Of a stretch of DNA of 64,000 nt, positions 1-64,000 are shown one piece after another. The notes beneath the pieces are model-generated. The model was not told the origin of the DNA and did not search any database. It worked only from the letters and a program-made list of their open reading frames with translations. The DNA lies in assembly GCA_028829895.1 (NCBI GenBank), contig CM054177.1, positions 42,240,664-42,304,663 on the forward strand, written 5' to 3'. This DNA comes from Sinotaia quadrata (taxonomy: Eukaryota; Mollusca; Gastropoda; Architaenioglossa; Viviparidae). The translations under genes and the position numbers were made by a program. The stretch's first letter is position 1. Every line of letters begins with the position of its first letter.

Positions 1-430
1 TGGTATGGACCATTTCGGAAAATTATGCATGCGGCTGACCTTTCGGGTCATTGAGGTCAGGTTATTTCCGGTTCACTTGCTTGACTCTTTGCGAAGACTA
101 CATTTAATGTTACACTGATGACGTCTCGACTTGTGACAAGTAATTACCATCGCACATGTTGTGTTCCTGATTGTGCTGTTGTAAGCTTCAATTTGTCCAA
201 CTTTATCATTCCATACACTTTCCAAGTGAGAAAACAATATTTAAAACTCAAGTTTGCAGCGACAAAAGCGCTCCCTTCATTTTATGTGATGGTTTACCTG
301 CATGTTAGTAAACAATTATTTTGTGGTTCATTTCGCTGAACCTTGGGAATATTAAATGGGTTTTTTATATAGTAAAGCACATTTTAAGAATTTAAATTTC
401 GTTTACAAATACATTGTATTCTGACCAATA

Positions 431-513
431 TAGATAGATAGATGGATGGATAGACAAAGAGAGAGAGAGAGAGATAAGTAGGTAGGTAGGTAGATAGATA
501 GATAGATAGATTA
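431..513. repeat. Compound microsatellite (GATA/GGAT/AG/TAGG)
   Basis: Tracts of GATA, GGAT, AG, GTAG and GATA units follow one another without a break. Simple sequence repeat, no coding potential. Confidence 0.9.
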
Positions 514-1156
514 TACTTTAGGTAATGATACTAGTTGCCGAGTAATAAATTGATAGGAATATAATTTCACTGCAATTACTAATAGTATTAGTGATTTTTA
601 TTACATACCATGCACACACATCCAATTAGCAGGTTTTCTCAATTATATATAGATGTGCATAAATAAATTATTCCTACTCAGAATTAAGTACAGTGTTAAC
701 GCTTATCTTATTATTTATAAATTATATACAACGACATCACAAAATTATCAAGACTTCTACCAATAGATGGAAAGGTAGAGTTATATTATTTACTAGTTCA
801 TTAATTTGGATTTATATTCTGGTATGGAGTGACCAGCATAACAGACTTCAAGTGGCGAGAATCCGCTGTTCTACTTAAAGGATTTTGCCATGAAGAAGTT
901 GGATTTCCACTCGGGTTTTGTGGAAAATGTATTTTTACCAAGCTATTCAGGCACGGTCGATTGTGGCTTATAATTCCGAGTGGATTAAAAGTCATTGATT
1001 ATTCAAGGGTACTGACACTTTTTCAGTGCCCACTCCCACGCCGGATGTGTTGAAAACAATATATCAGTTAACAGTGTAGGCCATCGTCACCCCATTGCTA
1101 AATAAAAATAGTAACCATACAAATTTAGAAAGTAACCACATGCTTTTGAAAACAAA

Positions 1157-1229
1157 TTAATAAGCCACGGTCTGCTAAACAGATTATTAAGCCAAGGTCT
1201 GCTAAACAGATTATTAAGCCAAGATCTAC
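1157..1229. repeat. 27-bp tandem repeat, about 2.7 copies
   Basis: The unit contains AAGCCAAGGTCTGCTAAACA and repeats head to tail inside the inverted-repeat structure at 815-2995. Confidence 0.8.
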
Positions 1230-2251
1230 TGACCTACAGAGAGAAAATTATTACAACATATTTTTAAACAAATTGACAAATAATATTTCCAAATAACTAA
1301 GATTGTACAATAAGACTTCATTTCTCACAATCTGTCAAACTGATCTTTCATTTCAGCAACTAGGAAGAATTTTTTTTTTTAAAGTTGAGACTGGCAAGTG
1401 ACAAAATTTCTGTATAATGCAATCCCCACTTCTCACAATCTGTAAGCTGGCCTTTTTGTATAAAACTGGCGAAAATAGTCAAATCGTATCCTTCACTTCA
1501 GTCCGGAAGTGCTCTTTTGCTGTTTATTTTAATGACCAATCACATCTGACGTTACGATGGCACTTAGAGAGTGTTGCTTTCATTGTCTGCGACGTATGGA
1601 GTTACAAATTAACACCGGAAGTAGCAAAAATTGGAAGCAATGGAACGTGCCACAATTATAGCCTTAAGCTCTCGTGCCAAGGAACAGCTAGAAAGTGCGT
1701 CGTAAAAGAAAAAAAGTTCGCGCACTTATTTATTAAGTTGTACCGTCGGAGAATGTTGACAGTTAACGATGGGATCTTAGCGTGGTGACAGTGATGTTCT
1801 CAGTAATAAGGGGTTAAACCTAGTACTATGACACTCCTTCGAGAAATGTCGTATTCGCTGTAAACTGATAAGATACATTGAAAGACTTGTCGTCAACGTG
1901 TAAAATAATTATGTACAACTATATGTCACATAGCGCTTTGTTCCTGTAGATATAATAAGACGTGTTCTATTGTATGAAGAACGTACCTGTTTATGTTTTT
2001 TTAAGCCGGTTTTTTACGTCAACTTGGTGCATGTTTTATGCTGCCTCCGTGAAGAATGGTGTGTATTTGGCAGTAAGTGAGCGAGCGGGCGAGTATGGAT
2101 GAGTGAGTGGATTTTATTGTAAACCAAAAAAACATTTTCTGAAAAGGAAAAAAAATGTAGCTTCAAGGAGAAACTTTATTAATTCTGAGTTGCTCGATAT
2201 TGTTGTTAATGCGTAAGGAATGTTTGTAATATACTTCGGCCGTGTATTAAA

Positions 2252-2415
2252 CCTCCTCTCATATCCAGGTATGTCAGGTATATGGTACATGCACTAATCT
2301 TCCTCTCACATCCGGGTATGTCAGGTATATGATACATGCACTGACCCTCCTCTCATACCCGGAATGGTCAGGTATATGACACATGCACTTACCCTCCACT
2401 CATATCCCAGTATGT
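2252..2415. repeat. 47-bp tandem repeat, about 3.5 copies
   Basis: CCTCTCATATCC-like starts occur at 2255, 2302 and 2349, giving a 47-bp period. Each copy contains GTCAGGTATATG and ACATGCACT. The fourth copy is degenerate. Confidence 0.8.
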
Positions 2416-3420
2416 TTACGGCATATGTAGGTAATTTTATAATCATTTATCACAGAACATACGTCATAGATATTCCAAGTTGAGTCCCATAGATATGCCC
2501 AAATTTAGTCCCCACCGACTTGACACATTCAATCCACTGAGTGTGAGATTGTTTTCATACTAGTGGCGACAAATTTGCATTCTTCTAGTGCAAGTCTGGA
2601 AGTAATAGTTCACATTTTTGCTGGTGCAGTATAATTGTTTTTCAATCTCCAGAAAAATTTTAAAAGAGAACTTATTCCGTAAATGTACGGCATAGTCTTT
2701 CTTCTGTACAGACTGGGTTATCTACCTTTCAAATCAAACTAGCTAGAGGATTGCTCTCGTGACGTCATCAGGGTCCAAACGGAATAAACTCATGCCAGTA
2801 CCCTTGAATAATCAATGACTTTTAATCCACTCGGAATTATAAGCCACAATCGACCGTGCCTGAATGGCTTGGTAAAAATAAATTTTCCACAAAACCCGAG
2901 TGGAAATCCAACTTCTTCATGGCAAAATCCTTTAAGTAGAACAGCGGATTCTCGCCACTTGAAGTTTGTTATGCTGGCCACTCCATACCAGAATAGAGAA
3001 GGAGGGAGAAAAAATAGCTTCCAACTTGAATCCATCAAAAATATATCCACCCGCTTTACAAAAATACTAGTGGAAAGACTTCGAAACGATGTTGAAATAT
3101 CGGTACTTTTATTGTCACTCACCTCAGAGCCTATGGTCAAGGACGAAGTCGTTGATTAGTTGTATCCATTTAATTAAATAACAGGCATTGTGGCATTTGT
3201 CAATAAGACACATGACAAAGATGCTCACTGAAAAATATCAAACCAGTTTGAACACATTACAGAAAATGAGTGCGGGGGAGTTGCTTGAAAAATATTTCAT
3301 TGAAATTTTGCCTTTTTTTTTTTTAGTTTGTCAAAAAGTTTGAAGACGACGCAAAACATAAGTTTATTTAGCCAGCTGTTGCTTTGGCAAACAAGTTACA
3401 GCATAAATATCTTATTTTCA

Positions 3421-4112
3421 CCCACAGACGGAGGGTGATTGAGGGTGTGCACCAAACTGGTGCGACCTTTTTACCCCCTTCCACCAGCCCTCCCGCCCTC
3501 CACCTCGAACACAATGTGATGCTGTGGGATTCCATTGGGGCACTCCCTATCAGAGGACGTCTGATGACGAAATGATCAACGCAAGTTCCAGTGGTGACGT
3601 AAAACTTCTACCGACCTCCAGCTCCTCTTATTCTCTCATTATTATAATGAGAGAATATAATATAATAATTATTATTAAAGCTCAAAGCACTTTACTATAA
3701 TTACACTTTATCTAAACCATTTAAACATATTTTTTTAAAATCCTGACGTTAATATAAGAAAACAAAATGAATTCCCGTGTAAGCAACTATAATGACAATA
3801 AATAACAAATAAATGGATATACAAAAAGAAACTGGCAAATGCAGTTTGAATAATGACAGAAGTGACTGATAATCTGACTGGTGAAAAAGATGTCTGGAAA
3901 GCACTCTTGATAGTTAGGTGGGGGATCGATAATATAATTAAAGTCACCACTGGAGCTTGCTTTGATCATTTCGTCATAATACGTTATCTGATCTGGAGTG
4001 CTCCACTGCCTCACCTTGTGTTCCGAGGTGGAGGACGGGAGGGCTGGAGGAAGGGGGTGAAATAGGACGCACCAATTCGGCGCACACCCTCAACTGCCCT
4101 CCGTCGGTGGGA
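3421..4112. repeat. Imperfect inverted repeat with about 180-bp arms
   Basis: Arm 3421-3600 matches the reverse complement of 3942-4112 at roughly 75-80% by eye. Shared landmarks are GACGGAGGG, TTGAGGGTGTGC, a C-rich CCAGCCCTCCCG tract and GACGAAATGATCAA. An AT-rich loop of about 340 bp separates the arms. This may be a MITE-like foldback element or an inverted duplication of a small genomic piece. In one frame both arms keep a similar peptide (DEMI-x-ASSSGD), so a duplicated exon fragment is also possible. Confidence 0.65.
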
Positions 4113-4560
4113 GCACTCTTGATAATGATTAGGAGCTGAAAATTGCCATGATCATGTTTTCATAATACCAGAGAAAAGGTTCACATATATATATATTTAC
4201 AAAATTACTTAGCGTCAGTTGACTGGGCATTAATTTATTTGACCTTTTGTGAGAGGGGAATCAAAGGGGAGAGCAGCCAGACTATTTGAAGTGGATGACT
4301 AATTATTTATTTATTTTTATGCTGGTAACCATGCTTATTCGATTGTGCTTTTCGTTGTTGCTGTTTATTAATTGTTATTGTTTTGTTTTGCTGCCGTGTA
4401 TTTTGTAATGGAAAAAATATTGTTTACTACTATTGCAGTAAACACTACAAAACAGATATACACAAATACATTTTCATACTGTTGAAGCTTTAATATTTTT
4501 TTAATTTTTAAATCTCACGATCATACCAACGAAACTAATCTTTCTGTTGTGTGAAATAAT

Positions 4561-4850
4561 TTTTCTTGTAAATGTCCTTAACTTTCCAGCTTCTAGCACG
4601 CAAAGATTTTAATGACTCTACAATACGTTCACAAAACTTGGCGATGTGTGAAATTTTTCTTGTAAATGTCAACTTTCCAGCCTCTTGCACGCAAGATTTT
4701 CATGACTTACATACAATACGTTCAGGAAACTTGACAATGCGTGAAATTTTTCTTGTAAATGTCAACTTTCCAACCTCTTGCAAGCAAAGACTTTAATGAT
4801 TTATGATCACGAAACTTGAAGATCTGTGAAACTTTTCTTGTAAATGCCCA
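4561..4850. repeat. About 93-bp tandem repeat, three to four copies
   Basis: The core TTTTCTTGTAAATGTC recurs near 4561, 4655, 4748 and 4833. It is followed each time by an AACTTTCCAGCCTCTTGCA-like stretch. The last copy is shorter and diverged. Confidence 0.75.
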
Positions 4851-5029
4851 TCTATGGTGAATGCCTCAGTAGCATTTTCATCCCTTTATAAATTGTCTCC
4901 ACTTCAAGAGCAGTACTCTAAATATCGTGTAACATTATGTTTCATATAAACAATGCTTCTTTTGTTAAGGTTTATGGCAGATAATCTTCCTAGCAATCAG
5001 TTTTCAAAAGACATGCTAAATTATCTCTC

Positions 5030-5870
5030 TTGATGACAGACGTGACATTAACTCCAAACAAGAAAATACACAAACCAGGAAAACCAGACACACTGACAGA
5101 AATCGAGGCTGCCTTTAAAGAATACTCAAGGGTGCTTGAGACTACTCCCTCTCTCACCCTTGTCAGGGCCAACAAGAACATCTACAGAGCCTCGAACAAC
5201 GGAAAAATCAACACAACAAAAGAAAAAGAAAAAAGACCGCTTCCCAGCATCAGCAGAGCCCAGAAAATCACAGAAGCAGCAGCTCAAGAACACCAAACAG
5301 ACGCAGACAAAAAAGAAAAAAACGACACATACCACCACCATCAACGACAACGTCAGTACAGAGAGCAACATTATCCGCAGTGGGGAATTTATCAACCACC
5401 CCATTGCGAGGACATGATACAGCTGATGCTGGACCACTTGTACTGGCCTCCTAATCCAGTCTACGCACGTCCCAACGGACACCTCCGGGGACAGTGACAA
5501 CTGCAACTACGACGAAAACAACACCAGTGAGAAGGGCGGGCGGGTTGAACATCCCGGGCGTGTGTACTCACTAGATATAGAACTGGTATGTTGCCAGCCT
5601 GGGCACAGTAAGATATCCCCACCCACCCTCTTCCCTCTAACACCGGGGACAACGACAACACCAATCACCATAGCAGTAGCCCACGGAAAACGGGCTACTA
5701 CATGCCTCTACTGGCCAGACATTAAGCGCCACGGACTCACCGGCCACCATTCATCATCGCAATTCTACAACTTTCTTGTCAACCACCCTCCATCTTCAAC
5801 TCTTTCAAAGCGGCATACCTCGTGCCAGGCAGCAAAATCGGCCTAGGCCGGATCATCATGAGACCTAGAA
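5030..5870 (+). other. A/C-rich block with open frames, origin unknown
   Basis: The + strand is unusually rich in A and C and visibly less AT-rich than the flanks. It carries a 155-codon frame (5030-5497) dominated by Lys, Gln, His and Thr, then a 94-codon frame (5562-5846) in a different phase. I see no conserved domain. The low-complexity composition means the frames may be open by chance. A decayed retroelement ORF or a fragment of a gene exon are the alternatives; nothing in the sequence decides between them. Confidence 0.3.
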
Positions 5871-7260
5871 AAATAACTTTCTGCATCTTACAGGTCAAGG
5901 GTGAATGAGGAACGTTGGCTAGGAGATTGTCCATTAAGAGATATTACAGTTTCGAAGAACATAAAAGGGGACAGAGATAGCTCCACAAAATGATGTCTCA
6001 ACGGTGGTTACAAAATGGCTCGTGCAGAGACCTTACTTATTATAGAATTTCAAAAAGTCACATCTGCGTTCACCTCGGCTGATTTGCTTCGCCCTTAATT
6101 CAGCCATGGGTGACATGTTATAATCTGAAACCAAAGCTATCTTCTAGGCTGCAAGGTAGGGTCATACCGCCTTTCCCCGAAATGGTTCTCATTTTAGAAC
6201 TAGAAATAATGTGAGAGTTGTCATTAATCGTACCAAACAGCAGTATACAAGAAGAGCTTTTGTAAGAGATGTATTGTTCTAAAAATGACGTCATTGGGTG
6301 GGGGTGGGGTGACGTTCGTCGTAAAACAATCTTCTCCTTGGCGGCCTTACGTGTACCTGTCGTCAGAGGAATGCAGTCTTCGCTCGTGAAAGGTGGTGCA
6401 CCTCCCCTTGTCGGCCCCTTGTCGGCCCCTTGTGGCGTTGTACAGGAATGCACTGAGAAATCATATTTGATAACCTATCATTGTCGTCCCGCCCGACTGC
6501 GCATTCAGGCTGCAAGGATTTGTGCAAGTGCAGCAATCACAAAAAGATCCCGTTCGCAATGCAGCCTCTTACTTCCGGGAAACGAAACCCCAGCGACATA
6601 GCTACAGCCCTGTGTCGCGGAGTACAGAGAGTTCAGAGAGTTCCCAGCCAACTTTCCTGCACCTCTCTTACTGGAATTGTCGGTGGATCATCGCTAGTGG
6701 TCACGTGTGGAAAAATTTAAAGACGCCATGATTACAATGTTCAAATTTCCCCGTCAGTGGTCCGTTCGAAATGCCAATGTAATAAATGTGTGCAACTGGG
6801 GCAGAGCTGCAGTGTGACGTATGATCGAGTGTGTCGGTCTAGACTGCGTCATTATGCGCGAACTCGACTTGACTGAAGTCAGCAAGAGCAGTGAGTTCTT
6901 GTCGTTTTGAATGGCATTTACGGTCTAACTGTGCGTCTACCGACAAACAATTAATACACCTCGTTCAAAAGAAATCATTACTGTCCCTGGCCTTTCATCT
7001 TCTCTGCCACCATTAGTTCTTGCCCCAGTTATCCTTCTCTCCCCCCTCCCCAACATCATCATGTCAGGCCGGCTGCTGTCAACCCCATGACAACTCCTAG
7101 TAGGGCAAACCACGTGGGACTTTCAATTAATCTTTGTTAAAGCCTTACGTAGTGAAAGTCACTTCAAGAGAAATCGCCATGTTTTATTTTGCTAGAATCA
7201 GCAGTCGTGCCACGTAACGGCTACAGCACGACAGCTTTGGAGTGCATATTTATATGACCA
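5871..7260. other. Intergenic stretch, no gene recognised
   Basis: Mixed-composition DNA with several ACGT-containing motifs (for example TGACGTCATT near 6287) and a small duplication of CTTGTCGGCCC near 6410-6430. The short open frames here are mutually overlapping on both strands and match nothing I know. The missing 5' exon and promoter of the downstream arrestin gene could lie in this stretch, but I could not locate them. Confidence 0.4.
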
Positions 7261-7263
7261 ATA

Positions 7264-7470
7264 AGTGACGTGCCATGTGTAGTGGTATTAGACCAGTTCT
7301 GACGTGACGTGCCATGTGTAGTGATATTAGACCAGTTCTGACGTGACGTGCCATGTGTAGTGATATTAGACAAGTTCTGACGTGACGTGCTATGTCTAGT
7401 GATATAGACAACTTCTGACGTGATATGCCATGTGTCTATTGATATTAGAACCATTTTGACATGACATGCT
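7264..7470. repeat. 39-bp tandem repeat, about five copies
   Basis: The unit begins GTGACGTGCCATGTGTAGTG and ends in TTAGACCAGTTCTGAC. The first three copies are near identical and the last two are diverged. Each unit carries a TGACGTG motif, which is CRE/E-box-like. Confidence 0.85.
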
Positions 7471-7538
7471 GCCTTATAAAACACTTCGGGAATGGCCTCG
7501 CGTTTTTGCTTTTAAGATATATATAAACATAATAAATA

Positions 7539-8107
7539 CAGGGTGACACAAAAAAACGGTCATCACCTAAACTTGAATAACTTTTGAAATAAATAATCAA
7601 CGGAGAGGAGTCGTCAGGGTTCTCCAGTGGTTCCAGCAGGATGGTGCCACCCCTCACACCTCAAATGAATCATTGGCATGGCTACAGCAGCGTTTCCCTG
7701 ACCGACTGATCAGCCACAGGAGTGACCCGGATTGGTCGCCGCATTCACCGGACTTGAACCCCCCAGATTTTTATCTCTGGGGATACCTTAAGGACAGGGT
7801 ATATGGCAACAATCCCCAGACTATCCCTGACCTGAAGGCAGCAATCACAGCAGCAATAAGAGTGATCCCAAGGAAGGAATGCGGGAGGGTCATCGAGAAT
7901 TTTGCCCGCCGGATCCAAATGTGCCTGCAGCGCCGGGGAGCTCATTTGGAGCACATTTTGGAGAGTTTTTGTTGTACAGACTTGAAACTTTGGAGATGTC
8001 TGCTACACAGGCTTGACCTAATGTAGTTAAAGTTTTGTGTCGATCTAAATAAAATTTTGGAAGTTATTCGTTTTTTGGTGATGACCGTTTTTTTTTGTGT
8101 CACCCTG
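7539..8107 (+). mobile_element. Internally deleted mariner/Tc1-superfamily transposon
   Basis: Terminal inverted repeats are clear. CAGGGTGACAC starts the left end at 7539, and its complement ends at 8107. The match runs through the CGGTCATCACC block and continues more weakly to about 50 bp. TA dinucleotides flank both ends (7537-7538 and 8108-8109), the TA target duplication typical of this superfamily. The interior keeps only the 3' part of a transposase gene. The N-terminal DNA-binding half and the first catalytic Asp are gone, so the 569-bp copy is non-autonomous. Confidence 0.9.
7608..8026 (+). pseudogene. Mariner-type transposase, C-terminal remnant
   Basis: The frame reads FQQDGATPHT, then SPDLNPPDFYLWG, the second and third catalytic Asp regions of a DDxD transposase. 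By my count 41 residues lie between the two Asp residues, suggesting a DD41D-type mariner relative rather than classic DD34D mariner or DD34E Tc1. The frame is open to the stop at 8024-8026. Without the N-terminal helix-turn-helix region and first Asp it cannot be active. It sits wholly inside the terminal inverted repeats of the element. Confidence 0.85.
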
Positions 8108-8510
8108 TACTTGTTAAGTGAACATGCATTTTAGTGCTGGCACTCATTTTTTTCATTGACTTAAATTAGCTGTATCACCCTCGATGTTACGTTCCACTAT
8201 ATCACAAGTAAACTTCTTTTTTTCCTTGACCTATTTTCTTAATATTTCATGCTGTGAGGATGCTAGGTAAGGTGGCTAAAAGTAAATCTGATCGTACAGG
8301 CGTGATTAATGTCACTGCTAATATTATATGATCATAAAGTGTATGAATTAAGTGTGGGGCAGGCAACATCACAGTCGGACAGTTGAGTGTCTGGTGAAAA
8401 ATATTGTTGCAGCATTGGTGTAGAGTTATATGTGTATGTGCGTGTGTGTATATCTGTAGGGCTCATGTGTATGCATATGCATATTTGTAGGTATATAAGT
8501 ATGCGTGTTT

Positions 8511-8608
<98 letters not shown>

Positions 8609-8642
8609 TGCATGCATGCATGCATGCGTGCGTGCGTGCGTA
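8511..8642. repeat. Compound microsatellite (TA)n(TG)n(GCAT)n(GCGT)n
   Basis: A short TA run is followed by about 80 bp of TG and then by GCAT/GCGT units. The Cys-Val or Thr-His open frames across it are artefacts of the dinucleotide repeat. Confidence 0.95.
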
Positions 8643-9107
8643 TGCTTGTGTGTATATCAGGTGAAAAAGAATGGCTAATATTTGTTTCATAATTAACACA
8701 TCATTGAAAAAAAAAGTCACATACCCTTATCTAAGCAAGCTTTTGCCTAATGGCAGTTTAGGTTCACTTTATAAGTCTAACACATTTAGACTCGTGTACA
8801 ACACTGTGTCCTTTTGACAGTATAGATTCACTTTACTCGTGTACAATACTCTTTCCTTTTAAGTAAGACTTATATCGCAAGTCGTCATAAATCACAGCAT
8901 TTTTTAAACAAAGAAAAAACCTGATTCGTTGTCAGTCTGCCTGTCGGTGACCCCAGTTGCATTTTACTTTCTTCGTTTCTCATTTTTATTCGGTTATTGT
9001 ACACTTATTGCTTCACATCTTTGACTTAAGCGCATACATGTTTGTCTAAAGCCTTCCGTTTGCGTGCTTGCATAGGTGCAGTTTTGCAGTATTTACATCG
9101 TATGACG

Positions 9108-9225
9108 GTTTAGACATCATGAGATACAAAAAGTGTAGGCTGGTTTGGACATCATGAGATACAAAAAGTGTAGGCTGGTTTAGACATCTTGAGATACAAA
9201 AAGTGTAGGCTGGTTTGGACATCTG
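9108..9225. repeat. 35-bp tandem repeat, about 3.3 copies
   Basis: The unit contains TGGTTTAGACATCATGAGAT followed by ACAAAAAGTGTAGGC. Copies differ by one or two bases. Confidence 0.9.
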
Positions 9226-9683
9226 GCTGGCTATGTTGAGGTTTATTTGGTTTGTGCTGAATAAATTACTGCGTTAAGATTTCTGATTTATAGGCTTACT
9301 TGGCTCAAAATTTTGTTTTTTCCTTTATTCCTTCAAGTCTTGTGTTTATCAAGGTATGAGTTATCATTTACTTCTGGTCTCTAAAGTGATGACCTCATCT
9401 GGTGGACGATACCTACACTCGTTAACACGTATCTCTCTCACTAAATCTTACAATCTCCACTACCACCACTACTATCCCCATCAATACTTTTGCTGAGACT
9501 TTTTTCTATTTATTAGAATCGGTTTAACTCAATCATTCTGAGGGTCATCAGAATAAACACAGAGTATTCGAATAGTAAGATAACACGAGTGAATAATGCA
9601 AAAATCATTATCAAATAAAAGTGTCCTAATTTAAACTCCTCAATGTTTAAATAAATGTCACATGAAAATATGTTATTTTAAAC

Positions 9684-9697
9684 GTGTGTGTGTGTGC

Positions 9698-9746
<49 letters not shown>
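9684..9746. repeat. (TG)n(AG)n microsatellite
   Basis: A short TG tract runs directly into about 45 bp of AG repeat. Confidence 0.95.
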
Positions 9747-9747
<1 letters not shown>

Positions 9748-9769
9748 ATGTGCTGTCCTAAACTACTTT

Positions 9770-10600
9770 TTAATGCAGAAATAAATGTCACGTACAAATA
9801 CGTTATCCTAAATTACTCTTAATGCAGAAATAAATGTCACATGAAGAAAGTTTTAATATATTGTAGAAATAAGCGTCTTTGTGCTAAGTATGCTAAAGTG
9901 TTCTGAATGCAGAAATAAATGTCAAATGTACGTGTGTTAATCTAAAGTGCTCTTAATGCAGAAATAAGTGTTCAGTGTAAATGTGCTATAATCTAAAGTG
10001 CTCTAATACAAAAATAAGTGTTATGTGTAAATGTGCTAATCTAAAGTGCTCTGAATGCAGAAATAAGTGTTCTATGTAAATGTGCTAATCTAAAGTGCTC
10101 TTAATACAGAAATAAGTGTTATGTGCAAATGTGCTAATCTAAAGTACTCTTAATACAGAAATAAGTGTTCTGTGTAAATGTGCTAATCTAAAGTGCTCTT
10201 AATACTGAAATAAATGCCTATGTAAGTTTACCTGTCTAAAGTACTCTTAATACAGAAATAAATGTATTTGTAAGTTAACCAATCTAAAGTACTCTCAATG
10301 TAGAAATAAATATCTATGTAAGTTTACCAGTCTAAAGTACTCTTAATACAGAAATAAATGTCTATGTTTACCAGTCTAAAGTGCTCTTAAATGTGTGTAA
10401 GTGTTCCTGTCTATAGCACTCTTTATATAGAAGTAAATGTCTATGTAAGTGTGCTCTTAATGCAGAAATCCAGAATTAATTAAATATCGTTATGTACGTG
10501 TGCTAGTCTAAAGTACTCTTAATGCAGGAATTAATATCGCATGTAAGTGTGCCAGTCTAAGTAATCTTTATTCAGAAGTAAATATCGTTTGTAAGTTTGC
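9770..10600. repeat. Large degenerate minisatellite, about 49-bp unit
   Basis: About sixteen diverged copies of a unit containing CTAAAGTGCTCTTAATGCAG and AAATAAGTGT cover the stretch just upstream of the first recognised arrestin exon. Each unit has a short pyrimidine-poor TTAATGCAG that weakly resembles a 3' splice site. The true acceptor at 10626 is not part of the array. Confidence 0.85.
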
Positions 10601-10626
10601 TAAATATTCATTATATGTACACCTAG

Positions 10627-12112
10627 GTATCCAACTAAGCTATCGCTGTGAGGCCCACGTTGATTTCGTTGACGATGGAAATGATGTGGAGGAAGAAGAT
10701 GTGATCGATGTTGACGTTACTGGTTTTCGAAAACATAAGAGGGATCATCGGCTAGGCTTTAGTTCGGTCATACCTAAACGGAAAACAGCCGTCGAAAGAT
10801 TTTTAGAAACAACAATTCTTTTGTGGGGTACAGGTGAGGACACTGTAATTTCTCTTGAACGTTGCTAAGCAAATGAATGCTTATACAGAGAAACATACAT
10901 TCCAACAGAGATATAGAATCACTCTTGAACGTTGCTAAACAAATGAATGCTTAAACAGAGAAACATACATTCCAACAGAGATATATAGAATCACTCTTGA
11001 ACGTTGCTAAACAAATGAATGCTTAAACAGAGAAACATACATTCCAACAGAGATATATAGAATCACTGGTGAGCGATTAATATATAGACGTGTATGCATA
11101 CTGACAAACAGAAAAGTGGTTGGTTGAATTTAACATAGATGGATGGATAGATAGATCTCACATTCAACACGTTGTTGGCGTAATTAAATGAAATGTGTCA
11201 TTCTGTTTGTCATTTGTTTCATATTATTTCTACTATCACTTCTTATTGTACATTGATGAGTGCAAATTTTCTCTAAACTGTTCTCCAAAGAGCCACATAC
11301 GTCTTATGGTGAGGTCATGCCGGCCGGTCACCATTGTCTAGCCTTTGACATCCGCGTGCCACAGAACTTGCCAGGGTCATTCGAAGGGCACTATGGCTTC
11401 GTTCGCCATTGGCTGGAGTGCGTGGTCGATAGACCGGAAGGCCACGACATGAAGACTTCAAGGGCGCTTTCCGTTATCTCAAACTGCGATTTGAACTTGG
11501 ATCCTTTTGCAATGGTGCGTTACAAAGGTGGTGAAGTGTGTTAGGTGGTAATGCTTAATGTTGCTAAGGCCCCGGGTGCCCTTGCAAGAGGTTTTGTTTG
11601 TCATAGTAGGGACATCTCCAGCTTTCTGAAATTTAAGATAGTTTAAATTTAAAGTTTTAGATAGTGCTGCAGTATTTTGGTGTCTTCTGTGTCAACCTCA
11701 CTACGATACGCGGCCGTGTATGTGTGATTGTGCAAATGTCATGGTCATTTCATTACCTCTATAACCTTTCCCTTTCCCCAAATGTCATGGTCATTTCATT
11801 ATCTCTATAACCTTTCCCTTTCCCCAAATGTCATGGTCATTTCATTGCCACTATAACTTTTCCCTTTCCCCAAATGTCATGGTCATTTAATTACCACTAT
11901 AACTTTTCCCTTTCCCCAAATGTCATCAAACATTTCATTACCACTATAGCTTTTCCCTTTCCTCAAATGCCAACAAACTTATTAAAGTGTGATGTATTTG
12001 TTGCTTCAAAGTATGTATTTAGTGTTGCATATATGCCGTTTTGTGTGATTCAAGGTTTCTTTCGCGCTTTAATTAAACATGCTTTTCGTTTACTTTTTAC
12101 CCCCATTCTGCA

Positions 12113-12191
<79 letters not shown>

Positions 12192-14080
12192 CGTCCTTCA
12201 TTCTTCAATTTGTGCATACATTGAAATTCAATCAGATTTCACCACACGAGTTTGCAAACACCTCCACTATAAACTGATATGCACGTAAACAACAACATTT
12301 AATGTATTTGTACAGAATGTATACATTATAATATATCTTTCTTGTCCCAAAATTATATTCTCGAGAAAATTTATAAACATTGCAAATGTCTTACAATTTT
12401 GCTTCCAGAAATCGTTACGTTACCAACAGGAGGTCACTTTATGTTGCGGCTGCATTAAGCCTGACCACTATGACGTCAGTTTCGAGTTGCCATATAGGGG
12501 CTATGTCCCCGGCGAGACAATGTTTCCTGACGTTAAAGTACGTAATTATACTCGCCACCGAATTCAGATATTTGTCAAATTGAAAATGGTGAGCATTGAT
12601 TTCTGTTTGTTTCTTTTTAATTATATATTTCTTTAATTACTATTGTCAATAGGGGTAAGTTTTCGTTTTATTCCTTAAGTTAAAGTTAATTATTCATATT
12701 TTCTGTTATGATATTCTTTTTCATGTTTGTTTCTTCACTATAGTAACAAGTCTAATTGGTTCTTAACCTATATATTTTCCAGTGTAGTAACAAGTCTAAT
12801 GTGTTCTTAACCTATATATTTTCCAAACCTCAACTAATAGAAGTCTAATTAGTTCTTAACCTTTATATTTTCCAGTTTAATGAAAGTCTAATTGGTTCTT
12901 AACCCTTATATTTTCTAGTTAAAAAGTCTAATTGGTTCTTAACCGATATATTTTCAGTGTAATAAAGTCTAATTGGTTCTTAAACTATATATATTTTTCA
13001 GTGTAATAAAGTCTAATTGGTTCTTAAACTATATATAATTTTCATTGTAATAAAAAAATAATAATAACAAAAGTCTTTAACTGATTCTTAAACTGCATAT
13101 TTTCCAATGTAATAAAAGTCTAATTTTTTCCTAAACTATATATTCTTCAGTGTAATTGTCTAATTGGTTCATAAACTATATATTCTTCAGTGTAATTGTC
13201 TAATTGGTTCATAAACTATATATTCTTAGCCTACTAACAATTCTATCTTGGTCTTAAAATGTATATTCTTTAGTGTACTAACGGGTCTCTTTTGTTTTTA
13301 ACTTTAAATTCTTCATTGTACTAATTGGTCTACCTCACCCTTAAAAACATTTTCTTTGGCTTACAACCTGTAAACTAGCCAGCGTTCTCTTCCTCCCCCG
13401 CTCTCTCTATCTCTCTTTGCCTCTCCACCCTTCCGGCTCCATGTGTGTTAGCCATCACTTTGTATATGCAGCCTTCTCTCAAAATTCAAATCAATTCAAA
13501 ATTTCTCTTGCTCTTCTTTGTTTTGTATAAACAAAGAAAGAGAGCTCCATATATCTTAATGTGACGTCACGCCGATCGAGAATGAAGAGTACTAAGGTGT
13601 CAGAGTGCCTGAAAATAACGACGTTAACATACTTTGCTTTACTGATGAACAATGAACTTGCGACTTAACCATTGTGTCTTTCTGATGAGAAATAAATTTG
13701 CATCTTACTATTATGTCTTTCTGGTGAACAATTAATTTGCATCCTAAACATTGTGTCTTTCTGATAAACAATGAACTTGCATCTTAACCATTGTGTCTTT
13801 TTTCAAGAGGGAAGTGCACTTCTTCAGAGTCGGTTAAGGCAGCCATATGTCCGAGGTGTTTTTAATTTTAATTTTGCAGATAACAACTTACAAAGCGAGG
13901 AATTCCAGAAAAACAACGATCAAAGTTATCGCAGAGGAAAAGAAAGTGGTTCACAAAACAGAAGTTTCAAAATGGGAGCCATCTTTACAAGTTCCAGCCC
14001 TTCCGCCTACAGGTCTTGGAGGCTGTAACATCATAGAAGTCCGGTTCTTTTTAGAGGTATATCACTCTCTCTCTCTCGCT

Positions 14081-14114
<34 letters not shown>

Positions 14115-15573
14115 CACACACACACGCACACACTTATTCACACATTCTCACACTCGCAATCTCGCAATTAATGTCAAACTTAGGAGAGAGAATGCTATAC
14201 TTACTACTGACCTAAATTCAAATTATTAATGCAAACCTCAACACACTTGTGAAATAATAATAATAATAATAATAAATTATTTGATTTAAATACACACGTG
14301 TCTTAAATTTAATTTGATTTATTCTCTTCTTCGTGTTGGCACTTTATTCCTTATTGTATCGACTGCTTGAAGGAAATTTGAGTAAACTATATCTTCTACA
14401 GTTGGAGCTAAAATCTCATGGGATAGGATGGCAAGGTCTGGCTTTCCAAGATGAAATACAGATAGGCACAATTCCTTTAAGTCACGTGGCCAATGTTAGG
14501 CAAGTGCCCCTCAAGCCAGTGCCGAGAGTGGCATCCCCGGCCTTGGCGCTTCTCCTCTGTCCGCCCCAGACACAGATTTCACGAGTCAAAACAATCAACG
14601 GAACACGAGTTCCTCTTATTCCTGCCATAGCTTCATCAGGTAAATCACTGTTCCTTTAATACCTGCCATAGCTTCATCAGGTAAATCACTGTTCCTTTAA
14701 TACCTGCCATAGCTTCATCAGGTAAATCACTGTTCCTTTAATACCTGCCATAGCTTCATCAGGTAAATCACTGTTCCTTTAATACCTGCCATAGCTTCAT
14801 CAGGTAAATCACTGTTCCTTTAATACCTGCCATAGCTTCATCAGGTAAATCACTGTTCCTTTAATACCTGCCATAGCTTCATCAGGTAAATCACTGTTCC
14901 TTTAATACCTGCCATAGCTTCATCAGGTAAATCACTGTTCCTTTAATACCTGCCATAGCTTCATCAGGTAAATCACTGTTCCTTTAATACCTGCCAGTAC
15001 TTCATCAGGTAAATCACTGTTTCTTTAATACCTGCCAGAAATTTATCAGGTATATAACTGTTCCTTTAAATATCTGTCAGGACTTCGTTGGGTAAGTCAG
15101 TTATTACTTGCCACATCTTGTATCATGCTCAAGTTAAGTCAATACTCCTCTAATACCTACGACAACGCTTCATGAATATATCTGTGTCCTCAAATTCCTG
15201 ACTAATTAAATATTCAAATAGGCCTATATGTTCTTTAAAATCTACAAGAAACTCATCAACTTTTCCTTTTTTTTAAATTTCATTCTAATTCTCCATAGGC
15301 TCCACGGGAGATGGCAGGTTAACAAGCGACACTGAATCTAGCGCGGCCGTCTCCGTGCCTAAACCGGCACTTCCTGTCTCCCGGCATGCAGCCAGCAACG
15401 ATCGAGAGCGGTCCACTTCCGTCTTCTCCGCCACCTCGCATTGGTCTTTCCATCAGAAAACCAACGGACCGCGTCTGTACCCGGGTCATTTGGCAAACAA
15501 GTTGTTTGGGAAGAAAGAGCACACGGCGAAGAAAAAATCTTTCAAGCCTTCTCTGCCCACTATCTACAACTGA
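10627..15573 (+). CDS. Alpha-arrestin (arrestin domain-containing protein), 5' end missing
   Basis: Alpha-arrestins are cytosolic adaptors that help ubiquitin ligases and trafficking factors act on membrane proteins. Six exons join in phase: 10627-10833, 11291-11514, 12409-12588, 13880-14056, 14402-14639, 15299-15573 (stop TGA). They encode about 432 residues. Exons 1-2 hold the Arrestin_N half: TILLWGTE across the first junction, then PAGHHCLAFDIRVPQNLPGS, SFEGHYGFVRHWLE and a basic-acidic DRPEG turn. Exons 3-5 hold the Arrestin_C half: CCGCIKPDHYDVSFELPYRG, GYVPGE, LPPTGLGGCNIIEV and IGTIPLS. Exon 1 carries an acidic insertion (VDDGNDVEEEDVIDVDV). The tail has no PPxY motif, unlike typical ARRDC proteins that bind NEDD4-family ligases. 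The N-terminal strand exon, roughly 40 residues, was not found. A polyadenylation signal AATAAA lies at 15936. The family call is firm; the subfamily is not resolved. Confidence 0.88.
10853..11066. repeat. 70-72-bp tandem repeat, three copies
   Basis: Copies start with CTTGAACGTTGCTAAACAAA at 10854, 10924 and 10996. The array lies in the arrestin intron directly after the donor at 10834. Confidence 0.9.
11734..11978. repeat. 46-bp tandem repeat, about five copies
   Basis: The unit is AAATGTCATGGTCATTTCAT followed by ACCTCTATAACCTTTCCCTT. Starts are at 11734, 11780, 11826, 11872 and about 11918, with decay toward the end. It lies within the second recognised arrestin intron. Confidence 0.9.
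12114..12190. repeat. (TG)n microsatellite, about 38 repeats
   Basis: Uninterrupted TG dinucleotides inside an arrestin intron. The Cys-Val open frames over it are repeat artefacts. Confidence 0.97.
12738..13335. repeat. About 43-bp minisatellite, roughly thirteen diverged copies
   Basis: The unit reads approximately AAGTCTAATTGGTTCTTAAA then CTATATATTTTCCAGTGTAA. Every good copy contains a TCTAAT (branch-point-like) followed by TATTTTCCAG or TATTCTTCAG (acceptor-like). It fills most of the intron between the arrestin exons ending at 12588 and starting at 13880. Confidence 0.85.
13636..13802. repeat. About 42-bp tandem repeat, four copies
   Basis: The unit contains TGTCTTTCTGATGAACAATG followed by AACTTGCATCTTAACCAT. 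It ends about 80 bp upstream of the arrestin exon at 13880. Confidence 0.85.
14074..14132. repeat. (CT)n(CA)n microsatellite
   Basis: A CT/TC stretch followed by CA repeats with occasional CG, starting about 15 bp after the arrestin donor at 14057. Confidence 0.95.
14620..15100 (+). repeat. 41-bp tandem repeat that duplicates the arrestin exon/intron junction
   Basis: The unit is CCTGCCATAGCTTCATCAGG continuing TAAATCACTGTTCCTTTAAT. The first copy straddles the real 5' splice site (exon ends 14639; intron GTAAAT). Nine further near-perfect copies put an identical CAG|GTAAAT donor at 14681, 14722, 14763, 14804, 14845, 14886, 14927, 14968 and 15009. Two decayed copies at 15050 and 15092 follow. 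Retaining any repeat in mRNA reads into a TAA at 14657-14659, so only the first donor keeps the last exon in frame. Confidence 0.92.
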
Positions 15574-16261
15574 TTTATACGGGTAAAAATACTTGACGCC
15601 TATACTTGCTCGTCATGGCGTCTGTTCCGCTTGCTGTTCGTCACGTCTACCCCCGTGTTTGCCGGTCAGGACGTCTGTCCATTTTGCAAACTGATGTCTA
15701 ATCCCATACAAACACTGCTTGCTGATGGCGTCTATTATTGTTAGTCATGACATTTTCGTTTTGCTGACTATGCTGCTTACCTCTTGTTGATGACTACTTG
15801 CTGGATATGACTGACTGAGACCTGCTGATGACGTCAAAGGTCATGACGATGAAGTTCACAGGTTGACGATCGTTCTACTTCCCCATATCCGTCGAGGTGT
15901 ATACCAATCAATTGCGGATGGATCCCGACTTTGAAAATAAATGGATAAGTCACAGTAATTTTACACGGCGCCAGATTAATTCGCGATTTTCACAACATCC
16001 AATAATCTCCAGTGATTTTTATAAACATACATATTATATGGATTCTTCATTGGCGGATTTTGACTGAAATGTAACAGCGGCTGAACATGACAAATCATAG
16101 TGTCACGGCGGCTGTACACATTAACAACTGAAGTAACCGTCAAGTTGTGAAGCGGCCGTACTGGGAATTTCGGCGACTGTAAGCCACGCATGCAGGACAT
16201 GGATTCGAAACCAGTCAGTAAGATTGATTGTTTCCCATCTTCATCTACTCCCTGTCTTGTG

Positions 16262-16455
16262 AATGCTACGCTTAGCGGCCATAGTGAGAAGTTCGGTGTC
16301 CACTTCGCAAACAGAGGTGTCATGAGTTCGAGACCAATTTTGACCGTTTGGGATTTTTCTCTCTCGATCCTCGCCCCTGAGTGATGAGCTTAGAGACTGA
16401 TTGTAAGCGCTTGGCACTCTTTCAAGAGTTAGCGCAATTAAATTATTATTTAAGG
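16262..16455 (+). mobile_element. tRNA-derived SINE
   Basis: A tRNA-like head (about 16262-16350) includes the anticodon-arm-like stretch CCACTTCGCAAACAGAGG and a B-box-like GAGTTCGAGACC. It is followed by a body with a CTCTCTCGATCCTCGCCCC stretch and a tail GATTGTAAGCGCTTGGCAC ending in AATTAAATTATTATTT. Head, body and AT-rich tail in this order are the normal SINE arrangement. The tail resembles SINE tails I associate with mollusc genomes. A second B-box-like GGATTCGAAACC just upstream (16200-16211) may belong to another decayed tRNA-like unit. Family name not assigned. Confidence 0.7.
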
Positions 16456-16781
16456 CGTCTTTTGAAAAGAACAAAATTGAAACCGGACTCAAGAGTCAGA
16501 CCACAGTTGTTAACTGTTTGCCATTCATATACTGAACAAACGAAATATGTATCTAACCTATTGGATTACTTCCAATATGAATCTGTAAACATCCCACCAC
16601 CCCTTTCAAAATAAAAGTAAATAACATTTAAAATAAATGTTTGTGATTATTTCTGTCTCAAGCTTTGCTGTTTCAAATTAAACTTTTTTTTGGTTGTTTT
16701 CTTGCCAACAAAACGCATTGTAATTATGATACTGGCGGGTCATTAGAGCGTTTCTTCTTTGAAATTTCAAAGCAATTATAA

Positions 16782-16997
16782 ACCAGTAAATACATCATGA
16801 AAAAACACATAACACAAACAGCAAATACATCGTGTAAGAACACATAACACAAACAGCAAATACATCGTGTAAGAACACATAACACAAACAGCAAATACAT
16901 CGTGTAAGAACACATAACACAAACAGCAAATACATCGTTTAAAGAACACATAACACAAACAGCAAATACATCGCGTAAGAACACATAACACAAACAT
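16782..16997. repeat. 35-bp tandem repeat, six copies
   Basis: The unit is CAGCAAATACATCGTGTAAG followed by AACACATAACACAAA. The six copies vary slightly. The open frames reading CVMCS/FAVCV on the minus strand are repeat artefacts. Confidence 0.95.
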
Positions 16998-17135
16998 TTG
17001 CTGGAAAGGAGTGGGGACGAACAGCAGATTTTATTTTTTAAAGGAAATAAATAACAGATCTTCAACGTTAATACTGTTTTGTAGATGAAAAATGTGTTCA
17101 TACTGTCTAGTCGTGACGACAAAGTTAAAGATATA

Positions 17136-17310
17136 ATTTAATTCCAGTGTAGGACTAGGATAGAAACAGTTTAATTCCAGTGTAGGACTAGGATAGAAAC
17201 ACTTTAATTCCAGTGTAGGACTCTGATACAGGATAGATAAGTTTAATTCAATTTCAGGACTCTGATACAGAAAGATACCGTTTAATTCAAGTGCAGGACT
17301 TTGTTACAGG
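17136..17310. repeat. 33-35-bp tandem repeat, five copies
   Basis: The unit is about TTTAATTCCAGTGTAGGACT followed by AGGATAGAAACAG. Later copies change to CTCTGATACAGG. Confidence 0.85.
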
Positions 17311-17439
17311 ATAAACGGGGAGTAGCTGTTGGCTAATGAATACAACTTCGGATGCGTCGAGTGTAAACGTCGAGAAGAAATGTACACACGGCTGGACAAG
17401 GTTCTTTAGTCTCGACATTTAGAAATGAGAGAGAGAGAC

Positions 17440-17670
17440 AGACAGACAGAATGCAAAAACAGAGAGACGAGACCTTGAATACAAAAAACAGACACGAGAC
17501 GTGAATGAAAAACGGAGACGAATGCAAAAATAGACAAAACCTTGAATGCAAAAACAAAGGTGATACCTTGAATGCAAAACCGAGACAAGACCTTAAATGC
17601 CAAACATAGAGACGAGACCTTGAATGCCAAGCAGAGGCGGGTCCTTGAATGCAAAAACAGGCAAGACCTA
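17440..17670. repeat. Degenerate 25-30-bp purine-rich tandem repeat
   Basis: Copies of GAGACGAGACCTTGAATGCA with variable spacing. The repeated phenylalanine-rich minus-strand frames are by-products. Confidence 0.7.
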
Positions 17671-20014
17671 GTGAACGAGTAGACAGTTCAGAGTGTGAAT
17701 GAGAGGAAGAATGGATTTGTACTAGGGACTCTGACTCCGAGCAGATTAAAGATTTTGTACTAGATAATTTAGCGAACTATATAAGAGAGCTGTTTTAGTC
17801 TTGACAGCAATAATGAACACTGTCATTGCTGACTGTCTGCCCATATTAATGTGGCTATCTTAAAGTCAGTCAGACAAGCATTGTGACTGAATAACTATAC
17901 GAATTTAATCGTTTGCTCTCAAAGACTCCAAAAACAAATATTTAAAAGAGATGTTTTTCATCGCGTCTACCTGATGACGCGGATTTTTTCTCTCCTGACT
18001 CTGCTTATATGTCTAATGGTATCAATAGTTACGTAACATATGACATCAGCATGTTTTGTTTTTAGCTTTCAGTTCATTGGGTTTTTTTTAAACTCATTCA
18101 TTGTGGCTTATGTTTTTTTAAGCATTGCTCTAAGAGATTGTCTCCATATGTCTGCCATCTTTTTTTTTTTTCCAATAAAAAGTACAAATACAACAGCGCG
18201 GCAGTCCAGTTGATAGAGAGATTAGTGCCGGTGGATAGACAATAAAGTCACATCTAAATACTATGGAGGTTGTAAAGACAGACAACTCTAGGACTACAGA
18301 GGACAGGAAATACTGGTGAAAGCGAAAGCGGTATGCGCTGGCAACTTAAGTTCTAGCAGTGAAGTACAGTACGCCGACCATAACACTGAAACGGGGTAAG
18401 ATGGCACGAGGATTGATTATTTTGATTCACAACGAAAATTTGTTTGCTCGATTCAACAAATCAAACAAAACTAGCTTCACGATTAACATATAATTTTTTT
18501 AAACTTCAAACTGATGATTGAATTACCACAATATCTCCCAAAACTGCTGGATGATTTATCCACATAACTCTGAATTTCTTGAGTACAGCTCCAAAAGCAT
18601 TTGTGTTGCCGGTTCGATCTACTTTCATAATTAATCATCCCCTGACAAGTTTCGGCAAAATATTTCTATGGCATTAGAATTTAGTCCCCGCCTCCTGCAA
18701 AATTGTGTAGATCTGGCATTCAGTAATATTTTTTTTTAGGACCCCAGATGCCATGTCCAAGTGACTATGAAACCAACAAGTTAACATGTTATGTGTTATA
18801 GTCTGTCACCAGTATTTATTTATTTACTTACTATCCTGGCTGCATGTATCAGGGAGCTCAGAATATCTTCTAGAACAGACAGGGGGCACGAGCTGTCTTC
18901 TAGAACTATCACTCTTCTATTCTACATTATATAATGTTCTTCTTTCTAACATATATGGCCAGCTGCCAGGTGTGTTTAGGGTTTAGCCTAAAAGTTACAG
19001 ACAGGTTCGGGTGGTGGAGAATGAACATCTTGCCCTCTCCCAGCAAAACATCATATCAATCACAGATTGATATTTTTAAATTAATTTTTCACTACTTTAC
19101 ATTAGAAATTGGGTGTCTTAATGTCATATTTCGTTCTAAATTTATTCAGTCTCTGATTTTGTCTTACTGTATGGTCCCTGTATTCTTAATCAAACTAATA
19201 TGAAAATTTCTCAGTTTCCACAGGTATGTCATAATGTTGCCTTTTGAGATTTATTATGTAGGCATTTAAGAACCTAAAGAAACACTACTTATTGACCTGT
19301 AGGAACCTTTTCTAAAAATGCATGCATATACAAACACACAAACTGATGTTAACAATAATCACATTATTTGAAAGCAGAGGTTTGGCTTTCATCCCATTGG
19401 AAAGAAAGAAAAACAGAACCATCCAATTGATTGCTAATTGTCACATTATTTGAATATACTGGCTCTGGATTTCATCCCAGTGGGAGTTTAAAAACTGAAA
19501 AGAATGTAAGAAAAAAAGAAGACTCTAACAACAAAAAAAAGATACCTATTTCAAGTTTTCCAGCAAGATAGATATCTTTTAGTCTCAAAGACGAGTTTGA
19601 ATATAACAGTTGAGTGTGAAATGTAATGTGTCAAGTATCTAGTCAAATGTTGGAAAACTTACTGTGAAAAAATATTAAATATAAAAAATGTATAAAACGT
19701 ATATAAAAAGTACTCATACACGTTGTTTTAATTGATACAGATCAGTGGAAAATGGAGACAAGACCACTGTTCACCAACAGAGTAGTAAAAATCTTCCAAA
19801 AGATATCCTGGTGATTAACTACAACACAGCAGCACTTTGCACAGAGAATGCTAATAAAATATGAATGGAACTAAAAGCATTAAGTCAATCTCCAGTGATT
19901 AAAAACTATCATTGGCCAATATTCCAAGGGAAGTAATACTGACTACCATAAACAGCATACATACAAGAACACTTTAAAATAATTTTCTTCAGAAATTCTA
20001 TTTAAAATAAAATA
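17671..20014. other. Intergenic region upstream of the F-box gene
   Basis: AT-rich, with no recognisable exon. From about 18.5 kb on the sequence becomes much more AT-rich and poorer in tandem arrays than the first 18 kb. A possible 3' splice site (TTTTCTTCAG, ending at 19992) lies 22 bp before the F-box start codon, so a 5' UTR intron is conceivable. Confidence 0.5.
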
Positions 20015-21571
20015 ATGGAAGAATTGAAAACACCAACCATCAATTATCAGCTATCTCTGGCTGACCTCCCAACTGATGTGATGCTGATTATCCTACAGTA
20101 TCTTAGCCCAGAAATGATTGCAGTTTGTGCAGTAACGCATGCCACATTTGCAAACATCATTGAAGATACCCATTTTCTGGACGTACACACACGGAAGGTG
20201 TTAGGCTTCCCTAAGAATCAAACTGACATCACATTTAAAGTTGTCCCACCATCACTATCTCCTTTGCAAGATTTGTGGTACCAAACTTATCTCACCAAAT
20301 CCTGTCCAAATTTAGTGGGTCTCATTCGCCCAGGAAACATCTTTTATGATCTGCTAAATTTCCAACATCTCATGGACTCATGGCTTCTCCAGGCAACTGG
20401 ATTTCGGTACAGCAATTTTATCTACCACATTCTGAATGGCATCAAGGTTCCTCCATTGCCAATAAGCAAAATCAGGTCATCTGTAAAGTTGACTTATCAA
20501 GTCAAGCAAGTGCTGACCAAAATAGCTTTGTGCCACCCTGAGTTCCTTCTCATGACCATAAATAATTTTGAAATTTTGCACATCAATTCCTCCTTTCCAT
20601 CAGATCTGATCAGTCCATGGGAGAATGAAATTTCACCAGAAGCAAAATCAGGTTGTGTTCCCATAAACAGTGTTGAAATAGTGACCCGGCAAGGAGATAT
20701 GGGTTGGGCTTCATTATTTCTTGTTTTTGAGCCGACAGTTTGCATTGGCTGGACAGGAATTGTGGACTATTCCACTCGTCACTGCAAGCAGACGTGGAGC
20801 ACTTGCTACCTGAACATTCAGGCAAATATAGATGAAATCAGAAGCATTTGTGAAGTATTCCTGCAGACATTTTTAGAATACATTAACATGGACTATATAT
20901 CAGTGCACAGTGTGGGTGCCTTCTTTTTTCCTGGACTGTGTAGAATGATTAAAGACAGAGAGCCCTTAATAGGAGAGATTCAGGAATCCTTAGAAAATAT
21001 AGCTGTTAACATTGGCAAAAAAGTGAAAAGTAATTCTAATCTCAAGGAATGTAAAAATCTAACTGTCTTCTTGGATTCAGTTCGGTTCATTCCCAGTGCT
21101 GCTCACAATTTTCCATGGTGTACAGCAGTCAGCCAGCAAAACTCTGCTCCTTCAAAAACCCTTGAGGTATCAATCCAGCGCTATATACATAGGATTCTGA
21201 ATTACCTAATGCGTGCTGAAGTACTACGACTATACAGTTATCCTGCCTGCCATCAGCTACTATGCAGTGCTTGTCAGAACATGAAAGTCTTAAATCAAAC
21301 CCTTAGCCAGAGCTGTCTAGAACGTATTAACCATTACCATCTTCCATTCAGGATCTGGCCACCTCATCTTCTCATGTACTCTATTAGCATGCTGCAAACC
21401 TTGGGGGAAATTGTGCGACTGGAAATAGAGCGGTGGCAAAAAGGGCTTCATAACTGCCCTTTGTCAGAAAAAATACAATCTTTTATAAAAGGAGTGCTGC
21501 AAACAGTGAATCTGGATTTCCACCAACAACTCGGTTACTCAGGATTTATTGTTCCTCTGATTCGGATGTAG
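20015..21571 (+). CDS. F-box domain protein, single coding exon, subfamily unknown
   Basis: The reading frame is a continuous 518 codons, by far the longest uninterrupted one in the window. An F-box spans about residues 14-55: LADLPTDVMLIILQYLSPEM, then AVCAVTHATFANI. The motif binds SKP1 and would place the protein in an SCF ubiquitin ligase as the substrate receptor. The remaining 450 residues have no repeats that I recognise (no WD40, leucine-rich or Kelch pattern). They include several aromatic-rich segments and a Cys-containing stretch, YPACHQLLCSACQNM. The chosen ATG is the first in frame after an AT-rich leader. AATAAA at 21642 is a suitable polyadenylation signal 70 bp after the stop. 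Lack of introns could reflect retroposition or simply a one-exon gene. Confidence 0.85.
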   Translation: MEELKTPTINYQLSLADLPTDVMLIILQYLSPEMIAVCAVTHATFANIIEDTHFLDVHTRKVLGFPKNQTDITFKVVPPSLSPLQDLWYQTYLTKSCPNLVGLIRPGNIFYDLLNFQHLMDSWLLQATGFRYSNFIYHILNGIKVPPLPISKIRSSVKLTYQVKQVLTKIALCHPEFLLMTINNFEILHINSSFPSDLISPWENEISPEAKSGCVPINSVEIVTRQGDMGWASLFLVFEPTVCIGWTGIVDYSTRHCKQTWSTCYLNIQANIDEIRSICEVFLQTFLEYINMDYISVHSVGAFFFPGLCRMIKDREPLIGEIQESLENIAVNIGKKVKSNSNLKECKNLTVFLDSVRFIPSAAHNFPWCTAVSQQNSAPSKTLEVSIQRYIHRILNYLMRAEVLRLYSYPACHQLLCSACQNMKVLNQTLSQSCLERINHYHLPFRIWPPHLLMYSISMLQTLGEIVRLEIERWQKGLHNCPLSEKIQSFIKGVLQTVNLDFHQQLGYSGFIVPLIRM

Positions 21572-21641
21572 TAAGAAACATTCACTTCTTTGGTAGAACA
21601 TACACTAATTATTGATAAAATAGATTTCCTTGAAAACAAAT

Positions 21642-21647
21642 AATAAA
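21642..21647 (+). terminator. Polyadenylation signal of the F-box gene
   Basis: AATAAA 71 bp downstream of the stop codon, in an AT-rich 3' flank. Confidence 0.55.
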
Positions 21648-23126
21648 TGAAATACCTCTTTACGTCATCAAAGGATGATAACATAAAATACAGATATTAA
21701 AGATTTTTTTTTTAATGTTTACAAAGGAAAAATTTAGAGAGGATTTTTTTTTTGTAAGTAACTCGGATATTATAATTTAACATTTTTTTTTAAAAATTCT
21801 TCTTACAGACAGATGTGTTATTGAAGGCACAAATTATGTTTTTAAATTTTGCTTTCACTTTACTATTCACTCAGAAATTTATATAGTAGTCAGTTTGTCA
21901 ACCAAAAAGAAGTGCAAAAATTTTCACTAAATCATGTAATGATTTTTTTATTAAGTGATGTATGTTTTGGTATTTTTTAGTTTATAAAAGTTTTCTAGTT
22001 TTAATTTTGCACTCACTTTTCAGCCTAGCTCATTTTCAGTAAATTGTTGAAATATACTGACAATTTAAGATCCTGACCCACAAATAATTTCTTACAAACA
22101 GATCTTAATATGTCATACATCTATTAATAAAAAATAATGGTAATTTATTAATGCCTTTCATGACAATTATTTTAAAGCTGAATAGAAACCATTAATAATA
22201 AATGACACACTGAACTCTTATTTTCTGAAAGGCATCTTAAACCTCCAAAACTTTGTATTAAGTGAAACTATTGGTTTCAAATATATCTTTCAAATATGTC
22301 AAACAGACATATTTCTGGACTTAGTTTTGAGTTGATTTAAATAAAACTCTGTTTATTAAATAGCGGTTTGGATGCCACAAAATCTAGATATTGTATCAAC
22401 TGTTAAGACGTTTAAAATCCACCCACGTAAAGTCTTTTTCCTGCTTGTAATTGATGAACTTAGAGCCCAGATTGTAAAGAACAGAGAAATCAGTTTTTAC
22501 AACTGTAGTTCTTATTAGATACATTTTACTTTATTCCAAGAGAACTGTTTATGATTTGTATTATATACAGTGCACTCTCTATTCAAAACATGTTTGGAGT
22601 AAAACAACACAAGTGGCTGAACAGAATGATATTCAGCAAGACTGGAGCATTCAGTCTTCCCTTCTGTTGGACACACAATTAATTTTGATAAGTGTAAATG
22701 ACAGTAATAAAAGTCCACTCTATTAATTCCAGATTTTATCCATAACTGGAGGAATGAATTTATAAATAAAATACCCAAAAATATTGCAAAAAGGATGAAA
22801 AGAACTTTTATTTAACCATATAACTGTATTTTTAAGACAATATGGATATTAAAATCAATTAGACTTTGAAAGTGCAGAGATTTGGGTGAAAAATACAAGT
22901 GTGTGTGTTTGTATGTGTGCAGGTATATTTATGTGTTTGCATGTGAAAATATATAAACATTTCTCTATTGTTTAGTATCCAGAAAATATTTTAGTATTTG
23001 CAGTCAATAAACATTTTATTTTTTAACCTAAAAGTTAAAAAGCAACAAAAATTATTACCAAAACTAAACACAGATTATGAAAAGCTTTTGCCAGTCCATA
23101 CAACAGAAAATATAATGCTTGTTCGT

Positions 23127-23260
23127 TGATTGATTGATGATTGATTCTGTTCACCAAGGAGATTTGCTCAGAAGAAAAAAATATTCAGACAATATGTTGA
23201 TGGTTGATTCTGTTCACCAAGGAGATTTGCTCAGAAGGAAAACATATTCAGATTGTATGT
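23127..23260. repeat. Two tandem copies of a roughly 70-bp segment
   Basis: TTGATTCTGTTCACCAAGGA followed by GATTTGCTCAGAAG occurs twice in direct orientation, each preceded by a GATGATTG/GATGGTTG stretch. Confidence 0.8.
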
Positions 23261-23589
23261 TTGTTTGTTTTTTAATCAGCTTACACACTTATTTGGCTGT
23301 ACATATCTAAACTATATATTCATATATTTTCTTATCCAAAGTGCCCTGTTTGAAGCAGTCTATTTTAATACTCACTTGTAACTGCTCTGGAATAGCATGC
23401 ATACAATTCTAGCCAGTAAAATCAGAATTGCCAGATTTGTATGGTATCTTAAAACTGTTAAAAGAAAGTAATAAATAACACAGAAACTAGTGAAAGGTTC
23501 AGCATTTAAAATACAACTCATAACTGAAAATCATCACATTTGTGTGTCATCTTAAAAAAATTTTAAAACACAACTCAAAAACAACACTG

Positions 23590-24070
23590 AAAGCATTTAA
23601 AATGTAACTCATAAACTTGAAATGTTAGTAACATGCACTGTGTTCTTAATTCAGCAGCTGAAACTTACAGTAGTACAGAGTACTTTTTGTAAATTAAACA
23701 GTGATGTAAATATTTTAAATGTAACTCATTGCTTGAAATTCTGTCAATGCATTATATTTTGGAAATGTAACTCATTATTACTGACAAAAGTTGACAGTGT
23801 TTTTTAAACATAACTCATTACTTGGAATTCTGTCAGTGTGCAATGTGCTTGAACTGAAAAACTTGACAGAATGTTGTTAGTGAACAGACAACAATCTCAT
23901 TATCAGTGACAAAACTTGACAGTATGTTTTAAACACAACCCATTACTTGGAATTCTGCCAGTGTGCAATGTGCTTGAACTGTAACTCAATAAAACTTGAA
24001 AGCCCGTGGTCAGTATTGCTGACAACAATCTCGTTTTTACTGAAAAAACTTGACAGCATGTTATTTGTAT
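23590..24070. repeat. Degenerate tandem repeat containing AACTCATTACTTGGAATTCT
   Basis: Repeated combinations of AATGTAACTCATTA, TTGGAATTCTGTCAGTGTGC and AAACTTGACAG at irregular spacing; an old, decayed minisatellite. Confidence 0.65.
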
Positions 24071-25607
24071 TGCTGACCACAATTAGTGTGTGTGGGGTGG
24101 GGTGGGGGTGACTCTTCAACACTGATAGAATGCACTTTATTAAACTGCACAAGTCAAAAAGAAACTCATTCATAGACTTTAAAAAGAGAGAAAGAGAAGG
24201 GGAGAGAAAAAAAGAGAGACAGAGAAAGGGGAATGTGAGAAAGGGAGAGAGCGCAAGATAAGGGCAAGAAGGGAGAAAACTACTGCTTGTTCCTGTACTA
24301 AATAAATAAATCAGCAATTGAGTGAACTTTGAAAATAAGATCGTACATTTCACTATTCATTCTTGTCCTCAGCTTCATTTGATAGTTAATAATCCATATG
24401 ATGATATTAATGTTCACAGAGCATATAAAGCTTAAACTTGGGACCAGTAACATAAATAAATAGCATAAATCATATCTTCAGTATTTTTGCACGGATTTCT
24501 TTTAGTTTTAGCAATCACTAAGACAAAACTACTGTAGCTGTAAGACAGATTCAAAAGACTGATGACCACATCAACCTAACTAAAGAAAACCAATGCACAC
24601 AACAAATTAAGGTGCGAGTGATGTCCAGAAATGGTTTTGATAAAAGTTGCAAGGCAATTGGGCATTTTCAGAAAATAAATCTTCAAAGGAACAATAACAT
24701 AATGAACATTCTTTACAAAAAATCTTTTCAGTACTTATTTCTGATACAACCACAAGAAGATATATACTGTCTCACTACTGAAGTTTGTGAATTAAGATAG
24801 TAAATAAACCTACTAAATATAGCAATCAGATCCAATTTTTCTCCACACACTGAATAGTATTGGCACACTTGACTTGTGTGAAGTCTGAAAATGCTCTCTT
24901 TCTATGCATTGTAGAATGATATTTTCAGTTATCACTCTACTCAGCCCAGTCAAGCCTTTAACAGTTTCACTAATAGTACAAGCAGTATTTTCTTTAAAAC
25001 AATACACTCTGTGTTGCAGTTAAATGCACATACATACACACCTTTTTTCTAGATATAAAATGCTCACTTAAAAAAAATCTTGACATTTCCCTAAGTAGTC
25101 ACAATCATGACTTTTCATAATTGCCAAAGAAATGAAATACTTGTGCAAAGCATTTTAATTGAAAGTTTGGACCACTCTAACCTCTAACATTGTTTTCATG
25201 TAGTTGCTGAATTAAAATCATCTTTAATGTCTTTGCTGTCTAACCATAAATTAATGTTCACATCATGCCTAAAAAGTAATAATGTTCTTATGCAATGAAT
25301 CTTATCTAACAAACATCCAAGTTTGTGCAAACTATTTTAAACTAATCAAAAAACACCAGCTTTTAATACTATTCTACTACTTTACAATTCTAAAAACTAT
25401 CATCACTTCCAGTGTTTCATCTCATCATTGTTTCTTGTAGTTTCCTGTATTATCAATGCAAAAGTTATAAGTTAATATTTAAAACTGCAAAAATCAATCC
25501 CTTTCAGTGATATTATTATTCTATACCGTAAACAAATCCACCATATCACCTTTCCTATGGATCTGAGTAATTCAATTTTGGGAGATTATTTTTCTTCACC
25601 AAAATTA

Positions 25608-25613
25608 TTTATT
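25608..25613 (-). terminator. Candidate metaxin polyadenylation signal
   Basis: AATAAA on the minus strand 115-120 nt after the stop codon. Another AATAAA (25732-25727) overlaps the TAA stop codon itself. Which one is used cannot be told from sequence. Confidence 0.45.
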
Positions 25614-25727
25614 GCAATGTCACATCAATTTTCATGAAAACACTGCTAAAAGAAGGCACACAAACTTCTTGAAAAACTGTCCTAAACACCCACAGATTTC
25701 CTAATCCAAACAGACAGCAGGCACTGT

Positions 25728-28700
25728 TTATTGCTGATTTTCATTATTCTGTTCCTCAAACAATGGTTCAAATGGGGCATCAAAGTCTGGCAAATGAGGC
25801 TTGGAGTCAAAATCCGGTGAGTTGCTGTTGTTCTTATTATTCTGCTGGGGCTCTTGGGTTTTGTAGTCTAAGACCTGAACCTGAATAAGACCGTTCATCA
25901 TTGAATAACCCACCATGGCTGTTAAAGCAAAGATGGCTGCCAAAATCATATTTCGGCGTTTGTTGGGGAATTCAGCCTCCTCAGGAACAGCACCAGATCT
26001 GCTGGAACTTTCCTCCTTGTCTTTCTCCCCTCTATCTCTGACTGTAAATTGTGCCAAGAAAATAAAGTTTAATAACTATGGCAAAGAATACAAATGGCAA
26101 CAACATGCTTCAATTCAATTCATTTTCAATGGAGGATGCTTTTGAGTTTGTGCTAATTTCAAATCAGAATAAGTTGGGATAGGGTGGGGATGAATAGGGG
26201 TTAGCTGTACATTAAACTAGGTAATGAGTTATTTTTGTATTAATTTTGTTAATTTTGTATTAATGGATTTTATTCTATTTTGGGTGAGGTGAGAATGTTA
26301 TATTATTTTCGTTTTTGTGTGTGTGCTCTTTTATTATTACAATTTAATTTTTCCCTAATCATTAGTATCACTATTATTATCTTTACCATTCTGTCATAAT
26401 TACTATCATTAGTATTGTTACATTTTATCGTATAATATTTTTTTTGTTTCTGTTTCACCTTTCAATTTTATTTTAGAGTGTATCTGACAGGTTTAAGAAA
26501 CATTTGTACATAAATATTGTATATATTAAGTATAATAATAACTATGATAATACAGTTATATAAAACACACTTTAAAGGCTGTTATGAATCTTGGTAGAAA
26601 TCTTTAAGATCTGTTAAGGAGAACAACAACAAAACAATAAGAATTCAATAAATTATTTTTATTATTCACGAACAGTAATTACCCCTTATAATAAAATGAG
26701 GTTACAGATTATTGCTAACTGAAAGTGTAAACAAAATAATCAACAATAATGAAAAAGTGCTTGAGTGTATAGCATGCAAATGCTCTATAGCAGTTGAGAA
26801 ATACTTAAAACTATGATCTGGTCTATCACCAACGAAAAAATATTTTATTGACAGATGTCTTTTCAAATGAAAATGATCACCAAAAGTTGTATTGTGAGTC
26901 TTGGTTAATCATATCTAAACCATACTGTGACAGGTGAAAGTTACCCGCTCATATTTAGGATGAATGCATAAGACATAAGAGTAGTGGTCAGCACTTCCCA
27001 AACATCACAATGTTAAGCCAATGTAAATAACACCTGGAATGAGTTAGTGAAATGGCCATGGTGGACAACCATGATGTCAAGCTGACAGGTGATCTATAGT
27101 CAAACACACCTGTCAGAGGTAGCATAAATAGCCAGGTAGTTCCCCTTCTTGTTACTTTGATATGTTGATCAAGTCTGGTCTTAAAGGCGATTGTGAGCTG
27201 TGGTAAGTTGTCTGATTGATGAAGAACAACGAATGGACTTGGAAAGATTTCGTATAGTTAGAACTAATGATTTAGAGATGTTTGCATGTTAGATTGATTT
27301 ATAGTTTTTAATTAGAGAGATTTTAAATTGCTGAACATGATATTGTTTATGGAATTCTAATAACGAATTTAATTATGTATATAATTATATGATATGATAT
27401 GTATATACATGTGTGTGAATGAGAGTTAATGACTTTCATTTGCAGAAATGTAAGTTGAGAATGTTTGTGAAAGAGAGAGAGTAAACATATTGCTAGACCT
27501 GAACTCAGCGCCATGCCTAAAATTGACTTTTTTCAGAAGGCATGCCTTTGATGGTTTTCTGACTCATGGGTAGCTGATGCTTCGATGAGTGTGCTTTACA
27601 GAATTCTATGTGAATTTTATCAGTACGGGAATCTGATGGCGATCGCTATACGGATCAGCATCCGGGTTGGTAGAGTAAGACTATGTCTGTTCAAGGGGCC
27701 TATGACGGTGTTGGCTGAACCAAAACATGTAAATCCTAAGAAGGAAACTGTGGGACAATTCTAAAGTGTTGCCTTGAAGGGCACATTAACACTACCACTC
27801 AATTGGACATTGTGTCAACTCTGTGCTGCGAGCGACCCTTGCTGACTTGATCAGTTTGTGGCAAAAAACCAGGTCATGACATTTACTTTTCCTCTCTCTC
27901 TTTGTTTCTCATTCCATGATGAACGCTAACAGGTTATTCTTGTATACTGTTAGGACAGAGATATTCCTTTGAATACCCATCGTTAATTAGTAGAGTATAT
28001 ATAAGGGGCTATTTGAACTGTAGCTGTATTTAATTGTTATAATTGTTGTTTAATAAAGTTATTATTATTTCTTATTCCTTCTTATGCATACTATTCACAT
28101 TGTATGTTTGGGGTAGTAGATAGTGGATGGGGGTTCATGGAGTCAATTGTTAATTAATTAATGAATCAAAGTAAGATAGCATTACTGCTTAAGTAAGAAG
28201 TTCCACCTGTGAATAGAGAATTATGTGTTAATATTAGTCTAATTACAGTGGGATATGAGTAGGTAACTCATCGGAAGTATTGATCAAATTAGGTTCCACT
28301 CACTAGTAATTGGTTATGCATAGTTTAAAATTATATTTAGTCATGTTAATAATCATAAAGGAGATGAGGCATAGATATTAGCCACATATACTATACACAT
28401 TTGCATGATATAAATGTGAGGACTGATAGGCTACATGATGATAACACTTTCTTTATCTGCAGTTTATTGTTAGTTTACATTTGTATTGATTTGTTCAATA
28501 GTGCATCATCGTTGAATTAAAATAAAAGCAACTTCGCCTTCTAACAAAGATCATTGAGTTGTCAACTATGAAAGTACTGTTTCATAAACTAGATGATTAC
28601 TTATATGACATTCATATAAGTTTTACACTAAAGTAATAATTTTTTTATAAACAATACATTTTTTCATTTAAATAGAAGTTTTTCCCTAAATTCAGCCAAT

Positions 28701-31700
28701 GTGAAGCAAGTGTGGTTTTCCATGCTGCAGTAACTCCTCCATCTTGAGTTTTGCATTTGTTCACCTCAGAAATGTGATTTTCTTTCCCATCTCATTGCCA
28801 ATCTATCAAGTCTGCAGGTTATCATTTGTATTAATCAATATACTGATACTGGAAGATTTTTGTTGTTTGGATTTTTGTTTTTAAAAGAAAATTAAACATT
28901 AAATGTATTTTGAGCAAATATTTTATATGGTTTCACATGAAGTGGGTAGAATAGCACTCTTATGTTCAGTCTTGTTCTTTTGTTTCAAAGTCAGCAAACT
29001 GGCAGGCAATCAGATATATTTCGCTTTATTTGAGTATTAATTATTTTATTGAAGAAAATGCAATTTATTTTATACACAAAATTATGCCATCTCATGCACA
29101 TATAGTAAGCTCTGATGGATGACATCAAATGGGTTAATTGTCATAACAAGGTTTTGAGTATTGTTATTTAATTTTTTTTTTAACTGTTATATTTAAAAGC
29201 AATTATTAAGCCTATTAATAATTATTATAAATTAATGATCAAATTTATAGTAATAATAAAACAAGTACTTAAAAGTGAATGCTCAGTATAGAAGAGTCAA
29301 GTAACAGTCCATTATCGAGTAATGGAATGACAAAGGCACCATAAAATAAACTACTTTAGTGAGCATATGCAAGGGAACTACTTCTACAAAATTAAAGCTA
29401 AATAATAATTTTTAAACATTTTCTTGTGGATCATTTAATCTCCCATCAGTAAAAATTAAGTAAATAGATTGGTCAAGCAAAAAAAAAAAAAAACCAACAA
29501 AAAACTTTCAGTGTAAATTAAAAGATAAATAAATAACTGTACATAGCATAATAATTGCATCAGTTCACTTTAATTTGATTCTTATTTTATCTTACTTATT
29601 TTTGTTAAGTGAGTTATGGTTACCATTTTTATTCTGATGTTCAGGAAACCGACTAACAAAACTTCTAAATAGCAACTAAAAAATTAAAATATTTACTAAC
29701 CAACAACTAGTGATTTTGATACCCTATCTGGAGGGCTAACAAGCTTCCTTGGTATAAACTGATGGAATTAGACTAATGCAAAGCACATATTTCTCTCTTC
29801 TTAACACCCACCTGCTTTGACTGTTGGAAAAAATCTCTGTAGGATTCTGTTGCAAAATGCACAAAGATTTTCACACTGCCGAATATGAGTCAGCAGCTGG
29901 TTGCTAGGCAAAGGTGCTTTCAGAATAGGTGCCAAGTGTCCAAACACCAAAGCATCCAGAGAAGATGGTCTAATTTAACAAACCATTCAGTTAATTTAGC
30001 TGGCAAGTATAATGGTTTACTAAAATTATAATGAAAAATGTACAAACCATCCAAAAATGGCACACATTATTGACATTATTGAATAATTTTTTTTTTATAA
30101 ATTTTGTGTGAGTGAAAATATATTTCCAAATAAAATGTATATAAACTAAGGATAGCAAGAAACAGTAATGTTAAATCAAAATATTCCAATTTTTAAGGTT
30201 TCAGGCTTTGATGTAAGCTTAATGTTTGGGAATATATAAATTTATTTAAAGTGTCTATTTAATAAATCAAAGTTTATTATTAAATTAGTAACAATTTTTT
30301 TAAAATAAACAACAAAAAAACAACAACCCCATTTAGAATCTTCAGTATGAATTTTTATCATAAAGGGGATAACATTTATATTACTATTATAAATAAGATG
30401 TGGAACCCTGATATGCAAGATCAAGAATAATTACAAACATTAAAAATAACAAAAAGAATGTATCTTACATCTTTTCCATTTTACTGAGACTAAGTAAAAT
30501 TTGCTACAGCTCTTAAACCTCTAAAACTACATTTCAAATAACATAAAATATTACTGAACAGAAAATGTTTGCTATATGACAATGATATTAAAAGAGAATT
30601 AAGATGAAAAGAAAGAATGATGCATATACAAACCACAAAAATGAATGCTTACTGCTTGCCAAACATGTATTCATTTTCACCAAGTTTGTAGGATAAAAGA
30701 TTCAGACACTCTTTTGCTTCCTTGTAAATCTGAAAGAAATTCAAACAAAAAACACTTAATCCTTGACAATATTTGTTTTAATGAGTTTAAATATATATAA
30801 TAAAAATAATTAATGTTGTTGTTATTCACATTACACAAAATGACAAAGAAATAAAAAATAAATTATGCATTGCTTTCTACATTTGGACTTTTTAAAAGTA
30901 ATAAGTGAATAATGCTTGAGGAGTCTGGTCAAACTAAAACATATCAAATGATTTTGTGACACTATTATTTCAGATTGATATCGTTTACCTATTTTTATAA
31001 TAAGAACTTCCCAGATGCTATGAAACTTTTTCTACAATGATTTAACATCTAAACTGGATTATGATCTTAACCCTTATATTCACTTATAACCAGTGCAGCC
31101 TATTTGTTGGGACCACACGAAAGACCATTTTACAGATCAAATATGTCAATGGGAATCATACCATCTGTGCTCTCTACACTCATGGTTTATTTCACTTCAG
31201 TGTTGCAAGTAACCAAATAATTTTTAAAAGTAAAATGTTCATGATATATTTTTCATATGAAATATTTATCACAAATTAGTCGAAAATATATCATTTTCTA
31301 CAGAGTTTCAATATCTTTCCAATGATGAGCCTTAGTCCACAATTACTGATCCACAGAATGTCCAAAAAGTGTAAACCCTAACGGTACACTTTCCGTGTCA
31401 GTTATGATTTCCATGTGTGATGCAAGATGACTCTACCACTGAAATTTCTGTCAATATGAACAATTGAATCTCTTACTGGTGAGGTCTTTTTGTAAAGATT
31501 TATTAGTGATTACTCTGTGGTTATTTTTCTGTAAATGTATCGCTATTTTTTAAGGTGGAATTAATGATTTTTTCTTCCTCACTTCTCTATATCGAAATTA
31601 GGTTAATCAGTGTCACTCTATTGCGAAAGTTTGACTATTTTCTTGCAATACAAATGTTGAAGTCGCAGATCACTTTTATTATTATTGTATTTGAATTAAT

Positions 31701-32447
31701 TTTATTTATGATGGTAATTTTATTATTTAGAAAAATAGTTTTAAAATAACGATAATATAACAAAGAATAGATAACTCTTGATGCAAAACTAGAAACACAA
31801 CTGAAACACTTAGGTTTGTGAAATATCTGAAGTACTGGATTTACAATAACACTAAAATATTTTATTTAGTGTGTGTTTTTATATACATATCTTTTAAATA
31901 TTTTTTGTCCTATTTTGTTTTGAATTTGAACATAATATTTTCCTCTTAATTTTTAAATTTATTTTTAGCTTCTGCTTTTCTTTTTTCTGTACAACTTCAA
32001 GGGGTAGGGATAGATAAAAGTTAGAAAAAAATTGTAAACAAAAAACAAAAAATAAGATCTATGTGGATTAGGCTAGTCATACCTACTGTACATACACTAA
32101 AGTTGAACTTTAAGCCAGTGCTTGTACAATTAAATTAATTTCGGCTTTCTTACTTTTAAAAAAAAATATACTATATTTAGTTAGATGTTAAATAGCCTAA
32201 TTATTTAAACAAACAAGTAAAACTGTGGAACATCAAGGTTAGAAGTGAAAGTAGCATCTTTGCAACATGTAAATACTGATAGGCCTAATCTTTCTTATAA
32301 TTAAAATAATTTCAGCTTTCTTAAATAAACTATATTTGTTGTATATATTAAACTTTTGAGATTTTAAGTAGGCCTAATTATTTAAAGAGAGAAGTCAAAC
32401 TATGAAACATCAACGTTAGAACAATAGAAGTGAAAGTAGCGTCTTTG

Positions 32448-32483
<36 letters not shown>

Positions 32484-35400
32484 TGATAATCTCCCTTGAT
32501 TTTTGTAGTGACCTAATTCAACATCGATTTATGAATGAACCAAGTGACATCCAATACCTATAAAATTAAAATGAAATAATAACACTCCCAAGTTTGTAAT
32601 TCATCTGTCTTATCTTCGTAAAACTTAGTATATTTCCTATATTTCGTGTCGAATGCGACATGATTGTTTGCTCCCGATTCGAGGTCACAAGCAAGTGATA
32701 GACCCATTAATTTCGAAAGAAAAAACTGCTAATCATACTACATAATAAAACTATAACCCCTTTAAAGAATAGCAACTGAAGTACTTATCTAAAGCAATAT
32801 TGCATATTAAATTTAGTGTAAACTTCACGATTTCACTTTGGAATGAAGCGCACTCGTTACAATGTTGGAAGCCATTGTTGTAAGACCAATCGTATTTAGT
32901 TTGCTATGTTTGATTGGATTGCTAGTGTCCCACAGATCATGAATACATTAACCCCATACCTCAATCGAAAGGGTATGGAAAAACCTTTCATTCAAGCCTA
33001 GTAATTGTGTACTCTTGACCATTTTTTAACGAAAAAAATTGCAGATTTCTTGCCAAAGTTCGCTTTAAAACTAATTTTTAAAATGTATACCGGGAAAAAA
33101 AACCACACCAGGAAATAGTGCAATCGATGCAGCATTTAATTATCTTCATTTTGATACCAAATATGTGTGTGTAGGGTGTTTGTGGGATTTCCGCCGAGGT
33201 AAGAAACAAGGTATATCAAAACGCGCATTCTGTTAAGTCACATAAATCGGCAGGACAAAACTTGACACGGATGAAAAATTAGTCAACTTTATTCAATCAG
33301 CGTAGTTTCCACATACAAACAAGACATACAAATTTACAATCATAAGAAAATAGAAACATTAAGCTTGATTTTGAATGTTTGTTTGAATAAAACAATGCTT
33401 TGGTTGTTGAGAAATCAGTGAATGACTTCTCTGTACCATTAACAAAGAAAACACTAGCAATAATGTTCAAGAAAACAAAACAGTTAAAAATCACCTTTGC
33501 TTCAACATCAATATCATTAATGTTTTCTCCTCCTTTGGTGAGAAAAACACGCAACAATGCAGCCTTCTGTCTCCGGCCAGGAATATAAAAATTCAGGGGA
33601 AAAGGAATCATCTTTGCGTACCAAGGGCGTGTGAAATCAATGTAAGTTTTACAGTCAATCCACCAAAGATGAAGCTGAAAACAACAAGTTAAACTATACA
33701 CCAAGAAAGAAAAATGTTAACTAGCATACTGTACAGGATAGAGGAAGTTATTTTTTTTTAAAACAAAAGACATTAAACTGCAGAGAAAAAAGTAACATCT
33801 TACCTAGTACTTTTTTTCTGGATATTTTTAAATAATTATTTTCAAATTTTTTTGTGCACTGATTATATAGCTAACTAGAATGAAACTGCTAAGAAATTTC
33901 ACTAATCTGAATTTTTTGGGGGGGACACCAATATATAAATATACTCTGTCAATAAAACTCTTTTAAGTTTCTTGGCAACTAAGAATAGTAAAATTCATTT
34001 CCAAAAGCATTCTTATTTAGCCTGATTAAATTACCACAAAATCCAGATAATCTTACTCCAGTAGAGTCCTAACTAGTGAAGTTCAATGTAAATATACTTG
34101 TATCTCTTCCAATATTGAAAGGTATTCAATACTGTCTTAACCTCGGTCAAGTAGAACATTTTCTAAGTTGTGCCTCTGTTTTCTAAAAATATTTAATAAA
34201 TAGATAATGAAGATTTTACATTTTTTTTTTAGTAATACAAGATGGGCCAAAAACAGGTATACAGTACTGATTGGATAATGGCATTTTATTTTTTTAATTT
34301 ATTTTTCATTTCATTTATTTATTATTTCTTTTACTTTTTAGGCACTAAATATGATGACAGGGAATTTGAGTTCTAGGGATGTTGCACCTAAGACTGTAAG
34401 AGTCTAAACATGACCTGATCAGTACCATATATCTACTTTTGGCCCACTCTGTATTAAAACAAAATTTCTCATTATCCATAAGAATGTCAAATATTTTTCT
34501 TATATAAAATGCTAGTTGTATGGTAGTTCAAGAATAAAACCTATCTAAAGATTTTAAAATAAAAACAGCCACATTTGCTAATGTAAATAAACACAAAGAC
34601 TAAAGATGTTAACAAAACAAAATGCCTGGAGTCAATGGATACAATTCTACTAGACCTGTTAAGGACTCTTGGTTTCTAGGTGGAAAATGTAGACAAAGTT
34701 CAAGTGCACATAAAATTAAAATTAAAATAGCATCAGAATTGTATGATGTGTTGTGTCAGCCAACTGATAATTATAATTTGTGTGAGCCTAGCATCAAATT
34801 TTCAGGTCAATATTCCAAATGGTCACAATAATTTCTTGAGAAAAGCAGACAAGTCAATATTATGAAGAACTGTAGTTAGCTTCCTTTAAATCTTATTTAT
34901 TTTAAAATAGAACAAATTAACTTAATGAATACTAGATTGTTATTTTTTTGCAAATGCTGATATGCAGTGTGAAGTCATGATGCAAGTTCTTCACTTTTTC
35001 AAATTAAACTACCACCTTTTCTAATGCAGTTACTAGATTTGCTGTGTTAATTGCTGCTTATATGTTTAATGAAAACTTGAGTTTTTAACAAAAGAAATCA
35101 GATCTTATGAACTCATCTGGACATTATTTTTTTTAAAAGTATTTCATCTAATTGTAGCTGACATGTATCTTTTTTTCTTCATATACAAGTAGCACACAAA
35201 AGAAAACTTACAAGAGCCGGGAGAAGCTTTTCCTCTAGCATTGAAGTAAAAGCAATGACATCAGCACTTTGCTTTGGTGAGAGAGCAAAATCAGAACCCC
35301 AGTTCTGCACAATCAGTGACATGCCATTAAATACATACAATTAATACTATAGTAACATGCCATTAGCTACAATTAATACTGAAAAAATATGCCATTAACA

Positions 35401-38400
35401 TACAATTAAACTGAAATAATGTTTATCAAGTTAAATGAAATAAAATTAATAGTTTTTTATGGTTAATTTTGTAGAGAGAATTCACTTCTAGAGCAAAGTA
35501 AATACAGTATTTATTAAAATATCATCTGCATTATAAATAGTAGATTATAAAATAGTGGCAAATGTTATAAACTAAGAAAATATATATTAATTATAAATTT
35601 TTTTTAAAAAATTGGTCACAAATGGCATTTAACAAGACTCAAATAAATCAGTTGCATATCTTACTGCTTGTGAATGTTGAGAACTCTTCTAACAGTGAAA
35701 ACATGTTATTACTGTTAGTAAAGAGTAACATGATAATTAAAGTTTTTAAAAATATATTATTATTATTATTAGTGAAAAATTAATTGTCTTCTGACAGTAA
35801 AATGATAATTAAAGTTAATACATCTTCCTTCTATTAGTGAAGAATATATTACTTTCTGATAATTAAATCTAGAAACTTACTATTGCCAATACTACTATTA
35901 CTGGTACTGATGCTAAAGGATAATCTCGTATTAGGCAGTGCAGTAATAAAAGTATCTAGCTACAAAATACTAATTTCAAGATTGTTCATTCTCTCACTTA
36001 AGATATTAAAAACATAAGTGTGTTACCACACAAACTGGCAGGGTGAAAAAGATTTTAAACTAAAAGATCATTATTATTTTAAGATACATCAATTCATTCT
36101 ATCTCCCTCTTAGTCTCTGTACAGTTATTGATGAACCAAAGATGTAACATAATAAGTACATGAAATCTTAAGTGCCAGGTACATCAACATTTCATTTTCT
36201 ACAATAAATAGTGCTTCCTAGCCATTTTTTTGCTTCACCCAAATAAAAAGTCAGTTAAGAGAGGTTAATCTCCATTTAATGTAGGAAAATTTGTAATAAC
36301 AATTTTTATTTACTTTTATTATCTTACTCATTTTCAAAACAATGATATGATTCCCGCTTTACAAACAAGTCTTAAACTACTTGGCACAAACAGGATCAGA
36401 AATATTGTTTGTACATTCATATTTATTTTATTTTATTTCTAAACTGTTCTTATTATTAGTATGAATCCTCTCATCATTATTTAAGACCAGAGCAAGTTTC
36501 TATGCTTTGTATGTTTCTGCCTTTACCTATATTATAACCATGTTTACACTTAATGGTATTGGATTTAGTTCTTCCAAATCTGTAATACTAGTAGCTAAAT
36601 TACTAGGTATATACACTAATGATTCCTTCTTTATTTAAAAGAAAAATTATTATTTAAATGTACTGTTAATCTGTAAACTTAACACACATTTAGAACTGTT
36701 TTTGAATTTTGCACAAGCATGCCATACAATGTGTCACATAGGGCAGCCAATGACAGGGAAGCAAAAATTACACTTTTAAAAAATAATTATACATAGCATT
36801 ATAGTTTGTAAAAATGTTAATATGGAAGAGGATAAAACATATTTAAACCCTCTTTAACAGTCTTCATATTAAATCACTTTTAATTTTTTTAAAAGATAAC
36901 AGTAGGTGGTAAGTTTCGGCGTATGTAAATATCAAATTAATCATTCCTGTGTACATCCTGTATACATGCCAATGAATGACCTATATGGAAAATTTAACAT
37001 ACCCCAAAAATTATTTTATATTTTTTAAAAAGGAGAATCTGGCCTATTTTAAATTGTACATCATTTTATGTTTTGTTACTGTTACAGTATTTTAAACTGT
37101 TTTCTGTCCGAGTCCTGTATAGGGGTCCTTGCAGCATGCTTATTTTCAGTCTATCAAATGAGCCAATCAGTCTGAAACTAATATGTTTGCTTTGCAGGCA
37201 ATCTGTATCACTTCTACGATTGGATAGTTTTATTTCATCTGCTTGTGTAATGGAGAACAGATGAATCTGGGGGTCACCTATTGTATTTTATCAGAATAGA
37301 AATCTTGCAAGTCATGGGACTTTGAATGCATTGACAAGTCTGTGTCAGCCCTAAAGCCAAATTCTGATTTGAAACAGATAATTCTTCTGTTTTATATAAA
37401 CAGAGGTATTCAGTAGTATTATTCAGAAATTTTTAACTGAAAATGAATAATTACCAGCCCCTACATTGATGAGAGATGCTGACTCATATTTGATAAAACC
37501 AACCAGTCGTTTCAAAATGGTGAAATTGGTGTGCAGTGACCCACATGCAACACCATATGCTTTTGCTGTAAATAATAATGGAGTACAAATCTAATTTGGA
37601 GAAAGATACTACAGGATTGAATGTTTTTCAAGCATTTTTCCTGTGGATATAGTGTAACATATGAATTTGTATCCTGATGCATTACTGCACAACTCTAAAT
37701 TCATAAAAACCTCATGTGCTGTTCTACTCAAGTAAGCAAATTTTAGCAATTTATTTATTTTCTTTCTATCAATATCAATAGATTGGAAACCTAGTATTGA
37801 TATTATTTTTCCAATAGCTTTACGTTCATCCCTTTTTTCCTAAAGTCAGGTCCGACCATACACTTCGTCTGCTTCTTAGTTGTTTAAATTTTTCAGACAA
37901 GAGCATGCCTATAGTTCGCAACTGAATCCATAAAATTAGACTGATTAAATATTTTTAAAATACTAATTTTAAATCCATTAGTATGTTTGCATTTGTAACA
38001 CTTTACTTTTTCAAAATCCATTTATAATAATTACAGCCACTTTTCATTTTTTTTAGTAAGGTTACCCAAAAAATGTGGGGGGACTGGTTTCAGCAAGATA
38101 ATCTGATATCCAACAGGTTAAATTATGAACTGAGACTGCTGGTAAAAAAAAAAAAAAAAAAAAAAAATGTATACTTACCTCATGCATAGTCAAATTTTCA
38201 AACAAACAAAAATAAAATACAACTTTCAATGATGGTTACAAACGTTTCTTATCAAAAATTTATAAGCCCCAGAGAATCTCATAAAACACTTTTATTAGAA
38301 TAAGCACAACAGCTAAGTAATCAACAATAATTATTTTTAATAGAATATCAAAAGAAGAGCAAACATCAATAATTACTTAAGTTTATTATATCAAAGAACA

Positions 38401-41400
38401 AAAAAAAAACCATCAATAATTATGTTTATTAGAATATCAAAGTAACCCTAAATGATTATGTTAATTAGAATATCAAAGTAACCATCAAGGATATTAATTA
38501 TCAAAATTAGAGTATTGTAACAAAACAAACTTCTCAAATAAATTATTTTAAATTGCCTCAGTCTGTAAACAGTTAGCATTCATATTCTCATTCTGACTTT
38601 TTTTAGTATCTCCTGTATAACATCTGTGTATTTGGATAATACAAACATAATATGTTAGTATTAGTAATAAAGAATGTAAAGAAGCAAAAGAGTTAAGTTA
38701 TTGCAAAGAGGGAAAATATTTAAGTTACCAAGAAGAAGAGAAAAGAGTTAAGCTGATGAGAAGAAGGAAAAAATTTAAGTTACTGAGAAGGTGGAAAATA
38801 TTTAAGTACTGGCAAGAAGGAAAAGAGTTAAGTTACTGAGGAGGAAAATATTTAAGTACTGGCAAGAAGGAAAAGAGTTAAGTTACTGAGGAGGAAAATA
38901 TTTAAGTACTGGCAAGAAGGAAAATATTTAAGTTACTGAGGAGGAAAATATTTAAGTACAGGCAAGAAGGAAAAAAATTAAGTTACTGAGAAGGTGGAAA
39001 TATTTAAATATTGGCATGAAGGAAAAGAGTTAAGTTACTGAGGAGGAAAATATTTAATTACTGGTAAGAAGGAAAATACTTAAGTTACTGAGACGGAGGA
39101 AAATATTTAAGTACTGGCAAGAAGGAAAAGAGTTAAGTTACTGAGAAGGAGGAAAATAGTTAAGTTACTGAGAAGAAGGAAAAGATTTAAGTTACTGTCT
39201 TGCAAGTTGCAGTGAAAGTTTAAAATATTTCTTTAACCTATGGACTGAACTCAAATCTAAGCAAAAGTGCAAATTAGTGATCAGAACACAAACCTTTCTT
39301 CTCAAGTAAGAAAGAATGTCAGAAACTTTAGTTTCTAAGCCATCACTGTGTTTCAGAATTGGAAGCTCACCTGTTAAAAAAAAATGAGCACTTTCAAAAA
39401 TTTAAAATAATAATAATAATTTCAGCATCAAGTAAAATGCCAAAAATAGATTTTAAAAAAATTGTTAAAGTGTAATGAAGATTCCTTTTAAATTTCAACA
39501 AAGAATCTAAGTCAGCTGATGGAAAGTCTAAGGAGCCAGGTATTTTGTATTGTATTAAAAGGTTTTTGTTCTTATTGCAAAAGCAATATGTATAATATGA
39601 ATGTGGAGAGTGTATGCATATTAATCGCTTGACAGACCAATAAGAAAGGTATATATAATATATAAAGGACTTAGGTTTAAGTGTTATACTATTGCTATAT
39701 CATAGATAAGCCCATACCATGGTCAAAATTCTACCAGTTATAAAGATTAGTAGATAAAAGAAAATGCAGAACTAGAATTGAGTGTTACACAATTCATTAG
39801 ACCTTTATATCAAAAAGTTTAAGTGATAAGCTTTTTTAAAAATTTATCCATGATAATAAAAATCTAAAACCCATTCGGATATAAGACTTCTACAGTTCTA
39901 GTGTTAATACTTTGCAAAAGGAAAATATTGACAGTATCAGCAGCATCTGATTAGATTTATCTCTATTTGTTCATATTATGGTTTTTAAACAGTCAGGTAA
40001 GAAAACATTTCAGCAATTTATGCCTGCTTAGTGCTTAGCTACAATAACTGAGCAATTACTATGTATCTGTTCATTTATATTTCCAAGATCTGAATATTAC
40101 TTATATTGTTATAATGATTGTGCAGTGTTGTTCAAGCCATTTGTGTCAGAATTAAAAGCATTGTAAATTTTCACATAAAATATTAAGTCAATAAGCAAGG
40201 GGACTGAAATCATTCTAATAAAATTTACATATATATAGATTGTCACATAAAATATTAAGTCAATAAGCAAGGGGACTGAAAACATTCTAACAAAATTTAC
40301 ACATATACACAAATATTGAGGTATACTATCAAAAGAGATTAATAAATAAACAAAGTATTTCCATTTGCCTCACAAATCTATGCCTCATGAGATTCAATAT
40401 CCAAATTGTTTGTAGGCTTAAAACAGTTTGTGGCATCATCAATTAGCAGATCATTTTAAAATGCTGCTGAAAATTAATCCTTTAAAGCAGTACTTATGCT
40501 GATTGTTTTGTTGTTTAGTATAAACATGTGTTTGTTTTGTTTGAAAATCAAATTAATTTGTTTTGGAGATGTCATTCCTTTGTCATACCAGATTCTATCT
40601 ACATTAAAAGTTGAATAAGCATATAAAAAGTTTACCCTAAACTGAATCAAGCATAAAATAAAAGTCATAATATTATACGATTCCTTATATATTTTTCTCT
40701 CCCTCAAATAGTCATTCTGATTCTGCTTGATACCCTTTTCTGTGACTTCTTTGTGTCACCTGCAAAATTTATTGTATTTAGTAGAATAATGCTAATCCAA
40801 ACTAAGAGGGACCAAGGCTTGTTCGGATTACCAAAGGCTTGGATCATGCAGAATTTTAGGAAAATCAATGTGGATAGTGTGTGTCATGTGACAATGAAAA
40901 TGCCCCCTCCACCAGTACTGATTTTTCCAAACATCTGCGGATGTGGTTCCTCCAAGAAATTTAGTGCATCCTGCCATTCCTGTGTAATTGTGCAGTTGTG
41001 TGCTAGCCAATATCATAGATATATGTATATGTAAAATTCTTAAGAATGTAATTAGTGTTTAGAGGAATTTGCTTTGTTTTCAATAATAATGACCCTTAAA
41101 AGTTACTGAAAAGTGCCTAGTACTGTAGTAGTAGTAAGTATAAACAGTTCATGTTTCAGTTTAATAAAAAGACAAGGAAGAAGTATTTAAATAATGGCCA
41201 AATAGCAATTCAATTAGCTGTAAAGTTAATTGTCAGAAAGGCTACCATAAGTGATTGGAAAAAAGAACCATATAAAACTGAAAAGTTTTGTGCTACATCT
41301 GCCAGTTTTCTTAATAAATGCCAAATATAAAAAATTTGTCAAAATTTATTTAATTTTATCTGATCATTTTTTATATTATTCTCAAACCCCTGTTTGGAAT

Positions 41401-42221
41401 TTTTTTGAAATTTTGGATTATCTGTTTTCAGATTAGTATATAATACTAATATGATTTCAATGTGGGCTATGTGTTAAATTATTTTTAAAACAACAGCTCT
41501 AACATTGAGATAAGGTTAAATAATTTAATATTATTAAAATATTTTAAATGATTTCATGTTAAATATTTTTAATTAAATTTAGTTGCAATAAAATATTATA
41601 CTAATTAATTACATTAATATATTATTTACTGATGCTAAATGCACTGATATCAAAGATATATAGGCTAACATAATATTTATATGATAAAATATAATCAATA
41701 CCTATTGAATTCAAGGTTACATTTCAGAGCATAAATCAAGATCGTCTTATCTTCTCTTATAATATAGTGACTATACAATCAAATTTAATGATTAATACCA
41801 AACAAAACTAATACAGAAAGAAAATCAGTTTATGATTTTGTGTTGGGCACTACTAACCTGTGGGAGATCTCCAAGGATTACCCGTCACCTTCACGTCAAC
41901 TGGCACTCCGGAAAATTTGCAGTATGTCTAAAACAATTAAAAACTCAACATGTAAACAGTTCAAATACTAACATAATTTACTCTAACATACACTAATTTT
42001 GAAAAATATATATTTAGTCGAATGTATAAAAGTCCGAAAAGTTGCTTATCTTATTATTCTATAGGCCTATTGGCCGCTAGCGTCGTGAGTGTGTGGGGGG
42101 GGGGAACAATTAAACCCAATTATTGTTTTTAAAACATTATATTGCTACTTACTAAAACAGCCAAGCAGTTGGGATCGATAGACGGTAAACCCCAATCACC
42201 TTTCCACACTTGAAGCTCCAT
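25728..42221 (-). CDS. MTX1: Metaxin-1, mitochondrial outer membrane protein
   Basis: Metaxin-1 works with metaxin-2 and the SAM/MICOS machinery in inserting beta-barrel proteins into the outer mitochondrial membrane. Eight exons on the minus strand join in phase: 42221-42153, 41927-41858, 39370-39294, 35304-35212, 33674-33495, 30729-30653, 29969-29812, 26041-25728. They total 1038 nt and encode 345 aa, near the size of short vertebrate MTX1 forms. The N-terminus MELQVWKGDWGLPSID, then NPWRSPTGELP, make the thioredoxin-like part. WWIDCKTYIDFTRPWYAKM and IPFPLNFYIPGR are the most conserved metaxin motif. PSSLDALVFGHLAPIL belongs to the GST-C-like part. A hydrophobic segment at about residues 273-293, after KRRN, is the tail anchor. 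The tail after it is about 50 residues and rich in Asn, Asp and Pro, longer than in vertebrates as I recall them. All donors and acceptors are GT-AG. Confidence 0.95.
26925..28100. mobile_element. Possible LTR-type insertion in metaxin intron 7
   Basis: This block is less AT-rich than the surrounding intron. It starts near TGTGACAGGTGAAAGTTACC. At its far end lie a TATA-like TATATATAAGGGGC (27996) and AATAAAG (28052) about 55 bp apart, the spacing of promoter and polyadenylation signal in an LTR. A perfect 10-bp inverted repeat (CTGACAGGTG / CACCTGTCAG, 27082-27116) lies inside. No coding remains and no target-site duplication were found, so this is a suggestion only. Confidence 0.3.
32451..32482. 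repeat. (TA)n microsatellite
   Basis: About 16 TA repeats in metaxin intron 5. Confidence 0.95.
37075..37960 (+). repeat. Dispersed repeat, copy 1 (in metaxin intron 3)
   Basis: It aligns colinearly but with many differences to 58430-59340. Shared landmarks in order: TATCACTTCTAC-ATTGGA, the TGCATTGAC region, GCTTTTGCTG, TTTTTCAAGCATTTTTCCTG, GATTGGAAACCTA, TTTTTCAGACAA-AGCATGC. Same orientation in both. No protein motif or terminal repeat recognised; probably an ancient non-autonomous element. Confidence 0.65.
38690..39200. repeat. Purine-rich tandem array, about 32-bp half-units
   Basis: Alternating AAGTTACTGAGAAGGAGGAA and TTTAAGTACTGGCAAGAAGG units repeat about fifteen times in metaxin intron 3, ending about 95 bp from exon 3. 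Confidence 0.85.
40165..40310. repeat. 69-70-bp direct tandem duplication
   Basis: Two copies of TCACATAAAATATTAAGTCA followed by ATAAGCAAGGGGACTGAAA, nearly identical, in metaxin intron 2. Confidence 0.9.
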
Positions 42222-42525
42222 TCTTTCTTCTGAAAGATCGCCTTCCCCCATATTATTGTATCACCTGACCCTGACCTTCAAATAATCAACAAACGTACAG
42301 AAGTACAGTGGCGTAAAATAATAATTGTTAAATTTTAATTTTGTTTTAATAACTTTTTAAAATAATTCTTGCAGTAAACCAAATTATCCTGAAAAGAATT
42401 TGTTTAATTCCTTATTTTGTCTTATAGATTTGTGCTCTTGTTTCTGTCGCGTTGATTGTTCCGTTTGCCGTTACAACAGAAATAAATACGTTCCCTCACT
42501 GAGTGAGCCCACGTCGACAGTAGCC
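42222..42525. promoter_or_regulatory. Probable bidirectional promoter of MTX1 and ADPGK
   Basis: Only 304 bp separate the two divergent start codons (MTX1 ATG at 42221 on minus, ADPGK ATG at 42526 on plus). Both 5' UTRs and both promoters must fit here unless noncoding first exons lie elsewhere. No TATA box is obvious in either direction. A few CpG-containing motifs occur near the ADPGK start (CACGTCGAC). A head-to-head arrangement usually means coordinated housekeeping expression. Confidence 0.6.
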
Positions 42526-43402
42526 ATGGGTAAAAATGGAATCTCTAAACCGTTTTTGTTTGCGGCAACTTTTGGGCTCGTTGCCTATTGCTACTTGAAG
42601 TGGTCTAACTTCAATGCAGGGGACCTTAATGCCATTGAGTATAAAATCTCGGAAGTTTGGTCGAGTAGTATAAAGTGGCCAGACAAGAAGTTTACACGAC
42701 TTGCGGTCGGGTAAGCCTGGATCTAACTGATACTGTGATAGTGGAAGAAACCGTAACTGCTAGATTATACTACTGATGCTAAGTTTCAAACCACAGACTG
42801 TGACAAAAACAATCACAGGGTCCTGGGTCCATTTTTAACCCCGAATAAAGGTAAACTGTGCATGCAGGATCATGTGTGCAACGAAATCGCCTGATGCTGC
42901 CTCTAGACTTCACTAGAAATATTCTTCCTTGGTTATTTATTCTGTCATCAAAAAAGTATTTTTAATTTAATCTCACATTCTTAATAACTGAATGGGCAGC
43001 AGTACATTTGAAGTTAAAATCCTACATTCTGTCTGTCGTAATTATTATTTTTTTAAAACATGTACATTTTGTGGACTTCGATTTATGCCCTAAAAAGTAG
43101 GCCTACTGATTCCTATTATTGTTATTGTTAGTAACTGCACTAACAGAATTATTAAATGCCATTTGATCTCTTTTTTTAATTATAGAATTAATATAAAGAC
43201 TATCTAAAGTTCTTCATCAAGTCTTTAAACTTATATTACTTAACTTAATTGCCTCTTCGTTTTAAATGGTGTAAATATATATGACCAGGTAGTAAAATAT
43301 CAGATCATTTGCCTTTGTTACAAAAAAACCTAGCACTAGTAGCAGTTATTTAAAATCTCAGATGGATATCACAGTGAGTGAATTATTTAGAACACTCGAT
43401 GT

Positions 43403-43443
<41 letters not shown>

Positions 43444-46400
43444 TTATTAATATTAGTTATTACCCACTGTTAAAAATTGAATGCAGGCTAACTATCTTTT
43501 ATGATTTGTATCATAAATATGAAATAAATATTTCCTAAACTGCATGTCTTAAAAACCAACTTTGAAATATGTGCACCCTAGCTAGTTGCTAAATATTTTA
43601 GAGAGCATGTTTTGTGTTTTAGTACTAGTAACTGTGTTTTTTAAACATACACACCCTGTCATTTCTGTCTAATATTTCATTAGTTTTGTATTATTTCTAA
43701 GCAACATAGATTATCTAATATCCAATGATTTAATATTATGTGATATTCAGGGCTTATATGTGTCATCCTAATTTTCTAAAATTGTTAAAGTTAAAATAAG
43801 TTTTTCTTCACCATTTGCAATTTTAAGAAAAATTTTAAAATGTGTGATTATGTCTTCCAAAATGTAACAAAAACTATAAATATTGTAGTCTGTTAAATGT
43901 AAACTATAAATTGTTTGAGAAAATAGAAATGTTCATCTCTCTATAGACTAAAATGAAATGAATATTTCTGATTAAATTATTATTCAGTAAAATTAAAACT
44001 AAGTATAAATGATAGTTATTAACTATCACTGTATCAAATCTTCTTGATCCATCTCTAATATCTAATTTTTAATTGAGCTCTCATTACTTATAAATCTATA
44101 TGTGCCAGTCCTTATTTTTTTTTCAAGAGTTGTCCTAATTGAGTTTAAATCAATGTGATAATCATAAATGCTTGATTTTGTCTGCCACTTGAATGTACAC
44201 TTGATTATGAATATATCAAGAATATAGCTTATGAATGTGCTTGCAGGGATACATCATAATACAATGTACTTTGTGCTTCATCATGTTATTACTAGTTAGA
44301 ATTATTAATAGATTTATTACTGTGAGTATGATTCAGATCTTGACAAATTACTCCTAAAATTAATAAAATTAGGATAGTTTAGATGCACAGTAGACACTAT
44401 GGAATTTGTAGCTGCCGGCTTAATAAATTGTATTATCAAAATATCACTATTGTAATATGCCTGTGTGCATAGTCTCCTTGGAGGAGTTGGAGGGGGTTCA
44501 GTTTTTTTTAAAATACTTTTTCTTCCTTCAGTATACAAGTCATATTTAACGTGAGTTGGTTGTAATATGTTTGAGAGTTTGACCAAGCATTGTGACAACT
44601 ATTTGCTGATTCTGCTAGTGCAGAACTAATAGTGAAAATAGGTTTTGGCAAAGACTAACAAAATCTGAAAAAGCAGTCATAGATTTGGCTATGACTAGAA
44701 CAATCTAAAATAACAGTCACAGGCTTTGGCTCTGATTAGAACATTCTGAAAAGCAGTCATAAACTTTGGCTGGGAGTAGAACAATCTGAAATAGAAGTCA
44801 TAAACTTTGGCTAGGGCTAAAACAGTTGTACTAGAATTAGAACAAGTCTGAAATAGCAGTCATAAACTTTGGCTAGGACTAGAACAATCTGAAATAGAAG
44901 TCATAAGCTTTGGCTAGGACTAGAACAGTTGTACTAGAATTAGAACAGTCTGAAATAGCAGTCATAAAATTTGGCTAGGTCTAGTACAATTGTGCTAGAA
45001 CTAGAACAGTTTAAAATAGCAGTCATAAACTTTAGCTAGAAAAGTAGAAGTTACCAGAACAGTTCTAAATTGCCAGTCACAGATCTTTTATGCTTGTTTG
45101 TTTATTCTGTTTTAATGAAATTTAGTAAATGCCTGTGGTTAAAATGTTAATAGCATTTCTGTTTTCTTACAATTTTTTTGTAGATTTTATTTACACTTTC
45201 AATATTCACTGATTCACCCAATTTTGTACTTTATATTTTGGTTTTACTTCAAAATGATAGGACTAATGCGAATGTGGACCTCATTGTACCTGGTGTTAAA
45301 GTGCTTTATTCACTTGGTCTAAATGCATCAGTTGAAAAGAACCACAACTTGCTTAACAGCCTTTCAGATCTAGAGGAGACTTTCACCTACTTTTTTAGAC
45401 GTGGTAGGGCTGCAGAGCGGATTTTTACCAATCCTGAGGTGTTCAAACAGCTTGTGGCTGCTGCCACTTCTTTAGGAGTTGTTGAGGTTTGTTATAATCT
45501 TTGTTGTATATGAACTTAGCCTTAGAAAGCAGTCTGAACATATTATACACTGTATTTTTTTTCACTTTAACATTACAAGTGGGTGAGTCATCATTAGTTA
45601 CTGGTTGTGAACTTTACTACATTTTTATTCATCAGGTTTTTTTAATTTTCTTTTCCATTACATTTTTCAATCAGAAAGATTGTCTTCACTAGTTTATTAT
45701 TAAATTTTTGAGATATAATAATTAAATTGTTGATTGTCACATATTTGGTTTATATAATTTTGACATTTTATATGATTGCAGTTTGCAATTTGTGTATTTT
45801 ATTTTAAATTTTATTCACTATTATTAAATCTTTGAAGGATTCAAAGATTTCAAATGCTAGTTAATATCATTATGTTAGCAAACGTTTAATACAGCAGCAA
45901 GTATTCATAATTATAAATAAATTTGCTTCAGTACTGGAACCTAGAACAGTAACAGTAAAACTTCAACAAGGAGTCATAAGCACAAAATGAAAGAATCTGG
46001 AAGAGAGAGAAAATAATAAAAACTTTATGAAAAGTATAGTCAACAAAGCAAATTGTCAGATTTATTTAATCTGAAGAGAGAGAAAATAATAGAAAGTTTA
46101 TCAAAATTATAGACAGTGCAGCAAATTGTCAGATTTATTTAATCTATATAGAGAGAGAAAAAATAGAAACTTTATTAAAAGTATGGGCAGCACAGCAGAT
46201 TGTTAGACTTATTTCACAGCTAGGACATTGACCAGAATCCAGAGGTTTAGAAACAATTTTTTTTTTTTTTTAAAGCAAGAAGCACAATCTTAATACTTGA
46301 CTCCATCATAACTTTTGGTATAGAGCCCAACATAGCCCACATTTCATTTTGCAGCACTTTAAAACATCTGCTAATTTAACATTATGGTAATTACCCATCT

Positions 46401-49400
46401 AATTTTCAAAATCATGTGTTCACTATTAGTATTACTGGTAAAGGTATTCTATTTTTTGCAATCTACTTGTTGGTGTGAAAATTATGTAAATATTTTTTAA
46501 AACATGTTTACAAGAAAGAGAATCCAAAAAATTATGTTATTTATGTATTATATTCTGTTCATTTTCTCTTATTTTTAGATTTATTTTTATTTTTTCTTGT
46601 TATTGTAAACATTCGGTTTCTTATTATTTGTTGTTTCATCGTATAGCAATATGTTGGTGGAAATGCAGCACTGATGGCAAAAAAAGCTTCAAGCCTGTTC
46701 CCAGATGTTGAGGTTTGCATAAATTTACTTTCAATTTTAATGAAAGAAAGAATTATTAAATTGATTTTATTATAATCAGTTACTCCATTTGCAATTTTAC
46801 TCAACACAAGTTATTACAACTTCCATTTGTCACATCTGTTCCTAAAATTTGAATATTTGCACCAGATTAGACAGATAATAAGACATATGGCAGACCAACA
46901 GTCTTTGCAAAAGAAACATTGCCAGCATGTTTAAATATATTTAGATCTATTCCAAGCTGGCTTTTGTAATAATTGCTCTAAACCTAAAAAAAAAACAACA
47001 GAGAAGACATTCAAAAGAGTTATCTCCCATCAAATACAAACTCCCATTAGCTACCCATCAGTTTGATATACATCATCTCTCAAATACATAACTTTTATTG
47101 ATCCTTTGTGACCCTTTTGTTAGTGGTTAGCAGATGCATTGCGGCTTAGCATCGCAAACCAATGCACCTTTTGTATGACAATAACAGTAAACTCTGTGCC
47201 TGTATTGTGAATTGTGATTGATTTTAAGATAATGAATTTGAGTGTTCCATCGCATATGGATCTGTTTGTGAAGTATAAGCTGTTTCATTTCTCATGGAAG
47301 TGAGCTGTTCCTAGTCATTAGTATGGTCACTCTTTTAACAAGGTAGAATTCTATAAGCTCAAGTTTCTTATAAACCAGAATTTTACACTGTTATATTTAT
47401 TATTTATTTTAGTATTATTTCATTATTGTGGACATACTATTATATTACCATTCATGTATCATTCTTATGAGTGTTCTTTAATCAGTTTTTAACACTGATT
47501 TTTAAACATAATATTCATTATGAAAGCTGAACTTTTTAACTCTTTTATTTGCAATCTATATCTACAATACAATGTGTTTTCTTTTTAGAATGCTAGTGAG
47601 TTCAAATTATGATATAAAACTGGTTAGTAAATTTAGTAAATGGAACTTAGAAATATTTATTCCACACTTTTTCTTTGATTGTTAAATATTTTAATATTGT
47701 TCATTATAAGAAATATCTCAGTATTTATTCATTTAGGGATTAACTATGGGATAATGTAATTGTGTGTTGGAATAAGTCTGTGGATGCAACTCTAGTACAA
47801 TATTTCCCATTTAAATTTCATTACTTAATACTTCATTTTTGGAAAGTTTGCAAAGTGGCACAAACGATGAATACAAGGTTAAACTGTAAGTTGTGTAACA
47901 AATAAGCAACTCTCTAGAGTCAAACTCTACTCAAACAAACTATACCTCTAGGCAGCAACATAGCAGCATAGCGTACACTACAATTTGCTTTCAAAATTAA
48001 CCAAAGAAGTTTATATTGCTCTGTCAAATTCATCGAACACAATGTTCAGTATTGCATATCTGTCTTTATATCAGATCTATTGGCACATTCATGAGGTCAT
48101 AGCATAACGCTAACTTTGGAGAAATTCATGAAAATTAGTACTAGCAGCACATGGTCTATATGTGTAAATGACAACTTTAATATAAAGTTTTACAATATGT
48201 ATAGTAAATGAATAAATTAAATCAGATGCCTTGCTGATTACTGGGAAACATCAATGTTGCTTACATTTTATAAAAAGAGTTTAGAGCTCTTGAGAAAATC
48301 AAACACTTTATCATTTGAGATGGTACAAAATAAGAGTGTTTAGTGTATTAGAGTTAAAATATTTTATCTTATGAAAGAGTATTATTTAGAGTGTATAAAT
48401 TTTATGCTCAACTGACAAGGGTTCCCAACAAAACTGACAGTTTGGAACATCATCTCCCTTAGGTTGGTGTATTAGATAAGTATAGCCAGGGATGCATAAT
48501 TCCTGTGAAAACATTCCTCCCTAGCCTTTAAATTTCCAACACAAGTCGAGTATATTTCGGATATATACTGACATTTCCACATATAAACAGTGGATAACTC
48601 TGACATCTTCTATCTATAACATGCTCAATTGGAAAGACAGTTTGAAAATGTTCACTTAATACAGTCTTCTGAAAACTTATACAGTACCCTCACATGCATT
48701 CCATACAAGTAATAAAGCACATCCAAAGCATATTCAGCAGAGGGGTACTGTAAAGGTTTCCTTATATGTATGCATTGCTCATTTCAGATTCAGTTTGTTG
48801 GGCCAGTGGGACCAACTTTACAACAGCTAATGCCCAAAAAAATTATCATCCCTAAGACCAGTTTTGTACAGGATGATGAAGTTCATCTCATCATGGAATA
48901 CAAGGTGTGATAGAGACTAACAAGCTGGTTTTCTTCTCTTCTTTGTCTTTCACTCTTGATACATTTTTTATTCTGTACTTTTTAATTGTCATGTACACTT
49001 TTTACATTGCAGTTTTAACAGTACTAATAACAATGTGACTTATAAGGGCACTTCTTATTCTTACAAACAATGCAAGCACTTGACCTATATTACTAATAAT
49101 TCAAGGTCACTATTTTCAGATGCAACAGAGAGCACATTTGAAGATAACCTGATATGAAATCAATAGGCCAGTTAAGAGCCTGTAAATAAAGATTGATATT
49201 ATTGGTGAAAAAGATGTTTTCTTTTTTTACTTGAGTCTGTATAATGATTTTGTCACAATTTGATTTTAGCAATTTCAAACAATATAACATTTTAGACAGT
49301 TTATAAATGTATATCTTTATATGCACATCTTTATGCATCTATTTTTATTTAAACATTTTAATTGTTTTCTCATTAAAATAAATAAAATGATTTTGCATTG

Positions 49401-52393
49401 ATAAATATTTATTAGAAACAGATATTTTTTTTTGTTGTTTATTTTTTAAAGTTAAAGTATATAAAACCCTTGGTAATGACTTTTTCTTTTATCACTGACA
49501 GCAAAATTTAACTTCTCATGCTCCTTCTTCTATCTACAACCTTTGATATATCATAGTGGGTAGTACTTTTTGGTCTCTCAGAGTACTGCTCAATCATGGT
49601 CAAGGACCAGTTCTCTCACTTGATTCTTGTCTTTGGGGACATAATCAGGTGTCGTAAATCACCATTTATTCCATTCACAGTTCCCATTTTACTGTTTCCT
49701 GGCTCGAAATCCCACCCCGACAGGCTGCTGTTCATCATGCTGAGAGGCTATGATGTAAGAAGACAGCACTACCTACAGACAAACTCACAACACTACTCTG
49801 ACATCACAAACACAGCCATAGTTACAGTGTGACATTAAAACAGACAGCCACAAGACTACTGTTGAATCAGAACACAGCCTTAAAATAAGAAAAAGAATTT
49901 AATGAAATTTTAAAATAAAAAGTCAGTTACAAAATACAGGAGTAGACATAAGAACAAAAGGTAAATTCATTATTTTCAAGCAAAATCCAGAGGAAAAAAT
50001 ATCATCAAAATAAAATACATTTAAAGATTATTCATTGATTATTCATGTTAAATATCCTGTAATAACTAATCCCTCTATTAATTAATAATATTTAAACTAA
50101 AGATAGATGTTATGAGTGCAAATGAGCTACCTATGGCTGTAGGTGGCATATGACGAACATACAAGACAGTTACAAGCAACACACAACTGCTGGCTCATCT
50201 TTCCACTGACCTACGACATAAGGCTGCCGGTGACCAAGGATGAAGTAGACGAACAGTTTTAAGCAGCACATAACTGCTGGCTCTCAGCTCTCCACTGACC
50301 TATGACATAAGGCTGCAGTGACCAAAGTTGAAATAGTTGAGACAGTTACAAGCAACACACAACTGTTGACCCTCAGCTCCACCACTGATCGCTCTCACTC
50401 TCCACAACTACCCTTCCAGTACAGAAGTTATGCCAGCACCCCAAAGTCTGAATACACAAAGATCAAGACTGCAAAGCTACCGGCATAAGCGAAACACTAC
50501 TGTGGCCTTTCAGGTCTCCACAAGTTAATCTTCCGTTACAAAAATCAAAATTTAACAGAGTACCTTACACCGAACTATCTCAGTTCTCCACAGCTGGCAA
50601 CTCTGGGTCGAAATACTCAGGACCAAGACTGCACCACAATTACTTCAAGCTAAAACAAACCACAATCCTTTCAAAACAAAGTGAATCCTACTATCACCTG
50701 ATACCAACAATTCCCACTCTAACCCAGCTCTGAGTTTCCAGCTACACTGCTATCCAAATGTGCAACGGGACTTCTTAGGCACTTTACCATTAGCCTTAAG
50801 ACAGATAACAAATTTACTGGTCACTGGGGTATATATGTCCTGATTTACCACCCACCCAATTCCAGCCCTAATGCAGACTAATAGAATGACCACGTGTACA
50901 GGCCATCACATGGCTATTCACGTCCCACATGGACATCATTGATGAGCCACTGGCTGACCATGATCATGCCTGATGTATGCTCACGCCTCTCGTTCTCACA
51001 TCAAAGACCACACAGACAGAACAGAAAAGTCAGCTTAAATTATATGTGCACTAAATGCCCTCAAACCTGCTTACATACAAAATAATACAAAACATGGTTT
51101 AAAGCTTGAGAGAATACACAAATATTATAAAAAGTTATATTCTCTGTTGATCAGAATAAATGTTGACAATGTTAACTTAATAATTTTATTAGAAAAAATA
51201 TAGCAGGGAAGTCATTTTGTCATGCACATTTTTTTATTTTTGGATTATTGCCTTTGATAAGCTGCTGTTATATTTTAACTTATTATTTTTTTCCTTTTTT
51301 AACAAATTCCTTTTACCAGGTTGGGCAAATGTTTGGCTCACTTAAGGCTCCAGTGGCAAATCGTTTCATTTGTAGCTATGATGCTGCTAATTCTAAGATG
51401 AAAATGCTTGAAACATTTTTTGCCAGTTTGAGCGATTTCAAACCTGAAGTGGTTCTTCTCTCTGGCCTTCACATGCTGGATGGAGAAAGTACCAAGTTTT
51501 TTTCGTCCAGAGTGGATGCCCTGGTGACAGGGCTTCGGAAAATCGACAGATCAATACCAGTACATCTAGAATTTGCTAGCATGGCCAATAAAGAATTTGT
51601 CAAGACTATTCTATCCAAGGTGAGAAATCTTTTAATGAAGAAAACAAGATTTTTTTAAAGCAATTTTTTTTAAAATCAATTGTAAACTGTGTTCATTTTA
51701 TGTTTAGTCATGTGTGATTTCTTTGTATTGAGCTACTTGTCATTTTCTTATCCTCATGTGATATTTTATTCTTTTAAATTAGGTAATACTTAAAGGAAGT
51801 TTACTGTTTGGTGAAAATTGTTTGTTGTCTTCCTTCAGGTGTTACCAGAAATTACTTCTTTAGGTCTGAATGAGCAAGAATTGGCATTTGCATCAATTGC
51901 TGCAGGTGGTCCCCATAGTGACCACATTGAGGATAGCCAAGGACAACCACTGATCCATAAGATGTCTGATATCATCCACTGGCTGCTGTACAACTATGGA
52001 AAATCTACCAAAAATCCAAATTCTAGACTCTCTCGGATCCATTTTCATTCTCTCACCTATCACATCGTGGGTGTGCACAGATCTCAGTGGAAAAATGTCC
52101 GGTCAGCCACGATGGCAGGCACACGTCTTGCAGGAATGCAGGCATGTGATGTTCAGAAACTGGATCCAGACATTGTTGATCTTAAAATGCCTTTAGAGTT
52201 CCAGCTGTTCTCGGGAGATGTGAAGCGGACTTTAGACCCAGAATCTCCAGCACACTCATGGTCAATCAATGAGTATTTATTTGTCCTTAGTCCTGTGCTT
52301 GTTTGCAAAGATCCAGTCAAAACAGTTGGTCTTGGTGATGCAATATCTGCCACAGGGTTAATGTATTCAGAGTTTATACGTTTATCACCTTAG
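42526..52393 (+). CDS. ADPGK: ADP-dependent glucokinase
   Basis: This enzyme phosphorylates glucose using ADP instead of ATP and in animals is associated with the endoplasmic reticulum. Six exons join in phase: 42526-42710, 45261-45486, 46647-46712, 48788-48904, 51320-51619, 51839-52393. They total 1449 nt and encode 482 aa, close to the roughly 500 aa usual in animals. A hydrophobic N-terminus (FLFAATFGLVAYCYL) is a likely ER signal or anchor. The ribokinase-like core follows: NANVDLIVPG near residue 65, YVGGNAALMA near 139-148, FVGPVGP, GSLKAPVANRFICSYD, VVLLSGLHMLDG, LGLNEQE, HFHSLTYHI. VCKDPVKTVGLGDAIS carries the GxGD motif with the catalytic base Asp near 465. The start is chosen for its Kozak-like GTAGCCATGG and the hydrophobic segment that follows; an in-frame upstream extension lacks an ATG with good context. 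All introns are GT-AG. Confidence 0.95.
43401..43442. repeat. (TA)n(TG)n microsatellite
   Basis: TA repeats followed by TG repeats in ADPGK intron 1. Confidence 0.95.
44640..45080. repeat. Tandem array, about 44-60-bp units, in ADPGK intron 1
   Basis: About nine copies of AACAATCTGAAATAGCAGTC followed by ATAAACTTTGGCTAGGACTAG, some with an inserted GTTGTACTAGAATTAGAACA. The array ends about 180 bp before exon 2. Confidence 0.85.
45998..46215. repeat. 73-bp tandem repeat, three copies, in ADPGK intron 2
   Basis: Copies begin AGAGAGAGAAAATAAT near 46002, 46075 and 46150. Each contains GCAAATTGTCAGATTTATTT or a variant. Confidence 0.85.
49560..51080. mobile_element. Less AT-rich insertion in ADPGK intron 4, probably a transposable element
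   Basis: The block differs sharply from the AT-rich intron around it: C-rich on the + strand, with a roughly 94-bp tandem repeat near its middle. On the minus strand it has a TATA-like ACATATATACCCC (complement near 50830). Short open frames exist but no recognisable protein. A solo LTR or other mobile element would fit; boundaries and class are not established. Confidence 0.4.
50105..50395. repeat. About 94-bp tandem repeat, three copies
   Basis: Copies share ACAGTTACAAGCAACACACA, ACTGCTGGCTC, TCCACTGACCTATGACATAA and GGCTGC-GTGACCAA. They lie inside the distinct block of ADPGK intron 4. Confidence 0.8.
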
Positions 52394-53895
52394 GTACACT
52401 TGACTATGAGAATGTGTGTGTAATGAATGAATGAATGAATATGCATAAAGAATGTGGCTTGATTGGCTGTTAGAAGAATTGCAGATGGTGGTTAAGAAAG
52501 TGATTGAGAACAGGTGAAAGGAATCCATTTGGGTATTATTGTGTGTTTGTATTGTTAACAGTTTTGTTCTAGTTTTACATGCATTTTGATTTTTGTATAT
52601 GCATTGTGTAAGTGGATTTTGTTTGTTTTGTAATTCAGGGATTTTTTTAATTTTTTGGATTTTGTTTTTCTAAATGGGTGCCCAGAGTAAATTGTTATAG
52701 AATTTACAGATAGTTTTTGAGATTGGAAGTAACAGTGTTTGTGGCAAAGTTGTTTTTGCTTGTTATCATATAGGTAATGTAAATGTTAAAGTATATAGTG
52801 ATGAATTGATTTATCTCTGTCAGATAGTCATGTGACACCACTAACTCAAGGAACATATACCATTCCTTATTTCTATTCCATTTACAAATAATTGTTCAAG
52901 AAAATGTGTTCCCAAACCAAATCTTTAATTTTTCATACTTTTAAGATGAGATATTTTTTATTTGGTTGGTTTTTGATTTTTTTGTTGAAGTAAATCACTT
53001 TATTTAGTTACTTATATCTAACACCTGCCCATGTGTGCTATATGACAATCAGGACATGGCAAGGATTATTGTGCATCAATTTAATAATGCATTGTCTTCC
53101 TGCTTCACTAATGCTAGTTTCCAAACAACAGACTTTTTTCCTCCCTCAACTGCATACAAACTCAAACTAATTGTCTACATCTTGAGAAGTAATCTTACCT
53201 ATCAACTTCTTGATGTCTAAATTTATATATTACATCAATACATAGCGAAAAGAAGCAAAGTTAATAATTCAAAGTGATTTGCCTTCCATACCTTTTACCA
53301 TACTTACCCAGTGGAATCATTACTAGTCAAGACAAGACACTTTTAGAGGAAGGGGGGGGGGGCAGGAGGGTCATTGATTGTGGACACCTCTGGTAGGTAT
53401 TTTAGGAAGCTTATTTAACTATATCAACTTTTGAATATTAAGTCATCAGATATAATTTATCCAGCATCATTTTGCTTTTATTTGTTAACAGACATTACCA
53501 CTGACAGTAAACAACAATACTCCAATTATTCTGAGCACTTTTTCCTTGCATTCTGTAGTATTGTTTTGGAGATTTGGTGATGGGCTTTCTGCTGATAAAT
53601 GTAATGCATTATCTTTAATATCTATTGAAACTATGAAATGAAACCAAAACTTTTCTTCTTATTATAGTAATTAAGGCTCAGATTTCCCTCAAGCAGCTTT
53701 TGTTGTAGCACACAGCATTGGTTAGACCTCAGTGTTAACCCATTATAATTATTGGCTCATACTTTCTGCACTTTTTATCTTTTGCCATGTTTTTGCAAAT
53801 CTCAGTCTGATTTCCAATTACTTTGTATCTACACATCCAGTATTTGTAATAACAAATAATATGGGCTAATAAATAATGATAATGACAATAAATAA
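52394..53895 (+). other. ADPGK 3' UTR (predicted) and polyadenylation signals
   Basis: The first canonical AATAAA motifs that I find after the stop codon are at 53868 and 53887, implying a 3' UTR of about 1.5 kb. Weaker variants upstream (for example CATAAA near 52444) cannot be excluded. No other exon is visible. Confidence 0.4.
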
Positions 53896-56800
53896 ATTTC
53901 CATTTTGCATTTAAATACTTTATTTTACATTATACAATTACTAATTTCAAAGTAGGTGTGTGAAATAAGAAAGAAAAATTATTCAATCTGCATTTAAAAT
54001 CTTTTCTTAAATATAGAAGTTTCAATATATGATAGATACATTTTAGAATTAAATTCTTGACTACTCTTAATATATATATATATATATTTAGAGAGAGAGA
54101 TGTGTATGTATGTATGTAAATTATTGATGTTATAGAAGTTGTTGGACATTTGACGTTTACGTACGTTCTGTTATGCTAAGGTCAATCAAAGGTGAATTTA
54201 AAAATTTGTAGCAGTTCTGTAAACCTAGCCCTCCCAGTTGTTGTTTACATATTGTAGGAAAGCATTAAAGGGGGGGGGGGGGGGGGATTGTCAATTTTAC
54301 CCAAGTGCTTTTATATAATGACCAATATTAAATAATTATACTGGTCTTTTTATAAGTGTATATGGGAAAATGCAAAATACCCAAAAAAATAAATATAGGA
54401 AAAATCCAAAAAGAAATATAACTTTTGCTACATTAATTTATGTTATTTTATGAACTATCTGTATTTGAAGAGTGTAAATTATTTTTTTTTAAATATTCAG
54501 AAACCTTCCAGCAAATTTGCTACATTTTTCAGGTTAAGAATAAAGAAAAGCAAGTTAAATTCATTTGGCAACAAAACGTTTTTCCCATTGCAGTTATGAA
54601 TTACTTCTGCAAACATTGCCACTAGTTTAAGTGTACTTGCCTGCTGACATTTTGGTGGGTTTTTAAAATTAATTTCCACCTTTGATTAAAATACCTTCAC
54701 TTTTAAAAAAAAAAAAATTTCCACTAATGGTTAAGATAACCTTAGCATTTCTAGATTGATTATATGTATTCATATACAGATATTTATTTGTCATTTTTTC
54801 TATTAAAAAAAAAAAAAGTTACAACAGCAACAACAAAAAAATAAGCACAGTTTGTTTTACATATAATAGCAACTAAGTGTATGCATATAATACTATCTTT
54901 TATGCACTTAAGATAACAATTTTTTATCTATACACCACTTGTGATGAAAACATTATAATTGCTGTAGATATATTAAAAATGTAGATGTATATTTCTTAGT
55001 TCTATGCAAATATTCTACCTCTGTGCCAAAACCCGATAATGACAATCAGAATTCTTACATACAACAGGATTAATTTAGCGATTATAGATGTATTTTAATG
55101 GCATCATGATAAACCTAGCTATTAATAATCCAAGCTAGAATCTAAAGTGAAACTCATTATAACCTGAGTAAATACTGATTACAAACGTTAGATGCATGCA
55201 ATCTTATTATATACATATATTTTAATATTTAAAAAATAAAATTATATGGACAATAGTTATATGTATTTTTAAATAATTATGAAAATGAACTTCATCTTCT
55301 TCCATAAATTTCAAGCTCCTGATATGCTTGTGGTGTGACTATAAAGTATAATTGTTTTGGCAGATTTAGTCAATACATTTTCAACAAGTTTAAGAAGAGA
55401 GACACAATAGAGAAGAAGGAATTTATATATGAACTATTTTATACTAATCTTGAAATATTTCCAACAAAAATATTTTACAAAATAAACATGACATTCATTT
55501 TAAAGTACATATAAATTTTCTCTATGATTTATTTTATTCAATTTTTCATTTTTGTAAAAATTCAAATTTAAAAAATAAAAATAAAATTAATTATCAAAGC
55601 ATAGATTCTGTCGATATTGCAGAACTCATCTTAATTTTTTTTTTACAATCTTCATTTTAAAATTGATAAATTCTCTGCAAAGCAAACCTGAACCCCAGAT
55701 AATGACTACGTTGCTTACATGCTTTATGTATCTGCATTCATAGCACACTATGCATATTTTTTCATGAACATTTTTTTCTTTAAATTTAAAAAAAAAATTA
55801 TTATTAGCTACTAGCCATTCAACAATGTTATTTTTAAATTGCCCACCACTTTTATCAGCATTTGTATTGCAATACTTGATAGCTGAAAAATTAAAAGTAT
55901 ATTATTAGGACAAAGAATTACAAGATTTAGTAACCATTCTACACTACACTGCAACTTATTAACCTAAGTAGACAGTAGTCTTCTCATGTAAATTTTGGGA
56001 CCACTGGAAATCTGCAAAAAATATGTATTCAAAATACATTTTTTTCATTTCTACTTAAATTTTTATTGAACAAATTTACATTATTCATTATTAAGTCTGA
56101 TTTAAATTTCAAGAGCATCACCATTTCAATAGCTTATTCAGGAAAGGGATGTTGTGGGGTGGGTTGTTTTAGTGGTATTAATATAATGTTTTTCAACTGT
56201 ACAAATACATTGCAATTCTGTGTAGCTTCAAATCAGCACATTTGTTATGAACATTTCTTCACTATTATCATGCTGTCCATATTCTGAATTAATCTACATT
56301 TGTAATGCAAATGGTTTGCAATTAGAACATCTTTAACCACATGATTTATCACCAATTTCAGCAGAATTTTGAAAAAGAGAGCATTACAAGTAGTTTCCAG
56401 TTTGATAATCTCTGCGCCGTATGATTTGGTCATGAATCTCAACAGAATTTGGGGATGGAAGGGCTTTATTTATGATTTTGCTAAAAATAATGGTGGGTTG
56501 GGTTTCTGCTTTTTTTAAATTTTTTTAGTTGTTTTCTTAAATACTGATGTCCTGGATTTGCTTTCGATTCTGAAATCATTTGTCCCAGAAAATCAATATT
56601 CAGATGAATAAATTTCAGTCAGAGAGATTCTATGGGGTCCCATTCCAGCACCAATAACCGACTAGATCTTTTTTAACCCTGGCTGCATTTTATTCCTGAT
56701 TGCATCATTTATTGGTTTAGAAAACATCTGATTGAAGTTTAGTGATGAGAATTACTGACCTTTCATAAGCATTTTTTAAAAAATCACTACCACATAAATT

Positions 56801-58410
56801 TTTGACATTTTAGCTAGCTGTATTTCACACCCACCATATCACAACCTAAAATGTGTTCTTTGTTTGTTTTTTTTCTTTTCATTAAAGAATTTATTGTCTC
56901 CTTTATTTCCATTTGAAAAGTATTGTGAATTCAGATAATGATTTTTTTAAAAATTATAATCAACTCACTTCAGTTCGTCATTTGATAAATTTACATCTTT
57001 ATAATAACACTTGACAGTAAGAAGCCTTTTTCAATCATCAGTTTAATAAAATTTTTAAGTTCCTTTTCTTTTTCTTCAAAATACATATAGTTCAGGGTTG
57101 CAAGTTCATATTAATCACATAAATGTTATGACAGACTTTACAAGCAAACTGGTTGGGCTTTCATGCCTTAATTGACAGAAATCTTATGTTTTGATATGAA
57201 CATTTACAATTGCACATTCTCTTTTGATTAAAGATAATATATTTTACATACTTACAATATGTAACTTATTTAAAACTTGTGTTCTTTGATTTGTGATGCA
57301 ATATTGTGTTCCATTTATAGGGAAGCGAAATACAATCTGATTTGTTCTGAGGAAAAAAATGCCTATATATTATTTTTTATCCTTGCAAAGTCAAATAAAC
57401 ATTTTTTCAGCTCTATTTTCATTGGTCTGAATTTTTCCTAGTTTTTGCAAACCTGCCAACCCAAGCCACTGTTGTGGAGTAAGAATTTTGATTAAAAAAA
57501 TTTGGAGGGCAGGTGTGGGTTTTACAACAGTTTTATGTAATCTCAGAAAATCACATCCAGTTAATTAAATCATTTCATCTGTAAAATACTAATAATGTTA
57601 AAATGCCAAATAAAGGAACCCTTGTAACAGTTTTTAGTTCAATGAAAAAATTATTGAAAAATTAAAAATACTATTGTTTATTGCTGGAATCTTCAGGTTT
57701 ACAAAAAATTGCATATGAAGATTATTTTTACAATTGTAATTTGTTTTAACTTATTTTTTATATTAATAATGGCATTATTAACAACTATATTTGATTCATA
57801 CAAAAATGTTTCTAAAGTATTTTAGTCTTTTAAAAATATAAAGTTAGCTGGAGTTATTATCACATATAGTTGTACTGCATTCTATGATATTGACTGTAAA
57901 ACTCGGGGTGGTTTAGTTTAAAACTAGCAGATTTACATAGTTAATATCAGTGATATAAATAAATATCTAACAATTTTAAATCATTGAAATTAAATTAGGA
58001 TATAATTAGATTGAACAATTAAGAATTGTAAACCACACAATTGAAAGGGAGACTACTCTTTATAGTGTAGAAGTACAAGTACTGTGTCCATTAAAAAATT
58101 TGAAAAGAGCAAACGGTTGTTCTTCAAACAATTGTTATTTACATCAAACACTTTTAAAACCTTGAATTGACCCTTTCAAATTTCAATTTTTAATTGTTTA
58201 GAAACTGAAATTCTATATTTAGCAACTGATTTAAATCAATTTATTTTGGGTGGTGGGTGAGAGTTTATGTGGTGTGAAAGTGTGAATTACCACTGCTTTT
58301 GTTTGAATGCTGTTATGCTCAGACCTCAATAGTTCAATGTAGTTCCTGAGGCATATACTTGAAGTACATAAAAGATTGCTTTGCTGTATGTGTCACTGTT
58401 CTGCTAAGTT
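53896..58410. other. AT-rich intergenic DNA, no gene seen
   Basis: Long A and T runs, a TA microsatellite (about 54070) and a G homopolymer of about 17 bases (about 54270-54286). Open frames are short and of random composition. I find no exon with acceptable splice sites and protein-like sequence. Confidence 0.6.
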
Positions 58411-59340
58411 CCCAACACTTCAGTTGGGCTTACACTTTAACCTGTTGCCAGGTATAGTGCCCTTAGCATCACAAAACGGAAATGCATCAATATGGGTAGT
58501 GATGCTGGTGTCACCAGAGAATACACACATTTTCTTAGTCTGTCAACTAAGTTAATCAGTGTCAAACAAGTGTGTATTTCCCTTAGCAGGCACATGTTAT
58601 CACTTCTACAATTGGACGGTTATAATTAGACTGTTCATTTGATCCAAAAGCGTTTTTTTTTTATTTTTTTTTTTGTCTGTTGCATTCATTCATTGAGATA
58701 AGTTATGGCGCCTTCATCGCGACATGCATTCAGCTTCATTGACCTGCTGTCATTCAACTGGTGACTGATATCGATGAGGCTGATAATTCTATTTATTCAT
58801 CAAAAGATTAATATTTCTTGTCACCAGGGATTTACCACAAATTGATATCAGAGATGTTGCAGCCTGTCAAAGTCAAAATGAAAGTGGCATGAGGCATTTG
58901 ATTTGGCACACTCAACACTGCATGCTTTTGCTGGCAACAGCAAAGTGCAAATCCCACTGGCAAAAGATTGTACAGAATTTGATGTTTTTCAAGCATTTTT
59001 TCCTGAGAATATAGTGCAATAAATTGGTGAGTAAACGAATATATATATATATATAATGCTGCGTTACTGGTAGATCCAGAAAATACTGAAAAATCTCCTA
59101 TCGATCAGTGGCTTGGTACTGATGTGAGCGGAATTTTTCAAGTTGTGAGACTTATCATTTTGAAAAGATAGATTGGAAACCTATTATTGATCATTATTTT
59201 TCTAATGATCAAATTTACGTTCATATTTTTTTTCCTAAAGTCATATCACGCCATAGATTCTGTTTGCTGCTGAGTTGCTTACATTTTTCAGACAATAGCA
59301 TGCATGACCAGAGACTAAATTCAGAAAATCACATTGATTC
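58411..59340 (+). repeat. Dispersed repeat, copy 2
   Basis: Homologous in order and orientation to 37075-37960. Its left edge carries a short hairpin (CCCAACACTTCAGTTGGG) whose fuller form GCCCAACACTTCAGTTGGGC recurs at 62702. A TA microsatellite interrupts the copy near 59040. No coding content recognised. Confidence 0.6.
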
Positions 59341-59799
59341 TTGGTCATTTTCTTCTATGTATTTCAACAGCAGTTTGTTTAAACATTTATTTTACAATAC
59401 ATATAATTGAGCAACATCATATTTTAAATTTATTTATTGTTCATTTACAATTTTTTACATGCATTATGTCTTCTTCAGTGTATTTACATTATTTCATACT
59501 TCTTCATTTATGTTTTCTTTTACTCATGAGGAAATCGATCACACATTTAGTACTTTTATTCTTGCCTGACAATTTACCTATGTAGTCATTGTACTATACA
59601 GATTTTATCAAAATAATACATTTCTAAATTTTACTGATAATGATCTTTATTACAAAATGTTCTGCATCTGGATTTGTGATCTACTGGTTTCACAGTGTGT
59701 GGCTTACATTTTATTATTCTGATTTAATTATATCTATTACTAATCTTACCAAGTAAATGGGGAGTGCTCACGTTGAAAAGTCTATTCACTGAAATTGTT

Positions 59800-60125
59800 T
59801 TCAAAAGTGTGCATTGGACTCCTGTTTGGGATATATAGAAAAGAAACAGTGTTTCTTTACTTCAGTTGGAAATGTAAACTATATTCAATGGAATTTTCAC
59901 TGGAATAGTTAATATAAAATGTGCTTTTTACTCCTGTTGGGATATATGGGAGAAAAAACAGCGATTCTTTACTTCAGCTGGATGTGTAAACTATATTCAA
60001 TGGAAGTTTCACTGCAATTGTTAAAAAAGAATGTGCATTAGACTCCTGTTTTGAAAAAAATTTTTTTTTATACTTCAGTTGGATGTGTAAACTATATTCA
60101 ATGGAATTGTTACAGAAAATGCACA
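59800..60125. repeat. About 110-120-bp tandem repeat, about three copies
   Basis: Copies share GACTCCTGTT, TTCTTTACTTCAGTTGGA, TGTAAACTATATTCAATGGA and TTTCACTG. Internal lengths vary. Confidence 0.8.
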
Positions 60126-60134
60126 GTGGACATC

Positions 60135-61300
60135 CTATGCTAATTCTAATTTATTGTAAATGTCACAAAGGAGTGAGAGAGGGGAGAGCACACTGGAAGG
60201 TTGGCCAGTGTTTTGTTTGGCTGTTCTGATGTATCTCCGAAAAGCTTGTGATGTGCCAGTAATATGTTGTCTTAAGACACAATTACAGACATCATTGATA
60301 TTTCGGTGGGGCCCATCTTTATTCTGTCGTGCAAAGAAACGTTTTATTGGCTTGTGCATGCAAGTATCATAAAAGTGAATATTGTGACTAACAGACTAAT
60401 GGTACAAAACAATACAGATCAAATTCTTTCGCCCCTCTCAAAAACTGTGAATAACGAGTTTTAGAAAGTGAAAAACTGGTCATTTATTACCCAATTTGGG
60501 GCATTACTCTTTCACACAGTGATTAGCCAAACATACAACTTTCCAATGTCATACACTCCTAAAGGGGATGGTGGAATGAAAATGATGAACTTCAAAATAT
60601 AAAACAAAAATAATTATACAATTTTTACGCAGTAAATGGCACTGCTATTATTAACAATTCAAATACGACATAGGCGTGTATTTAAACATCATCTTAGAGT
60701 TCATATTACACAAAGATTTACAATAATCAATATCAGTTTGACAAGAATAGATTAAATGTTCTTATTCTTAATAGTTCTAGGTGCACTTTGCCTTCTTATT
60801 TTAACTACTCACTTAGTAATATCAATGTTCCAAGAGAGATGACGCAATCTCACGTCACTCATAAAGGATGCTCCAAAGAGAGGATGACGCAATCGTTGCA
60901 TCACCTGACAGTGGAGACCAGATCTGGGCCACCATCTCAGACTTCCCTTGGGGTAAGTCTGTGCTTTCTGGCGTGTTGCCAACCTCGGTAATTATCGTTG
61001 CTTTCTCTGGTTACTGCAATGACGGAAAAACCCAACGATGTTTAGCATTACCAGATGAATCGTCTAGTGAAGTGTATCGTCGCGTCTATGGATGCAGTAC
61101 TTCTCATGTCTGTAAGGCTCAAGATTCTGGCCCTCCAACCGCGGAATACAGAATTAAAACAAGCTCAGAAGGGGAGACAAAAAAGGCTCCTATATCGTTA
61201 AATGTGTGCAACTGATGTCGCATGCATAAGTTGTCTTGAAAAATCGAACTTTTCACTTTGCCAGGGAGTTTCAAAGCAAGTTACCTTGTCGCTTTAATAC
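60135..61300. other. Less AT-rich block with unassigned open frames
   Basis: Minus-strand frame 60359-60135 (74 codons, starts MHKPIKRFFARQNKDG) and plus-strand frame 60868-61215 both look more protein-like than their surroundings. Neither shows a domain I recognise. A strong donor-like GGGGTAAGTC lies at 60951-60960. TGACGCAATC occurs twice (60840 and 60884) within a short imperfect duplication. It could be a decayed mobile element, an unrecognised exon or a promoter for a gene outside what I can see. Confidence 0.3.
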
Positions 61301-62825
61301 TTGGCAGTCGACGGATGAAAAGAAAGGTGGAAAGAGATATTCCCAACTCTCCTTAATGAAATCTCTGTATACGAAATTTCACCACGTTTTCATCAGCAAA
61401 ATATTAGTCTCTCTTCATCCCTTATATAATCTTACTAAGAGTCTCAAAAGAACTTTTATGTCTTGTGACAATAATTTGTCGATGCATGCTTTTTATCTAC
61501 ATGCACCATGCTTGCTATTGGCAAAAATACTGCGCATCGGCTATCTAATAAACATGCGTCACTCACTCATACATGAATACTCTACATTCACCCAATATAT
61601 TATAGCATGAAATGACAACATACACTGTGTCTACAAAATTCTGTCTAACTAAATGAATTTTAGGTGAACAATTCTTGAGTCACATAACATAACAAGTATT
61701 TGCATAATGACAAGACCGGATTACTTCTAGTCCGTCAGCGGTTTTTATATCATGAAATAGAGAGTAAACAATTATGAATCTTCACATCACATCTCCACTG
61801 TTATTTGCTAGGGCTGGCTATTTTGTGCCATGATTTGCAACAAGTGTTATAATTAAAATTTATTTATTTCACAGTTGTTTGTATATATAATTGTAACAAA
61901 CATATTTTCTAACAAATAAATATCAGTTATTTTATTTCATCATTCCTTTCCCTATCATGTATATTCAACAAGTACTTTTTACATGAACTGTAAAAATATA
62001 AACATTAAGACTATATTCAACTTGAGGAAATAATTTTAATTTAGAAAAGTCTTAGGACTGAAAATTATGCAGAAAAAAGTATACTTTTGCATCTAATCAA
62101 CAACAGGATGAGATTTGTTTTCTTAGGTTTTGAAGCTTTCAATGCCCTGTAATAGTACTCGGTGGTTGCTTGTTTGACTTTTCATCTAGTTTGATCTAGC
62201 ATAAAGGGTGAGATCTTTGATGAGGCGGCACCCTGGATATTTATCCAAACTACTGCTGAAACACCCCGAAACCACTTAGACTTTATAAAATTGACTGCTT
62301 GGAGGTTTCAGGTAGTTTTTTATAACAATCTTTATAAACATTTGCATCACTGTGAGTAAATAGATTCAGACACTGAGACTCACCAATCAAGATCAACAAA
62401 CGGTAAGGGAACTTTTTATTAAATTTTTTTAAAATTTAATTTAAAATTCTTCAGTATGTTTAGCATATGTTACATATTACAGTTTCAAAATCCATTGAGA
62501 GTTAGAGTCGCTTTTTATTTTTTTAGTAAGCTAACCCATCCAATTATCACTGAGCGGCAAAACAACCTGCCATGGTGATGCATAGTGTAACTTTTTAACG
62601 TGACAGGCAAGAGGTTGAGCGTTAACTTCTCTAACCACAATTCCATTTCTAAATAATGAAATAGTATGCAAATTTCTTTTTGTGTTGAGGTTAATAATTG
62701 AGCCCAACACTTCAGTTGGGCTTACTCTTTAAGCATTAACTTCTCTAACCACAGTCCCATTTCTAAATATTGACACAGTATACAAGTTTCTTTTGTGTTG
62801 AGGTTAATAATTAAGCCCATCCTCA
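61301..62825. other. Intergenic DNA and predicted 3' UTR of the zinc-finger gene
   Basis: AT-rich with no exon recognised. Within 62620-62815 a segment of about 100 bp is tandemly duplicated (TTAACTTCTCTAACCACA ... GTGTTGAGGTTAATAATT), ending right beside the stop codon at 62826. Minus-strand AATAAA (TTTATT at 62415) is a possible polyadenylation signal. Confidence 0.4.
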
Positions 62826-63860
62826 CTAGGATGTACTTGTACTTGCACAGAGATGTGATCTTTTATGCTTGAGGATCTCTGTTGTTGTCAACATAAAAGT
62901 CATTTGACATTCCTTGCAAAAGTAGGACTTCTTTAGTGGGTTCTGTACTTGTTCCAATGAATCTTCCTTTACATTGGACACTGAAGCAAAAACAAAAATT
63001 CAGAAGAAACAGTTTAAAATTCTTTAAGAGCTAGCATCTTAAAAGGACTTAACACAATGTCACCAAAAAAAATATTGCCAGAATTCCAGTGACTCTATCT
63101 CTGCTAAGTAGATATTCAATAAAGATATTTTCAAATGTTGTAAAGCTAAGCATGCTGAAGTTGATAAGTGACAGAGCACAGCCTTAATCAAACTACTTTT
63201 ATATCATGTCAATGATGTGTACTTGTATCCACAAACTTTGTCAAGCTAAGAATTCTGTAATTAAGATAAGTGACAGAGCACAGCCTTAATCAAACTACTT
63301 TTATATCATGTCAATGATGTGTACTTGTATCCACAAACTTTGTCAAGCTAAGAATTCTGTAATTAAGATAAGTGACAGAGCACAGCCTTAATCAAACTAC
63401 TTTTATATCATGTCAATGATGTGTACTTGTATCCACAAACTTTGTCAAGCTAAGAATTCTGTAATTAAGATAAGTGACAGAGCACAGCCTTAATCAAACT
63501 ACTTTTATATCATGTCAATGATGTGTACTTGTATCCACAAACTCTTTGTTAAGAAGAATGCTGAAGTCAAGATAAGTGACAGAGCACAGCCTTAATCAAA
63601 CTACTTTTTATATCATGTTAATGATGTGTACATGCTACTAAATAACTATTTGAGGTTTTTCTTTTTTTGTTGGTTCCATTTACTTGCTTTTTACAAAGAA
63701 AGTCTTTTACATACCATCAGTCTGTTCACAAGTGCTCTCGTGCTGAATTCTTTCAAGAATGGTAATAATCATGGCCTCTCCACATCTAGGGCATGTCCAG
63801 TGACGTTGCATGTGAGGGGTATATTCCCCCCACACTCTGGCTGTAGCTTCATCTACAAGA
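62826..63860 (-). CDS. C-terminal two exons of a paired zinc-finger protein (5' end outside window)
   Basis: Two exons join in phase: 63860-63715 (donor GTATGT) and 62980-62826 (acceptor TTTTGCTTCAG, stop TAG). The first encodes WTCPRCGEAMIITILERIQH followed by ESTC, a CxxC-x13-HxxxC finger. The second encodes YFCKECQMTFMLTTTEILKH followed by KRSH, a CxxC-x13-HxxxH finger. The shared x13 spacing and E-x-I-x-H pattern suggest the two fingers arose by duplication. The protein ends 9 residues later (LCASTSTS). The arrangement reminds me of the C-terminal end of DHX34-type RNA helicases, but that is recollection, not a search result, and no helicase motif lies in the window. The acceptor of the upstream exon could also be the AG at 63853-63854. 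Confidence 0.7.
63163..63640. repeat. 102-bp tandem repeat, about 4.7 copies, in the zinc-finger gene intron
   Basis: GATAAGTGACAGAGCACAGC begins copies at 63163, 63265, 63367, 63469 and 63571, an exact 102-bp period. The middle copies are practically identical, so the array is young or homogenised. Confidence 0.95.
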
Positions 63861-64000
63861 CTGAAAGTTAATAATGATGATGACCAAAAAGAAATTAAAT
63901 CGCAAAACATTGTCAAATAATTTTTCATTAGCAAACAGCACACTTTCACACCAATAAATAAAAGACCTATCAAGGGCCACAGATTTGCCATAGTTTCTAC

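Follow-up and report, generated by a model that had tools for sequence, protein, structure and literature searches.

A minisatellite carrying a 5' splice site at the end of an arrestin-domain exon of Sinotaia quadrata, probably an incidental array and one of several in the genome

The repeat unit of the minisatellite in the human gene IFI6 (6-16, G1P3) is short and in frame, and its alternative donors give in-frame isoforms. This minisatellite bears multiple splice donors (Turri, Cuin and Porter, 1995, NAR 23:1854, as cited in PMC4526556, PMC2572611 and PMC2915984) and, in the account given in PMC4526556, two downstream repeat units are used as splice donors and the gene produces three mRNA species. 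Internal tandem repeats at exon-intron boundaries within human segmental duplications are also described in PMC2812944 as able to activate splice sites and to give rise to alternative transcripts and new introns. In the potato RdRp gene, an intron was gained via a tandem duplication across an intron-exon boundary, according to PMC4974935.

Here we describe a 41-bp minisatellite from the snail Sinotaia quadrata, found in a stretch of 64,000 nucleotides (hereafter the window, from whose first letter positions are counted). As in IFI6, the array spans an exon-intron boundary (14609-15069, with the exon ending at 14639) and provides a consensus donor in each intact unit, but it differs from the human gene, as far as the cited accounts describe it, by its unit of 41 bp, by the stop met when any of the 11 later donors is used and by the putative nature of later-donor use. 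The repeats reported in PMC2812944 are exonic and form new introns, whereas the snail copies are intronic and repeat an existing donor. Potato RdRp and the snail array have in common a tandem duplication that carries splice signals, although the potato case involves a single acceptor-side duplication leading to a new intron, while many donor-side copies enlarge the intron in the snail. The minisatellite in intron 6 of hTERT, a 38-bp VNTR, comes close in period, and splicing is affected by the number of its copies (PMC3948165). Given the IFI6 precedent, as cited, the donor minisatellite as such is already known; the snail array is a real donor minisatellite, probably incidental, and one of several in its genome.

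The minisatellite straddles the 3' end of an arrestin-domain exon and the start of the next intron. Its core (14609..15069, forward strand) was delimited by TRF with a period of 41, 11.2 copies and a 96% match, and looser TRF penalties extend the array to 14609-15200 (14.4 copies, 85% match). Each unit reads GTTCCTTTAATACCTGCCATAGCTTCATCAG followed by GTAAATCACT, that is 31 exonic and 10 intronic nt, and the array begins within the exon at 14402-14639, whose last 31 nt make up the exonic part of its first unit; the preliminary description, which had counted only the last 20 exonic nt, is thus to be corrected to 31, starting at 14609. A unit-by-unit comparison revealed that units 2-9 (14650-14977) are eight letter-identical copies, and that three differences from this intronic unit are found in unit 1, at the exon end, three in unit 10, all within the exonic part, and seven in unit 11. 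The statement that every copy carries the same exonic flank consequently holds among units 2-9 and fails for the tenth. Chance or loose resemblance was ruled out, period and identity being far beyond random expectation. A dispersed repeat was ruled out as well, as an exon-plus-unit query against the snail's own genome matched this locus only, in a search that leaves simple repeats aside and scores no more than the best candidates.

Decayed units of the same array follow at 15070..15200 (forward strand), where a wraparound alignment was equalled by 0 of 120 dinucleotide shuffles and where the looser TRF run ends (15200). When aligned to the unit, the longer stretches 15060-15298 and 15101-15298 both outscored all 120 dinucleotide shuffles under both scorings. 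The last 100 nt (15198-15298) are not clearly unit-like, with 11 of 120 shuffles as good under each scoring, and the acceptor stretch 15263-15305 aligned no better than shuffles (33 and 41 of 120 as good under the two scorings). Copies of the array are thus fresh near the exon and decayed farther off, and the consensus donor is gone from the decayed units beyond 15100.

Six exons of the gene were placed on the forward strand (10627-10833, 11291-11514, 12409-12588, 13880-14056, 14402-14639 and 15299-15573), and the N-terminal exons were not found upstream. The first exon found (10627..10833) is an open frame with an acceptor and the donor CAG/GTGAGG (the slash marks the splice site); it has no Pfam match alone and aligns with GIRLSYRCEAHVDF of the homologues. 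The end of the Arrestin_N domain is encoded by 11291..11514 (PF00339, E=1.9e-14), the start of the Arrestin_C domain by 12409..12588, placed by homologue alignment and by a match to PF02752 that lies below the cut-off when the exon is taken alone (E=0.09), and the Arrestin_C domain by 13880..14056, whose PF02752 match (E=7.6e-6, 26.7 bits) falls just under the cut-off of 27.7 and is accompanied by homologue alignment. The penultimate exon (14402..14639), with the open frame LELKSHGIGWQG...VPLIPAIASSG, was placed by homologue alignment and has no Pfam match alone; a PDB search with its frame gave no match. The last coding exon (15299..15573), which holds 90 whole residues of tail and a TGA stop, was placed by its frame and homologue alignment and has no Pfam match either.

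Once joined, the 433-residue translation retrieved eight proteins at an E of 0.001 or less, all of which carry Arrestin_N and Arrestin_C and two of which are named arrestin domain-containing. The five best homologues, from Batillaria, Babylonia, Littorina, Nucella and Pomacea, all Caenogastropoda, show 52-57% identity. Judged from these domain matches and alignments, the gene is an arrestin-domain gene of the alpha-arrestin (ARRDC) type. Splicing of donor 1 to 15299 would create the junction IASSGSTGDGRLTSD, near to RASSSSTGDGRLTSD in Batillaria and RASSSSTGEGRFTSD in Babylonia and Nucella, and the alignment across this junction reads IASSGSTGDGRLTSDTES in the snail, RASSSSTGDGRLTSDAES in Batillaria and RASSSSTGEGRFTSDADS in Babylonia and Nucella; Littorina is without three residues at this place and Pomacea is different. 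The exon pair 14402-14639 / 15299-15573 proposed in the preliminary description is therefore upheld, as its spliced product can be aligned across the junction to the proteins of Batillaria, Babylonia and Nucella. All five homologues also align with the tail that the last exon encodes, in which TSD and SHWSF are invariant in the six aligned sequences. Because the homologue alignment spans both junction and tail, we infer from protein conservation that donor 1 and the acceptor at 15299 are the authentic pair and that the tail lost with any other donor is a conserved one.

Donor 1 (GTAAAT, 14640..14645, forward strand), the likely authentic 5' splice site, is the sole one of 12 donors that yields the conserved tail with 15299. 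It is followed on the same strand by the decoy donors 2-10 (14681..15014), each CAG/GTAAAT, with their G at 14681, 14722, 14763, 14804, 14845, 14886, 14927, 14968 and 15009. The ten equal CAG/GTAAAT donors reported every 41 bp were confirmed in count and in coordinates (G at 14640 to 15009), and the U1 duplex energy is identical for donors 1-10 at -8.3 kcal/mol. Two variants lie farther downstream on the forward strand, donor 11 (CAG/GTATAT, 15050..15055), with a U1 duplex energy of -7.2, and donor 12 (TGG/GTAAGT, 15092..15097), which at -10.0 is the strongest of the twelve.

Translation of the frame places a TAA at 14657..14659 (forward strand), reached via any later donor or in a retained intron. 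When the exon, the extension and the last exon were translated for the 12 donors, the donor 1 product, counted from the first residue of the penultimate exon, had a length of 170 residues, whereas donors 2-12 each gave 85 residues ending in GKSLFL at TAA 14657-14659, even where the extension is divisible by 3. It was thus rightly noted that only the first donor keeps the frame, and this TAA truncates the products of all 11 later donors, which are left without the 90 tail residues. In mammals, stops lying farther than 50-55 nt upstream of a junction make mRNAs targets of decay. With donor 2 the stop is 21 nt upstream of the junction, and with donors 3-12 the distance is 62 to 432 nt; by this mammalian rule the latter would be decay targets while donor 2 would escape. 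Structural masking of the decoys was rejected, computed opening probabilities being low and similar (0.0014 to 0.0062) across donors 1-10.

The three differences between the exon and the intronic unit are all synonymous (CTT to TTA, both Leu, and ATT to ATA, both Ile), an outcome whose probability is 0.022 to 0.024 for three random substitutions. Protein selection therefore probably continued to act on the exonic unit during the formation of the array. On the intronic side, donor 9-mers of the window array show 11 mismatches in 126 positions (8.7%) vs 41 in 464 (8.8%) for the rest of the unit, so that donors of this array, a single one that offers low power, are neither preserved nor purged. 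Four exon-end arrays taken together gave 18/357 for donors vs 80/1161 for the rest (p=0.27), and twelve other arrays gave 44/965 vs 284/3978 (p=0.003), donors being better kept in these arrays, which were chosen for exact donors; this decay comparison was made without L052 and L070 (no usable row) and without L040-L042, L047, L048 and L056-L069.

Minisatellites make up 9.8% of the window and 19.8% of its first 18 kb, and account for 12.1% of ten 3-kb stretches taken at round coordinates, a small sample of the genome. Window positions 1-18000 contain 19 minisatellite clusters, at about twice the mean coverage of the window. When these 19 clusters were placed at random over the first 18 kb, at least one of 11 known gene boundaries was struck in 88% of trials, and one of the 11 is actually struck by a minisatellite. 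Because such an overlap is expected by chance, the position of the array on an exon boundary needs no special cause. The same part of the window also contains, at 7577-8026, an open frame WFQQDGATPHTSN...DLNPPDFYLWGYLKD whose only Pfam match is DUF6129 (E=0.16) and which looks like a remnant of a mariner-type transposase.

The snail's own genome (984 Mb in 26 contigs) was searched for three CAGGTAAGT separated by gaps of 15-45, and this pattern occurred at 137+138 places vs 89+91 for a reversed control, with overlaps counted and uncorrected for the commonness of either 9-mer; the excess could reflect arrays that favour donors. Among the matches listed, on contigs C1, C2 and part of C3, at least 34 distinct arrays hold three or more CAGGTAAGT, and 34 arrays were inspected, about 6 kb of sequence being taken for 20 of them and 0.4-0.6 kb for the other 14. 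From 26 of them, 37 open frames of at least 20 residues ending at the first exact donor were scanned against Pfam, the other eight arrays having no such frame. Three frames matched below 0.01, to EGF_CA (L062, with the longer exon in L070), NIDO (L064, and L071) and, in L039, the end of a homeodomain; weaker matches for L042 (E=0.044) and L056 (E=0.034) were attributed to chance.

Likely exon ends start four of the 34 listed arrays, in different genes and with family support for three. At L070:364-1157 (C3, about 900.8-901.6 kb), a 35-bp unit in 22.7 copies appears to have been seeded by the last 27 nt of an exon and its donor. In this longer form the exon encodes a complete EGF_CA (E=1.3e-8, profile positions 2-43 of 43), and CAGGTAAGT is kept in 7 of about 22.7 units, GT being lost in most later ones; decoys may have been purged from this array. 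At L071:666-1015, a donor-carrying minisatellite with a 42-bp unit lies directly 3' of a nidogen-like (NIDO) exon (E=9e-5, below the curated cut-off), and its first unit includes 12 or 23 exonic nt depending on the TRF setting. Similarly, a donor-carrying minisatellite with a 34-bp unit (L039:2967-3278) lies directly 3' of a likely homeodomain exon (Pfam E=0.0022, below cut-off), for which a PDB search returned homeobox chains from E=0.0078 and which is presumably Vsx-like; this array begins at AG/GTAAGC and takes in 2 exonic nt only. The fourth array (L036:2991-3252, minus strand; C1, about 317.2-317.4 kb), with a 32-bp unit in 8.2 copies of 100% match, starts at a likely 59-nt exon VPLDLGDKQGNLLLVDTAGQ recognised by its acceptor and open frame. 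The L036 exon gave neither a Pfam family match nor a PDB match, and its DTAGQ, we assume, resembles a small-GTPase motif. As in the window array, the exon end itself forms the first unit in L036 (22 nt) and L070 (27 nt). Collisions between exon ends and minisatellites are thus expected in this genome.

We consider it likely that the array arose on an exon end as an incidental minisatellite, in which donor 1 is dominant and the later donors are tolerated decoys. Its starting material would have been the final 31 nt of the exon and the first 10 nt of the intron of the arrestin-domain gene, and it would have grown on the intron side via ordinary repeat turnover, the exonic unit remaining under protein selection and donor 1 serving as the chief functional donor. 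Those farther downstream would be decoys of presumably low use, and mRNAs spliced at them, whose added sequence contains the stop, would for the most part be degraded or would yield a tail-less protein. Several points count against this reading. Donor 1 is not set apart by the 9-nt sites or by the 29 nt common to units 1-9, in classic work on duplicated donors the site nearest to the acceptor is often preferred, and donor 12 forms the strongest U1 duplex. The excess of three-copy matches over the reversed control and the better-kept donors of the twelve other arrays, chosen for exact donors, also weigh in the other direction. A splice-based dosage switch, as previously put forward together with a tuning element, would let the length of the array set the share of later donors and hence how much full-length product is made relative to tail-less or degraded forms. 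The ten identical donors with a single productive choice would suit such a switch, as would a stable truncated form from donor 2, whose stop precedes the junction by 21 nt, next to decay targets from donors 3-12 under the mammalian rule; yet the donors of the window array are not spared from decay and similar arrays adjoin exons of other kinds. These two observations and the expected position of the array leave the switch or tuning element without support, and we regard the switch as very unlikely.

The origin of the intron itself may be questioned, as about 561 of its 659 nt (about 85%) are recognisable copies of its own donor region. Tandem duplication of the exon end may have given rise to it or supplied nearly all of its sequence, with an acceptor derived from a decayed unit, a scenario compatible with an incidental minisatellite. 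Visual comparison suggests a likeness between the acceptor CTCCATAG/GCTCC and TGCCATAG/CTTC of the unit, but neither 15198-15298 (11/120) nor the acceptor stretch 15263-15305 (33 and 41/120) goes clearly beyond shuffles, and we hold this origin to be quite unlikely. Each intact unit (14672-14680 and its repeats) also holds CCATAG/CTTCATCAG/GTAAAT, an acceptor-like and donor-like pair that could delimit a 9-nt in-frame microexon. Splicing within the array might accordingly heal it, either by restoring CAG/GT through a zero-length exon, in a manner resembling recursive splicing, or by inserting the 9-nt CTTCATCAG, which encodes Ala-Ser-Ser and keeps the frame. The pyrimidine share before the ATAG (0.71) and the CAG (0.65) of the unit compares with 0.59 to 0.76 for the six acceptors of the gene, although pyrimidine counts are weak evidence, only a 32-nt intron would separate microexons of adjacent units and a second Ala-Ser-Ser at the junction is present in none of the five homologues; such healing appears highly improbable. 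Finally, eight letter-identical units might point to a copy number produced by the assembly, an explanation that is scarcely credible considering that the exonic and distal units have their own differences and that three of the 26 contigs hold donor-carrying arrays at no fewer than 34 places.

More broadly, the genome may repeatedly make minisatellites of exon ends and their 5' splice sites, so that many genes would present a series of identical donors with a single productive one, the first, under either a strong first-donor rule or a tuning of unproductive splicing by array length in many genes. We judge this general reading unlikely; if tuning by array length were true, it would represent a heritable source of expression variation. 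Studies of how the spliceosome selects one of several identical donors have, to our knowledge, relied mostly on engineered duplications. The snail array offers a natural test, with ten donors sharing the same 9 nt (nine of them sharing 29 nt), a single productive one and several comparable loci in the same genome. If donor 1 is always chosen, this would support exon definition or a 5'-to-3' commitment over site strength; if it is not, the length of the array would act as a natural rheostat of expression.
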